Shown here in pieces: positions 1-64,000 of a DNA stretch of 64,000 nt. Where the stretch lies: the NCBI RefSeq assembly GCF_014250515.1, contig NZ_CP060202.1:245001-309000 (forward strand), written 5' to 3'. Every line of letters begins with the position of its first letter. The first letter of the stretch is position 1. The position numbers and the translations under genes are program-made. The stretch is from Hymenobacter sediminicola. GTDB taxonomy: Bacteria > Bacteroidota > Bacteroidia > Cytophagales > Hymenobacteraceae. Under the pieces are notes generated by a model. It was not told the origin of the DNA. It made no database searches and worked only from the letters and a program-made list of their open reading frames with translations.

Positions 1-2330
<2,330 letters not shown>

Positions 2331-2432
2331 GTAGTACACCGCTCACGCTTACCCGTTTTCTTTCTTGTCCTTGCGTCAACGTTTTACAGTCGCGCTGCTG
2401 CCTGCGGGTAGTGGCTGTGGACTGCACCAGTA

Positions 2433-2541
2433 ATGGTGGCTTTAGCCCGGGTGTTCACCTCTTCCCATTCCGAACAGAGTCGTTAAGCCCCGGAGCGCCT
2501 ATGGTACTGCCTTCATCGGTGGGAGAGTCGGTCGCCGCCAA
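2433..2541 (+). rRNA. 5S ribosomal RNA
   Basis: A block of about 110 nt starts with ggtggctttagcccgggtg, contains the conserved loop segment ccattccgaacagag, and ends with ggtcgccgcc, which pairs with the start to close helix I. It follows the 23S gene by about 100 nt on the same strand, the normal rRNA operon order. The ends are inferred from pairing and may be off by a few bases. Confidence 0.93.
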
Positions 2542-2557
2542 CCTTACTGTATTTGCC

Positions 2558-2610
2558 CGTCGCCCCTGGCTGCACGCGTCCCCTTCCGGATGCCGCGGCC
2601 AGGGGCGACG
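2558..2610 (+). terminator. rRNA operon terminator hairpin
   Basis: Perfect 13-bp arms (2558-2570, cgtcgcccctggc; 2598-2610, gccaggggcgacg) with a 27-nt loop lie just after the 5S gene and are followed by a T-rich run (tccgtttgtttct). It probably ends the rRNA operon. Confidence 0.75.
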
Positions 2611-2739
2611 TCCGTTTGTTTCTATATACCTGAAGAAAGGGAGCGAGCCGGGGATATGCTAGGGGCTATTATCGAACCATTATACAGTTGTGGAATGAAA
2701 CTACGACAGGTTCATGCTTCAGCGTGTGTTCTTCTTAGC

Positions 2740-2806
2740 TGACACAATAAAACAGGAGGGCCCTTGCCGAATTTAATGGCGAGGGCCCTCCTGTTTTATT
2801 GTGTCA
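2740..2806. terminator. long bidirectional hairpin between rRNA operon and uxuA
   Basis: Inverted repeat with 29-bp arms (2740-2768 and 2778-2806), one mismatch that is a G:U pair in RNA, and a 9-nt loop. Each stem has A/T-rich outer ends, so it can act as an intrinsic terminator in both directions. It sits 3' of uxuA (minus strand) and 3' of the rRNA operon (plus strand). Confidence 0.8.
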
Positions 2807-2809
2807 GAT

Positions 2810-3976
2810 CTAGTATATACTGCGTGTAATGCCCATTTCCAAGCCCCGTAGTTCGGCCAGCCCGCGGAGGCGGCCGATGGCCGAGTAACCGGGATTGGTA
2901 CGTTTGTGCAGGTCGTCTAGCATCTGGTGGCCATGGTCGGGGCGCATGGGCAGGCTGGTGCGGCGCTGGCGCATAGCTTGCACCAGTTCACGCATTACGG
3001 CGTACATGTCTACGTCGCCTTCCAGATGATTGGCCTCGTAGAAATTGCCGGCCGCGTCGCGCTGAGTGCTGCGTAGGTGGATGAAGTGGATGCGTTCGGC
3101 AAACTGCCGGACCATCTGCGGCAAGTCGTTGTCGGGGCGTACGCCGAACGAGCCGGTGCAGAAGCACAGGCCATTGCGGACGGATGGTACGGCATCCGCT
3201 AGGGCCTGCACGTCGGCGGCGGTGCTCACCACGCGGGGGAGCCCCAAGATGGAGTAAGGTGGATCATCGGGGTGAATTGCAAGGTTGATGCCGACTTCTT
3301 CCGCCACCGGCACTATTTCCTGCAGGAACAGCACCAGATGCTCGCGCAGTTTCGTGGCGTCTATGCCGGCGTAGGTGTCTAGGGCCTGTTGGAACTGCTG
3401 GAGCGTGAAGCTTTCCTCGGAGCCTGGCAACCCGGCAATGATGTTGCGCTGGAGTTGCTGCTTTTCGTCGTCGCTCATAACAGCCAGCCTAGCTTCCGCC
3501 TGAGCCAGTTCCTGAAAAGAATACTCTGCGCGGGCACGGGGGCGCTGTAGCAGCAGCGCGTCGAAGGCCACGAAGGCAGCGCGCTCGAAGCGTAGGGCCC
3601 GGGAACCATCCTCCACTTCGTAGGCCAGATCGGTACGGGTCCAGTCGAGCACCGGCATGAAGTTGTAGGTGACGGTGTGGATGCCGCACTCAGCCAAGTG
3701 GCGCAACGTCTGCTGGTAGTTGCGGATGTGGCGTTGGAAGTCACCAGTACGAGTTTTGATATGCTCATGGACTGGCACGCTCTCTACCACGCTCCAAGTC
3801 AAACCGGCCGCGGCAACTTCTTGCTGACGTTGCTGAATTTCGGCTATTGGCCACACTTCACCATTGGGAATGTGGTGCAGGGCCGACACTACATCAGTAG
3901 CACCCGCTTGGCGGATATCAGAGAGACTTACGGGGTCTTGGGGGCCGTACCAGCGCCAGCTTTGGATTAAGGGCAT
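2810..3976 (-). CDS. uxuA: mannonate dehydratase UxuA
   Basis: The 388-residue product has the family's usual length. UxuA dehydrates D-mannonate to 2-keto-3-deoxy-D-gluconate in cytoplasmic hexuronate catabolism, using a divalent metal. Family signatures are visible: the start [23 protein letters not shown] near 32-42, IHPDDPP at 234-240, the metal-site region [10 protein letters not shown] around 269-277, His300 in FIHLRS, and DHGH at 347-350. It is the last gene of the minus-strand PUL block, 86 bp after an SDR that probably makes its substrate. The beta-glucuronidase-like GH2 enzyme upstream would release the glucuronate feeding the pathway. Glucuronate isomerase (UxaC), KDG kinase and aldolase are not in the window. 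The gene ends at a strong bidirectional hairpin. Identification is firm. Confidence 0.95.
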
Positions 3977-4009
3977 TGTATTGAGCGGTTATTAAGGACT
4001 ACTAGAGTT

Positions 4010-4040
4010 TGCCATGCACAGAGCAGAGCGAGGCATGGCA
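4010..4040. repeat. short palindromic repeat, copy 2 (degenerate)
   Basis: Arms tgccatgc (4010-4017) and gcatggca (4033-4040) flank the core gagcagagcgaggcat. The core matches the arm of the large inverted repeat at 10889-10989 (gagcagagcgaagcat) with one change. It lies between the SDR and uxuA genes, so it is probably a decayed copy of the same intergenic repeat family. The match is short, so the assignment is moderate. Confidence 0.5.
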
Positions 4041-4062
4041 TTCATCTTACCCACACATGAAA

Positions 4063-4884
4063 TTACACGCCACTGTAGGCATTGAAGCCGCCGTCGACCA
4101 TTACTGTTTCGCCGGTGACGAAGCGGGAGGCGTCGCTGAGCAAGTAGATGAGGGTACCGGTGAGCTCCTCGGGCTGGCCGAAGCGTTGGTAAGGTGTGGC
4201 GGCAATGAACTTGCGGGCGCGGTCGGTGTGGCTACCGTCGGGCTGGACGAGGAGGGAGCGGTTCTGCTCGGTTAGGAACACGCCGGGGGCTATGGCGTTC
4301 ATGCGCAGGCCGCCACCGTAGCGTAGGCCCAGTTCCACAGCCATCCACTGCGTGTAGGCTTCCACGGCTTTTTTGGCCATGGTGTAACCCAGCACCCGCG
4401 TTAAGGGGCGTTGCGCGGTTAGACTCGACACGTTTACGATTGAACCCTTGCCCTGCTCAGCCATTACGCGGCCAAACACGGTGGTAGGTATCACGGTGCC
4501 GAACAAGTTGAGGTCTACGGCGCGACGAGTGTCCTCGATGCCAAGGTCAAATATGTCTTGGTCGGGGCCGATGGTAGCACCAGGCATATTGCCGCCCGCC
4601 GCATTCACCAGCCCGTCGATGCTGCCCCAGGCCTGTACGATTTCGTCGCAGGCGGCTTGCATCTGGTCTTTATCCAGCACATCGGCCAGCACCGCCATGG
4701 CTTCGCCGCCCACAGCCTCGATGGCGGCTACCCGCTCGGCGGCTCGGCCAGCATTGCGGCCCAGAATGGCCACACGAGCCCCTGCTTCGGCTACGGCCAA
4801 CGACAGCGCCTTACCCAGCACACCGGTAGCCCCGGTGATGACGATGACTTTTCCGTGAAGTGAAAACTGGTCGAGAGCAGACAT
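4063..4884 (-). CDS. SDR oxidoreductase, probable D-fructuronate (D-mannonate) reductase
   Basis: A classical short-chain dehydrogenase, 273 residues from the chosen start. It shows the nucleotide-binding TGATGVLG motif at 18-24, NAAG at 94-97, the catalytic serine in NVSS (about 153-154) and YTMAK with Tyr167/Lys171. The C-terminal segment ETVMVDGGFNAYSGV is typical of the fructuronate-reductase-type SDRs found beside uxuA in Bacteroidota, which reduce D-fructuronate to D-mannonate. The substrate is inferred from this pairing with UxuA, because SDR sequence alone does not fix it. The start MSALDQFSLHGK (4884) begins just before the Rossmann strand. An in-frame ATG at 4944, 7 nt after the GH3 stop codon, would add 20 low-complexity residues (S/T/P/A-rich) and cannot be excluded. 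Confidence 0.85.
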   Translation of the reverse strand: MSALDQFSLHGKVIVITGATGVLGKALSLAVAEAGARVAILGRNAGRAAERVAAIEAVGGEAMAVLADVLDKDQMQAACDEIVQAWGSIDGLVNAAGGNMPGATIGPDQDIFDLGIEDTRRAVDLNLFGTVIPTTVFGRVMAEQGKGSIVNVSSLTAQRPLTRVLGYTMAKKAVEAYTQWMAVELGLRYGGGLRMNAIAPGVFLTEQNRSLLVQPDGSHTDRARKFIAATPYQRFGQPEELTGTLIYLLSDASRFVTGETVMVDGGFNAYSGV

Positions 4885-4951
4885 TGAGCGAGGAGTAGAA
4901 ATAGGTGCACTAGCAGTAGCTGGCCCAGAAGAAATTGGTGTCATAAATACG

Positions 4952-7201
4952 TTAGGGAAGGAGCGTGAGCTTGCTTTCGAGGCGGATATCATCGGAGGCT
5001 GACCCTAGCATCAGCTGGAAGTCGCCGGGCTCGGCCTGCCATTGCAGCTGGCGGTTGTAGAAGGCCAGCTTGTCGGGGGTAATTGTGAAGGTGACCGTTC
5101 GGGTTTCGCCAGGCTTGAGCATGATTTTCTGGAAATCCTTCAGCTCTTTGAGGGGCCGTGCTACCGAGGCCACTAAGTCGCGCAGGTAGAGTTGCACCAC
5201 TTCTTCGCCAGTGGCTTTTCCGGTATTCGTGATGGTGCATTGCAGCGTTGCAGTCTGGCCAGCCGCTAGACTCGGTTGGCTGAGCTTGAGGTTGTCGTAC
5301 TTGAACGTGGTGTAGCTCAGGCCGTGCCCGAAAGCATAACGCGGCGTGTTGGGCGCGTCGATGTAGGCTGATTTGTAGCGGATGTCGCCAGGCTTCGTGA
5401 CGGGTCGGCCAGTATTGTACTGCTGGTAGCTGATTGGAATCTGGCCCACCGCGCGCGGAAAGGTGCTGGGCAGCTTGCCGCCAGGGTTGTAGTCGCCATA
5501 CAGTACATCGGCGAGGGCTGTGCCACCTTCCGAGCCCGGAAACCAGCCGTAGAGCACAGCATCGGCTTGGTCGGCAATGGTGTTGAAGATGAGGGGCCGG
5601 CCGGCCATCAGCACCACTACCACAGGCTTGCCGGTGGCTTTAAGCGCCTGAAATAGCTCTTCCTGCACACCGGGCAGCCGGATGTCGGTGCGGGATTTGG
5701 CTTCTCCACTCATGTCCCAGGTTTCGCCCACGGCCAATACCACAACATCAGCGGCTTTGGCGGTTTCTACTGCCTGTGCGAAGCCGGCGCGCGAGTCGCC
5801 CTGTACTTCGCAGCCTTTCGCATAGCGGATTTGGGTGTTTTTGCCGGCACGTTTAGCGAGGCCGTCGTGCAGGGATGTAATCTGGGTGGTGTCGGCCAGC
5901 ACAATCCAACTGCCGGCCAGGTCGCGCTTGGCTTTAGCCAGCGGCCCGATTACGGCAATAGTACGCTGCTGCGCGAGCGGCAACGTGTTGTTCCGGTTTT
6001 CGAGTAACACGACCGACTTGCGGGCTGCGTCGCGGGCCGCTAAGCGGTGCTGCGGGTCGTTGAGGACTTTCTTTTCGCGTTTCAGGTCCGAGAAGCGGTA
6101 CGGGTCATCGAACAGGCCCAGTTCGAACTTCTTGCGCAGAATGCGGCGCACGGCATCGTCCACAAGCTTTATATCGGCTTTGCCTTCTTTCACCAGTTGG
6201 GCCAGTGTGGTGTGGTACGCGTCGCTTTCCATATCCATGTCGGAGCCAGCGGCTAGGGCTTTCTGAGCGGCTTCGGACTTACTTTGAGCGTAGCCCCACG
6301 GTACCATCTCGGCAATGCTGCCCCAGTCCGATACCACAAAACCCTGGTAATTCCACTGGCCTTTCAGAATGTCGCGCTGCAGGTAGTTGCTGCCGGTGGC
6401 GGGCACACCGTTCAGGGTGTTGAACGAGTTCATGAAGGTAGCCGCACCGGCATCGGCGGCAGCTTTGAACGGGGGCAAATACACTTCCCACAGCTGCTGC
6501 TCGCTCATGTCCACGGCGTTGTAGTCGCGGCCGGCGAGAGCGGCACCGTAGGCGGCAAAATGTTTGGCGCAGGCCATGATGGCATCGGTACCGCCCAGTT
6601 TTTCGCCCTGGAAGCCCAGCACCCGGGCCCGCGCAATCTGGGAACCGAGGTAGGTGTCTTCGCCGGCGCCTTCCATCACCCGGCCCCAGCGCGGGTCGCG
6701 CCCGATGTCTACCATGGGCGCAAACGTCCAGTGGATGCCGGAGGCGGCAGCTTCCCGCGCCGCTACGTGTGCCGACTCGCGAATAGCGGCTAAGTCCCAA
6801 GAGGCGGCTTCGCCCAGCGGAATCGGGAAAACGGTCTGGTAGCCATGAATTACGTCGAGCGAAAACAGCAGCGGAATCTTCAGCCGCGACTTCAGCGCCT
6901 CGGCCTGAATAGTGCGGGTGTCAGCTACGCCTTTTACGTTCAGCATAGAGCCCACCTGCCCGTTGCGGATGCTGTTGAGCAGGTCGTTTTTGCGGTTGCT
7001 GGCTGGCCCCGTCACCTCGCGCCCGGAATACTGATTTAGCTGACCGATTTTCTCCTCCAGCGTCATTTGCTGGAGCAAGGCATCGATGCGCTGCTCGATG
7101 GAAGCAGCGGTTGGCAGCTTGGCTTTCTGAGCTGTGGCGGGGCTGCCGGCCGTGAGCAGCAACGCAGCGAGGAAGAGAGACTTGGTGGTAGAAGAAAGCA
7201 T
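4952..7201 (-). CDS. GH3 beta-glycosidase (BglX-type, beta-glucosidase/beta-xylosidase)
   Basis: The 749-residue exported enzyme has a signal peptide (about 1-24, ending SPATAQ). The GH3 TIM barrel includes KHFAAYG at 213-219 and the nucleophile Asp292 in GFVVSDWGS. The second alpha/beta domain contains GEAKSRTDIRLPG and FPGSEGGTALADVLYGDYNPGGKLP, and a fibronectin-III-like domain fills the last 90 residues or so. Length and order match BglX-like periplasmic enzymes that remove terminal beta-linked glucose or xylose from oligosaccharides. Beside a GH10 xylanase and an acetyl esterase, activity on xylo-oligosaccharides is the likeliest role, but sequence alone does not settle glucose against xylose. 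It lies in the middle of the minus-strand PUL, 178 bp after the xylanase gene. Confidence 0.93.
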   Translation of the reverse strand: MLSSTTKSLFLAALLLTAGSPATAQKAKLPTAASIEQRIDALLQQMTLEEKIGQLNQYSGREVTGPASNRKNDLLNSIRNGQVGSMLNVKGVADTRTIQAEALKSRLKIPLLFSLDVIHGYQTVFPIPLGEAASWDLAAIRESAHVAAREAAASGIHWTFAPMVDIGRDPRWGRVMEGAGEDTYLGSQIARARVLGFQGEKLGGTDAIMACAKHFAAYGAALAGRDYNAVDMSEQQLWEVYLPPFKAAADAGAATFMNSFNTLNGVPATGSNYLQRDILKGQWNYQGFVVSDWGSIAEMVPWGYAQSKSEAAQKALAAGSDMDMESDAYHTTLAQLVKEGKADIKLVDDAVRRILRKKFELGLFDDPYRFSDLKREKKVLNDPQHRLAARDAARKSVVLLENRNNTLPLAQQRTIAVIGPLAKAKRDLAGSWIVLADTTQITSLHDGLAKRAGKNTQIRYAKGCEVQGDSRAGFAQAVETAKAADVVVLAVGETWDMSGEAKSRTDIRLPGVQEELFQALKATGKPVVVVLMAGRPLIFNTIADQADAVLYGWFPGSEGGTALADVLYGDYNPGGKLPSTFPRAVGQIPISYQQYNTGRPVTKPGDIRYKSAYIDAPNTPRYAFGHGLSYTTFKYDNLKLSQPSLAAGQTATLQCTITNTGKATGEEVVQLYLRDLVASVARPLKELKDFQKIMLKPGETRTVTFTITPDKLAFYNRQLQWQAEPGDFQLMLGSASDDIRLESKLTLLP

Positions 7202-7379
7202 TCGGAAGAAGTCGAAGAGCGGGTAATGGCAGTCTGGAGTAGGATAAGTGTAGCGCGGTTGTCATCCCCCCTTTCCACAAGCGCAGCATTCCCACAGGCT
7301 GGCTTGCAATTCGGAGACATCCGGCTACACTTTCCTTTTTCCAGGCTGATACTGTTTGAACGTCACGCCTGGCTTTGGC

Positions 7380-8441
7380 TCACTGCAGACCTTCCACGAT
7401 GCCGTCGTAGGCCGGTTTGCGTTGGTAGTTATCGTCGAAGGGGAGGGGCCATTCGGGGCAGCTGCAGTCGCCACGCTTCCAAGTGTCGGCGTCGGCCACG
7501 TTCCAGGTAGTGATGCCGTAACGCTGAGCAGCCGGTAGCGCCTTGAAGGTTTGGGTGAGGGCCTTGTACTTTACTTTTTGGGCGGCGGCCAGTGCGTCGG
7601 TGAAGATGGCGGTAGCCGTACGGCTGGGGTTCATCGAAATGTCCAGCTCGGCTACGTGCACTTTCAGGCCGGTAGCGGCGGCAGTAGTAATGGCTTCGGC
7701 AATACGCGAATCGGAAATGTTGCTGCTGGTGTGCATCTGCAACCCGATGCCGTGGATGGGCACGCCGCGGTTTTTGAGAGTATTAACCAGGTTTAGGATG
7801 CCGGTACGGCGGGTGGTGCTATACTCGTTGCCATAGTCGTTATAGAATAGTAAGGCGGCAGGGTCGGCGGCGGCGGCGTACTGGAAGGCCCGGTCGATGT
7901 ACCGGTCGCCGAGGTGCTGACGCCACACGCTGTTGCGCAGGTTGCCGGCATCATCAATGGCCTCATTCACCACGTCCCAGGAAGCTACCTTGCCGCGGTA
8001 GCGCGTCACCACGGTTTGGATGTGAGTGCGCATCAGGTTTTCCCAGGCCGCGGAGTCGCCCTGAAAGTTCGTTACCCAGCTTGGCAACGAGTTGTACCAC
8101 AGCAGCGTGTGGCCGTGTACGCGCATGCCGTTCTGCTGCGCGAAATCCACGAGGTAGTCGGCATCAGTCCAATTATACGTGGTAGCTGACGGGTGTAGCG
8201 CACCGAACTTCATGGCGTTTTCGGCCGTGATGCTGTTGTATTCGGTCGTCATTACCTGTCGGTAAGCAAGGCGGTTTTTCAGCAGATTGATATTCACGGC
8301 TGCTCCTACCGGAAATGGCGCCACTGACTTCAAGCTGGCTACAGGCTGCGGCGGTTCAGGCGCTGTACTGCCCGCTTCTTTTTTGCCACATTGTGTCAGT
8401 AAAGTCAGGCAACAGGCACTCAGCAGGATAGCAGCTTTCAT
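7380..8441 (-). CDS. GH10 endo-1,4-beta-xylanase, lipoprotein
   Basis: From the ATG at 8441 the product has 353 residues and starts with a lipoprotein-type signal (MKAAILLSACCLTLLTQC, Cys18 the likely lipidated residue), so it probably sits on the outer membrane. A longer in-frame reading to 8558 overlaps the upstream esterase gene and adds 39 residues that do not look like a signal, so I reject it. GH10 landmarks are clear: ITAENAMKFG at 71-80, HGHTLLWYNSLPSWV at 109-123, acid/base Glu160 in WDVVNEAID, FYNDYG near 199-204, and nucleophile Glu265 in HVAELDI. GH10 enzymes cut internal beta-1,4 bonds of the xylan backbone. It follows the acetyl esterase by 31 bp, which suggests co-transcription. 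Confidence 0.94.
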   Translation of the reverse strand: MKAAILLSACCLTLLTQCGKKEAGSTAPEPPQPVASLKSVAPFPVGAAVNINLLKNRLAYRQVMTTEYNSITAENAMKFGALHPSATTYNWTDADYLVDFAQQNGMRVHGHTLLWYNSLPSWVTNFQGDSAAWENLMRTHIQTVVTRYRGKVASWDVVNEAIDDAGNLRNSVWRQHLGDRYIDRAFQYAAAADPAALLFYNDYGNEYSTTRRTGILNLVNTLKNRGVPIHGIGLQMHTSSNISDSRIAEAITTAAATGLKVHVAELDISMNPSRTATAIFTDALAAAQKVKYKALTQTFKALPAAQRYGITTWNVADADTWKRGDCSCPEWPLPFDDNYQRKPAYDGIVEGLQ

Positions 8442-8472
8442 AGGTGGGTGACAGTTGGCAGCGGAATGACAA

Positions 8473-9336
8473 TTACTGAGCAGAGCGTTTCCGGGAATTC
8501 TGGAGGCGCAGCATGGCCGCAGCGTAACGTTGGCCCATGAGCCGGGCCGACGCGGCATCGAAGTGCGTTTGGTCGCCGATGTGGTGGGTGCCCACGGCTG
8601 ACACGTAAGCGTAGTGCGGAACCGTGCGGCCCAGCTTAGCTACCGTGGCGTTGATGCGGCGGGCCGCTGCGTTGGATCGTGGACGGTTGGCGCTGTCCAG
8701 CTTTAGAATCTGAAATTTGGGGAGTTGCCCCGCCACAAACGGCACGTTCGGCGCCTGCAAATCCTGGCGGAAACGGGTAATGAGAGCCGTTAGATTTTGC
8801 CCGTAGGCCGCGCTGCTGGCCGGGTTGCTATCCGATTCGCCTTGGTGCCAGATAACGCCGGCCAGCGTACCGCTCTGTATGGCGGTGCGGGCGCGCCGGA
8901 TGGCATCATCGTAGGGGTTTGTTTTGGTGGCCGGGTAGAACGCGCCCGGCTGCCAGTAGCTGATGGCCGAGCCGCCCACCGCGCACGGAATTAGCCCAAT
9001 AACCACGCTTGTATCCTGCGCTGCCAGCATCCGGCCAAACGTCAGGCCCGGCCCTACGCCTGCCACGCTCTTGTCGAAATGCATCGGGTCTTTAGCTACT
9101 TCCCAGTGGCCAGCCGGGTTCAGGCGCAGCACGTGGCCATTTGGCACTGTGTCCTGCGCCTCCACTGTACCCCGTCCCGCCATATTCGACTGGCCCACCA
9201 GCAGATACAGCCGGAACTTCTCCTTGCGTACTGGCGGCGCCACCTGCTCCCGCGTTTTCGGCCGCAAACTTTGCGCCCCCGCTGAACCAGTCAGCAGCGT
9301 TGTAAGGCTTAGAAGCAGGAGGGTGAGGCTGTTCAT
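8473..9336 (-). CDS. secreted acetyl(xylan) esterase, CE6 / SASA-domain SGNH hydrolase
   Basis: The product has 287 residues with an N-terminal signal peptide (about 1-21, ending SAGAQ). It carries the SASA/DUF303 fold signatures: GQSNMAGRG with nucleophile Ser50, the conserved WHQGESD block at 163-169, and the C-terminal DxxH pair Asp255/His258 in GDQTHFD. The spacing fits carbohydrate esterase family 6 acetyl xylan esterases better than sialate O-acetylesterases, and the neighbouring GH10 xylanase supports removal of O-acetyl groups from xylan. It acts outside the cytoplasm. The gene starts just after a composite inverted repeat (9344-9441) and is followed 31 bp later by the xylanase gene. 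Fold and catalytic residues are firm; the xylan substrate is inferred from context. Confidence 0.88.
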   Translation of the reverse strand: MNSLTLLLLSLTTLLTGSAGAQSLRPKTREQVAPPVRKEKFRLYLLVGQSNMAGRGTVEAQDTVPNGHVLRLNPAGHWEVAKDPMHFDKSVAGVGPGLTFGRMLAAQDTSVVIGLIPCAVGGSAISYWQPGAFYPATKTNPYDDAIRRARTAIQSGTLAGVIWHQGESDSNPASSAAYGQNLTALITRFRQDLQAPNVPFVAGQLPKFQILKLDSANRPRSNAAARRINATVAKLGRTVPHYAYVSAVGTHHIGDQTHFDAASARLMGQRYAAAMLRLQNSRKRSAQ

Positions 9337-9343
9337 ATGAAAC

Positions 9344-9441
9344 TGTAGAGACGCGACACTTCGCGTCTCGGCGTTGCTGATGTTGTTTACTCTGGTGAGC
9401 CCAGCGGCACGGACGCCGAGACGCGGGTACGCTTCTCTACA
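9344..9441. repeat. composite inverted repeat (nested hairpins)
   Basis: An outer imperfect inverted repeat pairs 9344-9374 with 9413-9441 (both ends read tgtagaga inward). Inside the left arm is a perfect smaller hairpin, gagacgcga / tcgcgtctc, with a 4-nt loop. It occupies almost the whole gap between the agarase-like gene and the esterase gene, starting 6 bp after the former's stop codon. It looks like a mobile or REP-like intergenic repeat and may also affect mRNA processing. Confidence 0.65.
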
Positions 9442-9446
9442 TTGCG

Positions 9447-10916
9447 CTACCGTACCGTGGGTTGGCGTTTGTCGAAGTAGTCGGCCAGTGGGTACATCTG
9501 CTGGTTTAGCTCGCGCATCTTGTCGAGCAGGGGCGTGTAGGGCTCCAGATAGTTGTCCACGATGCCCTTGTTGGCGTTGGTGTTGGACGGTTCCGCGCCT
9601 ACGATGGTCGGGTCGTTATCCTGGTATTTGAACCAGTGCCAGCCCACGCAATTCTTCGATTCCAGCAAGCCCAGCGTGAAATTCTGGTAGAATAGGCCCC
9701 GGTCGGCCTGGGTGCGTACCACCCAGCCCGCGCCGGCCGTGTTGGCCAGGCCCGGCGCGTCTTCGCCCTTCACGTACCACTCCGTCACGATAAATGGCTT
9801 GCCCGCTGCCTGCTCCCACTCGCGCACCCAGCGGGGCTCGGGCGTCCAGTTGTTGTAGTAGTTGATGCTCACCGCATCAAGGTATTTGCCGGCCACACGC
9901 ATCAGCTCGGGGTAGTAACGCTGAGCCCCGTGGAAGCGGCAGCCGAGGTACATGTGGTTGGGGTCATACTTCTTCATGGCCTTGGCCACGATGCTGAAGT
10001 AGCGGTCTGCCACGTAGGTCAGGAAATCCTGGCGGTGCTGGTCGGTGATGGTTTCGAGGGTAATGCCTCGTTCATCGGCCCACTTTTTGGCCGCCTGGTA
10101 GCCGGGCTCTGTTGGGGGAAGTTTCAGGTAGCCGTCCAGGTTTTTGCGCAGCAGGGGCATCTCATTGTCGGAGAAATAGCCGAACAGGTTCTTGTCGTTG
10201 CGGTACTGGGCCAGTTGCTTGGCGTGCCCCTCGGCAAAGGTTTCAAAGCCGGGGTCGAAGGCGAAAATCACGTCGTTGGGGTAGCCTTTGTGGCCGGGCT
10301 GCACGTAGGTGCCGCCGCGCTTATCCCCGTACTTGCTCATGAAATCCAGGTTGATGGTGTAGGCCAGCGGCTTGTCGGCCCGGGCATTTTCTGCCTGAAT
10401 ATCCTTGGTGGCCGACCATGCCCCGGTGCCGTTGAAACCGTTTTCGAGCAGAAACTCGCGGGTACCGGCCATCCAGCCGGCTTGGTCACCGAACTTCTGT
10501 TTCAGCGCCTGTTGGGTGCGCTCCGAGCGGCCAGCCTGCACGTCGTTGGGGGCGTTGTGCAGGTAGTAGTAGCCCTCGGGGTCCACGGCCCACCAACGGC
10601 CGTTCAGCTTCTCCACATGAAAGAAGCCCGTAGCCTTGGTGCGCTTGTCCAGCCGCCCGCCGTACTTGCTCAGCTTCACCGTACCCGGCCGGAAGCCGGG
10701 CAGCTGGGCAATGGTGCGCGTGGGGTAGCTTTTGTACGCCGAAAAGCCGGCCTTGCCGTCAAGCTGGGAGTTGTTGATGGTCTTTTTCGCATCCACGCGC
10801 AACGTGTACTCAGTGGTGTCGAGCTGCTGGGCGTGGGTGGTTTGGGCGAAGGCGAGAAGTACAGCGGCTAGTACAGAACTCGTCAATCGAACGTCATGCA
10901 GAGCAGAGCGAAGCAT
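9447..10916 (-). CDS. agarase-like clan GH-A glycoside hydrolase (GH50-like), secreted
   Basis: From the ATG at 10916 the product has 489 residues with a signal peptide (about 1-30, ending TTHAQ). The N-terminal beta-rich part contains GFFHVEKLNGRWWAVDPEGYY (97-117), a motif typical of proteins annotated as agarases. A TIM-barrel part follows with clan GH-A catalytic residues in the expected places: acid/base Glu252 in FSDNEMPLL and nucleophile Glu379 in IVTEWYVKG. I cannot name the substrate. GH50-type beta-agarase is the nearest label, but the PUL context (xylanase, acetyl esterase, glucuronidase) argues for a different linkage. The start codon and first nine residues lie inside one arm of a large inverted repeat. 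A reading to 11006 would cross both arms and is unlikely; a TTG about 30 bp downstream of the ATG is another possible start. Confidence 0.68.
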   Translation of the reverse strand: MLRSALHDVRLTSSVLAAVLLAFAQTTHAQQLDTTEYTLRVDAKKTINNSQLDGKAGFSAYKSYPTRTIAQLPGFRPGTVKLSKYGGRLDKRTKATGFFHVEKLNGRWWAVDPEGYYYLHNAPNDVQAGRSERTQQALKQKFGDQAGWMAGTREFLLENGFNGTGAWSATKDIQAENARADKPLAYTINLDFMSKYGDKRGGTYVQPGHKGYPNDVIFAFDPGFETFAEGHAKQLAQYRNDKNLFGYFSDNEMPLLRKNLDGYLKLPPTEPGYQAAKKWADERGITLETITDQHRQDFLTYVADRYFSIVAKAMKKYDPNHMYLGCRFHGAQRYYPELMRVAGKYLDAVSINYYNNWTPEPRWVREWEQAAGKPFIVTEWYVKGEDAPGLANTAGAGWVVRTQADRGLFYQNFTLGLLESKNCVGWHWFKYQDNDPTIVGAEPSNTNANKGIVDNYLEPYTPLLDKMRELNQQMYPLADYFDKRQPTVR

Positions 10917-10989
10917 CTCGTATGCTGACGTTGAGTTAGTAGTGCAATGACCGCACGCGAGATGCTTCGCTCTGCTCTGCATGACGTTC
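10889..10989. repeat. large inverted repeat overlapping the 5' end of the agarase-like gene
   Basis: Perfect 32-bp arms (10889-10920 and 10958-10989) enclose a 37-bp centre whose edges also pair imperfectly. The left arm contains catgcagagcagagcgaag. The element fills the space between the GH2 stop (11009) and the next gene, and extends into that gene's first codons. A shorter relative lies at 4010-4040. This is the form expected of a REP- or MITE-like intergenic repeat. Transcribed, it would form a very stable hairpin between two PUL cistrons. Confidence 0.8.
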
Positions 10990-11008
10990 TTTCTTATAGG
11001 TAGCATGA

Positions 11009-12877
11009 TTATTTTCCGTCGTACTTCTGGGCCATTTGGCGGTAGAAATCCTGCAGCACATAGAAGGCTTTTTTCTTGACGCCGGTGCTGGAAATCAGGC
11101 CTTTGCGGTTGAAGCCGTTCTGGTACACCGGGTGCTGGCGGCGGGTGGCGCGGAAGTCGGCCAGAATCCAGGGAGTCATGCCGCGCAGGTTCTTGATGGT
11201 ACTCAGCATCTTGAGTTGGTTCACGTACAGCGCCTCCTGGTATTCCTCGCTCCAGCGTGTGTCGGCGTCGCCGTGGTAGCCGGCCAGGGCGTCGCCGCCA
11301 AACTCACTAATGGTGACGGGCTTGTTGTACTTGATGTCGAAGGTGTATTTGGTGATTTCGCTGGGCTTGCCGCCCCAGTACCAGCCGGCGTACTCGTTGA
11401 TGCTGGTCAAATCCAAGAACTCGCCCAGCGGGTCGTCCACGTGAATTACGTTGTCGGGGGTACGGTGCAGTTCCAGGGCGGCCGAAATCAGGCGGGTATC
11501 GTCCAGGGAGCGGGCTTTCTGGGCCAGGCTGCTCATGAATTTCAGCCGCGGCTCACCCAGCGGCGTTTCGTTACCCACGCTCCACACCACCACGCTGGCG
11601 CGGTTCTTCCCCATAGCAATCAGGTCGGAGAGCTGCTGCTCGGCGTTCTGGTAGGTGGCGGGGTTTTCCCAGGCAATGGTCCAGTACACCGGCACTTCGG
11701 CCCACACCAGCAAGCCCATTTCGTCGGCTAGCTTGAGCATGGTTTCGTTGTGCGGGTAGTGGGCCAGGCGCACGTAGTTGCAGCCCAGCTCCTTGGCCCA
11801 GGTAAGCAGCATGCGCAAGTCCCCCTCGCCCCGGGCCCGGCCCGGAATCAGTGGGTTTTCATCGTGCATGCTGATGCCGCGCATGTAAATGCTCTTGCCG
11901 TTGAGCAGGATATCCGCGCCCTTGGTTTGAATCGTGCGGAAGCCAATCCGGTCCTGCACCGCGTCCGAGCCGCTCGTGAGGCGCACGGCGTACAGCTTCG
12001 GGCTCAGCGGCGACCAGCGGGCCAGCTTTTTGGCCGGCAGGCTGAACGTGGCGCGGCCTTCGCCATCGGTTTTCACGGTGTGCTTAATACCCGCTTCACT
12101 GATGTTCAATGTCACCGATTGACCGGCCTTGCCCGCGCCGGCCAGCTGCACGTAGCCCGCCAGCGTGTTTGGGTCGTTTTTGGCCAGCTGCACTTTGTAG
12201 TCGCTGATGTAGGTGTCGGGGGTTTCGGCAATGAACACGTCGCGCGTGATGCCGCCGTAGTTCCACCAGTCGGTGTTGATGGTGGGTACTTCGTTGGGGC
12301 GGCGCGTGTTGTCGGCCTTCACCACCACGAAGTTCTCGCCGGTGCCGCTGAGCTGGTCGGTGATGTCATACTGAATCGGAGTGAAGCCGCCCTTGTGCAT
12401 GCCCAGCTTCTTGCCGTTCAGGTACATGTGCGACTCGTAATTAATAGCCCCGAAGTACAGGAAATACCGTTTGCCGGGCTTGGGTGCCAGCGTGAAGCTT
12501 TTCTTGTACCAGATGGTACCCTCGTAGTACAGCAGCTCCGGCCGCTGCGAGTTCCAGTCGCCCGGAATCTGCATGGCCTGCGACTTGTCGAAGTCGTACT
12601 CAATCAGCTCGGCCTCTTGCTTGCTGCTCGGCTTGGCGTTGTCGTAGTAGCCGCCCTTGCCGCTCTTCGACTGGTCGAAAGCCTCCCGGCGGTAGTCGTA
12701 GAAGCCGTTTTCGTAGGGGTCGATGATGTAGTTCCAGCTGCCGTTCAAGCTTAGCACCTGCCGGCCCGGCATGTTCTGAATCAGGATGGACTGGGCCTGC
12801 AGCGGCCGGCTGCTGAACGCGCCCACGAGCAGCAACGCAGCCGCCATTAGCGTTTTCATCAGGGTGGGTGAAGTCAT
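11009..12877 (-). CDS. GH2 beta-glucuronidase-like enzyme, secreted
   Basis: The product has 622 residues from the ATG at 12877, with a signal peptide ending RPLQAQ (about residue 29). Domains run sugar-binding jelly roll, immunoglobulin-like and TIM barrel. The catalytic pair is visible: acid/base Glu437 in SVGNETP and nucleophile Glu525 in TISEFGG. TDWWNYGGITRDV (202-214) and NEYAGWYWG resemble beta-glucuronidases. FNRKGL supplies Asn590-x-Lys592, matching the N-x-K motif that binds the glucuronate carboxylate in characterised glucuronidases. That makes beta-glucuronidase more likely than beta-galactosidase and fits the uronate genes at the end of the same locus. It is third after SusC and SusD. 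ATGs at 12859 and 12967 are alternative starts; the latter adds a tail unlike a signal. Confidence 0.85.
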   Translation of the reverse strand: MTSPTLMKTLMAAALLLVGAFSSRPLQAQSILIQNMPGRQVLSLNGSWNYIIDPYENGFYDYRREAFDQSKSGKGGYYDNAKPSSKQEAELIEYDFDKSQAMQIPGDWNSQRPELLYYEGTIWYKKSFTLAPKPGKRYFLYFGAINYESHMYLNGKKLGMHKGGFTPIQYDITDQLSGTGENFVVVKADNTRRPNEVPTINTDWWNYGGITRDVFIAETPDTYISDYKVQLAKNDPNTLAGYVQLAGAGKAGQSVTLNISEAGIKHTVKTDGEGRATFSLPAKKLARWSPLSPKLYAVRLTSGSDAVQDRIGFRTIQTKGADILLNGKSIYMRGISMHDENPLIPGRARGEGDLRMLLTWAKELGCNYVRLAHYPHNETMLKLADEMGLLVWAEVPVYWTIAWENPATYQNAEQQLSDLIAMGKNRASVVVWSVGNETPLGEPRLKFMSSLAQKARSLDDTRLISAALELHRTPDNVIHVDDPLGEFLDLTSINEYAGWYWGGKPSEITKYTFDIKYNKPVTISEFGGDALAGYHGDADTRWSEEYQEALYVNQLKMLSTIKNLRGMTPWILADFRATRRQHPVYQNGFNRKGLISSTGVKKKAFYVLQDFYRQMAQKYDGK

Positions 12878-12986
12878 AATAGAGTGGAAAGGGTGCAGTA
12901 GAAGAGGACCGAAAACGTGCGCCAACGCAGCCCGACCCTTGCAGTGGCCTGGCTGCGTTTTGCTCACACTTTTTCACTCACTCTCA

Positions 12987-14501
12987 CTAGTTGTAGCCCG
13001 GGTTCTGGGTCAGAATAGGATTGGTCTGGATTTCCTGAATCGGAACCGGGAACAGCAGGTCGTTCTGGTCGATGCGGGTAGCAACATTGGCGCGTGTGAA
13101 GAAGGCGTTCATCACCGGAATGGCGCGGTCGGTACGCACCAGATCAAACCAGCGGTGGCCTTCGAAGCTTAGCTCCAAGCGGCGCTCCAGCTCCAGACGG
13201 GTGCGCAGTGTGCCTTGCGTAGTGCCGGCCGGCAGGTCGACGGTGGCGTTGGCAGTGCCCACAGGCAGGTTGCGCGAGCGGCGGATTACCTGGTTTACGG
13301 CCGTCAGGGCGGCAGCGGTAGGGCCGCCCTGCTCATTTACGGCTTCGGCGTACATCAGCAGTACATCGGCGTGGCGCAGCACAATCCAGTCGTTGTCGGC
13401 GTCGGTGGCACTGGTGGGCGTATCGATGTACTTCTTGGTGTAGTATTGGCTGGTAGCTACCGGATTGATAGGCAGTGTGTAGGACGTAGCCGCGCGCACA
13501 TCGGTCGTGCCGCTGGCCGTGAAGGCCGCTACCAAATCCGTATCCACGGTGTTGAACTGCTGCCCGGTAAACGATGCCCCAATCAGGGCCGTGGTTTGCG
13601 CAGCCGTGTAGGCCGGCATAAACCAGGTGGTGAAGGCACTGCCCACGCCCAGCGCCCCTTTGGTATAGCGCACGGCGAAGATGATTTCGTTATTCACCTC
13701 GTTGGTGGTAGCGAAAACGTTGGCGTAGACGGGCAACAGCGTGTAGGTGGAGCCCGTGGCCAGCGGCTGTAGCTTGTCGGCGGCCTGCTGGTATTTCTTC
13801 TGAGTGAGCAGCACCTTGCCCAGCAGCGCCGTAGCGGCGCCTTTGGTGGCGCGGCCCAGGTTTACACCGGTCTGGGTAACGGGCAGGTTCTGTTCGGCAA
13901 ATGCCAGATCCTGCTCAATCTGAGCGTATACTTCCGTTACCGGGCGGCGGCCAAACTGATAGGCATCGGGGATGGTTTCGATTTCCTGAGTCACCAGGGG
14001 TACCTCGCCCCAGATGCGCACCGCGTTGAAATAGGCCAGCGCCCGGATAAAGCGCACCTCGGCGTAGTAGCGGTTGCGGGTGGCATCGGTGAGCTTGATG
14101 GCGCCGGCCCGGCCCAGCACAATGTTGCAGCGGGCAATGGCGCGGTACGTCGACAGCCAATAGCTCTGTACGTTGTTGTTGTCGCTGATCAGGGTGAAGT
14201 CGTTAAACTCGTTGAGTCGTTCGCCCGAGGTAACGGTGAAGCTGTTGTCCGACGGAATTTCGCCGAACACAAAAATGCCGCGGCTGCCACCTGCGCGGCC
14301 ATACAAATCCTGCAGCGACGAGTATGCCGCCGTCACGCCGTTGAAAATGCTCAGCGAATCGGTGTAGCCTTCGGTGGTAGGCAGGCGCGTGGGGTCGTTC
14401 AGTTCGATGAAGTCCTTGTCGCAGGAAGAAGTGCCCAGCGCCAGGCCCAGCAGTGCCGCAGCACCGGCCCCTTTGAAAATATGTTTGAAGTCGATAGTCA
14501 T
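12987..14501 (-). CDS. SusD/RagB-family outer-membrane glycan-binding lipoprotein
   Basis: The product has 504 residues with a lipoprotein signal ending LGTSSC (Cys27), followed by acidic and lysine residues (DKD) like the surface-export signals of Bacteroidota lipoproteins. The N-terminal SusD-like part (IELNDPTRLPTTEGYTDS, then helical TPR-type segments such as AEVRFIRALAYFNAVRIWGEVPL) and the C-terminal ending (LELSFEGHRWFDLVRTDRA, then FPVPIQEIQTNPILTQNPGYN) are characteristic. SusD proteins sit on the cell surface over the SusC channel and capture glycan pieces. It lies 101 bp after susC and 109 bp before the GH2 gene, all on the minus strand. Membership is firm; the ligand is inferred to be the xylan-type substrate of the neighbouring enzymes. 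Confidence 0.95.
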   Translation of the reverse strand: MTIDFKHIFKGAGAAALLGLALGTSSCDKDFIELNDPTRLPTTEGYTDSLSIFNGVTAAYSSLQDLYGRAGGSRGIFVFGEIPSDNSFTVTSGERLNEFNDFTLISDNNNVQSYWLSTYRAIARCNIVLGRAGAIKLTDATRNRYYAEVRFIRALAYFNAVRIWGEVPLVTQEIETIPDAYQFGRRPVTEVYAQIEQDLAFAEQNLPVTQTGVNLGRATKGAATALLGKVLLTQKKYQQAADKLQPLATGSTYTLLPVYANVFATTNEVNNEIIFAVRYTKGALGVGSAFTTWFMPAYTAAQTTALIGASFTGQQFNTVDTDLVAAFTASGTTDVRAATSYTLPINPVATSQYYTKKYIDTPTSATDADNDWIVLRHADVLLMYAEAVNEQGGPTAAALTAVNQVIRRSRNLPVGTANATVDLPAGTTQGTLRTRLELERRLELSFEGHRWFDLVRTDRAIPVMNAFFTRANVATRIDQNDLLFPVPIQEIQTNPILTQNPGYN

Positions 14502-14602
14502 GGTGGGAAAGGGAAGTGAGTTGTTGAGGATAGGCTGTCAGGCGTCGGATTATTCGGCTTCAATAGCCTGCTACCCAACGATTGGCAACCGCCAACTCAG
14601 AG

Positions 14603-17600
14603 TTAGAAACCAACTTGGATGCCCAGCGTGAGGGTGCGGTTCATGGGGTAAGAGCCCTGATCCACGCCGTAAGTGGGGTTGGTGGTGTTGCCGTAGTTGT
14701 TGGCTTCGGGGTTGTAGCCCACATACTTCGTGAAGGTGTACAGGTTCTGCACCGAGGTATAGATGCTGGCGTTCTGCAGACTGGCCTTTTTGGCCCATTC
14801 AACGGGCAGGTTGTAGCGCAACGTCACGTTGCGCACCCGCAGAAACGAGCCGTCGTGGATGAAGTAGGAGTTGAAAACCGTGCGCAGTGAGCCGGATGAA
14901 GTAGCGCGCGGTGTTTTGCCGTCGCCGGGGTCTTCGGGGCTGCGCCAGCGGTTCACCAGCTCGGCGCGGGCGTTGGTCTGGCCCGGCGAGTTGAAGGTGT
15001 ACCGGTCGCCGCCGTACAGCACGTCGTTGCCCTGCGAGCCTTGCAGCGTAACGGCCAAGGACAATGCCTTGTAGCCAAACGTGTTCTGCAGGCCGTAAGT
15101 GAAGTCGGGGAACGGGTTGCCGATAACGCCTACGTCCTGGGTGTTGATCTGGCCGTCGCCGTTTTTGTCTTTGAATTTGAAGTCACCGGGCACAACAGCT
15201 TGGTTGCTGGCTGTCCATCTGGGGCTACTGTCCACATCGGCCTGGTCGCGGTACACGCCCTCCTGCTCGTAGCCGTAGAACACGCCCAGCGGCTGGCCCG
15301 GCACCACCCGAATCGAACCAGTGTAGCCGAATACAGCATCGAAGGTGATTTGCTCATTGGCCCCAGCTAAGGCAATGACTTCGTTGCGGTTCAGGGAGAG
15401 GTTGGCCGCCGTGCTCCAAGTAAAGTCGCCTTCCAGGATGTTGGCCGTATTCAGTTGGAACTCCAGGCCGCGGTTGCGCACCTCGCCCACATTAGCCAAC
15501 GCCCGCGACGAATAGCCCAGCAACGACGGAATGTTGCGGTTCAACAGCAAGTCGGTGGTATTGCGCTGGTAGGCAGCCACGGTCAGGTAAATCCGGTCGC
15601 GGAACAAGCCCAGGTCGAAGCCGGCATCAACCTGTGTATTGGTTTCCCAGCCTAGGTCCCGGATGGCGACGCCGTTGGGCGAGAAGCCGTAGAAGCGCGT
15701 GCCGGCGCCAGCGCCAAACACATAGTTGGCGGCCGTCTGGTAGCTCTGGTAGTTGTAGTCGCCGATGTTGTTGTTGCCGGTCACGCCGTAGGAGGCGCGC
15801 AGCTTCAGCTCCGAAATGGCTGGAACAGCTTTGATGAAGTTCTCTTCTCCCACGCGCCAGGCCAGTGCCACCGAGGGGAACGTAGCGTAACGATTGTCGG
15901 GGCCGAAGCGCGAAGAGCCGTCGGTGCGGAGGGCCGCCGTCAGGATGTAGCGCTCCTTGAAGGCGTAGTCGAGGCGGCCAAATACGGACGTCAGCGAGTT
16001 GGCCGAGTAGTTGGCCTGTCCGAACAACTGCCCGGCAGCCGTGGCGTACTCAATGTTGGTGTTGGTGTAGGTGCCGGTCTGGCCCAGGACGGTGCTGCCC
16101 TCGTTGGTGTTGCGCTGCGCCGAATAGCCGGCCAGCAGCGTCACGTTGTGGTTCACGCCCAGCGTCCGGTTGTAGGTGGCTGTGTTTTCCCACACCCAGT
16201 TCAGGTTGGTGGAGTTGCCCTGCCGCGCATCAATGTTGTTGAGCACGGGGTTGCTGATGTTGGCCGCCTGGTTGCTGTTGGTGGGCAGCGTGGCCGGCAC
16301 ATAGATGGCCCGGCGGTTGCTGAGCAGTTCGGCCCCGAAGTTGGTGCGCAGGTTCAGCCCCTTGATAATTTCAAAGTCCAGGAAAGTTGAACCCAACGCC
16401 CGCACGGCGCTGGTGCGGTCCTGATACAGGTCGATGGTAGCTACCGGATTGAGCAGGTCGCCGGGGGTAGTCAGGCCAGAGCCCGAGTTGCGGATGGCGC
16501 CGTAGTCGCCGTTGGGCAGGAATACCGGAATAACGGGCGGCAGAATAAGGGCCGAGGTGACGATGGCCGTTTCGCCGCCGGGGCCGCCGCCCTGAATGTT
16601 GCCGCCGTTGTAGCTGCCCGAAATTGGCAGTACGTCGGTGCGCGAGAAGTTAGGGGCCAGGCTCAGACCCAGTTTCAGCTTCTTGCTCAGCTGCGCATCG
16701 TAGTTGGCGCGCAGGGCAAACCGGTCGAAGCCGGTGTTCTTTACCACGCCGGTCTGCTTAAAATAGCTGCCCGAAATGTAGAAACGCGAGAGGCTAGTGC
16801 CGCCCGAGGCCGACAGCTGGTATTGCTGCTGCATGCCCGTGCGGAATATTTCGTCCTGCCAGTCGGTGTTGGGCAGCTCGGGGGCTCCGGCCTGCAGCGT
16901 GGCCGGAATGGCACGGTTGCCGTTGGTGAACGACTCACGCAGATAGTCCAGGTACTCGTCGCGGTCCATCAGGTCTACGCGCTTAGCCACCTGCACAACA
17001 CCGGTGTTGGCCGTGAAGTTGAAGCGCGTTTTGCCGTCGTTGCGTCCGCGCTTGGTGGTCACAATCACAATGCCGTTGCCACCGCGCGAGCCGTAGATAG
17101 CCGAGGCCGCCGCATCCTTCAAAATCTGAATGCTCTGAATGTCGCCGGGCGGAATCTGGTTGTAGCTGTCGGCACTGTTCAGAGGGTATCCGTCCACCAC
17201 GTACAGTGGCGAGTTGCCGGCCGAAATAGAACCTAGCCCGCGAATCCGGATAACGGCCCCGGCGCCCGGCTCGCCCGAAGGCTCCGTAATCTGGGCACCA
17301 GCCACCAAGCCCACCAACGCCTCGTTGGGCGAGGCCACCGGTATCAGTTCTACTTGTTTGGCCGAAACAGTGGCAATAGAAGTGCTCAGTAGCTTTTTCT
17401 CCTGCACCCCATAGCCCACCACCACTACCTCACTCAGCGTTTTGTTGTCGGGAGCAAGCGAGATATTAACCGTGCTGCGTCCTCCTACGGCCGTTTCCTG
17501 GGGCAGGTAGCCAATAAAGCTGAAGACCAGCGTGGCATCGTCGGCGGCCGTGATGGAGTAACGGCCGTCCGTGTCGGTTTGGGTACCGTTGCTGGTGCCG

Positions 17601-17818
17601 CGTACCACCACGTTCACGCCGGGTAATCCGGCTCCTTTTTCGTCCACTACTCGGCCTTTCACGGTGATGTCGGCTGCGGGCATGCTGCTTGTGAGTGAGT
17701 ACTCAATAGGCGTATGCACTGCAGCCAAGGCCGTGCTGTACAGAAACCCTGATGCCGGCAGCAGCAGCAAGGGCCGGGCCAGCTGCCGAAAACGCGAGTG
17801 AGGTAGAGAAGAGGGCAT
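14603..17818 (-). CDS. SusC/RagA-family TonB-linked outer-membrane transporter
   Basis: The product has 1071 residues from the ATG at 17818; a longer reading to 17887 adds 23 residues ahead of a basic signal peptide and is less likely. After the signal comes a carboxypeptidase-regulatory-like domain (ITVKGRVVDEKGAGLPGVNV, with GTQTDTDGRYSI). The SusC signature SEVVVVGYGVQEKK, a plug domain (SISAGNSPLYVVDGYPL, AAASAIYGSRGGNGIVIVTT) and a 22-strand-type barrel follow, ending in aromatic-rich RTLTLGIQVGF. It imports oligosaccharides with TonB energy in complex with the adjacent SusD. It is the first gene of the nine-gene minus-strand PUL and is divergent from the LacI-type regulator, with 625 bp between their starts. 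Confidence 0.95.
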   Translation of the reverse strand: MPSSLPHSRFRQLARPLLLLPASGFLYSTALAAVHTPIEYSLTSSMPAADITVKGRVVDEKGAGLPGVNVVVRGTSNGTQTDTDGRYSITAADDATLVFSFIGYLPQETAVGGRSTVNISLAPDNKTLSEVVVVGYGVQEKKLLSTSIATVSAKQVELIPVASPNEALVGLVAGAQITEPSGEPGAGAVIRIRGLGSISAGNSPLYVVDGYPLNSADSYNQIPPGDIQSIQILKDAAASAIYGSRGGNGIVIVTTKRGRNDGKTRFNFTANTGVVQVAKRVDLMDRDEYLDYLRESFTNGNRAIPATLQAGAPELPNTDWQDEIFRTGMQQQYQLSASGGTSLSRFYISGSYFKQTGVVKNTGFDRFALRANYDAQLSKKLKLGLSLAPNFSRTDVLPISGSYNGGNIQGGGPGGETAIVTSALILPPVIPVFLPNGDYGAIRNSGSGLTTPGDLLNPVATIDLYQDRTSAVRALGSTFLDFEIIKGLNLRTNFGAELLSNRRAIYVPATLPTNSNQAANISNPVLNNIDARQGNSTNLNWVWENTATYNRTLGVNHNVTLLAGYSAQRNTNEGSTVLGQTGTYTNTNIEYATAAGQLFGQANYSANSLTSVFGRLDYAFKERYILTAALRTDGSSRFGPDNRYATFPSVALAWRVGEENFIKAVPAISELKLRASYGVTGNNNIGDYNYQSYQTAANYVFGAGAGTRFYGFSPNGVAIRDLGWETNTQVDAGFDLGLFRDRIYLTVAAYQRNTTDLLLNRNIPSLLGYSSRALANVGEVRNRGLEFQLNTANILEGDFTWSTAANLSLNRNEVIALAGANEQITFDAVFGYTGSIRVVPGQPLGVFYGYEQEGVYRDQADVDSSPRWTASNQAVVPGDFKFKDKNGDGQINTQDVGVIGNPFPDFTYGLQNTFGYKALSLAVTLQGSQGNDVLYGGDRYTFNSPGQTNARAELVNRWRSPEDPGDGKTPRATSSGSLRTVFNSYFIHDGSFLRVRNVTLRYNLPVEWAKKASLQNASIYTSVQNLYTFTKYVGYNPEANNYGNTTNPTYGVDQGSYPMNRTLTLGIQVGF

Positions 17819-18443
17819 AGAAAGGGAATTTAGGTGTGGGTTTTTATCGAAGGCGGGTGCCAAAGCCAGCCGGAAGTAGGCTCGCAAAAGGGCAGCCGAA
17901 GGCAGAGCCTACCGTGCAGATGGCTTTTTGAGCGTATAAACTGGATGTGGCAATTCGGCAACAGGGCCGGAATGTATTCCGAAAGCGGCGTCCTGCTAGT
18001 AGCTATGCTTTTCTAATCGTTGCGAAGAAAGCAGGCTAAGTCTGGACAAGGACATCAGGCCACGCTACGGACGGACAGCAAGGTTCCGGGAACGGCAACC
18101 AAGCGGAAGAAGGGGTGGGACATTGCTAGTGAGTAAGCACTTGTGGGGAGGACTGGGACCGAAAATACAGCACTCACCAGCCGATAGGTTAGGACGGGGC
18201 CGTGTTTATTTACGAAAACGTTTGCGGGATTCTGTTGAATTTTCCGGTGAGCATCTTGCCTCGCTGGCAACTAAGACTTGGCTATTTAGCCCGAAAACCT
18301 GCCTGACGCCCCCGGAATGCCTGCCGCGCGTGAAGTAAATCCGGGATTAGGTTGTTACTTTATTGACAGAATGCTGCTTCCGCCGCACATGGCCGGGCGC
18401 ATGAGCCGGAACCTCTCCAGCTTGATAACCCGCCGCTTACCGC
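17819..18443. other. divergent susC/lacI regulatory region, no gene seen
   Basis: This 625-bp gap separates the divergent susC and LacI-type regulator genes. Short open frames on both strands show no recognisable family or signal peptide. The only clear element is the operator-like palindrome at 18213-18226. I found no convincing match to the Bacteroidota promoter pattern (TTTG, then TAnnTTTG) for either gene, although the region must drive both. Confidence 0.5.
18213..18226. promoter_or_regulatory. candidate LacI-family operator
   Basis: cgaaaacgtttgcg has a perfect AAACGTTT core and one mismatch in the next base pair, the form of operators bound by LacI/CcpA-type regulators with a central CpG. 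It lies in the divergent region, 218 bp before the regulator's start and 395 bp before that of susC. Binding is inferred from form and place. Confidence 0.5.
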
Positions 18444-19460
18444 ATGAAATCAACCAACCTGAAAAGGCTGGCGCAGGAGTTGAACCTGTCCATCTCCACC
18501 GTATCGAGGGCGCTGAACGACAGCTACGAAATTGCGCCTGAAACCAAAGCCCGCGTGAAGGCGCTGGCCCAACTGCTCAATTATGAGCCGAACCCGTATG
18601 CCAGCAGCCTGCGCAAGCAGAAAAGCCAGACCATTGGCCTGATTCTGCCGGAGGTAGCCAATAACTTTTTCTCGCTGGCCATTGATGGTATCGAGGAAAT
18701 AGCCCGGGCCAACGACTACCATGTGCTGGTCTACCTCACGCACGAAAGCCACAGCCGGGAAGCCGCCATAGTGCAGCACTTGGCCAGTGGCCGAGCCGAT
18801 GGTATTCTGGTATCGGTGGCTAGTGAAAGCCCTGACTTCACGCATTTTGACCTGCTCACGGAGCGCGGTATCCCAACCGTGTTCTTCGACCGGGTGCGCG
18901 ACGAGGAAACCATTACCAAAGTAACGACCGACGACAGCACTAGTGGCTACAAGGCCACCAAGCACCTGATAGATGCGGGCTGCCAGCGTATTGCGTATCT
19001 GCTCGTGTCCGATACGCTTTCCATTGGCCTGCGGCGGCAGCAGGGCTACGAGGATGCCCTGCGTGATGCCGGCTTGGCGTACGACCCGGAACTAGTTCTG
19101 CTGGGCCATCCTGACCGCGAAGAGAATATCATTCTGATTCGGGAGTTGCTACAGAAGCACCCGGATATTGACGGTATTTTCGCCTCCGTAGAAAGCCTGG
19201 CTATGTGTAGCTACGAAGTCTGCCAGGAGCTGGGGAGGCGCATTCCGGAGGACGTGAAGGTTATCAGCTTCTCGAATATGGCCGTCGCGTCACTACTGTC
19301 TCCGGCCCTCACAACTATCACTCAGCCCGCCTACGAAATGGGTCGGGAAGCAGCCCGGATCCTGTTTCGGTCCATCAGCAAGAACAAACCGGTGCTGCCC
19401 AGCCAGAGCATGGAGCTTCAGTCGCAACTGGTAGTGCGCCGGTCTACGCAGGCAAGCTGA
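18444..19460 (+). CDS. LacI-family transcriptional regulator
   Basis: The 338-residue product has the usual family length. The N-terminal helix-turn-helix reads LKRLAQELNLSISTVSRAL (6-24), followed by the hinge region NPYASSLR near 50-57 and the start of the periplasmic-binding-protein-like effector domain (TIGLILPEVANNFFSLAIDG). The C-terminal part has the expected ASVESLAM and TTITQPAYEMGREAARIL segments. Such regulators bind a sugar or sugar acid and control the adjacent catabolic genes. Its divergent position from susC makes the PUL the natural target, with possible autoregulation through the palindrome at 18213-18226. The effector is unknown; a xylo-oligosaccharide or uronate intermediate would fit. 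A hairpin terminator follows at 19470. Confidence 0.92.
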   Translation: MKSTNLKRLAQELNLSISTVSRALNDSYEIAPETKARVKALAQLLNYEPNPYASSLRKQKSQTIGLILPEVANNFFSLAIDGIEEIARANDYHVLVYLTHESHSREAAIVQHLASGRADGILVSVASESPDFTHFDLLTERGIPTVFFDRVRDEETITKVTTDDSTSGYKATKHLIDAGCQRIAYLLVSDTLSIGLRRQQGYEDALRDAGLAYDPELVLLGHPDREENIILIRELLQKHPDIDGIFASVESLAMCSYEVCQELGRRIPEDVKVISFSNMAVASLLSPALTTITQPAYEMGREAARILFRSISKNKPVLPSQSMELQSQLVVRRSTQAS

Positions 19461-19469
19461 ACAACGCAA

Positions 19470-19491
19470 AAGGGCCGCATACGCGGCCCTT
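19470..19491. terminator. hairpin between convergent lacI and tamL genes
   Basis: Perfect 9-bp arms aagggccgc / gcggccctt with loop atac. It lies 10 bp after the regulator's stop and 30 bp before the 3' end of the convergent tamL gene. The flanking T-tract is short, so strength is moderate. Confidence 0.65.
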
Positions 19492-19520
19492 GTTGCTGGA
19501 GATAGTGGCGGAAAAAATTG

Positions 19521-21881
19521 CTAGAATGGGTAGCCGATGGCAATATTCAGGCGGGGGGCTTTGTCGTCGGGCGTGCCGTAGGGGGCACGTATTGGCATGG
19601 CCGCATCGAAGCGGATAACAAAGAACTGCACATCAATCCGGATGCCGGCGCCGGCCCCAATAGCCAGCTGGTTCAGGAATTTTGACGGCTCGAATTTCCC
19701 TCCTACGCGGGCTGGGTCTTCGTTTACCAGCCAGATGTTGCCGGCATCCACAAACAAAGCTCCCTTCACATACGGAAACAAGTCCTGGCGGTATTCGGCG
19801 TTGGCTTCGAAGCGCAGGTCGCCTACCTGGTCATAGAAATTGGTCTGCTTCTCCGTATCGGGCTTGTAAGTGCCTGGGCCAATACCACGTGCGGCATAGG
19901 CCCGCACACTGTTGGGGCCACCAATGCCGTACTGCTTGAGGTAAGGCAGCACGCGCGAGTTCTGATAGGGTAGGCCCGCCCCAATCAGGAGGCGAGTGGC
20001 AATTTTGTTGCCACTGGTGGGGTCGGCGGAGATGCGGAAGTAGTTGCGGAATTCTAGGTCTACTTTGGTGTATTGCGAAAACTGCTGGCCGATGAGCGTG
20101 TAGGCCGTGCTGCCGTCGGGGTTGGTTTCTTTGGGCTGGCTAGTCAGGTTACTGAACAGGTAAGCCAGATTGCCGGACAACTCTACCCCACCGCTGAAAT
20201 ACATCTGGTTGCGGCGCTGTTCCAACGCCTGCTGGTTGTAGGTGTAGCGGTAGCTGCTACCCAGAATAAACTGCTGGCGGAAGCTGTTGGCCAGGAAGGC
20301 ATTGTCATCAAGCAGCTTCTGAAAAACATCCGACACGGTTCCCAGTCGCAGGTATTGCAGGTCAATGGGCCGTAGCTCCTGCTCGTTGGTGATTTTGGTT
20401 TTCCAGGTGTAGCCGTAGTTCAGGCTGAACGCGTCCTGCCGGAAAGCGTCTAGGCGCTGCACGTATTTATAGCCGGCTCCAAAGGTAGTGCGCGGCTGAA
20501 AGTCGGAGTTGCGCAGCTGGATATCAAAGGGCGGCGTGATGAGACGCGGCACAATAAGCTGCGCGTCGGCGCCCAGCTCGTAGGATGTGAGGCCAATGGC
20601 GTTGGTGCCGGTGCGGGTTTGGTTCTCAAAGGCTCCCGTTACGTTCACCAGCAACTGTTCGGCGCCGCGCAGGGCCGAGCGGTTGCGGAACTGAATGCGG
20701 AAGCCCGGCCCCACAAAGCCATTGGACTTGCTCACCAGCAGCACTTCCGCCCGCAGGCTCTTTTTGGGCACCTGGGTCATGCGCACAAACGCATTCAGGT
20801 GGCCGTATTCGGCGGAGTCGGGCTGATTGCGGGCGGGTCGGAACCGGATATCCACGAACTTGAACGTACCCAGGCTCATAAGGCGGCTCAGGGTCTGGTC
20901 GGCGCGGCGGCGGCGGTACAGGCTGTCGGGGTAGAGAAAGGTGGCGTTGGTAATGGCCTTCGCCTTAAACATTTTCTCATCCGGGTAGTAGCGGTACTTG
21001 TTGTAGATGATGGGTTGGCGGCCTGCCGAAGCTGTGTCCGATAGTGAGTAGTCAGTGTTCAGGCTTACGCGGTTGAGCACATACGGCTGGGCCGCGCGCT
21101 TCGGAATCGAGCCTTTCACCTTCAGGTACACATTCACCTGGTTGTCGAGGGTACTATCTACCTGATACAGTAGGTAGTCGGGCGTGAAGTAGTAGTAGCC
21201 CTGGTTTTTGAGCACGCCATCAATACGGATTCGTTCGTTGATAAGCGTCTGTAGATTGTAGGGGTCACCTACTTTTAGCAGCGACGCCGACTCAGTGGCC
21301 CGAATGGCGCGGTCAAGCAACGTGTCACGCTCCGGATAGCGAATTTCCTTGATCAGGTAAGGCTTTCCTACCCGCGCCAGATAATCGACGGTGGCCGTCT
21401 GGCCCTTTTCCTTCACCTTACTGTGGACCACCGGCTTGAAATAGCCGTTGTTGTTGAGACGGTTGGCCATCAGGTTTTTCACCCGTTGGGTGTCTACCTC
21501 GCTCAGCAGCACCGGTTTTTCACCGTACTTGTCGGCCAGCCACTTACCCAGCCCTTTGGTTTTGCCTTCGCCCAGGCTCCAGAAGTAGAGTTTGGGCCGC
21601 ATGCCCAAGATAGAGGCATTGGGCTTTGGCGCAATAACCGATTCCAACTCCGTCGTCAAGGCGCTTTCGTTTGGGACCGGCGCTTCCGACTGCACTTTCA
21701 CAGTGCTTCCGGTGTAGAGCTTGCTGCCTTCCGGAATGTATTTGGTGCCCGAGCAAGCCGCCGACAGTGCCAGCATGCTCAGGGCGGCCCACTTTCGCAG
21801 CCATGGCCCCGCGGCCTTTCCTGGCAGGAGCCGGCGTGCTGCCGGACGACTTTCGGAACGGGAGGAAGAGCTAAAAGGCAT
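19521..21881 (-). CDS. tamL: TamL-type BamA/TamA-family outer-membrane lipoprotein
   Basis: The product has 786 residues. The N-terminus has a basic region and a lipobox ending LSAACSG (Cys43), which in Bacteroidota marks the lipid-anchored TamA relative called TamL. POTRA-like repeats follow (for example VKNLMANRLNNNGYFKPVVHS and DRAIRATESASLLKVGDPYN). The C-terminal half is an Omp85 barrel, with VRAYAARGIGPGTY resembling the conserved VRG(F/Y) loop motif, and the end reads RLNIAIGYPF with a terminal aromatic. It is presumed to work with TamB in moving lipids or outer-membrane proteins to the outer membrane. It starts 75 bp after tamB ends, so the two probably form an operon. The signal's n-region is long (about 30 residues); no better ATG is available. 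Confidence 0.88.
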   Translation of the reverse strand: MPFSSSSRSESRPAARRLLPGKAAGPWLRKWAALSMLALSAACSGTKYIPEGSKLYTGSTVKVQSEAPVPNESALTTELESVIAPKPNASILGMRPKLYFWSLGEGKTKGLGKWLADKYGEKPVLLSEVDTQRVKNLMANRLNNNGYFKPVVHSKVKEKGQTATVDYLARVGKPYLIKEIRYPERDTLLDRAIRATESASLLKVGDPYNLQTLINERIRIDGVLKNQGYYYFTPDYLLYQVDSTLDNQVNVYLKVKGSIPKRAAQPYVLNRVSLNTDYSLSDTASAGRQPIIYNKYRYYPDEKMFKAKAITNATFLYPDSLYRRRRADQTLSRLMSLGTFKFVDIRFRPARNQPDSAEYGHLNAFVRMTQVPKKSLRAEVLLVSKSNGFVGPGFRIQFRNRSALRGAEQLLVNVTGAFENQTRTGTNAIGLTSYELGADAQLIVPRLITPPFDIQLRNSDFQPRTTFGAGYKYVQRLDAFRQDAFSLNYGYTWKTKITNEQELRPIDLQYLRLGTVSDVFQKLLDDNAFLANSFRQQFILGSSYRYTYNQQALEQRRNQMYFSGGVELSGNLAYLFSNLTSQPKETNPDGSTAYTLIGQQFSQYTKVDLEFRNYFRISADPTSGNKIATRLLIGAGLPYQNSRVLPYLKQYGIGGPNSVRAYAARGIGPGTYKPDTEKQTNFYDQVGDLRFEANAEYRQDLFPYVKGALFVDAGNIWLVNEDPARVGGKFEPSKFLNQLAIGAGAGIRIDVQFFVIRFDAAMPIRAPYGTPDDKAPRLNIAIGYPF

Positions 21882-21956
21882 GAACAGAGCTGGTTTCTGG
21901 AAAAGGATACTGGAAAGAAGTGCCGGCGGACACCACGCCTGAAACGGGAAGGCTTG

Positions 21957-24900
21957 CTAGCGGCCGGAAGTGGTGGGGCGCCCGGCTACACGCGTGGTGT
22001 CGCGCCGCTGGTCCGAGGCCAGGGTCTGCGTCGAGTCCTGGGCCGCTTTCTTTTCGCGGCGCTGCTGGCGGCGGTTCTGCTTCACTTCTTCCTTCACCAC
22101 GTCGTCAATACCCTTGAACAGGTCGGCCAGGTCGCGGTAGTCGCGCTGGAAGATGAGCGAAGCACCGGTGCGCACAAACTGCCCGTCGATGTCGCCATAA
22201 GCATTGTTGCGGAAGGCCCGCAACCGGATTCGACCATTGGCCAGCACGTTGTATTCCACGCTCACATCACCCGCAAACGAGCTGATACCGGCCTGATTCT
22301 GTCCCTGGCTAGCCTGGTTGCCGCCACCCAGCGGCACATCGGTGCCGAGGCGCACGGTAAGACGGTTATTGAGCAGCTGGCGGCGCACGGCCACGTTCAG
22401 GTCGGTACGGGTTTTCTCGGCGCCGCTGCTGTAGTCGGCATAGGAGTTCACGCCTAGCTCCACGCCCAGGTTGGACAGGTAGGAGCCAGTGAGGTTATTG
22501 AGCTGCTGCGTAAGCACTTGGCTGGCCGAGCCGCGCAACTGGTCGGCTACGATGTTGCCGCCGCTGCTCTTGAACGGGTCATCGGTCATGAAGCGGTTCA
22601 GGACCAGCAGCGAGAATACCTGCTTGTTCAGCTCCGAAACCTCACTGGGCTGGCGCAATTGGGCTAGGCGGGCCTCAATTGGGCCGCGCAACTCCGAGCG
22701 GCTTTCCTCTGGCAGCTTGATATCGAAACCAATAATAGGCTTGAGCAGCTCGCCGGTCACGTTCAGGAACACCTGGAACGGCAACTGGTTGCGGCCCACA
22801 GCGTTCAGGGTTTCGTCGGCGAGGCCCTGCGAGGCCAGCAGCTCGGCTGGGGCGGCCTTCACGTTGTAGATAGCCGCAATGTTTAGCTGCGCGTTGTACG
22901 GGTCACCGCTCCATATAATAGAGCTGCCCTGCCCAATGTCGAACTTGCGCGACGCCAGATCATAGAGCGACATATTGTAGGTGCCGTCTGTCACGTCGAG
23001 GCGGCCGGTAAGGGTAATGGTACCCGCTGGGTCAATGGCCGTATTGAGGGTGCCGGCTGCCCGCACTTTCAGGTTGTCGCCGGAAATTGGGTCGATAACA
23101 AGTGTGAAGGGTGTGTTGTCGTTGACGGTGACGCGGGCTGTGATGTCGAAGCCGGCGGCGGTTTTGGCCGAATCCAGGGCTACCTGGCGCGCCAGCATCG
23201 TATCGAGTGGGGCGCTTTTATCTACCCACTCCACTATGCCGTCGGTGGCTACCAGGCCGGCCTCATCGTTGGGCACCACAATGGTCAGGTCGGAGCCTTC
23301 CACCACTACCACGCGCGTGTTCACCACCGGCAGGTTCATGTTGCCGCTGATACGGGTATCGGAGTCCAGCACCAGCTTGCCATAAAACAGCTCGTTGTCG
23401 GTGGCGCGGCTGTTCACGGCCAGGAACCGGTCGGTGGTGGCGTTCAGGTTGAAGCGGTAGGTGTTGACGTCGGCCAGATTAGGCATCAGAATGCGGCCGT
23501 CTACCACCGCTTTGTTGTTGAGCGAATCGAGGATGGTGAAGTTGTCGAAGCGCATGCCCTGCGGATCGAAGCTGATGGTCTGGCCGGGCATCCGGAAGTC
23601 GGAGCCCAGCTGCGTAAGTGTCAGGCCGGCATCCTGGGTAGTCGTGAGCGTGCCGTTCATGATGGGCTTACTTGCCGTGCCCGTCACGACCATGTTGCCC
23701 GTAATTCCGCCCGTGGCTTCGCGTAGCTGCCCGACCGAGAAAGGCTCGGCAGCCTTCAAATCGAAGCGGTTTACGGTTATATCGAACCGGATGGGGTCGG
23801 GCGGAGTAGCCAGGTAGTAACCTACGGCCCGTACGTCGGTGCCCTGCTGGTTGGTGAGGCGTACATCTACATTGTAGCGGTCGGGGGTAGGGTTGGTAGC
23901 TTTGAGCGTCACGTCGCCTACTACCGTCTTATTATACACCAGATTGCTCAGCACAGCATCGGCCGTAAAGGCCTGCCGGGGCTGGCCCAGGCTCAGGGCC
24001 AGTGCCTGACCGTTCAGAGTGCCGGCTACCAACGAATCCTGCATGCCAGCAGCGCGGGCCAGGCTGTTTAGCTCCAGGTTCTGCATGTTTAGCTGCAGCG
24101 GATACTGCGCACCGGGCAGGGTCTGCAGCTTCAAGGAGCGGTTGTTGCGGCTGAACTCCACATTATTGGCGAAAATGGCGCCTGTGGCAGTAGTATAGCG
24201 CAACTCATTGCCAGGTGTTACGGCCCATTCCACACGGTCCAGCATCAGCTTGGGGTCGAAGCTGAACGCATAGGCGTCGCCACTGTTAAGTACTCGCAGC
24301 ACACCGGCCATATTCAGCCGCTCGGCGCTATCTGACTCCGCAATGCGCAGGCGGGTGCCAATCTGGTTGTTCTGGATGCTGCCAGCCAGCGTAGGGTTCG
24401 GGATGCGCAGGGTGGTGTCCTGGCTGATCTGACGCAGACCCAGTCCGTAGTCCAGCTTTTGCGGATCAGACTGCACGTTGAATTTCAGCGAGTCCAGCGC
24501 ATAGCCCATGTACACGATGCGTGGAATGCGGGTGTTCATCGTGAGGTTGGCGGCGCGGCTGTCGAAGGAGCCCGTAAGTTTGAACGGTGTGAGCTGCTTG
24601 AGGTCGGGCACCAGTTTCTGCAGGGCTGCCGTGTTTTTCACGTTGGCATCGAAGGTGAAGCGGCGGTCGGCCTTAGAGGGGCGGTATTGCACGTCCGGTA
24701 GGTCAAAATATCGGTCGATGTGCTCCTGCAGGGCCGTGGCAATGTCGCCGAGGCGGGTGTTGCCGTTCAGGTTCAGATCTACAATGTTGGAGTTGAACAC
24801 AACTTCGGTACGGCCCGGTACCTGCACAATGCTGCCCCGCACCGAGTCCAGCGCAAATGGCTGGTTGTCGCGCACGATGATGATGTTGTTGCCGGAGAAC

Positions 24901-27122
24901 GTGCCGTTTATGGTGTTTAGGTCGGAGCCGCGCAGTTTGGCGGTCAGGTCGCCCTGCACGCGCAGGTCGCCGCCGGTGTAGAAGCCCAGGGCCGTAAGGT
25001 TGGCGCCGCGCAGGTTGAGGCGGTCCACGGTGTAGCTCGGGTTGTTGGCGTCGCGCAGGTTCACGGTGGCCAGCAGGTCCAGGTTCAGGTTGGGGTCTTC
25101 TGTGCTGCGGGCATCCACCACGTACAGGTTCCGGTCAATGTCCACGTTGGCTGTGATGCCGCGGTAGGTATAGCCGTTGTAGGTGGCGCGCTGCACGTTG
25201 GCCGTCAGCTTGCCGCGCAGCATATTCGGGTCGAGGCCGCCGCGGCCGTTCAGGCGGCCGTTGGCTGTCACCTTGCCAATGGTCGGGTCGCGCAGGATTT
25301 TGCCCACGTCCAGGTTTTGGGTGCTGAAGGTGGCAGCAATAGGCTCCTGGCCTTTCGGACCGGCGCCCAAATCCACCTTCGCTGCTACATTCCCGAAAGT
25401 GGTGGTAGCACGCAGGTCAGCATCAAACAGCATAGCTGTAGGGCGGCCCCGGAACGTGCCGGCCACCGTCATGCGCGGCGAAATGCGGTACTCATTCGGA
25501 ATCGTGCCCTTAGGCACCAGGCTGCGGATATCGGCCTCAGTAGTCGTGAACTGCTGAATGTTGAGGTCGGTGTAGAGGCGGCGGTCTGTTTCGGGCAGGC
25601 CCTGAATCCGGCCGCTGGCCTTCACGATGGTGTTGCGGAAGCCCACAAACTCCAGCCCTTGAATCCGCATATCGCCCACGCGCCCACTCACGCGCCCACT
25701 CAGCAGGATAGACTGGTTGGGACCCGTATTGAACGGCGGCGTGCCGGCTAGGTCGGGGGCCAGATATAAAATGTCGCGGAAGCCGAGGCGCACATTGCGC
25801 AGGTCGCCCTCAATACCGAGGTTGGGCAACTGCTTCATATCGGCCAGCGCATCGAGGCTCTTGTAGCGCATGCCCAGCGTCTGGCGGATGCGGGTGTGCG
25901 GCGTAACCAGGTCGAGGTTGGTCAAGCGCGTCTGCACCGAGTCAAATACCACATCAGCCTTCGCCGACTGCACCTGGAAGCCGCTTTTCTCCTTACCGGC
26001 CAGTTGGTTGATGCGGCCGGTGGTGCTGTTTTCGGAGTAGCGCAGGCTCTCCAGGTTCAGCGTCAGGTCCGTAAACTTGAGGTGGTTGTAGTCCATGGCC
26101 GGCACGCGGGTGCGCTGCGTCGGCTCGTTAAAGTTGTCGAAGGCCACGTCCACACCGCTGATGTCGGAGCGGTTCAGGGTCACTACCCAGTTGGCGGGCT
26201 GGCCGGTGGCGCCTTCCACGGCATCGTTCAGGTCGCGCACCACTTCGGCCGGATTCACGAGGCGCTTTTCTACCGGTACGTTTTCGTTCTGGGCGTAGGC
26301 AATGCTGGTGTTGCGTAGCTTCACCGTGTTCAGGGCTACCCGCGAGTTGATCAGGTCGATGTTGTCGGCCGTAATTTCGGCCTCGCCCACGCGGGTGCTG
26401 ATGAACTGCGCCGACGGGTCGTTCTTATACGTGAGGCTGACGTTGCTCAGGTTCGCCCGGTTCAGTCCGAACGTCAGGGCCAGTGGTTCCGCTACGGCCG
26501 TGTCCGGCGGCGCAGTTTTGGTTTGGGCAATGCTGATGCTAGTGTTGCGCAACGTGGCTTCGTCCACCTTATAAATAGACTGGTCCACGTCCACAGCATC
26601 CATGGCTACGGCCAGCTCGCCTACTTTCGTGCGCAGGTTCATACCCTCCACCTGGTCGTCGTAGGTGAGGTGAATGTTGGTCAGGCGCAGGTCGCCGATG
26701 TCGTATTTGAAGCCTGAGCCGGTCGTGTCGGCCGGCGTGGTTGTGGTGGTGTCGCCGGCCGCAAAGGCATTCACGATGAAGTCGTAGTTCGATACGCTGT
26801 CGGGCTCGGTGCGCTTGATGGCCAGCCGCCCGTCGTTCAGCTCCAAGGACTTCAGGTTGATTTCTGATTTGGTGAGGCCCCACAGGTCCAGGTCGACGCC
26901 CAAGTGGCCCACCGACAGCAGTGTATCGCCTTGCTGATCTTCGATATACACGCCGTCGAGACTGAGAGCGTGCTTGAAATCGGTGCGAAACTTGGCTATC
27001 CGGACTTCCGTGCCAATTTTATCTTGTAGGTAGCCAGCCGCTTTGCGGGCCGCATAGTCCTGCACCGACGGAAATTGTAAGGCAACTACAATCCCGACGA
27101 CTAGCAGCAGCACAAAAGCCAC
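21957..27122 (-). CDS. tamB: TamB-domain (DUF490) translocation/assembly protein
   Basis: The coordinates give 1721 residues from a GTG at 27122. A single N-terminal membrane segment (FVLLLVVGIVVALQF) is followed by the AsmA-like start SVQDYAARKAAGYLQDKIGTEVRI. A very long beta-rich bridge of repeated strands follows, ending with the TamB C-terminal domain (roughly 1210-1690, including SRKFDIGQGSSIIWSGDP and ADQLRGSASQVLTQQLNNL). TamB spans the periplasm as a groove thought to carry phospholipids, partnered by TamA/TamL, and tamL follows directly. No in-frame ATG exists upstream. The frame stays open for 23 more codons and encodes a basic segment (YARRALYTILGLV) that looks like the natural cytoplasmic tail, so translation may start at a rare codon further up, such as ATT or CTG. 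Confidence 0.9.
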   Translation of the reverse strand: MAFVLLLVVGIVVALQFPSVQDYAARKAAGYLQDKIGTEVRIAKFRTDFKHALSLDGVYIEDQQGDTLLSVGHLGVDLDLWGLTKSEINLKSLELNDGRLAIKRTEPDSVSNYDFIVNAFAAGDTTTTTPADTTGSGFKYDIGDLRLTNIHLTYDDQVEGMNLRTKVGELAVAMDAVDVDQSIYKVDEATLRNTSISIAQTKTAPPDTAVAEPLALTFGLNRANLSNVSLTYKNDPSAQFISTRVGEAEITADNIDLINSRVALNTVKLRNTSIAYAQNENVPVEKRLVNPAEVVRDLNDAVEGATGQPANWVVTLNRSDISGVDVAFDNFNEPTQRTRVPAMDYNHLKFTDLTLNLESLRYSENSTTGRINQLAGKEKSGFQVQSAKADVVFDSVQTRLTNLDLVTPHTRIRQTLGMRYKSLDALADMKQLPNLGIEGDLRNVRLGFRDILYLAPDLAGTPPFNTGPNQSILLSGRVSGRVGDMRIQGLEFVGFRNTIVKASGRIQGLPETDRRLYTDLNIQQFTTTEADIRSLVPKGTIPNEYRISPRMTVAGTFRGRPTAMLFDADLRATTTFGNVAAKVDLGAGPKGQEPIAATFSTQNLDVGKILRDPTIGKVTANGRLNGRGGLDPNMLRGKLTANVQRATYNGYTYRGITANVDIDRNLYVVDARSTEDPNLNLDLLATVNLRDANNPSYTVDRLNLRGANLTALGFYTGGDLRVQGDLTAKLRGSDLNTINGTFSGNNIIIVRDNQPFALDSVRGSIVQVPGRTEVVFNSNIVDLNLNGNTRLGDIATALQEHIDRYFDLPDVQYRPSKADRRFTFDANVKNTAALQKLVPDLKQLTPFKLTGSFDSRAANLTMNTRIPRIVYMGYALDSLKFNVQSDPQKLDYGLGLRQISQDTTLRIPNPTLAGSIQNNQIGTRLRIAESDSAERLNMAGVLRVLNSGDAYAFSFDPKLMLDRVEWAVTPGNELRYTTATGAIFANNVEFSRNNRSLKLQTLPGAQYPLQLNMQNLELNSLARAAGMQDSLVAGTLNGQALALSLGQPRQAFTADAVLSNLVYNKTVVGDVTLKATNPTPDRYNVDVRLTNQQGTDVRAVGYYLATPPDPIRFDITVNRFDLKAAEPFSVGQLREATGGITGNMVVTGTASKPIMNGTLTTTQDAGLTLTQLGSDFRMPGQTISFDPQGMRFDNFTILDSLNNKAVVDGRILMPNLADVNTYRFNLNATTDRFLAVNSRATDNELFYGKLVLDSDTRISGNMNLPVVNTRVVVVEGSDLTIVVPNDEAGLVATDGIVEWVDKSAPLDTMLARQVALDSAKTAAGFDITARVTVNDNTPFTLVIDPISGDNLKVRAAGTLNTAIDPAGTITLTGRLDVTDGTYNMSLYDLASRKFDIGQGSSIIWSGDPYNAQLNIAAIYNVKAAPAELLASQGLADETLNAVGRNQLPFQVFLNVTGELLKPIIGFDIKLPEESRSELRGPIEARLAQLRQPSEVSELNKQVFSLLVLNRFMTDDPFKSSGGNIVADQLRGSASQVLTQQLNNLTGSYLSNLGVELGVNSYADYSSGAEKTRTDLNVAVRRQLLNNRLTVRLGTDVPLGGGNQASQGQNQAGISSFAGDVSVEYNVLANGRIRLRAFRNNAYGDIDGQFVRTGASLIFQRDYRDLADLFKGIDDVVKEEVKQNRRQQRREKKAAQDSTQTLASDQRRDTTRVAGRPTTSGR

Positions 27123-27380
27123 AAGCCCAAGGATAGTATACAGCGCACGACGAGCGTAAGTAGGCAGAGTAGTAATAACCAGACACAGTTAGGGTTCAAT
27201 GAAAACCAAACGGTAGAAATGGCCCTGGGGTTGGGAAAAAGCGTGCTAAGTCGTTGTAGCGCTACACTCATGGCACCCGATGGTGGTTTGACCGGGTAGC
27301 GCCGGCACCAGCCAGATTATGGCCAATAGCGCACAATACCGCGGCAGCTACTTATCTTTCGGACTTATTCTTTTCGCCCC

Positions 27381-30119
27381 ATGATTCTCCGTTTTTCCCT
27401 GCCCTACCGCACCGCGTGGGGCCAGCGGCTGGTAGTGTGCGGTTCTGAGCCAAGCCTTGGCCAATGGAACCTCGACCACGCACTCTCACTGCAATACAAC
27501 CCTGAGCTTGGCCGCTGGAGCCACGAAATCAGCCTGCCTGATGACGTAGTCGGCACCGTGGAATATAAGTACATCCTGCTCGACGACCAGGATGGTGGCA
27601 AACACTGGGAATGGGGCCCCAACCGCAGCGTCCGGCACGACGGCAGCCAGTTCAGCCGCATCGTGCTGGAAGACTTTTGGCGTGCCCCGGCCCAGCCCGA
27701 AAACGAATTGTTTACGTCGGCCTTCACAGAAGCACTGCTCCGCCGGCCGGCCGCTGCCAAAGCGGCTAAGCCAGCCAAAGCCGCCCGCGTTGCCGATGCG
27801 GTAGTGCGGTTTCAGCTGGCTGCCCCGCGCGTAGAGCCTGGCCACCAGCTGTGCGTGCTGGGTTCCGATGCCGCCCTCGGTGCCTGGGATGCCCGCAAAG
27901 CCGTGCTGCTTTCTGATGCTGACTACCCCACATGGACTGCCGAAGTGGCCCTGGAACAGCCCGACCGGGCTGTGCAGTATAAGTATGGTATTTGGGACCC
28001 GACGGAGAAGAAAATCGTGCTGCTGGAAACCGGCGACGACCGGATTCTGCCGCCTTCCCAGGACCGCAGTACCCTGCGCGTGCGCGCCGATGAAGGCTTC
28101 CGCTACCCCAGCACCTGGCGCGGCACCGGCGTAGCGCTACCCGTGTTTTCACTGCGGAGCCAGCGCGGCCTGGGCGTGGGTGAGTTTCCCGACCTGAAGC
28201 TGCTTGTAGATTGGGCCGTGGCTACTGGCATGAAGCTGGTGCAAATTCTGCCCATCAACGACACCGTAGCCACGCACACCTGGGTCGATTCGTATCCGTA
28301 CGCGGCCATTTCGGTGTTTGCGCTGCATCCGCAATACCTCCACCTTGAAGGTATTGCGCCGCTCAAGGATAAAAACGCGCAAAAGGAACTAGATCAGCTG
28401 CGCGAACAGCTGAATGCCAAAGACTTCGTGGACTATGAGCCGGTGATGCAGGCGAAGTGGAAGTTTGCGCGGTTGCTGTATCAGCAGGAGAAAAAGCAGT
28501 TCCTCGCCGACCCGGCCTTCCTGGCGTTCCGGGAGGCGCAGAAGTCGTGGCTGGAGCCGTACGCAGTATTCTCCGCGCTGCGGGACCAGTTCGGCACCGC
28601 CGACTTCCAGCAGTGGCCCGGAGAGTACCGGACTCCGGCAAAAGTAGCGGAGCTGATCCGGGAAGATGCGCCCAACTTCGATGAAGTAGCGCTACACTTC
28701 TTCACCCAGTTCCACCTCGACAAGCAGCTGCTTGATGCCGTCGAGTACGGCCGCCAGCACGGGGTGGTGCTCAAAGGTGACTTACCCATTGGTATCTACC
28801 GCCATTCCGTAGACGCCTGGACCCAGCCCGAGCTCTACCACATGCACCAGCAGGCCGGTGCCCCACCCGACGACTTCTCTACGACTGGCCAGAACTGGCG
28901 CTTCCCAACCTACAACTGGGAACGAATGGCCGAGGATGGCTACGCGTGGTGGAAGCAGCGCATGAGCACCTTGGCCCGCTACTTCGATGCCCTGCGCATC
29001 GACCATATTCTGGGCTTCTTCCGCATCTGGGAAATTCCAGGGCATTCGGTGGAAGGCCTGTTGGGCCATTTCTCCCCGGCTCTGCCGCTGCATCAGCATG
29101 AAATAGAGCAGCGCCTTGGCTGGTTCAACTATGGTCGCCTCTGCGAGCCGTATATCCGCTGGCATATTGTGCAGCAGCTCTTTCACGGGCAGGCGCAGGT
29201 CGTGTTCGACGAGTTTATGGAAGACGCCGGCTACGGCGCCATCCGGCTGAAGGAGCACGTGCGTACCCAGCGCCAGATGGAAGCCGTGTTTGAGCAGAAA
29301 ATAGCCGCGGACCCCGCCAACACCGACCACTACAAATGGCTGCGCACCGGCCTCTATAGCCTTGCCAATGAAGTACTGTTCGTGCCCGACGACCTGCGGC
29401 CCGACCACTATCATCCGCGCATCACGGTAGACAAATCGGTATCGTTCCGGGAGTTGAATGGGGAGGATCAGCACCGTCTGCGCGACATCTACAACGACTT
29501 CTTCTTCCGGCGCCACGAGAACTTCTGGCGGGAGCAGGGCCTTACCAAGCTGCCGCCCGTGCGCTACGCCACCAACATGCTCATTTGCGGCGAAGATCTG
29601 GGCATGGTGCCGGCCTCGGTACCGGGCGTAATGAAGGCGCTGGGCATGCTGGGTCTCAACATTCAGCGCATGCCTTCCGACCCGAAAGTAGAGTTTGGCC
29701 ACCCCGATGCGGCTCCTTATCTGTCGGTGGTGAGTCCTGGTTCGCACGACATGAGCACGCTGCGCGGCTGGTGGGAAGAAGACCACGCTACCACCCAGCG
29801 TTTCTTCGAAACCATATTGGGCCACTGGGGCGAGCAGGCCCCGTACCAGTGCGAGCCATGGGTAGCCCGCGAAATCATTGTGCAGCATCTGCACTCGCCA
29901 GCTATGTGGGCCATTTTCCCGCTACAGGACCTGCTGGCTACGGATGCTACCTTACGTCGGGCTGATTCGCACGAAGAGCAGATCAATGTGCCGGCTAATC
30001 CGACCCATTTCTGGAAATACCGGCTACACCTCCCCTTAGAAGAGCTGTTGAAAAAATCTGTGTTTAGTAATGAAATTTTAGGACTAAACACGTCAAGCGG
30101 TAGGGTGAAGTCTTACTGA
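27381..30119 (+). CDS. malQ: 4-alpha-glucanotransferase MalQ (GH77) with two CBM20 domains
   Basis: The product has 912 residues, no signal peptide, so cytoplasmic. Two N-terminal starch-binding CBM20 domains occupy about 1-100 (GSEPSLGQW, YKYI) and 141-235 (GSDAALGAWD, QYKYGIWD), joined by an alanine/lysine-rich linker. The GH77 barrel follows, with nucleophile Asp541 in ALRIDHILGFFRIWEIP, acid/base Glu738 in CGEDLGMVP and Asp790 in SPGSHDMSTLRGWW. Tandem CBM20 plus GH77 is the architecture of the plant DPE2-like amylomaltases, which transfer glucosyl units between maltose and glycogen-like glucans. The gene is divergent from tamB and stands alone. A strong hairpin terminator at 30151 follows. 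Confidence 0.95.
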   Translation: MILRFSLPYRTAWGQRLVVCGSEPSLGQWNLDHALSLQYNPELGRWSHEISLPDDVVGTVEYKYILLDDQDGGKHWEWGPNRSVRHDGSQFSRIVLEDFWRAPAQPENELFTSAFTEALLRRPAAAKAAKPAKAARVADAVVRFQLAAPRVEPGHQLCVLGSDAALGAWDARKAVLLSDADYPTWTAEVALEQPDRAVQYKYGIWDPTEKKIVLLETGDDRILPPSQDRSTLRVRADEGFRYPSTWRGTGVALPVFSLRSQRGLGVGEFPDLKLLVDWAVATGMKLVQILPINDTVATHTWVDSYPYAAISVFALHPQYLHLEGIAPLKDKNAQKELDQLREQLNAKDFVDYEPVMQAKWKFARLLYQQEKKQFLADPAFLAFREAQKSWLEPYAVFSALRDQFGTADFQQWPGEYRTPAKVAELIREDAPNFDEVALHFFTQFHLDKQLLDAVEYGRQHGVVLKGDLPIGIYRHSVDAWTQPELYHMHQQAGAPPDDFSTTGQNWRFPTYNWERMAEDGYAWWKQRMSTLARYFDALRIDHILGFFRIWEIPGHSVEGLLGHFSPALPLHQHEIEQRLGWFNYGRLCEPYIRWHIVQQLFHGQAQVVFDEFMEDAGYGAIRLKEHVRTQRQMEAVFEQKIAADPANTDHYKWLRTGLYSLANEVLFVPDDLRPDHYHPRITVDKSVSFRELNGEDQHRLRDIYNDFFFRRHENFWREQGLTKLPPVRYATNMLICGEDLGMVPASVPGVMKALGMLGLNIQRMPSDPKVEFGHPDAAPYLSVVSPGSHDMSTLRGWWEEDHATTQRFFETILGHWGEQAPYQCEPWVAREIIVQHLHSPAMWAIFPLQDLLATDATLRRADSHEEQINVPANPTHFWKYRLHLPLEELLKKSVFSNEILGLNTSSGRVKSY

Positions 30120-30450
30120 GTGTTGTAGCATTTCTGGCCCCTATTCATTAAAAAAGAGCCCTGTCGCATCGACAGGGCTCTTTTTATTTTTTTTCATAGT
30201 GGTAAATCCACCCGGTTGAGGAAAATCGTATGGCTCCCGGATTTTGTATGAATCTCCTAAGGCCATCGACTTAAAGTGGGACTTTTCTTGATTCCCGCGG
30301 TGGGAATGATGGTTCATCCTGTAAAAAGCAGTGTTGGGCGAAAACCTCCCGCACGTGCCTCCAGTGCCATCTAATTTTGGTGACAGGTAGCATACTGCCA
30401 AGGCGCTACTTCGCACTTACACCTCCTGATACAAACACTTTTGTTTTTCT
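30120..30450. other. intergenic region between malQ and the 2744-residue surface protein gene
   Basis: Apart from the malQ terminator at 30151-30185, nothing firm is visible in this 331-bp gap. A minus-strand open frame of 91 codons runs straight through the terminator hairpin and resembles no family. The stretch must hold the promoter of the downstream gene, but I see no clear TAnnTTTG element. Confidence 0.5.
30151..30185 (+). terminator. malQ intrinsic terminator
   Basis: Perfect 16-bp arms (30151-30166 and 30170-30185) around the loop cat, with a five-A left end, a five-T right end and a further T-rich run. It lies 31 bp after the malQ stop codon. Confidence 0.9.
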
Positions 30451-33400
30451 ATGAGAACAACCTTACAACTTGCAGTGATGCTACTGGTTGGGCTGGCCTT
30501 GCGGCAGACAGATGCCCAAGCTCAGCAGCCCGCCAGCAGGATATCGGCAGCCCGAACACCAGTTCAGGATGTGCTGTTTTTTCCTGGTGCCCGGGCTACC
30601 TCTTCCACTACAGCCAACCGAGTAGCGGCCCGCACCTGTAGCGACGTGAATTCGGCTGATTTTTCTGGTCGCACCATTGGTGAAGACTGGAAAGTGAGCC
30701 GCACGTTGACCACCGAAGGGACTAGCGTCAGTTCCGCTGGCTACACATCCAACCCGACCAACGCCACGTCGGCGCTGGCTGTGCAGGATGTGGTGTATGG
30801 CCGAGTGCTGTATTGGACACAGGACTTTTCCAGCAACGGAACTCTCGCCACAACCAACACGAATGTCAACCGGACGACTCTGACCCTCAATCTAAACCGC
30901 AGTGTTAGTGGTTTTGCGCTGACTATCAACGATATTGATAGGGTGGTAGGCAACCAGACCAACAACGGTTGGACTGACTTGGTGCAGTTTGATGGCTACG
31001 CTACGGCTACCTCTACTACCCCCATCACGCTGACTGCGGCCGATGTGACGCTGGGTACGAACAACACGAATGCCTGGAATGGCAACAACCAGGTAATCGG
31101 CACCAACAACAACGGAACGGTAGATGGCAACGTGACGGTGCTGTTTCCGTCGGCCGTAACGAAGGTGGTTATTACCTATAAAAACGCGCAGACAACTTAT
31201 GCGGACCCCGGTTCGCAGATTATCGGTATTGCCGACTTTAGCTGGTGCGCCTCGGCTGATGCCTACACCACCCTGACCGGGCCAGGCTCCCTTAGTGCTG
31301 GCGTGGTTTCGGGCAACTACACTGCTACGTTCGGTAACAACGGCCCTGATAACCTGGCGACCCAAACGCGGGTAGTTTCGGTTCCAGCCAATACGGCTTC
31401 CGCCGTGTCGGCTCCGGGCGCTACGGTAACTGGCAGCCAGGCAACTGGCTGGACACTAACCTACCCTGCGGCTACCGGCGTAGCAGCAGCTACCTCTACC
31501 AGCTACAACTTCACGATCAGGCCGCTACCGGGCACCGGCAACATTGCCGTTACCAGCACGACGACCACCACGACCAACCAAACCAGCACGACCAACGACC
31601 AGGCCACAGTTACTTATCCCGTAACGCAGATAGCGGACCTGACTACTACACTGACAGGCCCGGGTTCATTAGCGGCTCTTCCGACGGCAACTCTGCCATC
31701 TGGCAACTACACCGTCACGTACACCAACAATGGTCCGTCGATAGCGGCCAGCGTAACGCGCACGGTAACTATCCCAACTGCTTACGTTTCGGCAGTAACA
31801 CCCTCGGCAGGTTCTGTTGCTACCGTAGGCAGCAATTTCGTGATTACCTTCCCAGCGGCTACCAACGTGGCCTCTGGCAACACGGTGTCGTACACGTTCA
31901 CGGTTACACCGAAAAACTCTGGCACTAGCGCCGGGCAGACTATTACGGCTACCAGTACCACTGCAGTAGGCACTGGCGGCACCAGCCAAGGTGCCAACAC
32001 TGCCCCTGACCAGGCCAGCGTATCGTACATTGTAAACAACACGGCCGATATTTCGGCTGCGTTTACCAGCCCTACAGCTGCCAGCACTACTGCCACTGCG
32101 GGTACTACCGTTAACTACACGGTGCAGTACACCAACGCTGGCCCGGCCACCGCCAACAGCGTAACCCGTACTGTAAGCATTCCTGCCGGCGTACCAGGCG
32201 TGACGGCTCCGGGCGGCACAGTAACCGGTGACCAAACCAATGGCTGGACTATCACCTATCCCGGCGGTAACTTCTCGACAGGCAACTCGGTTTCGTACAG
32301 CTTCAGCATCGTAGCGCCGGCCACCGGCCCGATTACGCTGACGGCCAACACAACTACGACTTCCGGCCAGACGAACACCGGCAATAACTCCTCAACGCGC
32401 ACCCTGAACGTCACCCCAATTGTACTGAGCGGCACTATTTTCGATGACGTGAACTACGGTGGCGGCGCCGGGCGCGACTACGCTACGGCCAATACTTCGG
32501 CCCGAAATTCCGCCTTCGCGGACGGCGCCATTCGTCGGCCAGGTGCTACCGTAGAACTCTACGATGCTGCTGGCGACTATGTAGCTTCGACTACTACCAA
32601 CGCTGCCGGTCTGTACTCGTTCAACGTGCCTTCGGCCGCTACTTACCGGGTGCGGGTGGTGAATTCCACCGTAACATCAGTGCGAGCCAGCACGGCCACT
32701 GGCCTGCTGGGCACCCAGACGTACGTATATAACGACGTAAACCGGGTGGGCGGCGAAGAGCCCGCGTTGCTGGATGCTCCAGCCAATACCACCGATGCCA
32801 ACCTGTCCTCGCTCACGGCTGGCACAGGTATTACCGCCACCACGGCTCAGTCCATCAAGCAGGTGGTTGTGCCTACCGCTGGCCTGACTACGGTTGACTT
32901 CGGGTTCAACTTTGATGTAATTACCAACACGCGTGATTCTGGTGCTGGCTCGTTGCGTCAGTTCATCACGAATGCCCGTGCACTGTCCAACACCAACCTG
33001 GCTCAGGTAGGCCAGACGGCAGGAGTAGAAGCCTCTATTTTCATGATCAGCAACGGCAGCACCACTACGGTGCCGGCCGGTATGCGCAGCGGCGTAAGCG
33101 GCGGTGCTGCGTCCAATGGCGTAGCAACTATCACGCTGGCCTCGGCATTGCCTTCTATTACGGGCGCCAACGCCGGAGCTACTACGCTCACCGGCTTGAC
33201 GCAGTCTGGACTGTACGGCAACCAGAGCCAGCCAGTATCCGAGCAGACGACGGGCCCTGAGGTTATTGTGGACTTCAATGGCGCTAATGGTTTCGGTATC
33301 TCGGCCGCTAATGCCCGCGTTATCAGCATGGGTTTCACGGGTGCCAACCCAACGGGCGGTTCTACCACGGCGGCCATCAGCATCACGGCCGGTGCCACAA

Positions 33401-36400
33401 GCGCACTGCTACAGGACAACACGTTCTACAACAACGGTTCTAACCTGCGCATCAATGGCGTAGGCGGCGCTACCATCACCGGCAACATCTCCCGGAATGC
33501 GCTGGCCAACAACTCGGACGGTATTGAAGTAACCGGCTCGTCGTCGAACACCATTACCAACAACCAGTTCATCAACAACGCAGGTTACGGTATCGACTTC
33601 ATTGGCGGCACCAGCACCGGCAATACCATCACCGGCAACCTCTTTAAGAGCAACGGCCAGACGACCAGTGACGGCCAGACGGCAGGTATTGGTATCCGGA
33701 GCACCGGCGCTGCCAGCAACAACATCATCGGCAACACCTTCACAGCAAACGTCGGCGATGGTATTTCGTCGAGAGGTGGTTCGAACAACATTTTCTCGCA
33801 AAACAGCTTCTACGCCAACGGCGACTTGGGCATTGACCTGACGGCCACGACCAACAACGACGGCGACGGCGTAACGCTGAACGAAACCGACGACGTAGAT
33901 GGCACCACGACGGCCAACGGCCTGATTAACTTCCCGGTTATTACGGCCGCCACCATCCGCAACGGCAACCTGATTGTGCAGGGCTTTGCCCGGCCGGGTG
34001 TCACGGTAGAACTGTACGTAGCTGCTCCTGATGGTACCGGCTTCGGCGAAGGCCAGACGTATTTCCGCACGTTTGTGGAAGGTTCTGTAGATGATAAGGA
34101 TGCCGGCACGAGTACCTATGCCGGTCTGATTAACGACATCGACCAGGGCACGGACAACACCAACCGCTTCACGGTATCTATTCCGCTGGCCTCCCTCACG
34201 GCAGACCAGCGCACGGCCCTGACGGCCAATAACGCGCAGCTGACGGCTCTAGCTACCCTGGCGACTAACACGGCCAACAACTACGGCACGTCGGAATTCT
34301 CGGGTACGGCTCCAGTATTCCAGGCTCCCGTTGCCAACAACGATGCTGATAGTACGACCCCCGGCACGGCCATTACGCTGACGGTAACGAGCAACGACCA
34401 GTATAGCATCGACCCCGCAACGGTAGCCCTAAACGGGCTGGCCGCTGGCAACACCACGGCTGTAGCCGTAACGGGCGGCACGTTCCAGTTTCTGAGCAGC
34501 GGGCAGGTGCAGTTCACGCCGGCTGCCGGTTTCACGGGCATTGCGACGGTTCCTTACACGGTTAACAATACCTCGGGCACGGTTTCGAACACGGCGTACA
34601 TTTCGGTGGAAGTCCGCAACCCCGCCATTGATCTGGCCACGACTATTTCGGCTCCGGCTAACAACACGGCCATCAACGGCGGCACAGCCCTTACTTACAC
34701 GGTAGCCGCCACCAACAACAGCGGCACGGCCGTAAGCGGCGTAGTAGAAACCCTGCAACTGCCGGCTGGCCTGACCACAGGCGGTGCTACCGTAGCCATT
34801 GCGGGCGGTGCCAATGCCGCTTCGGCCACTTACGACAATGCTACCGGCCTGGTAAGCATTCCAGTAGGCACGCTAGCAGCTTCCAGTACGCAGACCTACA
34901 GTGTGGCGGTATCGGCTATGCCGGGCAGCGGCCCGATAACGGCTACGGCCAACATCAGCGGCAGCGGCACCGAAACCAATACGGCCAACAACACGGCTGC
35001 CACGACGGTAACCATCAACCCGCGCTATGATGTGGCTACGACCCTCAGCGGTCCGGCTACGGGCGTGGTGCGCGGCAACGAGGTGACGTACAGCGTGACG
35101 ACCAGCAACCTAAGCACTACCGCCGGCTCGGTGTCGGTGGCTCCGAACGTTATTCAGACGGTACAGCTGCCAATGGGCCTGACGGGAGTATATGCTTCTA
35201 ATGGCGGTACGTACAACTCCGGCAACGGTGTGGTGACGTTCCCGGCTATTGCGGCGCTGCCAGTAGGCCAGACGGTGGTGAATTCCATCAGCTTTGTGGC
35301 ACCTTCGGCCAACTTCGCGGCTCTCACGGCCACGGTAACCGCCGGTGCCAGCAGCAACAACGCCGGTGACATCAACTCACCTACCAGCGGCACCACGAAC
35401 AACAACGCGGCTAATCTGAACAACTCTACTGCCGCTGTTGCAACGGTAGCAGGCAGCAGCGCCGTGAACGTGTATACCACCATCAGCTCGTCGGCTTCAG
35501 TTGTGGCGCCAAGCGGCTCCGTAACCTTGACTGTAGTAACCGGTAACGCTGGTCCTGCCTCAGCCGCTGGCGTGATTGAAACCCTGCAACTCCCAGCCGG
35601 CCTGACGGCTAATGGTGCCGTGACGGTTTCGAACGGTGGCTCCTACAACAACACGACGGGCCTCGTGACCTTCGCCTCTATCGGGACGCTGGCTTCGGGC
35701 GCTACCAATCCGGTAGCTCAAACGGTAACTTTTGTGGCCCCAACGCAGGGCTTCGTGCTGGCTACGGCCACGGCCTACACCACCTCCGCCGACGTATTGC
35801 CTGCTGACAACCTCGCGCAGACCAAAGTGGAAATCACGCCCCGCGCCGACGTAGCAACTACGCTGGCGGGTCCGGCCACGGTGGTTCCCGGCCAGGTTGT
35901 GACCTACACCGTCACGACCACCAGCAACGCGGAAGGCACGGCCTCCGGCGTAGTGCAGCGCGTGCTGCTGCCGGCCGGTCTGACCGGCGTGACCGTATCG
36001 AACGGCTCGTATGATGCCGCTACCGGTATTGTAACTATTAGCTTCCCGAATGCGCTGGCCAAAGGCTTCACGCAGACCAACTCCATTTCCTACACCGTGC
36101 CGGCAGGTGCCACCAGCTACGTAGCCACGGCCAACGTAAGCAGCAGCACTCCGGAAACGGTTCTGACCAACAACTCGGCTGCTGTAACGACGACGGTACA
36201 AGCCGCTGTTGATGTGCAGGTGGCCGTGAGCGGTCCGGCTTCGGCCCCTGCGGGTAGCCCCGTAACCTACGTGGTAACTTCTACCAACAACGGCCCGTCG
36301 GTGGCCACCGGTGTAGCTACTACGCTGCAGCTGCCGGCCGGCCTGACTGTCGGCGGTACCGTAACGGTAACGGGCGGTGGTAGCTACGATAACGCCACTG

Positions 36401-38685
36401 GTCTGGTGAGCTTCACGTCGGTGAGCGTACTGGCCAATGGCGGTAGCTACTCTAACTCTGTAACGGTGGTAATGCCCGACGCCAGCCAGCTCAGCGGCGT
36501 AGCCCGCGTAAGCTCGACTACGGCAGAAACTAACCTGGACAACAACGTGGCCTCGGTGGCTACAACCGGGACTACGCCTACGGGCACTACTGCTGCTACC
36601 ACGGCCAACCTGGCGACTACCATCACGGCTTCGGCTACGTCGGTAGCCCCTGGTGCTTCGGTAACCGTAACGGCTAACTTCTCGAACGTAGCTGGTTCGG
36701 CTACGGCCAGCACCGTAACCCCGAGCATTGCCTTGCCTGCTGGGCTGAGTGCTTTTGGTACCGTAACGGTAGCTGGTGGCACGGGCGGCAGCTACGACAA
36801 CACAACGGGTCTGGTGACCTGGAACAGCGTAGGTACGCTGGCCGGCGGTGCTTCCCTGCCTGCCAACAAGTATAAAGTGACCTTCAATGCGCCGCGGAAC
36901 GGTGCAGTAACGGCTACGTCGGTCGTGGCATCAGCTACGTCGGATATCGTGCCGGACAACAACGTACAGTCGACAACGATTAACGTAACGGCTACCGCCG
37001 ACCCGGCAACCAGCATCAGCGGCCCGGTTTCGGTGCAGCCCGGTGCTACGGTTTCCTATGCCGTCATGACGCTGAATAACGGTGTCTCGCTGGCTTCTTC
37101 GACCCAGGCGGTGACTATTCCGAGTGGTGCTACCAACATCACTTACTCGGGAGCTACTGGCCCGGTAGCCGTTGCCAACGGCACCACGCTCATCACCTTC
37201 CCAGCCATCAGCAACCAGGTAGCAGGCCTCGCTGGCGAAATCACGAATTACGTGACCTTCACGGCTCCCGCCGCCAACTACACCGTGACGGCCACCCTGA
37301 CGCCGGCCAGCGCCACTGGCGACGTAACCGGTAACAACACAGCTGCGGTTGCAACGGCCATCAACCGTACTCCGGTAGCGTACAATGTGGTGAACTCGCT
37401 GCAGACACCGGAGGCTAACACGGCTGGTTCGTTGCTCATCTCGCCGCTGGCAGCTACCGATGCGGATGCCACTCAGACGCTGACCTACGCCATTACGTCG
37501 CTGCCAGTCGCCACGTCCGGCGACCTGTACCTGGGTACCACCAAAGTAACGGCCCTCAGCCAGGTAGCCAGCCTCTCTACGGCTCAGATCAGCACGCTAC
37601 GCTTCGACCCGGCAGCTGGCTTTATCGGCAACGCCTTCTTCACGTACACGGCTACCGATAATGCTACTACTGCTACTGGTACTTCCATTGCAGCCACTTC
37701 CAACACAGCTACCTACACTATTGCGGTAGGGCAAGATGTGACTTCGGTATACACCAGCACGCCGCTGAAAGGAGGCGCAAACCCCTACCAGAACAACGAT
37801 GTTATTGCGTATGTGACGGACACTAATGGGGCCCGCTACACCAGCGCTGGTGTTGTGTATAACGCCACAACGGGCATTCTGGAAAGTGGTGCCAGCAATG
37901 GCCTGCCTACTACCGGCAACAACGTTTCGACGGACGCCGCTGGTACTGCACTGCTGGCGAGCCTGGGCCTGGGCCTGAACACAACGACCGGCCAGATCTA
38001 CGTGGTAGACCGCACGAAACTACGGACGTCTGGCTCGTACACCATTTCGTTGACGACGGTGGACGTGAATGGTGGTACCAACACGCAGACCATAGGCTTC
38101 AGCATCGGTACTCGTCCGCTGCCCGTAGAGCTGAAAGCCTTCGACGTAACGGCCCAGAACTACGACGCCAAACTGGCCTGGAGCACGGCTTCAGAAAAAG
38201 ACAACGACCACTTCGATGTGGAGCGCAGCTTCGATGGCCGCACGTTCGAGCGTATCACGCAGGTGCGCGGCCAGGGTACTACCTCGCAGACTACTACCTA
38301 TGCCTTCACCGATGCCAACGTCGGCAGCAAGCACCAGGGCCTGATATACTACCGCCTGCAGCAGGTAGATACGGATGGCACGGCAGTCTACAGCCCGGTT
38401 CGCACGGTGAGCTTCTCGGCTCGCACGGCCACCGAAGTGAAGCTGAGTGTGTTCCCGAACCCGGCTACCAGCCAAGACCGCACTGCTACACTGGACCTGT
38501 CTACGCTGCCAACCGGCGCTTACCAGGCTACCTTGCTCGATGCCACTGGCCGGAGCATGGGCACTTACCAAGTACAGGGCGGCGTGAATAAGGCGCTGGA
38601 TGTCCAGAGCCTGCCCAGCGGCACCTACATCGTGCTGGTACGCGGCAACAACCTGAATCTGAACGTGCGCCTGATCAAGGAATAA
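30451..38685 (+). CDS. giant mosaic surface protein with DUF11 repeats, beta-helix and T9SS sorting domain
   Basis: The product has 2744 residues. A signal peptide (1-24, ending TDAQAQ) and an N-terminal domain come first. Three DUF11/CARDB-like repeats start near 270, 394 and 530. An SdrD/Cna-B-like domain lies near 659-760 (SGTIFDDVNYGG). A DSGAGSLRQ segment near 826 introduces a right-handed beta-helix to about 1130. A cadherin/Ig-like unit lies near 1294, then seven more DUF11 repeats start at about 1392, 1525, 1671, 1798, 1919, 2051 and 2182, and a second cadherin-like unit near 2305. The end has the usual T9SS-cargo linker (RPLPVELKAFDV, 2555) and a type A sorting domain (LSVFPNPA to NVRLIKE, 2664-2744). 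It should be secreted through the T9SS and attached to or shed from the surface, probably for adhesion. The function is inferred from architecture only. Confidence 0.9.
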   Translation: MRTTLQLAVMLLVGLALRQTDAQAQQPASRISAARTPVQDVLFFPGARATSSTTANRVAARTCSDVNSADFSGRTIGEDWKVSRTLTTEGTSVSSAGYTSNPTNATSALAVQDVVYGRVLYWTQDFSSNGTLATTNTNVNRTTLTLNLNRSVSGFALTINDIDRVVGNQTNNGWTDLVQFDGYATATSTTPITLTAADVTLGTNNTNAWNGNNQVIGTNNNGTVDGNVTVLFPSAVTKVVITYKNAQTTYADPGSQIIGIADFSWCASADAYTTLTGPGSLSAGVVSGNYTATFGNNGPDNLATQTRVVSVPANTASAVSAPGATVTGSQATGWTLTYPAATGVAAATSTSYNFTIRPLPGTGNIAVTSTTTTTTNQTSTTNDQATVTYPVTQIADLTTTLTGPGSLAALPTATLPSGNYTVTYTNNGPSIAASVTRTVTIPTAYVSAVTPSAGSVATVGSNFVITFPAATNVASGNTVSYTFTVTPKNSGTSAGQTITATSTTAVGTGGTSQGANTAPDQASVSYIVNNTADISAAFTSPTAASTTATAGTTVNYTVQYTNAGPATANSVTRTVSIPAGVPGVTAPGGTVTGDQTNGWTITYPGGNFSTGNSVSYSFSIVAPATGPITLTANTTTTSGQTNTGNNSSTRTLNVTPIVLSGTIFDDVNYGGGAGRDYATANTSARNSAFADGAIRRPGATVELYDAAGDYVASTTTNAAGLYSFNVPSAATYRVRVVNSTVTSVRASTATGLLGTQTYVYNDVNRVGGEEPALLDAPANTTDANLSSLTAGTGITATTAQSIKQVVVPTAGLTTVDFGFNFDVITNTRDSGAGSLRQFITNARALSNTNLAQVGQTAGVEASIFMISNGSTTTVPAGMRSGVSGGAASNGVATITLASALPSITGANAGATTLTGLTQSGLYGNQSQPVSEQTTGPEVIVDFNGANGFGISAANARVISMGFTGANPTGGSTTAAISITAGATSALLQDNTFYNNGSNLRINGVGGATITGNISRNALANNSDGIEVTGSSSNTITNNQFINNAGYGIDFIGGTSTGNTITGNLFKSNGQTTSDGQTAGIGIRSTGAASNNIIGNTFTANVGDGISSRGGSNNIFSQNSFYANGDLGIDLTATTNNDGDGVTLNETDDVDGTTTANGLINFPVITAATIRNGNLIVQGFARPGVTVELYVAAPDGTGFGEGQTYFRTFVEGSVDDKDAGTSTYAGLINDIDQGTDNTNRFTVSIPLASLTADQRTALTANNAQLTALATLATNTANNYGTSEFSGTAPVFQAPVANNDADSTTPGTAITLTVTSNDQYSIDPATVALNGLAAGNTTAVAVTGGTFQFLSSGQVQFTPAAGFTGIATVPYTVNNTSGTVSNTAYISVEVRNPAIDLATTISAPANNTAINGGTALTYTVAATNNSGTAVSGVVETLQLPAGLTTGGATVAIAGGANAASATYDNATGLVSIPVGTLAASSTQTYSVAVSAMPGSGPITATANISGSGTETNTANNTAATTVTINPRYDVATTLSGPATGVVRGNEVTYSVTTSNLSTTAGSVSVAPNVIQTVQLPMGLTGVYASNGGTYNSGNGVVTFPAIAALPVGQTVVNSISFVAPSANFAALTATVTAGASSNNAGDINSPTSGTTNNNAANLNNSTAAVATVAGSSAVNVYTTISSSASVVAPSGSVTLTVVTGNAGPASAAGVIETLQLPAGLTANGAVTVSNGGSYNNTTGLVTFASIGTLASGATNPVAQTVTFVAPTQGFVLATATAYTTSADVLPADNLAQTKVEITPRADVATTLAGPATVVPGQVVTYTVTTTSNAEGTASGVVQRVLLPAGLTGVTVSNGSYDAATGIVTISFPNALAKGFTQTNSISYTVPAGATSYVATANVSSSTPETVLTNNSAAVTTTVQAAVDVQVAVSGPASAPAGSPVTYVVTSTNNGPSVATGVATTLQLPAGLTVGGTVTVTGGGSYDNATGLVSFTSVSVLANGGSYSNSVTVVMPDASQLSGVARVSSTTAETNLDNNVASVATTGTTPTGTTAATTANLATTITASATSVAPGASVTVTANFSNVAGSATASTVTPSIALPAGLSAFGTVTVAGGTGGSYDNTTGLVTWNSVGTLAGGASLPANKYKVTFNAPRNGAVTATSVVASATSDIVPDNNVQSTTINVTATADPATSISGPVSVQPGATVSYAVMTLNNGVSLASSTQAVTIPSGATNITYSGATGPVAVANGTTLITFPAISNQVAGLAGEITNYVTFTAPAANYTVTATLTPASATGDVTGNNTAAVATAINRTPVAYNVVNSLQTPEANTAGSLLISPLAATDADATQTLTYAITSLPVATSGDLYLGTTKVTALSQVASLSTAQISTLRFDPAAGFIGNAFFTYTATDNATTATGTSIAATSNTATYTIAVGQDVTSVYTSTPLKGGANPYQNNDVIAYVTDTNGARYTSAGVVYNATTGILESGASNGLPTTGNNVSTDAAGTALLASLGLGLNTTTGQIYVVDRTKLRTSGSYTISLTTVDVNGGTNTQTIGFSIGTRPLPVELKAFDVTAQNYDAKLAWSTASEKDNDHFDVERSFDGRTFERITQVRGQGTTSQTTTYAFTDANVGSKHQGLIYYRLQQVDTDGTAVYSPVRTVSFSARTATEVKLSVFPNPATSQDRTATLDLSTLPTGAYQATLLDATGRSMGTYQVQGGVNKALDVQSLPSGTYIVLVRGNNLNLNVRLIKE

Positions 38686-38708
38686 CCCCCTTCCAGACGC
38701 AACATGTG

Positions 38709-38739
38709 AAAAGCCCTGCCGGTATCCGGCAGGGCTTTT
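38709..38739 (+). terminator. terminator of the 2744-residue surface protein gene
   Basis: Perfect 14-bp arms (38709-38722, aaaagccctgccgg; 38726-38739) around the loop tat, followed by more T residues. It lies 23 bp after the stop codon. Confidence 0.88.
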
Positions 38740-38845
38740 TTGTGGCTCCAGGTGTAAGAGCAGCTGCAAAGCAGGCCAACTTAACCTATGTGCCCATCAT
38801 TCGGTATATGTAGGCTGTTTTCCTTCGTCTGCTACCTATTGCCCT

Positions 38846-39838
38846 ATGTCTGATTCCGCTATTCTGCCCCCGTCCGCTGCTGCCCGTCCCCGCCGTCATC
38901 GGCCCCCGGCCACTCCGCTGCTCGATTTTGATGTGGTGATTATAGGCGCGGGCAGTGCCGGGCTTAGCGCGGCCTTGGTGCTGGGCCGTAGCCTGCGCCG
39001 AGTGCTGGTCTGCGACGGAGGAGCCCCGCGCAACGTTTCTTCGCCGGGTGTACACGGCTTCCTCACCCGCGACGGCGCCAAGCCTGCCGACTTGCTGCGC
39101 TTGGGCCGTGAACAGTTGCAGCCCTACACTACCGTTGAACTCCGACCGGCGCGCGTGCTGGCTGTTGCGCCAATGGCGGTAGGATTTGAGTTGACGCTGG
39201 AAGGCGAAACCGGCCGGAATAGCACCTGCACGGCCCGCAAAATATTGCTGGCTACCGGCGTAGAAGATGAGTTGCCGGTAGTGGAAGGCATGCGCGAATT
39301 TTGGGGTACTGGCGTGCTACATTGCCCGTACTGCCACGGCTGGGAAGTGCGCGACCAGCCTCTGGCCGTGTACGGCCGCGGCAAAACCGTCACCGGCCTG
39401 GCGCTGCTGGTCAGCCGCTGGAGCAAAGATGTGGTGGTATGTACCGATGGACCCGGTGGCCTCACTGACAATGCCCGTCGTCGTTTGCGTCGGCAGGGCA
39501 TTCAGGTGCGAGAGGAGGAAATTCGGCAGCTGGCCGGAACCGGTCGGGGCGAGTTGCGGCACATCGTGTTCCAGAACGGCGAAAAGCTGCCCCGAACAGC
39601 TGTCTTCATTCATGCCCACCAGCATCAGCGCGCCCAACTGGCGGAGCAACTGGGCTGCCGGTTCACTAAGAAAGGCAGCGTGTGGGTCGATAAGAATGCC
39701 CAGACGACGCTGCCCGGCCTCTACGCTGCCGGCGACAACACGCCCGGCACCCAACAGGCGTTGCTGGCCGCCGCCAAAGGCAGCCAAGCTGCTATTTGCA
39801 TCAACGAGCAACTCACCCGCGAGGAGTGCCCCAAATAG
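38846..39838 (+). CDS. thioredoxin-reductase-like NAD(P)/FAD-dependent oxidoreductase
   Basis: The product has 330 residues. After an arginine/proline-rich leader (about 1-26) comes the FAD-binding motif VVIIGAGSAGLSAAL (30-44), a redox-active CPYC pair at Cys160/Cys163 in GVLHCPYCHGWEV, an NAD(P)-binding region around LAVYGRGKTVTGL, and the C-terminal FAD motif GLYAAGDNTPGTQQALLAAAKG. The CPYC motif and GWE sequence are typical of low-molecular-weight TrxR-like flavoproteins that are not genuine thioredoxin reductases (which have CATC), so the electron acceptor is unknown. It is a single gene between two T9SS cargo genes, ended by a 20-bp-arm hairpin shared with its convergent neighbour. Confidence 0.9.
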   Translation: MSDSAILPPSAAARPRRHRPPATPLLDFDVVIIGAGSAGLSAALVLGRSLRRVLVCDGGAPRNVSSPGVHGFLTRDGAKPADLLRLGREQLQPYTTVELRPARVLAVAPMAVGFELTLEGETGRNSTCTARKILLATGVEDELPVVEGMREFWGTGVLHCPYCHGWEVRDQPLAVYGRGKTVTGLALLVSRWSKDVVVCTDGPGGLTDNARRRLRRQGIQVREEEIRQLAGTGRGELRHIVFQNGEKLPRTAVFIHAHQHQRAQLAEQLGCRFTKKGSVWVDKNAQTTLPGLYAAGDNTPGTQQALLAAAKGSQAAICINEQLTREECPK

Positions 39839-39892
39839 AGAGGCTGGGAATTGTTGAGCCGGCTACGGAGCTGAAGCGCAACCCGCATGAAC

Positions 39893-39937
39893 ACAGATAA
39901 GCCCTTACTACACACATTGTAGTAAGGGCTTATCTGT
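39893..39937. terminator. bidirectional hairpin between convergent genes
   Basis: Perfect 20-bp arms (39893-39912 and 39918-39937) with loop cacat. It lies 55 bp after the flavoprotein stop and 55 bp from the 3' end of the convergent beta-helix gene, so it can serve both. A T-run follows on the plus strand. Confidence 0.85.
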
Positions 39938-39991
39938 TTTAAAACCGGCCTATTATAGCAGGTAGCCCGTTTTCGCTTGTGCGAAAACGAG

Positions 39992-42900
39992 CTATTCCAC
40001 TACCACGCGGCGGCTGGTGGTCTGGCCCTCAGTGCTGAGGCGGAGCAGATAGATGCCAGGTGCCAGGTTGCTCGTGGAAAGCTCCGTGCGTGAGGTACCG
40101 AGGCTGTGGCGCGCCTGCTGGTGATGCACCGGGCGGCCCAAGGCATCCAGCACCTCTACCTCCAGCACACGGGCCGGACCGGTAATTTCCAGCGTTAGCG
40201 GGCGGGTGGCCGAGGCCGGGTTGGGGAAGAGGCTCAGGCTCAGGTCGCGCAGAGCGGCCACCGTAGACTGCGGCTGCCGGATAGTGAGCGTGACGGTAGT
40301 GGCGCTGCTCACGCAGGTATTCACCGAATCAACCACATAATAGGTGTAGACTCCCACGGCCGTGCGGCCCGTGGCATACGAGTCTCCGGCGAATAGGCGC
40401 TGCGTGAGGGCGGCATTGCCGTACCACACCCGCGTGCCCGCGCTGCCAGTGCTGGCCGTAGCCGTAAGTGGTGGTACCACCTGGCCGAAGTCGATGACTT
40501 GGTTGGCGGCGGTGGGGGCGGGCAGGGCCGTGGGCGTGAATTCCAGCGCTCCAATGTCCGGCGTGGTAGCGTTTCGGGTAGAGCCCATGAAATCAACCGG
40601 GAAGTTCGGAATCGGTCGGGCCCGGCCGTTCAAGTCGCAGCTGCGGTTAAACACCGGGTTGATGGAGCCCGGTATGTTGCTTGCCAGATACACACGCGTA
40701 GCCACACTGGCTTGGTCTTGGCCGGTAGCCGTGCGCAGGGCCGTCAGTGTAGGGCGGGCGGCGCCATTCACGTACGCCAGCGTGCTGTTTGGCCCCACTG
40801 CCGAGTAGGCGTTGTTGTCGATGACGCTGAAGGGCGAGGCCGCAGAAGCCGAGTAGAGGGCGTAGGTCTTGCCGGCAGTGGCGGTGGTCGTTTGCTCGTT
40901 GGCGAGGATGTTGTTGAGCATTTTTACACCCGTTACGCCCGTGTTCAGGGCTACGGCCGCCGTAATGGGAGTAGCGCCGTTGGGCAGGTTGCCGGTCATC
41001 CAGATGGTGTTGTAATAGAGCTCGTAGCCTCCACCCGACGCTGCATAAATACCATGCGGCGTGAACGTGAAGCTTTCATCCCCGTTGCTCTGAATGCCCG
41101 AAATCATGTTGTTCAGTACCGTGATATTGGCCGCCGTGCCTGTTGCTGCCAGCCGGATGCCATAGGCCCCGTAGGTGTCGAGCGTCGCGGTACCGGTCTG
41201 GGTGATGTCGGAAATGCTGTTGGCCGCAACGATGCCGTTGCTGCTGGTGGTGCCCACCACAATACCGGCGGTAGAGCCGCCGCTGGCCCGCGTGATGCCG
41301 GCAATGGTGTTGTTGAACAGCTCAAAGCCGGTGGTAGCTAGCACCACTATGCCGCTGGCACCCACTTTGTCGGCCGCTACCGTGGAGCCGATGAGGTTGT
41401 TGTTCGCAATGAAAATAGTGCTGTTGCCCTGGGCCTGAATGGCCGTGGCCGTCCGGCTGATGGCCGAACGCCGGATTCGGCTGCTGGCCGTGCCGTTGAA
41501 CGCCACGCCATACGCCGTAGTTGGGCTGGCTGCTTTCAGGTTCAAGTGGCTCAGCAGCACGTTGCTGCCCGACACGAACAGCACACCGCTGCTGGCCGCC
41601 ATACCATTGTTGGTGAAGGAAAGCCACCGGCTGCTGGAACTGCCCGCATCTTCCCCCGTAATCGTCACGTAGCTGGCATCCACGATGAGCAGCGGTGTAG
41701 TGGTGGTGGCCGGCGCTGTAAACGAGGTGGCCGACAGCCCGGCCCGCCACGAGAGGATGGTGACGGTATTGACCCCACTGGAACCCGGGTTGGGGTTGAT
41801 GGTGATGGGGTAAGTTTCGTTGGGGTAGATGGCATCGAGCAGGCGCAACGTCAGGGCCCCGCCGAGTTGTGCGTTGTTCAGAGCCGCTACAGCGGCCGTC
41901 AGCGTGGGGTAGTCGGCGGTAGGATCAGTGCCGACGGTCTTCACGCCGCTCAGCAGGCCCAGGATCTTGTAGAAGTTCGGCCGAGTGGGCGCGCTGCTGA
42001 TACTGGCCACCGAGGTAGCTGCAAAGCCCGCGCCGGGCGAGGCACTCACGTTGGCCGGCACGCTCAGGTCCTGCGCCGTCACGAAATACTGAATCGTGTC
42101 GCCGATGACGGGGGCCGAGCGGAGCTTGTTCACCTCAATCGTAAAGCTGTAGCCGGGGCCGGGAGGCGCACTTGGGCCCGCATTCACCCATTTCCAGCCG
42201 TTGCCGGTGGCATCGTTCGGGGCCGTGAAGACGTTGGCATCGGTGCTCTTCTTATAATAAAGACGTGGGCCGGTAGCCGCCGAAACGTCCACACCCGATG
42301 GGTCCTGGATGGCTACGTTGCCCAGGGCGCGGTTGCCGGTGGTGGCGCTATTGCCCAGTGGCTGATACGCAATGGTGGGGCCACTAATATCCACGGCCAC
42401 GAAGGTGCCTTCATCGGCACCCAGGTCGGGGCGGGCAATGGTGCGGGCGTCGCCGTCGATGTCCGTCGGGACGGGTAGGGACGAGGCTGCCAGTGAGCTG
42501 CCGCCGCCTTCCACCTGCGTAGTAGCGCCGGGCTGGATGTGTGGGTCAGTAGCAGGATTCACGAACGGTACGTTTTCCGTAACGGAGCCTTGCTCGGCCG
42601 GAGCGGCCCGCAGCTTGTACTGCGCCAGCGTCTGGTCGACGGCGGGCGTGGTAGCTACGCCATAGAATATCGGTTTCTCAGCCGATGGTGGGCCGGCGTA
42701 ATACAGGTTGTTGCCGGAAGTAGCAGCCAGATTGGTGACTACAGCCGTGCTTTTGAAGAAAGCCGCCGCTACCCCGCCGCCGCCAGCCGGCAGCCCGGTC
42801 ACGAGGTTCACGAAGATGTTGTTGCGCAGGTCTACCGGTGGCGTGCCCGAGATGTAGAAAGCGCCGCTTTTGTTGCTCGCCACTGTGGCGGCGTAGGTCA

Positions 42901-44023
42901 GCACTACCGTGTTGTGGTAGCAGTAGTTGTTGGTGCCGCCCCGGAAGCTCAGGGCCCGTACCGAGGTGCCCGCCGTGCTGCCCGGCGCCTTCACATCGTA
43001 CACGAAATTGTTGAAAATGTAGTTAGTGGTGCCGCCGTTAATGTCCATGCCCGAAGCAAAGCCGTTGGCCCCACTCGAGAGAATGTCATAGGTGCGGTTG
43101 CGGCCCACGCGGTGCAGCACGCCGCTGTTCACGAAAATGGCCTGCGCCGCCGAGGTACTGCCGGTGCCTACCAGAGCATGTACCCGGTTGTCGAGAATGT
43201 CGGCCGTGTTGCTGGTGCCCGTCGAGTAGATACCATACACCGCGCTGGCCCCGTTGAGCGTGCTTATTTCGGTGTTGGAAACCTGCGCGTTGGTCTGGGA
43301 ACGAAGGTAGATGCCGTACACCACGCCTGTCGCGCCGCCCGTCGTCGCCGCTCCAATGTTGAGCACCCGGCTGGGCGCGCCGCCCGGCAACTGGCCCACT
43401 TCGTTGCCATCGTCGGAGCTGCTGGTAGTGGCATCGAGGTTGTAGCCGTAGTAGCAGTCCTGCACCGTGTTGGACAGGAAGCGGTTTTGGTTGTTGCCGC
43501 CGTCCTGCACGTTGATGCCGTAGGTGCGGGTAGTGTTAGCGCGGTTCAGGTCCACGGTAGCATTCTGGACCGTATTGTTGGTAGCGCCGTTTTTCAGCCA
43601 GAAGCCGTATTCCAGCTGCTGCGCGGCTGTGGTGTTGGCCGCTGCATCATTCACATCAATGCCGTCGAAGGTCACATAGTCGGCGCCGTCCAGCGTCACG
43701 GCTGCATCGGTGGTGCCGGTGCCGGTGCCTTCCAGCTTCGGATTGGCCAGCGTGCCGTCTTTGCGGAAAAGGATAGGATTAGTCGCCGTGCCGCTGGCCG
43801 TAATAGCCGGCACCAATTCCGGAAACGTGACGCCGCTTTTCACTAGAAACGTGACGCCGCCCGCGCCCACACCCTGCGTGTTCAGGGCCGCTACGGCCGC
43901 CCCGAATGTGGCGTAGTTGCTGCTGCCGCTGCCGCCGGGGTCAATGGTGCGGGTACCCGTAAGCTGGGCCATGGCCGCCGGGCTAATGCCCAACGCCAGA
44001 AGTGCGTAAAGGAGTTTTTTCAT
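39992..44023 (-). CDS. secreted right-handed beta-helix protein with T9SS sorting domain
   Basis: The product has 1343 residues with a signal peptide (1-19, ending SPAAMAQ). Two long parallel beta-helix stretches follow. The first (about 40-460) has many N-N-x-V/I turns (ATNNTVQNATVDL, GGTNYIFNNFVYDVKAPG) and ends in GADEGTF. The second (about 690-1150) includes GFELFNNTIAGITRASGG and ends in DIGALEF. Between them is a linker rich in proline and tyrosine. An Ig-like unit (QVIDFGQVVPPL) precedes the C-terminal type A sorting domain (LSLFPNPA to SRRVVVE, about the last 80 residues). Such helices occur in polysaccharide lyases, pectinase-like enzymes and adhesins. I see no diagnostic catalytic motif, so the function stays open. 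It shares a terminator hairpin with its convergent neighbour. Confidence 0.88.
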   Translation of the reverse strand: MKKLLYALLALGISPAAMAQLTGTRTIDPGGSGSSNYATFGAAVAALNTQGVGAGGVTFLVKSGVTFPELVPAITASGTATNPILFRKDGTLANPKLEGTGTGTTDAAVTLDGADYVTFDGIDVNDAAANTTAAQQLEYGFWLKNGATNNTVQNATVDLNRANTTRTYGINVQDGGNNQNRFLSNTVQDCYYGYNLDATTSSSDDGNEVGQLPGGAPSRVLNIGAATTGGATGVVYGIYLRSQTNAQVSNTEISTLNGASAVYGIYSTGTSNTADILDNRVHALVGTGSTSAAQAIFVNSGVLHRVGRNRTYDILSSGANGFASGMDINGGTTNYIFNNFVYDVKAPGSTAGTSVRALSFRGGTNNYCYHNTVVLTYAATVASNKSGAFYISGTPPVDLRNNIFVNLVTGLPAGGGGVAAAFFKSTAVVTNLAATSGNNLYYAGPPSAEKPIFYGVATTPAVDQTLAQYKLRAAPAEQGSVTENVPFVNPATDPHIQPGATTQVEGGGSSLAASSLPVPTDIDGDARTIARPDLGADEGTFVAVDISGPTIAYQPLGNSATTGNRALGNVAIQDPSGVDVSAATGPRLYYKKSTDANVFTAPNDATGNGWKWVNAGPSAPPGPGYSFTIEVNKLRSAPVIGDTIQYFVTAQDLSVPANVSASPGAGFAATSVASISSAPTRPNFYKILGLLSGVKTVGTDPTADYPTLTAAVAALNNAQLGGALTLRLLDAIYPNETYPITINPNPGSSGVNTVTILSWRAGLSATSFTAPATTTTPLLIVDASYVTITGEDAGSSSSRWLSFTNNGMAASSGVLFVSGSNVLLSHLNLKAASPTTAYGVAFNGTASSRIRRSAISRTATAIQAQGNSTIFIANNNLIGSTVAADKVGASGIVVLATTGFELFNNTIAGITRASGGSTAGIVVGTTSSNGIVAANSISDITQTGTATLDTYGAYGIRLAATGTAANITVLNNMISGIQSNGDESFTFTPHGIYAASGGGYELYYNTIWMTGNLPNGATPITAAVALNTGVTGVKMLNNILANEQTTTATAGKTYALYSASAASPFSVIDNNAYSAVGPNSTLAYVNGAARPTLTALRTATGQDQASVATRVYLASNIPGSINPVFNRSCDLNGRARPIPNFPVDFMGSTRNATTPDIGALEFTPTALPAPTAANQVIDFGQVVPPLTATASTGSAGTRVWYGNAALTQRLFAGDSYATGRTAVGVYTYYVVDSVNTCVSSATTVTLTIRQPQSTVAALRDLSLSLFPNPASATRPLTLEITGPARVLEVEVLDALGRPVHHQQARHSLGTSRTELSTSNLAPGIYLLRLSTEGQTTSRRVVVE

Positions 44024-44164
44024 ACAGGCAAATAGAGTAGGTGGTGTAGAAGGAAAGGTAGAAAAAACTGGCTAATACAGATTGCTAATAAACCGCAAGC
44101 AAACCTAGACGCAGCCGTGCCGGACATTTTTGCGTAAGCCAAAGTCCACTTTGTACATCCTGCT

Positions 44165-45172
44165 ATGGCCGCCAAAAAAGCTACCACCCCTTCTAAAACT
44201 GCTGCCGCGTCTAAACCGGCCGCTGCTGCGCCCGCCAAGAAATCTGCTGCTACTCCCGCCGCCAAGAAGGCCGCCAAATCGGCTGCTGTGGCTCCTGTAC
44301 CCGTGAAGAGGCCCACAGCCAAAGACATGAAGCAGCACGCGCAGAAGCTGCCGTATCCGGCCAAACAGGCTGATATGAAGCTACAGCCGGGTATGGCGTT
44401 CAGCACCTACCGCCCCGCCGGCAAGCTCCAGGACAAAATTGCCCTCATCACCGGCGCCGACTCCGGCATCGGGCGGGCCGTGGCGGTGGCCTTTGCTATG
44501 GAAGGGGCCCACGTGGCCGTGCTTTTCAACGAAAACGTGGTGGACGCTGAAGAAACCAAGCGGCTGATAGAAGCGCAGCAGCGCAAGTGCATTCTGCTGC
44601 AGCTGGATGTCCGGGACCCGGAGCAGTGCCGGCAGGCTGTGCGCCGTACCCGCGCCGAGCTGGGCGGCCTCAACATCCTCGTCAACAATGCCGCCTTTCA
44701 GATGAGCCAGGAGAAATTCGAGGACATTCCGGAAGAGCAGATCCGCCGCACTTTCGATACCAATATCCTGGGCTATATCTGGATGGCACAAGCCGCCGTG
44801 CCGCACCTCAAAAAAGACGACTGCATCATCAACACGGGCAGCATCGTGGGCCTGACGGGTATCCCGATTCTGATTGACTACGCCTGCACCAAGTCCGCCA
44901 TCCATGCCCTCACCAAGAGCCTGGCCACCCATCTCGGCGAGCGGGGCATCCGGGTGAACTGCGTGGTGCCCGGCCCGGTCTGGACGCCCAATATTCCCGG
45001 TACCATGCCGCGCGAGGAAATCGAGAAGTTCGGCTACGAAGTGGCCCTGGCCCGCCCCGGCCAGCCTGAGGAACTGGCCCCGGCTTACGTGCTGCTAGCC
45101 TCGCAGGACGGCTCATTCATGACCGGCTCACTCGTGCATGTCACGGGGGGCAAAATGAGCAGCGACCAATAG
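44165..45172 (+). CDS. SDR-family oxidoreductase with histone-H1-like N-terminal tail
   Basis: The product has 335 residues. The first 55 or so are almost only alanine, lysine, proline, serine and threonine (repeated PAKKSA and AAKKAA units), like the tails of bacterial and eukaryotic H1-type histones. A spacer (KQHAQKLPYPAKQADMKLQPG) leads to a classical SDR: TGADSGIG at 97-103, NNAA at 174-177, catalytic Ser226 and Tyr239/Lys243 in DYACTK, and the C-terminal FMTGSLVHVTGGKMSSDQ. The enzymatic part, including the KLPYPAKQADM leader, resembles general-stress SDRs of the YhdF/YdaD group, probably NAD(P)-dependent with a polyol, sugar or aldehyde substrate. A terminator at 45210 separates it from the next gene. 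The tail may bind DNA or RNA; that is inference. Confidence 0.88.
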   Translation: MAAKKATTPSKTAAASKPAAAAPAKKSAATPAAKKAAKSAAVAPVPVKRPTAKDMKQHAQKLPYPAKQADMKLQPGMAFSTYRPAGKLQDKIALITGADSGIGRAVAVAFAMEGAHVAVLFNENVVDAEETKRLIEAQQRKCILLQLDVRDPEQCRQAVRRTRAELGGLNILVNNAAFQMSQEKFEDIPEEQIRRTFDTNILGYIWMAQAAVPHLKKDDCIINTGSIVGLTGIPILIDYACTKSAIHALTKSLATHLGERGIRVNCVVPGPVWTPNIPGTMPREEIEKFGYEVALARPGQPEELAPAYVLLASQDGSFMTGSLVHVTGGKMSSDQ

Positions 45173-45209
45173 AACAGCCCTGTTTCCTATCGGCGCCTTA
45201 GGTGCCAGC

Positions 45210-45243
45210 AGAAGTGCTTTCCCAGCTTTGGGAAAGCACTTCT
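45210..45243 (+). terminator. terminator after the H1-tailed SDR gene
   Basis: Perfect 15-bp arms agaagtgctttccca (45210-45224) and its complement (45229-45243), loop gctt, then tttttg. It lies 38 bp after the stop codon and separates this gene from the gluconate-dehydrogenase-like cassette. Confidence 0.88.
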
Positions 45244-45319
45244 TTTTGTCATTGAATAACTTTTTCCGGCACGGACTGGTACTGACGTAAGCTCCGCTGT
45301 ACAGTTGTTCTGTTTTTTT

Positions 45320-45928
45320 ATGCCGCACTATCCTGAAGGCACCGTCCGCACGCTACTACAAACCGACCTTGTAACGCCCGCCACACGCGCTGCGCTGAAT
45401 GCCCGGCTGGATGCGCCGGCGCACTACGAGCCGCAGTTTTTCGATGCCGATACCTATGCACTGCTTCGCGCCGTGGCGGCCCGCATCTTCCCGCAGCCCG
45501 ACCGAGAAACTCCCATCGAGTTAGCTCCCGGCATCGACAAGCGGCTGCTGGCTGGCACCGCCGATGGCTGGCGCTACGACGCTATGCCGCCCGACCGGGA
45601 GGCGTACCGGCTGGGGCTGGGCGGCATCAACCAGGCAGCAGAAGTACAATTCAACCAGCTGTTTGTGGAGCTGGATACGGCCAAGCAGGATGCTGTTCTG
45701 GAGCTGCTGGCTGCCGGCAAAGCACCCGGAGAAAACTGGGTTCAATTGCCGCAGAACCGGTTTTTTGAGGAAATGCTGGCCGAAATGGCAGAAGGATATT
45801 ACGCTCATCCGCTGGCCCAGGAGGAAATTGGGTATGTAGGAATGGCCGATGTGCCCGGTTGGCAGCGCATAGGCCTGAATGAGCACGAAGAACGAGAGCC
45901 GGAAGAAAGGGCAGCGGGTGATAAATAA
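45320..45928 (+). CDS. gluconate 2-dehydrogenase subunit 3-family protein
   Basis: The product has 202 residues from the ATG at 45320; a TTG 15 bp upstream would add only MFCFF. The N-terminal part (FDADTYALLRAVAARIFPQPD) and the C-terminal part (FFEEMLAEMAEGYYAHPLAQEEIGYVGMADVPGWQRIGLNE) match the Gluconate_2-dh3 family. In this family the small subunit accompanies a GMC flavoprotein in gluconate, fructose or glycoside 3-dehydrogenase complexes. Many members carry a twin-arginine signal and escort the large subunit through the membrane. None is visible here, so this pair probably stays in the cytoplasm. The GMC gene starts 3 bp after its stop (or 72 bp, if the later ATG is used), so the two are surely co-expressed. 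Confidence 0.87.
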   Translation: MPHYPEGTVRTLLQTDLVTPATRAALNARLDAPAHYEPQFFDADTYALLRAVAARIFPQPDRETPIELAPGIDKRLLAGTADGWRYDAMPPDREAYRLGLGGINQAAEVQFNQLFVELDTAKQDAVLELLAAGKAPGENWVQLPQNRFFEEMLAEMAEGYYAHPLAQEEIGYVGMADVPGWQRIGLNEHEEREPEERAAGDK

Positions 45929-45931
45929 CAC

Positions 45932-47674
45932 ATGATTGGTTTACGAGCCTATCCGTCCCACGTACCTGTTGCATCTTACCTGTCACATGCCACCACGAAA
46001 ATGCCCGACGAAGAACTACTGGAAGAAGGCGTACTGAATCCGGTTCAACCCGAAATACAGGACCCGCTGCTCAAAAGCCTGCTGGCTGAAAGTGAAGCCA
46101 CTGCTGCGCCCACCGAGCAGGAGCAGACCGCCCCACTTCCTGGCCCGACCGATGAGGTAGACTGCGTGGTGATTGGTACCGGTGCAGGCGGAGCGCCTTT
46201 GCTGGCACGCTTGGCCATGGCTGGCCTGAAGGTAGTGGCCCTCGAGGCCGGCCCCCGCCGCGACCCGAAAACTGAGTATGCCACCGATGAAAAAGCCCAG
46301 AACTTCCTGTTTTGGAACGATGAGCGACTTTCAGCGGGCCAAAACCCGGTGGCTTTCGGCAAGAACAATTCCGGCACCGGCGTTGGAGGCTCCACGCTGC
46401 ATTATACTGCCTACACCCCCCGTGCCCACCGCGGCGACCTACAACTGTTCACCGACTTCGGCAAAGGCGTCGACTGGCCTTTCGGGATGGAGGAGCTGGA
46501 GCCGTATTACGAGGAGCTGGAGCATTTTCTGGGTATTTCGGGCCCCACGCCTTACCCCTGGGACCCTACGCGCCGCAAAGGCTACCCATTGGCGCCGCTG
46601 CCGCTGAATGGCGCCGCCCAGCTTATGCAGCGCGCCTGCCAGCAACTCGGTATCCAGACGTCGCCGGCGGCTAACGCAGCACTGTCGGCACGCTACTACC
46701 AGGAGGGCATTGGCTGGCGAGAGGCCTGCACCAACCGGGGCTTCTGCCAGGCCGGCTGCAACCGCGGCGCCAAGGCTAGTATGGACGTCACATTTCTGCC
46801 ACTGGCCGAAAGCTACGGCGCCGAAATCAGGGCCGATGCGTTTGTGACGGAGATTGAGCGTGATGCCCAGGGCCGCGTGACAGGCGTAGTATACGAGCAG
46901 CACGGCCAGACCGTGCGCCAGCGCTGCCGGCACCTGTTTTTGTGTGCCGGAGCTGTAGAAACGCCGCGCCTGCTGCTGCTCAACGAGCTGGCTCTCACCA
47001 GCGGGCAGGTTGGCAAACACTTTATGGCTCATCCGGGCATGCAGGTCTGGGGTACGTTCGAGGAAGACATTCGGCCCTATAAAGGCATTCCGGGTGGGCT
47101 GATTTCCGAAGACACGCACCGCCCCAAAGACGCCGACTTCGCTGGCGGCTACCTGCTGCAAAGCATCGGCGTGATGCCCGTTACGTTTGCCACCCAAATG
47201 GTGCGCCAGCGCAAGCTCTGGGGCCAGCCGTTGCGCGACTACATGCGCCAGTACAACCATGTGGCCGGCATCAACATTCTGGGCGACTGTCTGCCGCACG
47301 CCGACAATTTCCTGGAGCTAAGCGACGAGAAAGATGCCCGCGGCCTGCCCAAGCCGCGCCTGCACTTCACAGCCCAGGAAAACGAGCAGCGCATGAACCG
47401 CCACGCCGAAGCACTAATGCGCCAGATCTGGGAGGCCGCCGGCGCGAAGGATATCTGGGCCTTCGAGCGGTATGCCCACGTCATCGGGACGGCGCGTATG
47501 GGCCTGAGTGGCGACGACGCCGTAGTGAATGCCGACGGACGCGCCTTCGATGTGCCCAACCTCTACATCTGCGACAACTCGTTGTTTCCCAGCGCCCTCA
47601 GCGTGAATCCGGCCCTTACCATCATGGCCCTGAGCCTGCGCACCGCCGACAAGTTTTTGGCGTCGTTGCGGTAG
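45932..47674 (+). CDS. GMC-family FAD-dependent oxidoreductase
   Basis: The product has 580 residues from the ATG at 45932. The ATG at 46001 (MPDEELLEEG) is an equally plausible start and would drop 23 residues. The FAD-binding motif CVVIGTGAGGAPLLARLAMAG lies near 75-95. A GTGVGGSTLHYTAY segment near 149-162 and a cysteine cluster (CTNRGFCQAGCNRGAKAS) typical of sugar dehydrogenases follow. The active-site pair is His516 in AHVIGTARMG and Asn559 in NPALTIMAL. With the subunit-3 homologue upstream it resembles the catalytic subunit of gluconate- or glycoside-3-dehydrogenase. It probably oxidises a sugar hydroxyl and passes electrons to an unidentified acceptor; no cytochrome subunit gene is nearby. 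No signal peptide is visible. Confidence 0.9.
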   Translation: MIGLRAYPSHVPVASYLSHATTKMPDEELLEEGVLNPVQPEIQDPLLKSLLAESEATAAPTEQEQTAPLPGPTDEVDCVVIGTGAGGAPLLARLAMAGLKVVALEAGPRRDPKTEYATDEKAQNFLFWNDERLSAGQNPVAFGKNNSGTGVGGSTLHYTAYTPRAHRGDLQLFTDFGKGVDWPFGMEELEPYYEELEHFLGISGPTPYPWDPTRRKGYPLAPLPLNGAAQLMQRACQQLGIQTSPAANAALSARYYQEGIGWREACTNRGFCQAGCNRGAKASMDVTFLPLAESYGAEIRADAFVTEIERDAQGRVTGVVYEQHGQTVRQRCRHLFLCAGAVETPRLLLLNELALTSGQVGKHFMAHPGMQVWGTFEEDIRPYKGIPGGLISEDTHRPKDADFAGGYLLQSIGVMPVTFATQMVRQRKLWGQPLRDYMRQYNHVAGINILGDCLPHADNFLELSDEKDARGLPKPRLHFTAQENEQRMNRHAEALMRQIWEAAGAKDIWAFERYAHVIGTARMGLSGDDAVVNADGRAFDVPNLYICDNSLFPSALSVNPALTIMALSLRTADKFLASLR

Positions 47675-47760
47675 GAAACGGGGGATGCCCGCTTCCTGCT
47701 TTTCACTATAAAGCTAGCAGCCAACAGCTATTAGCTCTAAACCCGGCTAACAGCTCAACA

Positions 47761-49095
47761 ATGAAGTCTTTCCTCAGTCATATCAAGGAGAATTTTGGCG
47801 ACGGCCATTACGAAGGTGACCAATTCGGTGGGGCCGGTGGGCATGACGGAACAGGCCTGCCCACCGGCACGGCCGGCAACTTTATGTTTGCTACTGGCAT
47901 CGAGTGTTCCTATCCAACCATTGCCAATGGCACCATCCGGCGTGATTTGCTGGCCGAAACCGACCACTACAACCGCTACAAGGAAGATCTGGGACTGGTG
48001 AAGGAGCTGGGCCTGAAAGTGCTGCGCTACAACCTGCCCTACTACCTCATCCACAAAGGTCCCGGCCAGTTCGATTGGGAGTTTGCGGATCTGGCCATGG
48101 CCGAAATCCGGCGCCTCGGCATCACCCCCATCATCGACCTGATGCATTTCGGCGTGCCCGACTGGGTGGGCAACTTCCAGAACCCTGAGCTGCCGGTGCA
48201 CTTCGCCGAGTACTGCGGGGCAGTAGCCCAGCGCTATCCGTGGGTGCGGTTTTATACGCCCGTGAACGAGATATACGTCACAGCCCGCGCTTCTGCCAAA
48301 GACGGTATCTGGAACGAGCAGCTCAAAGACGACCGGGCCTTTATTACGGCCATGAAGCACATTACGGCTGCCAGCATCATGGGCAACCAGCAGATTGCCA
48401 AGTACCGGCCCGACTGCATCATTGTGCAAAGCGAGTCGGCGGAGTACATCCATGAAATGCGCGCCGTGGAAAGCGACGCAGTGCGCCTTACCAACAAACT
48501 GCGCTTTCTGTCACTGGACCTGCTTTACGCCCATACCATTGATGCCGAAGTGCTGCTCTACTGCCTCGACAACGGCATGACCCGCGAAGAACTAAAGTGG
48601 TTCATGGCCGGTGAGCCACCTGGCTACCAGATCATGGGCAACGATTACTACGGCCGCAACGAGCGGATTATCAAGCCCGATGGTAGCTGGTGCGCGGCGG
48701 AAGATGTGCTGGGCTGGTACACCATGACCCGCCAGTACTACGAGCGGTACCGCAAGCCCGTGATGCACACCGAAACGAACACCTTCAACGCCAAAGATGC
48801 CGAATGCTGGCTCTGGAAGCAGTGGGTGAACGTGCAGCGCATCCGTCAGGATGGAGTGCCCGTTGTGGGATTCACTTGGTACAGCCTGCTCGATCAGCTC
48901 GACTGGGACATCAGCCTCGCCGAAAAGCGCCTGTCCGTGAATGCCTGTGGCTTGTATGATCTGGACCGGAAAATTCGGCCGGTGGGGGAGAGCTACAAAA
49001 TGATGATCCGGGAATTTGGCCAGATTACCGTCATGCCCCACGGCGAGATTTTTGAATTCACCACCCGCCCCGCCATGCTGAAGGTGGAAAAGTAA
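47761..49095 (+). CDS. GH1-family glycoside hydrolase
   Basis: The product has 444 residues and no signal peptide, so cytoplasmic. A glycine-rich stretch (about 15-40) precedes the barrel start FATGIECSYPTI. The clan GH-A residues are present: acid/base Glu170 in YTPVNEIYV and nucleophile Glu337 in MHTETNT. Ordinary GH1 beta-glucosidases have TENG at the nucleophile, so this is a divergent GH1 subgroup. GFTWYSLLDQLDWD near the C-terminus matches the usual WSLLDNFEW block. It lies 86 bp after the GMC gene on the same strand and probably belongs to the same unit. A role in splitting the glycoside handled by the GMC dehydrogenase is inferred from this neighbourhood. The substrate is unknown. Confidence 0.83.
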   Translation: MKSFLSHIKENFGDGHYEGDQFGGAGGHDGTGLPTGTAGNFMFATGIECSYPTIANGTIRRDLLAETDHYNRYKEDLGLVKELGLKVLRYNLPYYLIHKGPGQFDWEFADLAMAEIRRLGITPIIDLMHFGVPDWVGNFQNPELPVHFAEYCGAVAQRYPWVRFYTPVNEIYVTARASAKDGIWNEQLKDDRAFITAMKHITAASIMGNQQIAKYRPDCIIVQSESAEYIHEMRAVESDAVRLTNKLRFLSLDLLYAHTIDAEVLLYCLDNGMTREELKWFMAGEPPGYQIMGNDYYGRNERIIKPDGSWCAAEDVLGWYTMTRQYYERYRKPVMHTETNTFNAKDAECWLWKQWVNVQRIRQDGVPVVGFTWYSLLDQLDWDISLAEKRLSVNACGLYDLDRKIRPVGESYKMMIREFGQITVMPHGEIFEFTTRPAMLKVEK

Positions 49096-49315
49096 CCCTC
49101 GGCGCTTCAGTAGGCAAATGAACTAACAGTAGCTCTTGTCTACCATCAGGCAAGTAGCAGAACATGGTTGGCATCCAGGGAAAGGTGCCGCGTACAATCC
49201 TTTTGGGCTGAAGATCAGAACCGTTGGGCTATATGTGGTTTCGCTAATTCTTTCCGCAGGATTGTGTAGGTTGGAAGCGTTTTCCGCTATTCTTCAACTC
49301 TACGCAATCTTAGTT

Positions 49316-50752
49316 ATGAAAAAACGTGTTTCCCACGGCCGGCATCTGGCGTGGGTAGCTGGCCTGCTCGCCTTGGGTGCCTGCAGCCCCAAAGCGGCTT
49401 CCGTCGCGACGACCAGCACCACGCCGCCACCTACCGCTGAGGTGGCTCCGCAGCCTGCCGCTTCCAGTTTTCAGATTCCAGTGGAGTACTACACGCTGCC
49501 CAACGGCCTGAAAGTGGTGCTCTCGCCCGACCACACGGCGCCTACGGCCACGGTTGCAGCCTACTACAACGTCGGCTTCCGCAACGAGCCCCGCGACCGG
49601 ACCGGCTACGCCCATCTGTTTGAACACCTGATGTTTCAGGGCTCGCAGAACCTGGGTAAGATGGAGTTTATCCAGCTGATTCAGAAGAACGGCGGCGTAC
49701 TCAACGGCTCCACGCGCTTCGATTTTACCAACTACTTCGAAGTGGTGCCCTCGCACAAGCTCGAAACCATGCTCTGGGCCGAAGCTGACCGGATGCGCGG
49801 CCTCGCCATCACGCAGGCCAACCTGACCAACCAGCAGGGTGTGGTGAAAAATGAGGTGCGCGTAAACGTGCTCAACCAGCCTTACGGCGGCTTTCCGTGG
49901 CTGGACATGCCGCAGTTCGCCAACAAAAACTGGAACAACGCCCACAACTTCTACGGCGACCTGAAGGACCTCGACGCCGCCACGCTCGCCGATGCGCAGC
50001 AGTTCTTCAAGACCTTCTATGCACCCAACAACGCGGCCCTGGCCGTAGTCGGCGACTTTGAGCCGGCGGAAGCCAAGGCCTGGATTGAGAAATATTTTGC
50101 GAACATCCCGGCTGCCACGCAGCCGCCCAAGCCCGATGTGAAGGAGCCGCGCCAGGAGCAGGAGCAGCGCTTCACCAAGGACGACAAGCTGGCCACCAAG
50201 CCCGCGCTGGCCTTCGCCTACCACATGCCCGACCGCAACACGCCGGAGTACTACGCTCTTATCCTGCTCGACCAGATTCTGCTGCAGGGCAAAGACAGCC
50301 GCCTGTATCAGGCTATGGTGCAGAAGCGCGGCCTCACCGACAACGTGAATGGCGGCATCAACTACCTCGGCAACGCCTTCAACTACGCCGGCCCTATGCT
50401 CTGGATGGGCGACCTGATCTATGACCAGTCTGTGAAGTCTGATTCCGTGGTGAGCGTGCTTGATCAGGAAATCAGCCGCCTCGCCAAAGGCGGCATCGAC
50501 CAGAGCACGCTGGATCTGGCAGTAGTAAAGCTGCGCTCCAGTCTCTACGACCAGCTCTCCGGCTCCGACAATTTCGGGCGGGCCGATATGCTGGCCTCGT
50601 TTGCGCTGTTCGACAACAATCCGGCCCGCATCAACGAGCTGGAAAACGAATTCCGGAAGGTGACGCCTGCCATTATGCAGCGCACCATTCAGGAGTATCT
50701 GCGGCCCACCAACCGGACCATTCTCATTGTCAATCCGCTGGCTAAAAGCTAA
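49316..50752 (+). CDS. M16 (pitrilysin-type) zinc metalloprotease, lipoprotein
   Basis: The product has 478 residues from the ATG at 49316. A longer frame to 49136 adds 60 residues without family match and is rejected. A lipoprotein signal ends LLALGAC (Cys23). The inverted zinc motif HxxEH is intact at His100-Leu-Phe-Glu103-His104, and the third ligand Glu180 lies in VVKNEVR at the standard distance. The second half is the usual inactive M16 repeat. Such enzymes digest peptides or small proteins in the periplasm. The next gene, 8 bp downstream, encodes a partner without the zinc motif, and the two probably form a heterodimer as in other bacterial M16 pairs. Confidence 0.93.
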   Translation: MKKRVSHGRHLAWVAGLLALGACSPKAASVATTSTTPPPTAEVAPQPAASSFQIPVEYYTLPNGLKVVLSPDHTAPTATVAAYYNVGFRNEPRDRTGYAHLFEHLMFQGSQNLGKMEFIQLIQKNGGVLNGSTRFDFTNYFEVVPSHKLETMLWAEADRMRGLAITQANLTNQQGVVKNEVRVNVLNQPYGGFPWLDMPQFANKNWNNAHNFYGDLKDLDAATLADAQQFFKTFYAPNNAALAVVGDFEPAEAKAWIEKYFANIPAATQPPKPDVKEPRQEQEQRFTKDDKLATKPALAFAYHMPDRNTPEYYALILLDQILLQGKDSRLYQAMVQKRGLTDNVNGGINYLGNAFNYAGPMLWMGDLIYDQSVKSDSVVSVLDQEISRLAKGGIDQSTLDLAVVKLRSSLYDQLSGSDNFGRADMLASFALFDNNPARINELENEFRKVTPAIMQRTIQEYLRPTNRTILIVNPLAKS

Positions 50753-50760
50753 CTTATCAT

Positions 50761-52224
50761 ATGAAAACGCTTTATTATGGGCTGCTCAGCGCAGCTCTGT
50801 TGACTGCCGGACCGGTAGCCGAGGCCCAAAAAGCACCGGCTAAAACACCCGCCAAGAAACCAGCCACTTCTGCCGCCGCTGCGGCCCCTACTACGCCCAA
50901 AGAAACTCCGCCGCCCGGTGGTACGCCCCGCGACTTTACGCTGCCGGCCAAAGAGGAATTTACGCTCAGCAACGGCCTCAAAGCGCAGCTGGTGCCCTAC
51001 GGCGAAGTACCCAAAGTCACGATGATGGTGGCCATTCAGGCCGGCAACGTGCATGAGGCGGCCAACGAAGTAGGTGCTGCCGACTTGTTAGCTCGGCTGC
51101 TGCGTGAAGGCACGCCCACACTGTCGGCCACACAACTAGCCGACAAGATTGCCCGCATGGGTGGCTCCCTCGATATTTCGGCCGGCGCCGACCAGACCAA
51201 CTTGTGGGCTTCCTGCCTGAGTGAGTATGCGCCGGAACTGGCCGCGGTGCTGGCCGATGTAGTGCAGCACTCCACACTGCCCGAAAGTGAGTTGCCCCGC
51301 ATCAAAGCCGATTTTAAACGCCAGATGAACCTGGCCCGGGCCCAGCCCGGCACGCAGGCCCGCCAGAAGTTCTCGGCGGCGCTCTACGGCAGCCACCCCT
51401 ACGGCCGCCCCCTGCCCACCGACGCCGAAATTGATGCCCTAACTATGGCGCAGGTAAAGGCCTTCTATCAGAACCAATATGGCGCCCAGCGCACCGCCAT
51501 TTTTGTGGCCGGTAAGTTCGATAAAGTCGCCCTGCGCGACGCCATTACCAAAGCCTGGGCTGAGATGCCGCAAGGTCCGGCGCCGCGCATTGAAGTAGCC
51601 AAATCCCAGATCCGGCCCGACGTGACCACGCTGGACCGGCCCGGTGCGCCGCAGTCTACCATCGTCATCGGCATGCCCGTCGTGGATCCGTCGCACCCCG
51701 ACTACATGCGCGTGCGGGTGATGAATTCGCTGCTGGGCGGCTCGTTTGGCTCGCGCATCACGCGCAACATCCGCGAAGATAAAGGCTACACCTACTCGCC
51801 CTACAGCTACCTCGAAACGCACTACCGCACCGGTAACTGGAGCCAGAACGCCGACGTGACGACGCAGGAAACCGGCAATTCGCTCAAGGAAATCATGTAT
51901 GAGATTGAGCGCCTACAGAAAACCCCGCCCACGGCCGAGGAACTGAAAGGTATCCAGAACTACGAGTCGGGCCTGTTTGTGCTGCGCAACTCTACCCCCA
52001 GCGGCATAATCGGCCAGCTTAATAGTCTGAACCTGCACGGCCTCCCCGACAGCTACCTCACCGAGCAGGTCAAGAATATCAACGCCGTGACGCCACAGCA
52101 GGTGAGCGAAACTGCCCGCAAATACGTCCGTCCCGAGGCCATGACGATTGTGGTTGTCGGGGATAAGAAGATTATTGATCCGCAGATCAAGAAGTTTCAG
52201 GCAAGCCGGAAGAAGGCTCTATAA
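50761..52224 (+). CDS. M16-family protein lacking the zinc motif, secreted partner subunit
   Basis: The product has 487 residues. A signal peptide (1-22, ending PVAEAQ) is followed by an alanine/lysine/proline-rich linker to about residue 58, then the M16 fold (FTLSNGLKAQLVPYGEVPKVTMMVAIQAG). At the place of HxxEH it reads AADLLARLLREGT, so zinc cannot be bound. The substrate-binding arginine/tyrosine region NIREDKGYTYSPYSY is kept. It should be the non-catalytic half of a heterodimer with the protease encoded 8 bp upstream. A perfect 36-bp palindrome just after the gene ends transcription from both this gene and the convergent catalase gene. Confidence 0.92.
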   Translation: MKTLYYGLLSAALLTAGPVAEAQKAPAKTPAKKPATSAAAAAPTTPKETPPPGGTPRDFTLPAKEEFTLSNGLKAQLVPYGEVPKVTMMVAIQAGNVHEAANEVGAADLLARLLREGTPTLSATQLADKIARMGGSLDISAGADQTNLWASCLSEYAPELAAVLADVVQHSTLPESELPRIKADFKRQMNLARAQPGTQARQKFSAALYGSHPYGRPLPTDAEIDALTMAQVKAFYQNQYGAQRTAIFVAGKFDKVALRDAITKAWAEMPQGPAPRIEVAKSQIRPDVTTLDRPGAPQSTIVIGMPVVDPSHPDYMRVRVMNSLLGGSFGSRITRNIREDKGYTYSPYSYLETHYRTGNWSQNADVTTQETGNSLKEIMYEIERLQKTPPTAEELKGIQNYESGLFVLRNSTPSGIIGQLNSLNLHGLPDSYLTEQVKNINAVTPQQVSETARKYVRPEAMTIVVVGDKKIIDPQIKKFQASRKKAL

Positions 52225-52244
52225 ACGGCCCTTTTACGCCGACG

Positions 52245-52280
52245 AAAAAGGCCGTTCCGGATATCCGGAACGGCCTTTTT
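52245..52280. terminator. perfectly palindromic bidirectional terminator
   Basis: A 36-bp perfect palindrome with 18-bp arms and no unpaired loop base in the DNA (half-site aaaaaggccgttccggat), A-rich at one end and T-rich at the other. It lies between the convergent M16 and catalase genes, 20 bp from each stop. Confidence 0.9.
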
Positions 52281-52299
52281 ATTTCTGTGGCAGCAGGCC

Positions 52300-53808
52300 T
52301 TATACAGCCGCCGCGGGAGCGTGTTCCATCGGAATTTCAGCGTCGACGCCCAAGCCTTTGGCAATGGCCATGCCCAGGCGGATATCAGCCCGAAACCAGT
52401 GGCACAGCTGGCGCTGCGTGATGAGGTCTTTCTTCGGGCCTTCGATGCCGCTCATGGCGCCCACCACGTTGTTGATGAGGTTCTGCTGCGCCTGTTTGTC
52501 CAGGAGGCGGAACAGGTTGCCGGCCTGCGTATAGTGGTCATCGTTGCCGGGGCCTTCGTTCCGGTCGTAGCGCGCGGCAAAGCCGTCGAGTTCCTGCGCC
52601 GGTTCGCCCTGCGTCTTGTCCTCAACTGGGCCATCGAAGGAGTTGGGGAAGTAGTTGGGGCCGGGGCCGCCATTGTCGCCAAGGGCCATGCGGCCGTCGC
52701 GCTGGTAATTGCTGAAGCCGAACGGGCAGGCATTCACAGGCAGGTGCTCGTAGTTGGCTCCCAGGCGGTAACGGTGCGCGTCGGGGTAGCTCAGGATACG
52801 GCCCTGCAGCATTTTATCAGGCGAGTAGCCTATGCCGTCTACCACGTGCGCCGGCGCAAAGGCAGCCTGCTCCACGTGTGCGTGGTAGTTTACGGGCACT
52901 TCATTCAGCTCCATCACGCCTACCTCCTGCAGCGGAAACTCGCCCTGAGGCCACACTTTGGTTAGGTCGAAGGGGTTCCAGCGGAAGTCACGGGCCTGCT
53001 CCTCGGTCATGGTCTGGATGAACATCGTCCAGCGCGGGAAGTTGCCGTTGTCGATGGCGTCTACCAAGTCGTGCTGGGCGAAATCGGCATCCTTGGCCTT
53101 CATCAGCTTAGCTTCCTCGTCTGAGAAGTTCTTGATGCCCTGCTGGGTGCGGAAATGGAATTTCACCCACGTCCGCTCGTTGGCAGCATTGATCAGCGAG
53201 AAAGTATGTGAGCCATAGCCGTGCATGTGGCGGTAGCCGTAAGGGGTGCCGCGGTCTGACATCAGAATCGTGACTTGGTGCAAGCTCTCCGGATTCAGGC
53301 TCCAATAGTCCCACATCATCGTGGGGCTCTTGCGGTTGCTGCGGGCTTCGCGCTTCTGGGTATGAATGAAGTCAGTGAACTTCAGCGGGTCCTTCACGAA
53401 GAATACCGGCGTGTTGTTGCCTACCAGGTCCCAGTTGCCGTCTTCGGTGTAGAATTTCAGCGCAAAGCCCCGGGGGTCACGCTCCGTATCGGCCGAGCCT
53501 TTCTCGCCACCTACCGTGCTGAAGCGGGCAAACATCTTGCACTCGTTGCCGACTTTGCTGAACAGCTTGGCACGGGTCAGATGAGTGATGTCATGCGTCA
53601 CGGTGAATTTGCCGTAAGCCCCGCTGCCCTTGGCGTGCACTACCCGCTCCGGAATCCGCTCCCGGTTGAAATGGGCGGATTTCTCATGCAGGAAATAATC
53701 CTGGAGCATCAGTGGGCCACGCGGGCCTGCCGACTGAGAGTTCTGGTTGTCGAAGATTGGTCGGCCGGAAGCGGTGGTCAGCTTCTTAGGTTGGGTTGAT
53801 TCTTCCAT
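52300..53808 (-). CDS. katA: monofunctional haem catalase
   Basis: The product has 502 residues, the size of small-subunit clade 3 catalases. It converts hydrogen peroxide to water and oxygen. The catalytic His58 lies in ERVVHAKGSGAYG, the conserved Asn in DLVGNNTPVFF (127-137), and the haem-ligand Tyr341 in RILSYPDAHRYRLG (337-350). GPRGPLMLQDYFLHEKSAHFNRERIPER at the N-terminus is typical of the family. No signal peptide, so cytoplasmic. Upstream is a promoter-like pair of elements (53885-53916) preceded by a 12-bp perfect palindrome (53931-53942). OxyR is encoded 3.9 kb away, so peroxide induction is likely. Confidence 0.97.
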   Translation of the reverse strand: MEESTQPKKLTTASGRPIFDNQNSQSAGPRGPLMLQDYFLHEKSAHFNRERIPERVVHAKGSGAYGKFTVTHDITHLTRAKLFSKVGNECKMFARFSTVGGEKGSADTERDPRGFALKFYTEDGNWDLVGNNTPVFFVKDPLKFTDFIHTQKREARSNRKSPTMMWDYWSLNPESLHQVTILMSDRGTPYGYRHMHGYGSHTFSLINAANERTWVKFHFRTQQGIKNFSDEEAKLMKAKDADFAQHDLVDAIDNGNFPRWTMFIQTMTEEQARDFRWNPFDLTKVWPQGEFPLQEVGVMELNEVPVNYHAHVEQAAFAPAHVVDGIGYSPDKMLQGRILSYPDAHRYRLGANYEHLPVNACPFGFSNYQRDGRMALGDNGGPGPNYFPNSFDGPVEDKTQGEPAQELDGFAARYDRNEGPGNDDHYTQAGNLFRLLDKQAQQNLINNVVGAMSGIEGPKKDLITQRQLCHWFRADIRLGMAIAKGLGVDAEIPMEHAPAAAV

Positions 53809-53884
53809 TGGAGTGTCGGTTGGAATGAAAAGGCCAGTCGCTTATCCGCTAACGGTGCAGTTAACGGTTGAGCTGATACGAGTC

Positions 53885-53916
53885 CAAAGGTTGAGCTTAA
53901 TATCTTATAATGAAAA
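53885..53916 (-). promoter_or_regulatory. candidate katA promoter
   Basis: On the minus strand, TTTT (53916-53913) is followed after 20 bp by AACCTTTG (53892-53885), seven of eight matches to the Bacteroidota -7 element TAnnTTTG with the normal spacing. It lies about 77 bp upstream of the katA start. Confidence 0.45.
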
Positions 53917-53930
53917 TCGATATTTCTGAT

Positions 53931-53942
53931 ACCTATATAGGT
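53931..53942. promoter_or_regulatory. 12-bp palindrome upstream of the katA promoter
   Basis: acctatataggt is a perfect palindrome 15 bp upstream of the predicted -33 element of katA, in an A/T-rich stretch. Its position is right for an activator site. OxyR is the obvious candidate, by inference. Confidence 0.4.
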
Positions 53943-53961
53943 TGTAGTGATAAACACGGCA

Positions 53962-54003
53962 CAACGCCCCGCCCATGCTGCATGCAGGCTGAGCGGGGCG
54001 TTG
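53962..54003 (-). terminator. hairpin downstream of the SdiA-regulated-like gene
   Basis: Perfect 11-bp G+C-rich arms (53962-53972 and 53993-54003, half-site caacgccccgc) enclose a 20-nt loop that holds a smaller palindrome. It lies 20 bp after the stop of the minus-strand gene. No strong T-run follows, so termination is likely but not certain. Confidence 0.6.
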
Positions 54004-54022
54004 TTGCTGAGTGCCAGCAACC

Positions 54023-54970
54023 CTATTGGCCTTGGGCCCGGAATAAGTAGATAGTGGCTTGGCCCGACTTTTTGCCGGCTTCAGTAGCTACATACAAGTC
54101 GCCGCCGGGAGTGAAGGCTAAGCCTTCTGCTTGCGGAAACAAATCGGCGGGTAGGGGTTGGGCGGCCACCAATTGCCCGCGCTGGTCGAGCTCCACGATA
54201 CCGTTTTGCTTGGCCGACAATACGAAAACATGCTGAGTGAGAGGGTGCACGGCTATGGCCGAAGGAGAGAAGTTTTTGCTGGAATCCTTCTTCTTTCCCT
54301 TTTTGCCCGATTTGCCCGACTTCTCAAGTTGGCCTTCCGTGGTTGGCGACGAGGCGTGAATGGCGGCTACATCCAGCACGTAGACAGGCTGGGCTTCGGC
54401 TCGGAAAGTGCCGGGCTGCAGACGGTAGATGGCCCGCTGCCCACCCGACAGGCCCGCACCCGGCTCCCCTTTGCAGGCCACTAGCAGGGTTTTGGAAGCC
54501 GCGTCGTACGTCAGGCCCTCGGTTTCGTTGGCGAAGCTCAGGCCGGTTTCAAACTCCTCGGTTTTGCCACCGGAGTAGCGGAACAGTTTTCCGTCGCTAC
54601 GCATAATAAACCAGTCGGAGCCTACTCGGGCCACGTCTTCGTAGTCGCCGCTACCGCCGAAGGGAATGACTCGGTCAACTTTTTTGGTGCTGAGATTATA
54701 GTCGTAGAGGTTGCCGGTTTCGTCTTCGATACCGGTAATGTGGGTGGGGCCGGCCAACGCAATACCCGACAGCTCGGCTAGTTCGGCGGGCATAGGGTAG
54801 GTGGCGGCGGGCCGGGCAAAATCATAGGCCATAGACGTGCCACGGGCCGGCGGGGCAGACTTTTGACTTGCAGCGTGCACAGGTAGCTCGGGGCCCGACG
54901 CGACGGAGTTGGCGGCCGGAACGCTGCACCAAGCAGGCAGCACGAGCAGGGACAACAGCAGGTTTTTCAT
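54023..54970 (-). CDS. SdiA-regulated-domain (YjiK-like) beta-propeller protein, exported
   Basis: The product has 315 residues with a signal peptide (about 1-20). Repeated propeller-type segments follow: LAELSGIALAGPTHITGIEDETGNLYDYNL, YEDVARVGSDWFIMRSDGKLFRY, ETEGLTYDAASKTLLVACKG, SAIAVHPLTQHVFVLSAKQ and AEGLAFTPGGDLYVATEAG. This order matches the SdiA-regulated/YjiK family, whose biochemical role is poorly known. A very basic insert (EKSGKSGKKGKKKDSSK, near 215-235) interrupts one blade. It lies 34 bp after a small membrane protein gene and is the last of a probable four-gene unit with the two-component system upstream. The family is fairly sure; the function is not known. Confidence 0.78.
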   Translation of the reverse strand: MKNLLLSLLVLPAWCSVPAANSVASGPELPVHAASQKSAPPARGTSMAYDFARPAATYPMPAELAELSGIALAGPTHITGIEDETGNLYDYNLSTKKVDRVIPFGGSGDYEDVARVGSDWFIMRSDGKLFRYSGGKTEEFETGLSFANETEGLTYDAASKTLLVACKGEPGAGLSGGQRAIYRLQPGTFRAEAQPVYVLDVAAIHASSPTTEGQLEKSGKSGKKGKKKDSSKNFSPSAIAVHPLTQHVFVLSAKQNGIVELDQRGQLVAAQPLPADLFPQAEGLAFTPGGDLYVATEAGKKSGQATIYLFRAQGQ

Positions 54971-55003
54971 GGGAATAGGGGCAGAGGTGAAGAACGAATT
55001 GAG

Positions 55004-55309
55004 TTACTGGCTGACAACCTGATGCAGTACCGGAGCCACCGCGCGGCCTTGACACTCGGCCAGTTGCCGACGCGTCTGACGCAGCTCTTCGCTCAGGGCC
55101 ACCCAGGAGGCATCGTCCTCCTCGTTGGAATCATCGTCATCATCGTTGTCGTCGGGAGCAGAAGTGCTGACCATGCGGGTAGTACCAACGGAGACTGATT
55201 GCCTAGGAGCGGCAGGCGCTACCAGCAGGTACACGTTGAGCCCTACTGATAGCAGCAGCGCCACTATCCAGGCCATTACTGGGGGAGAGGCATTCGGAAT
55301 GGAGTCCAT
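55004..55309 (-). CDS. small single-pass membrane protein with polyacidic stretch
   Basis: The product has 101 residues from the ATG at 55309; an ATG at 55336 would add nine residues ahead of the hydrophobic segment. A single membrane helix (about 12-31, MAWIVALLLSVGLNVYLLV) is followed by a Ser/Thr-rich linker, a polyacidic run (DDNDDDDDSNEEDD, near 53-66) and a charged, probably helical C-terminus (SEELRQTRRQLAECQG) with one cysteine. I do not recognise a family. It lies between the histidine kinase gene (94 bp upstream) and the propeller protein gene (34 bp downstream), all on the minus strand, so it probably belongs to the same regulatory or envelope unit. The acidic run could bind divalent metal or a basic partner; that is a guess. 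Confidence 0.68.
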   Translation of the reverse strand: MDSIPNASPPVMAWIVALLLSVGLNVYLLVAPAAPRQSVSVGTTRMVSTSAPDDNDDDDDSNEEDDASWVALSEELRQTRRQLAECQGRAVAPVLHQVVSQ

Positions 55310-55402
55310 AGGGTGCTTAGCGTAAGTACCCAGCAAAGGACCGGCCCCGACATTAACGTCGTCTGACTACCACATTAAAACAACATGAACGGGCCCGGCT
55401 GG

Positions 55403-56773
55403 CTAGGCGGCGGGCAGCAGCACTGTAACCTGGGTACCCTCCCCCAGACGCGAATGGAGCCGGAGCTGGCCCGTGTGCACCTGAATAATTTTCTGGGTGA
55501 TGGCCAAGCCCAGACCATAGCCGGGTTTGTCGTGGCCGTTGTGGCCCCGGAAGAGCGGCTCTAGGGCGCGGGCGGCTTCCTCGGGTGGCAGGCCTGGCCC
55601 GGTGTCGGCTACGGTGAGGCGCAATGTGTGGCGCGACTCGTAGGCTAGTTCCACGCGCACGGCCTGCTCGGAGTATTTGCAGGCGTTGTCGAGTAGGTTT
55701 AATACCGCCGTTTGCAGTAACTGAGCGTTACCGCGCATCCCGAATACTTCTTCCACCGACGCGGGCCAAGCGCCAAAATCGACTTGGATGGTGCGACCAG
55801 GGTAGCGCAGCTTGCAGGCGTCCACGGCTTGCAGCACCACGTCATCGAGCGAAACAGGGGAGCGAGCAAAGGAAGTATCGTCGGCTTTAGCCAGGGTCAG
55901 CAGGCCGTTGGTCAGGTCAATTATTTTCTGGATTTCCTCCACTGCCGAGTCAATGCTGCGCTTGGCAGCGGGCAGCTCCGTGTCGTAAGCCGAGGCCGTT
56001 TCCAAGGTGCCCAGTACGTTGGCCAGTGGGGTGCGCAGCTCGTGGGAGGCGTGCGACAAAAAGCTCCTCTGGTTTTCGAACGCCTGCTCTAAGCCGCTGA
56101 GCATCTGGTTAAACGTCATGGCTAACTGAGCAATTTCGTCTCGCTGGTTGCCCTCATCTACCCGCCGTCGCAGGTTGGAAGCCGTGATGCCCTTCACTTC
56201 GGCTACCATGCGCTGCAAGGGGCGCAATGAGCGGACGGCAAACAGCCAAGCTGCCCCGATGATGAGCACCAGCGCCCCTAGGTTGCCCCAGAGTAGAATC
56301 GAAGTCAGCGTGTCGAACTCTCGCCCCCCGAACTGGTCACGCCCGGCCACGAACACCCGGTACTCGCGCTTGTGGTGGCGGTACAGAATACCCAGCGTTT
56401 CGACCTTGCCTTCACGGAATCGGGCTGGCTTCTTACGAGTAATCTGGTCGAAGTACTCTAGGTCGCGGGGCGAGGCGGGCTCGTCTTCCTGAGCCAAGTG
56501 AAATACCAGCCGCCGCTGCGCATCATAGATGCTGATCCGCTCATTGTGCATGGTCAGCAGGTCCTTCTTGCGGAAGCCACGCAGTACGTCGGGGTCGAGG
56601 TCGAGGCGGTGAATCAGCAGGTTGGCGGTCTGCTCGGCCTTGCCCTCCAGGCGGTGATAAAAGCGCAATTCCCGCGCCCGGGCACTGTAGTAATAGATAA
56701 ACCCTGTGAGACACAGCTGAATGGCAAACACCAGCACCATGAACCGCAGAATAAGCTTATTGCGAATCAGCAT
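55403..56773 (-). CDS. membrane sensor histidine kinase
   Basis: The product has 456 residues. Two membrane segments (about 9-30 and 158-180) enclose a periplasmic sensor region of about 125 residues. A HAMP domain (RSLRPLQRMVAEVKGITASNL) follows, then the dimerisation/phosphoacceptor domain with His244 in FLSHASHELRTPLANVL. The ATPase domain has the N box LLDNACKYS, a G1 box DTGPGLPPEEA and the G2 region GYGLGLAI. The domain plan is that of CusS/EnvZ-type OmpR-family kinases. The response regulator gene lies 106 bp upstream on the same strand. The signal is unknown; the small sensor domain and OmpR pairing are common in envelope or metal stress systems. Confidence 0.94.
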   Translation of the reverse strand: MLIRNKLILRFMVLVFAIQLCLTGFIYYYSARARELRFYHRLEGKAEQTANLLIHRLDLDPDVLRGFRKKDLLTMHNERISIYDAQRRLVFHLAQEDEPASPRDLEYFDQITRKKPARFREGKVETLGILYRHHKREYRVFVAGRDQFGGREFDTLTSILLWGNLGALVLIIGAAWLFAVRSLRPLQRMVAEVKGITASNLRRRVDEGNQRDEIAQLAMTFNQMLSGLEQAFENQRSFLSHASHELRTPLANVLGTLETASAYDTELPAAKRSIDSAVEEIQKIIDLTNGLLTLAKADDTSFARSPVSLDDVVLQAVDACKLRYPGRTIQVDFGAWPASVEEVFGMRGNAQLLQTAVLNLLDNACKYSEQAVRVELAYESRHTLRLTVADTGPGLPPEEAARALEPLFRGHNGHDKPGYGLGLAITQKIIQVHTGQLRLHSRLGEGTQVTVLLPAA

Positions 56774-56879
56774 GTATTTAGTGCGCTAATGTGGGTTTAC
56801 TGTGCTGATATGCTAACTTCTTGCTATTGGTAGTGCGCATCGTGTTGTATTGCCTAGCACATCAGGCCCACTGGAAAAA

Positions 56880-57557
56880 TTATTCTTCCCGCATCACATA
56901 GCCCATGCCAACTACGGTGTGGATGAGCTTGGGCTCGAAGCCTTTGTCGAGCTTGCGCCGCAGATGACTGATGTACACATCAATGACGTTGGTGCTGGTG
57001 TCGAAGTCCAGTTCCCAGACCCGCTCGGTGATATCGACGCGGGAAATGATTTTGCCCCGGTTCAGCAGCAGGTATTCGAGCAGGGAGTATTCCTTGGCGG
57101 TCAGGTCGATGCGCTGGCCGTTGCGGGTCACGGTTTTGCTTTCCAAGTTCAGCTCCAGGTCGGCCATGAGCAGGGTACGCTTCACGGCGGCTTCGGTGGC
57201 ATTGCGCTTGGTTAGGGCCCGGGCCCGTAGCAGCAGTTCCTGAAACTTGAAGGGCTTGACCAAGTAATCATCCGCTCCGGCCTCGAAGCCGGCGGTTTTG
57301 TCATCGAGGCTGTCGAGGGCCGTGAGCATAAGCACGGGCACACGGGCATTGTCGGCCCGGATAAGCTGGCAGAGCGCAAAGCCGTTGATGTGGGGTAGGT
57401 TCACATCAAGTACAATCAGGTCGTAGGCATTCTGGCGATACAACGACAGGCCCATTTGCCCGTCGAATGCCACGTCTAGCTCATATCCTTCGTTTTGAAA
57501 GCCCTTTTGAATAAACGAAGCCAGCTTGGGCTCATCCTCGACCAGTAATAGTTTCAT
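56880..57557 (-). CDS. OmpR-family response regulator
   Basis: The product has 225 residues: a receiver domain (phospho-acceptor Asp51 in LIVLDVNLP, acidic pair in LLVEDEP, conserved Lys in DYLVKPFKFQELLLR) and a C-terminal winged helix (LTAKEYSLLEYLLLNRGKIISRVDITERVW, then VDVYISHLRRKLD). It should be phosphorylated by the histidine kinase encoded next. It is divergent from oxyR with only 107 bp between starts, so the two share a promoter region. Its targets are not evident from the sequence; the four downstream minus-strand genes, starting with its own, are possible. Confidence 0.95.
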   Translation of the reverse strand: MKLLLVEDEPKLASFIQKGFQNEGYELDVAFDGQMGLSLYRQNAYDLIVLDVNLPHINGFALCQLIRADNARVPVLMLTALDSLDDKTAGFEAGADDYLVKPFKFQELLLRARALTKRNATEAAVKRTLLMADLELNLESKTVTRNGQRIDLTAKEYSLLEYLLLNRGKIISRVDITERVWELDFDTSTNVIDVYISHLRRKLDKGFEPKLIHTVVGMGYVMREE

Positions 57558-57601
57558 GCGGCTACAGTGCAGTAATACCCAAACTACGGTTGGGTTGCGG
57601 G

Positions 57602-57631
57602 GTTGTTGTATAAGAAACGCTGATAGATTTT
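57602..57631 (+). promoter_or_regulatory. candidate oxyR promoter
   Basis: GTTG (57602-57605) and TAGATTTT (57624-57631, seven of eight matches to TAnnTTTG) with 18 bp between them lie 34 bp before the oxyR start. The spacing is slightly short for the Bacteroidota pattern. Confidence 0.4.
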
Positions 57632-57664
57632 CCGTACAGCATAAGCATCCTTTATTTTCGCGTC

Positions 57665-58594
57665 ATGACTGTACAGCAGCTTGAGTACCTCGTAGCCCTC
57701 GATACGCACCGGCAGTTTGTGCTGGCTGCCGAGAAGTGCCACGTCACGCAGCCTACCCTAAGTATGCAGCTACAGAAGCTGGAGGAGGAGCTAGGCGTGC
57801 TGCTCTTCGACCGGAACACTAAAGGTGTACGCCCCACCGCAGTAGGCGCCAAAGTGGTGCAGCAGGCTCGCCAGGTATTGCGCGAAGTGCAGCAGTTGCG
57901 CGACGTGGTGCAACTAGAGAAGAATGAGTTGGTTGGAGAACTTCGGCTGGGCATCATCCCAACGCTGGCGCCCTACCTGGTGCCCTTGTTTCTGGTAGAG
58001 CTGGTGCAGCGCTATCCGCAGCTGCAGGTGCAGGTAGAGGAGTTGCAGTCGGCCCAGATTATGCAGCGCCTCAAGGATAACCAACTGGATGTAGGCCTGC
58101 TCGTGACGCCTCTCGACGACCGGCAACTGCACGAAGTTCCGGTGCTGGAAGAGCCCTTTCTTGGCTACATCTCCCAAGACCACTCCTTATACGGCCGCAC
58201 CACTATCAGCCCGCAGGACATGGGCGAGCCAGGGTTGTGGCTCTTGCAGCAGGGGCACTGTTTCCGGCATCAGGTTCTTAATATCTGCGCGCCCGCTCCG
58301 GCGCATACCAACCGGCCCTTCACCTACGAAAGCGGCTCGATAGAAACGCTGAAAGAGCTGGTGCGCCACAACCATGGCTACACGCTGGTGCCGGAGTTGT
58401 CGGTGCTGCAGGAGCTGGACAACCCCATGGTGAAACGGTTTTCCGCGCCCGAACCGGTGCGCGAAGTGAGCCTGGTCGTGCACCAGGGCTTTGTGCGGCT
58501 GCCGCTGCTGCACACCCTCCGCGACAGTATTCTGCGCAAGGTACCGGAGCGGCTATGGGCGGGAAAGGCCGGACAGAAAATCCGGTGGCGGTAG
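57665..58594 (+). CDS. oxyR: hydrogen peroxide-sensing LysR-family regulator OxyR
   Basis: The product has 309 residues. A LysR-type winged helix (LEYLVALDTHRQFVLAAEKCHVTQPTLSMQLQKLEEELG, about 6-44) precedes the effector domain. The block QQGHCFRHQVLNIC carries Cys199 and Cys208, the same numbers and spacing as the redox-switch cysteines of Escherichia coli OxyR, which form a disulphide on peroxide exposure. This separates it from ordinary LysR regulators. It should activate peroxide defence genes. The katA gene 3.9 kb away is a natural target and has a palindrome upstream of its promoter. A predicted promoter lies 34 bp before the start, in the region shared with the divergent response regulator. 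Confidence 0.94.
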   Translation: MTVQQLEYLVALDTHRQFVLAAEKCHVTQPTLSMQLQKLEEELGVLLFDRNTKGVRPTAVGAKVVQQARQVLREVQQLRDVVQLEKNELVGELRLGIIPTLAPYLVPLFLVELVQRYPQLQVQVEELQSAQIMQRLKDNQLDVGLLVTPLDDRQLHEVPVLEEPFLGYISQDHSLYGRTTISPQDMGEPGLWLLQQGHCFRHQVLNICAPAPAHTNRPFTYESGSIETLKELVRHNHGYTLVPELSVLQELDNPMVKRFSAPEPVREVSLVVHQGFVRLPLLHTLRDSILRKVPERLWAGKAGQKIRWR

Positions 58595-58832
58595 TCAAAA
58601 GCCTTGGGTGAGAACGGCAGCGAGGCCAATATTTTTTACTACACGCTTAAATAAAGAAAAAACAGCTATACAGCACCTATAGTGGGGTTTTTCTGCGCGA
58701 GACCTATGGTAGTGTCTATATAGAAAATATTGTGTTTCTTAGAGAAGGTATTACCTTAAAACTGTGTTAGCCACCCTGGTAGGGTGGTGCCTACTTTTAT
58801 TCCCTTCTCTTTTCACCCTTTTCATCAGTTGC

Positions 58833-61601
58833 ATGATAACAAACCTCTACTCTTCCGCTTCCTGGACATCCGGCAGACTGCGGACACGGCTGACAGCGCT
58901 GGCCGCTGCGCTGCTATTGGCTCCGGCTGCGTGGGCCCAGGCCCCGGCCAATGACAACTGTACGGGAGCCATAGCCCTGACTCCCGGCGCAACCTGCACG
59001 GTAGTGACCGGCACCAACGAAAATGCCACGGCCAGTACGGCTCCTGTTCCCTCGTGCGGTGGCACTACCACCACGGGCAGCAACGACGTGTGGTACAGCG
59101 TAATAGTGCCGGCCGGCGGCGCCGTAACCGTAACTACCAGCTCTATCACTGGCAGCCCCTTCGTCGATTCGGTAATAGAGCTGTACTCTGGTACCTGCGC
59201 CAGCCCTACCTACTTGACTTGCAACGATGATGCTACCGGCCTGTTTTCCAGTGCTACAGCTACCGGCCTCACGGCTGGCAGCACCGTGTATGCCCGGGTA
59301 ATGAGCTACGGCACTTCCCCTACAGGGCAGTTTGGTGTTTGCGCTACTATTCCGGCCGCCGTTCCGGCCAACGACAACCCAACGGGCGCCGTTGCCCTAA
59401 CGGTTGCAGCTACCTGTACTCCGGTGAATGGCACGAACACCGCTGCTACCACCACTACAGCTAATGGCTACGCCAACCCTGGTGCTGCGCCTTACAGCTG
59501 CGGTATTGCCGTGACGCCTAAAGATGTTTGGTACCGCTTCACGACGGCGGCCAGCGGAGCCGGCAGCACGTCGGTGAGCATCCAGGTAACGGGTAACCCG
59601 GCCGGGTATCTGCGGGCCTTCTCGGCTGCTAGCGCGGCCGGTCCGTTCACGGAAATTGGTTGTGCTTCAGGCGGTGCCAACAATGTGGTATCAACTCCCC
59701 TGAACCTGTCCGGTCTGACGCCCAGCACTACCTACTATGTGTCGGTAGCAGGGTACGGCTCCGCCGATACGCAGGGTGCCTTCACCATCTGCGCCAGCAG
59801 CACAATAGCAGCCGTTTGCGCCGCTCCTACAGCCATATCCATAGGCAGCATCACGACCACCTCGGCTAGCTTGGTTTTCACGCCCGGTAGCGGCAACACC
59901 AGCTACACCGTAACCTACTACCCTACGGCCACTCCAACCGCCGTTACTACCGTAACTCCTACGCCTACTGCATCGCCGGTAGCTATTACCGGGCTCACGG
60001 CCGGCACTGCTTACACAGTTACGTTGCAGGCTATCTGCGCAGGTGGCGGTACTACAGGCCTGATTACGCGTACGTTCACGAGCAGCGCACTGCCTCCTGC
60101 CAACAATGAGTGCGCCACTGCCGTAACCCTGACGCCCAGCGCGGCGGGCGGTGCCTGCACAGCCACAAACGGTACGGTAGCCGGCGCTACGCAAAGCAAT
60201 GCTCCTATTCTCTGCAACGGCTTCACGGCCACTGCTGCCCAGGATGTGTGGTATAGCTTCGTGGCCACTGCTACGTCGCATACCGTTACGGTTACCGGCA
60301 ACTTCGATGGCGTTCTGGAAGTGCTGAGCGGTGCCTGCGGTGCCCTCACCAACGTAGGGTGCGCCGATGCTACCGGCACCAGCGAAACCCTGAATTTGAC
60401 GGCGTTGACTGTAGGTACTACCTACCGCATGCGCTACTACCCTTACACGTCTAACCCTGCCAACGGTGCTTTCACCATCTGCGTGACAACTCCGGTTCCG
60501 CTGCCAGCCAACGACGCCGCCGTGCAAACTGTTTATACGGTAGGAAAAGCGCCTGTTTCGGCTCCGCAGGTAGTACAAGCGGTAGTCCGCAATACCGGCT
60601 CGGCCGCGCTGCCTGCTTTCCCGCTCAACCTGAGCGTGGCTGGTGCCAACACCTTCACCGATGCCAAGATTGTGCCGGCACTGGCAGTAGGCGCTTCTAC
60701 TACCATCACATTTGCCGCCTACACGCCTACTGCCATCGGCACCAATACGGTAACCGTAACGGCTCCGGCTGACGGACTGGCCTCCAACAACACCTTGGTG
60801 TACACGCAGGCGGTAACGGCAAACAACCTCTCGTACATCGACGACAGCCAACCCCTGAATGCAACCGGCATCGGCGTTTCTGGCACCACGCCGAATGGCA
60901 TTTTGGCTTCTCGGTTCACCATCAACACCGCTGCCGTTATTGGCGAAGTACGTGTGAACCTAGCCCCGGTGACTACTACCACCTCCACGTACCAGGTCGT
61001 AGTGCTGAATGCGGCTGGCACGGGAGGGCAGCCCGGAACAATTCTGTTCACGTCGCCTACGCAAACCCGCACGGCCGCCGGCGGTGTAACCACCGTTCCT
61101 GTAACGGGCAACATCTCGGTAAACGGGACTTTCTACGTTGGGGTGAAAGAAATTTCCGGCAACGTGCAGCTCGCTTATCAGGTTGAGTCACCGTTGCGCC
61201 CAGGCACACACTACTTCCAGGGCGGAGGCACTACCACGTGGACGGACGTAAGCACAGTGAACATCGGCACTCCGCCTGCTCCGGCCGCTACCCGTTTGGC
61301 TATCGAAGTAGGTTTCAGCTCCCGTACGCTGTCTACTAACAGCGCGGCGCTATCGAAAGCCATTTCGATGTTCCCGAACCCGAGCAACGGCCACGTAACG
61401 CTGGATATTCAGGGGGCACAGGCAAAAGGCTCGATGCAGGTAGAAATCATCAACATGCTCGGCCAGGTTGTGCATACTTCTGCTGTAAGAGACAATGCGC
61501 AGAATAAGCTGGACCTTTCAAGCCTGTCGAACGGCATGTACACGGTTCGGATAAAGTCTGGCTCGGAGTACACTATTCGTCAGCTGGCCCTGACGAAATA
61601 A
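58833..61601 (+). CDS. secreted multidomain protein with T9SS sorting domain
   Basis: The product has 922 residues from the ATG at 58833. A GTG at 58764 would add 23 residues ahead of an already complete signal peptide (basic RLRTRL, then hydrophobic, cleaved after AAWAQ at about 36). Three pre-peptidase-type beta domains begin with ANDNC/ANDNP/ANNEC near 38, 178 and 421. A fibronectin-III domain lies between the second and third (about 328-418). A CARDB-like domain is near 558-655, a further beta domain about 665-830, and a type A sorting domain at the end (ISMFPNPSNGHVTLDI to QLALTK, about 843-922). It is a T9SS cargo with no catalytic domain visible, so an adhesin or matrix role is likely. 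A strong terminator follows. Confidence 0.88.
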   Translation: MITNLYSSASWTSGRLRTRLTALAAALLLAPAAWAQAPANDNCTGAIALTPGATCTVVTGTNENATASTAPVPSCGGTTTTGSNDVWYSVIVPAGGAVTVTTSSITGSPFVDSVIELYSGTCASPTYLTCNDDATGLFSSATATGLTAGSTVYARVMSYGTSPTGQFGVCATIPAAVPANDNPTGAVALTVAATCTPVNGTNTAATTTTANGYANPGAAPYSCGIAVTPKDVWYRFTTAASGAGSTSVSIQVTGNPAGYLRAFSAASAAGPFTEIGCASGGANNVVSTPLNLSGLTPSTTYYVSVAGYGSADTQGAFTICASSTIAAVCAAPTAISIGSITTTSASLVFTPGSGNTSYTVTYYPTATPTAVTTVTPTPTASPVAITGLTAGTAYTVTLQAICAGGGTTGLITRTFTSSALPPANNECATAVTLTPSAAGGACTATNGTVAGATQSNAPILCNGFTATAAQDVWYSFVATATSHTVTVTGNFDGVLEVLSGACGALTNVGCADATGTSETLNLTALTVGTTYRMRYYPYTSNPANGAFTICVTTPVPLPANDAAVQTVYTVGKAPVSAPQVVQAVVRNTGSAALPAFPLNLSVAGANTFTDAKIVPALAVGASTTITFAAYTPTAIGTNTVTVTAPADGLASNNTLVYTQAVTANNLSYIDDSQPLNATGIGVSGTTPNGILASRFTINTAAVIGEVRVNLAPVTTTTSTYQVVVLNAAGTGGQPGTILFTSPTQTRTAAGGVTTVPVTGNISVNGTFYVGVKEISGNVQLAYQVESPLRPGTHYFQGGGTTTWTDVSTVNIGTPPAPAATRLAIEVGFSSRTLSTNSAALSKAISMFPNPSNGHVTLDIQGAQAKGSMQVEIINMLGQVVHTSAVRDNAQNKLDLSSLSNGMYTVRIKSGSEYTIRQLALTK

Positions 61602-61626
61602 GCACTACGTAGCTCCGCTACAACAC

Positions 61627-61658
61627 AAAAAGCCCTGCCTCTTTAGGCAGGGCTTTTT
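61627..61658 (+). terminator. terminator after the 922-residue T9SS cargo gene
   Basis: Perfect 14-bp arms aaaaagccctgcct (61627-61640) and its complement (61645-61658) with loop cttt and a T-run, 25 bp after the stop codon. Confidence 0.9.
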
Positions 61659-61790
61659 TATGCTACTACCCCAAAAGTAGAGTGGTCATCTCAACCGGAT
61701 TTTCAATGGCAACAGGGTGTTGCTATGCTGCCAACGCGCAGGCTGGTATTGCCGTTAAGGAACGAATCTGATTTGTGTTCCCTTGCCCTG

Positions 61791-62531
61791 ATGCCCGATA
61801 GTAACCCACTTACCTTTGTTTGCCTGCATTATTGGGCCGGAGCCGGCCACGAGTTCCAGGCCATAGCCGACTTGCTGACGCCAGAATACCGGCTGGTATC
61901 ACCTAACCTGGGCGGTTTCGGAGGCGCACCTGGCCCGTTGGGAGGCTACTCCGTGGATGCATACGCTGATGAGGTAGCGGCTTTCATTCAGACTCAGGGA
62001 CTACACCGCTATGTGCTGGTCGGCCACAGCATGGGCGGCAAAATTGCGTTGGCCCTGGCGGCTCGTCAGCCGAAAGGGCTGCGCGGCCTAGTGTTGCTGA
62101 GCCCTTCGCCACCCTCGCCAGAGCCCATGACCGACGAAGACCGCAAAGCTAGCCAGCAGGCCTGGGGGCAGCGTATCCGGGCCGAGAAAACCCAGCAGAA
62201 AATTACGGCCCGTTCACTTCCTGAACCAGTGCAGCAGCGCATTGTGGAGGATAATCTGAGCAGTTCCAAAGCCGCCTGGGATGCCTGGCTGCTACACGGC
62301 AGCCGCGAAAACCTGGCCGCCCGTATGTGCGAGGTACGGGTGCCTTGCGCCATCGTGGCCGGCGACCAGGACGCAGTAATGTCGCCCTCGGTACACGGAT
62401 TGGAAACGCTGCCCCTGCTGCCCGAAGGCACACCCCTAGAAATAGTGCCCGGCGCGGGCCACTTGCTGCCCTACGAAGCTCCAGAAGAGGTAGCAGCGCT
62501 CCTACGGGCGTTTGCTGAGAAGATTCACTAA
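61791..62531 (+). CDS. alpha/beta hydrolase
   Basis: The product has 246 residues from the ATG at 61791, which lies directly before the first beta strand (LTFVCLHYWAGAGHEF). An ATG at 61725 would add 22 residues with no signal. The nucleophile elbow GHSMGG holds Ser80, the acid Asp lies in AGDQDAVM, and the His in VPGAGHLLPYEAPEEV. No signal peptide, so cytoplasmic. The fold is that of small esterases, C-C hydrolases and haloperoxidase-like enzymes; the substrate cannot be told. It stands alone, bounded by hairpins on both sides. Confidence 0.88.
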   Translation: MPDSNPLTFVCLHYWAGAGHEFQAIADLLTPEYRLVSPNLGGFGGAPGPLGGYSVDAYADEVAAFIQTQGLHRYVLVGHSMGGKIALALAARQPKGLRGLVLLSPSPPSPEPMTDEDRKASQQAWGQRIRAEKTQQKITARSLPEPVQQRIVEDNLSSSKAAWDAWLLHGSRENLAARMCEVRVPCAIVAGDQDAVMSPSVHGLETLPLLPEGTPLEIVPGAGHLLPYEAPEEVAALLRAFAEKIH

Positions 62532-62614
62532 TCTTTAGGTATCAGTATTGCAATACCGGTTCAGGTAGAGAGTGTGCCGCCTACTCACTAATTACGGCAT
62601 ACTCACTATGCAAC

Positions 62615-62675
62615 CAAAAAGAGGGTGAGGTTCCGACAGCGCTGTGCGTGTAGTCGGAACCTCACCCTCTTTTTG
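62615..62675. terminator. bidirectional hairpin between convergent genes
   Basis: Perfect 22-bp arms (62615-62636 and 62654-62675, beginning caaaaagagggtgagg) around a 17-nt loop. It lies 83 bp after the hydrolase stop and 19 bp from the 3' end of the convergent patatin-like gene, so it probably ends both. Confidence 0.88.
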
Positions 62676-62694
62676 ATTTTAATCGGCCGGTTGC

Positions 62695-64000
62695 TTAGTC
62701 CAGGGCCCTCTCACGGAACAGTACGTAGCCAATGTGGGCAAACACGCCGAACTGGTGGTCAGGGTCATCGTAGTGAATGAACTGCAGGGCAGCCGGCCCA
62801 ACGGGAGTTTGGTACACGAGGCCGGTCATGGCCGTTAGGTAAGGACGGCTGACGGTGGGGCCACGCCGGGGCAGCAATGGATTGTCATTTTCCCGTTCCC
62901 AGGGCCGAAACAAGGTGTGTACGTAGGCCTCAGTGCGCCATTCCAGAGAGCCCACAATGGCCTTGATGTACTTCAGCCCCACTGCAGCATAGGCTGTGCC
63001 GCGGTAGCGGTCCAGGAACTGCGTGCGCGAATCGGGTAGGGGCAAAAACGCCGGTGCTGACGTCAGGGACGAGCGGTAGGTGGCAAAGCTGCCCTGCGTG
63101 GTGGCTACCGCATCAATGGTGTAGCCCCAGGCATGCACCCGCCGGCCCACCGAATCGACCTTGTGAAAAGTGAAATACTGCTCGGTATACGCCCGGGCCT
63201 GCACCCATTTGTGGTCTTTGGTGCGGCCATTCAAGCCATTTGCTGTAGAGCCCGGTGAGTAGTCTTCCTCGGCCAATATACCTCGGAAGGAAAAATCAGC
63301 CCGGCGTCCGCTCACGGCGTATTGGCGGCGGTTCAGAGAGTTGCGCTGGAACTGCAGGGCGGCCGTGAGACCATCCAGCCGGTTCTGGTCCAGTTCGGCG
63401 CCAGAGCTTATTTCGTTGGTATTGGCAAACCGGTCGCGGCTCGTAAACACGCCCCCGCTCAAGATGTAGCGGCTACGGTAGTTGGGGCTATAACCAATCT
63501 GCAGGTAGGTTTTTAGGTCGCGCTGCTGCAGCTGCGTGTTCTGGGCCGTGCTACCCAGCAGGCCACCAGTGTCTTGGTAGTTGAAATTATTGAACGTGAC
63601 GGTGGGCTCGAAATAGAGCGGTGCCCGGCCCGGCACACTCACCCGAAACGACCCTTGGGCCCCGTTGTAGAAGCGCCCAATAGTTGCATTGGCCTTGATG
63701 GTATAGAGGTAGCGGTTGAGGTAGCGGTAGGCGCCGCCCAGGTAGAAATTGCTCATGGACCGCGACGACAGCAGCACGCCCAGATCAGTCGTTAGGTTAG
63801 AGTTCTGGCGGGCATCCAGGTTGAGTTCGTAGCCTTCCAGCTTGCTGTCGTAGCGCACCCGTGGGTACACGTTGTTGAAGAAGTCGTTGTTGACGAGGCG
63901 GTAGTAGCCCTCTTCCACATCACCTGGCGAGTAGGAAGAGCCAGTGCGCTGGAAGAAGCGCCGTACGAATTCCTGCTGTTGCTTCGGCACGCCCTGCACC
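62695..64000 (-). CDS. patatin-like phospholipase / outer-membrane protein, C-terminal part (cut by window edge)
   Basis: About 434 codons are present and the gene continues beyond the right edge, so its start is not visible; a GTG at the very edge is not a real start. The visible part begins with a POTRA-like segment (QQQEFVRRFFQRTGSSYSPGDVEEGYYRLV) and continues as a beta barrel rich in alternating aromatic strands, ending GVFAHIGYVLFRERALD. This arrangement is the C-terminal half of Bacteroidota proteins with an N-terminal patatin phospholipase domain followed by a BamA-like barrel (PlpD type). The patatin domain itself is outside the window, so that assignment is inference. Confidence 0.72.
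   Translation of the reverse strand, partial: VQGVPKQQQEFVRRFFQRTGSSYSPGDVEEGYYRLVNNDFFNNVYPRVRYDSKLEGYELNLDARQNSNLTTDLGVLLSSRSMSNFYLGGAYRYLNRYLYTIKANATIGRFYNGAQGSFRVSVPGRAPLYFEPTVTFNNFNYQDTGGLLGSTAQNTQLQQRDLKTYLQIGYSPNYRSRYILSGGVFTSRDRFANTNEISSGAELDQNRLDGLTAALQFQRNSLNRRQYAVSGRRADFSFRGILAEEDYSPGSTANGLNGRTKDHKWVQARAYTEQYFTFHKVDSVGRRVHAWGYTIDAVATTQGSFATYRSSLTSAPAFLPLPDSRTQFLDRYRGTAYAAVGLKYIKAIVGSLEWRTEAYVHTLFRPWERENDNPLLPRRGPTVSRPYLTAMTGLVYQTPVGPAALQFIHYDDPDHQFGVFAHIGYVLFRERALD

Follow-up and report, generated by a model that had tools for sequence, protein, structure and literature searches.

Does a repeat at the start of a gene supply the start codon of that gene, or is it read through as part of the protein? 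The question is raised by a GH50-type (agarase-like) enzyme gene of Hymenobacter sediminicola (9447..11006, minus strand, 519 aa counted from the upstream start), located in the 64-kb stretch of DNA analysed here, which we call the window. Its product matches the PDB entries 5t3b (E 1.8e-70) and 4bq2, a beta-agarase (E 6e-34), both of which we take to be members of the GH50 family. Upstream lies a GH2 gene (11009..12967, minus strand; Pfam PF02836 and PF02837), the stop of which abuts the GH50 start. The inverted repeat with perfect 32-bp arms that a preliminary description of this DNA had placed at 10889-10989 is real and was found again: its arms of 45 nt each (10889-10933 and 10945-10989) are 89% complementary, and the outer 32 bp (10889-10920 and 10958-10989) pair perfectly. 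It is the strongest inverted repeat of the window under the scan used, and the folding energy computed for the corresponding RNA is -79.5 kcal/mol (z = -8.7). No Rfam family was matched in window positions 9000-13000, and no promoter or terminator match was found at the element site. The window has two further strong inverted repeats, 2739-2807 and 62615-62675 (30 and 23 bp arms).

On the minus strand, the element (10889..10989) consists of the arms 10958-10989 and 10889-10920 and a centre at 10921-10957, and the hydrophobic core of the signal peptide, SSVLAAVLLAFA, is encoded just 3' of it (10845..10880, minus strand). The enzyme frame is open across the whole element up to an ATG at 11006-11004. 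Read in this frame the element encodes (K)NVMQSRAKHLACGHCTTNSTSAYEMLRSALHDV; HLACGHCTTNSTSAYEMLR is one of the peptides that would come from its left arm or centre. As previously described, a second in-frame ATG, at 10916-10914, and the next eight codons lie inside the right arm, followed by RLTSSVLAAVLLAFA, and the claim that the n-region of the signal peptide is in part repeat-encoded is supported.

The element belongs to a dispersed family, termed F1, as the preliminary description had supposed. Its arm is not unique in the source genome (4.51 Mb), which holds 49 copies at ≤2 mismatches, against none for a reversed control pattern; a relaxed F1 pattern has matches in 118 of the 120 genus genomes, again with zero hits for the reversed control. 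Full relatives of about 100 bp occur at other places in the genome of the window. The F1 arm is a small imperfect palindrome beginning with CGTC, the inner positions of which covary (ATGC/GCAT, ATTC/GAAT), and the F1 unit is thus a REP doublet: as in REPINs, two inverted palindromic REP units make up an element of about 100 bp with many copies per genome. The GTAG- and CGTC-tagged REPs, including intragenic ones, have been described by Di Nocera et al. 2013 (PMC3733652), the main text of which does not mention Hymenobacter. Like CGTC-tagged REPs, F1 starts with CGTC followed by an AT that is complementary to an AT at the other end, and occurs in inverted dimers; CGTC REPs are without a dedicated transposase (PMC3733652), and no transposase gene flanked by F1 was found here. 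Unlike them, F1 lacks a stem of 8-9 bp with a loop of 4-5 nt, its stem in the copies inspected consisting of 4 bp, a mismatched interior and about 2 bp more. The genome also contains, at G000:C1 positions 1327543 and 3835195, a related REP doublet whose arms are TGTCATCCTGAGC..CGAAGGACCTT. Another F1 element of this genome (G000:C1:774542-774635, locus L046) lies in frame within a B12-binding/radical SAM protein of 801 aa, between its two domains, and the same arrangement is found in another species (L089).

Among the 120 genus genomes searched, 28 close loci share the GH2 neighbour (that of the window and 27 at ≥79% identity). An inverted-repeat element occupies the site between GH2 stop and signal-peptide core in 24 of them. 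By pattern, these elements were assigned to five families, F1 (9 loci), F2 (4), F3 (9), F4 (1) and F5 (1), whose arms are without common sequence. Four later orthologues from other genomes, held out as a check (L280, L282 = L242/G410, L283 and L284), all carry an element in an open frame, which brings total occupancy to 28/32. Element-free at the site are L060 and L068, and by the score used also L071 and L078; the element-free species have shorter n-regions and the same start position. According to the preliminary description, its proposal would fall if repeat-free orthologues encoded the same first ten residues; their n-regions are instead short and unrelated. The orthologues from outside Hymenobacter (L288, L289) carry no element, and their start overlaps with the GH2 end.

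No stop interrupts the enzyme frame within the element in any of the 28 element-bearing loci (24 orthologues and four held-out), across species and families; as in the Rickettsia palindromic elements (RPE), the element lies within the ORF and in frame. At the other junctions of the operon (SusC-SusD, SusD-GH2, GH50-esterase and xylanase-GH3), 5 of 33 elements are open (Fisher p about 2e-12, a value to be read with caution as species of one genus are not independent); in the scored set, the corresponding numbers are 23/23 and 5/33. Stop-free frames amount to 23% in 154 background elements, and 15 independent events at this rate would give a probability of about 3e-10. The start position is likewise conserved. 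In 26/28 element-bearing loci the distance of the first ATG to the GH2 stop is between -1 and +6 nt, often as an ATGA overlap, and in the window it corresponds to the ATG at 11004..11006 (minus strand, 2 nt past the GH2 stop), the most likely start codon of the GH50-like gene. This proximity suggests translational coupling of the two genes. Most likely the whole element is translated and lengthens the n-region of the signal peptide by 30-40 residues; the n-region would then comprise 35-51 residues, 42 in the gene of the window, in front of a normal hydrophobic core.

We therefore favour, with a probability of roughly 0.85, an in-frame insertion of REP doublets with the start kept, the whole element translated, and unrelated families succeeding one another. 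A REP doublet of about 100 bp, i.e. two opposed REP palindromes, would insert in frame past the start codon and ahead of the hydrophobic core in the signal peptide of the secreted GH50-like enzyme, while the original start beside the GH2 stop is retained, probably in translational coupling with GH2. The extra 30-40 residues should be cut off by signal peptidase, so that any stop-free in-frame element would be tolerated at the site. New elements landing in or beside old ones would replace them, by which unrelated families come to succeed each other. Against this model, the hairpin of -79 kcal/mol just 3' of the start codon might hinder translation, internal initiation at the ATG of 10916 is a possibility in this genome, and the upstream start is absent in two genomes, G037 and G053.

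Family turnover at the site is evident. On a tree of the 28 loci, calculated from GH2 plus the mature enzyme without its N terminus, at least 15 changes of the family label are required, a number similar to that for shuffled labels, and even close sisters differ (F2 in L074, F5 in L076). In L280, the F1 doublet at the site has an F3 REP nested in its loop, with the frame kept, and at G000:3318448 an F4 element is nested inside F1; replacement via nesting is plausible from these two cases. They would also fit a pure hot spot, in which REPs prefer to insert into or beside REP palindromes and the site is hit again and again with no benefit to the host, as would the variation among species in the elements of the remaining operon junctions. 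Occupancy scored at an inverted-repeat score ≥15, however, reaches 23 elements among 28 loci here against 33/89 at the other junctions of the same operon (p 3e-5), and a hot spot alone does not account for this roughly twofold difference. We regard the chances of this explanation, which is compatible with translation of the element, as evenly balanced.

The same excess, reached despite the added demand for an open frame, would be expected if the hairpin itself were selected, for GH2 mRNA stability or GH2-GH50 coupling, with mobile elements as its interchangeable sources; an insertion hot spot explains it equally well, and four orthologues do without a hairpin. Between G085 and G062, five arm positions have changed identically in both arms, in place, besides two changes in one arm only and two unlike changes, which as a single species pair is a weak comparison. 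Among the copies found in the G085 genome, no other carries these changes together. The paired changes are compatible with selection as well as with correction of the palindrome, since template switching can also produce them. Selection of the hairpin, though reconcilable with translation of the element, appears rather doubtful to us, and we give only tentatively the further idea that selection favours a hairpin at this coding position whatever its sequence, unrelated selfish palindromes being repeatedly domesticated into an RNA hairpin and an n-region. The preliminary description had also suggested that the stem, as RNA, might tune expression.

The preliminary description had placed the start at the ATG of the right arm (10914..10916, minus strand), as a new start recruited from a repeat that displaced the old one. 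Displacement is probably wrong here, as 26 of the 28 element-bearing loci have retained an ATG beside the GH2 stop and all 28 an open frame through the element. Recruitment is probably wrong in this genome too, the arm ATG not being conserved: 6/9 F1 orthologues have it, but G012 has GTG at the equivalent codon, and G085 and G052 have no start codon there (by locus: GTG in L056, CTG in L067, none in L063), and species with F2, F4 or F5 generally possess no start codon between element and hydrophobic core. It is plausible in G037 and G053, where no upstream start exists and the first in-frame ATG lies in the loop of an F3 element. That translation begins in the right arm, the upstream part of the element being an untranslated leader, would yield a signal peptide of normal length (MLRSALHDVRLTSSVLAAVLLAFAQTTHA) and agree with the majority of the F1 orthologues, with the loop ATG of G037 and G053 and with the non-coding status assigned to most N-terminal REPs in P. 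putida, C. koseri and S. maltophilia (Di Nocera 2013, PMC3733652), but it is improbable given that a leader needs no open frame while all 28 are open, that L056, L063, L067 and the other families lack the arm ATG or have it altered, and that an ATG stands beside the GH2 stop nearly throughout. In the genome of the window, the arm ATG is a possible secondary initiation site next to the start favoured here.

The remaining families are also dispersed. F2 occurs in 85/120 and F3 in 107/120 genus genomes, F4 is found in other loci of the genus, and F5 is repeated within G091 itself. The window contains a second REP doublet, of the GTAG-tagged family F2, at 9345..9440 (no strand assigned), between the GH50 gene and a SASA esterase gene. 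A methylmalonyl-CoA-mutase-like fusion protein of G091 (L201) contains an in-frame F5 element, which separates its B12-binding domain from its MeaB-type GTPase domain. With their doublets of about 100 bp, the GTAG at the beginning of F2 and the location of F4 beside Y1_Tnp (RAYT-like) genes, the families resemble REPINs and GTAG-tagged REPs with their RAYTs. F4 adjoins Y1_Tnp genes in 8 of 31 Y1_Tnp loci (L150, L152, L153, L154, L156, L157, L158 and L161), with palindromes of the type CCCAGGG..CCCTGGG, which in most of these loci stand on either side of the gene, as would be expected for a RAYT with its REP. F4 is thus the one family for which a Y1_Tnp gene flanked by the same REP was found; F1, F2, F3 and F5 flank none in the 31 loci and differ in this from the REPIN/RAYT system. 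In L139, F1 arms are located only about 0.5 kb upstream of the Y1_Tnp gene, not flanking it. G055 has the most F1 arms (512), yet no match to PF01797. A RAYT as mobiliser of F1 is not supported by these observations.

Palindromic repeats in frame within protein-coding genes are already known from the Rickettsia RPE, which the present elements resemble in their predicted translation, and from Di Nocera et al. 2013: the CGTC-tagged REPs include RPE-4 and RPE-6, and R. conorii expresses proteins that have RPE-1 at their N terminus (PMC3733652). Different REPs at about the same recB site in two Xanthomonas species (PMC3733652) are a small precedent for the turnover observed here. Literature searches returned no paper on a shared signal-peptide site, and nothing relevant by repeat sequence. 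Unlike in RPE, at least five unrelated families occupy a single site in different species, and this site falls within the n-region of a signal peptide; new is the repeated occupation of one coding site by unrelated families. With many natural replacements at one site and the frame always kept, the locus provides a comparative test of the translation of palindromic repeats at gene starts. It presents signal-peptide n-regions as a tolerant entry point for mobile DNA into proteins, and gene starts in such operons as easily mis-annotated.
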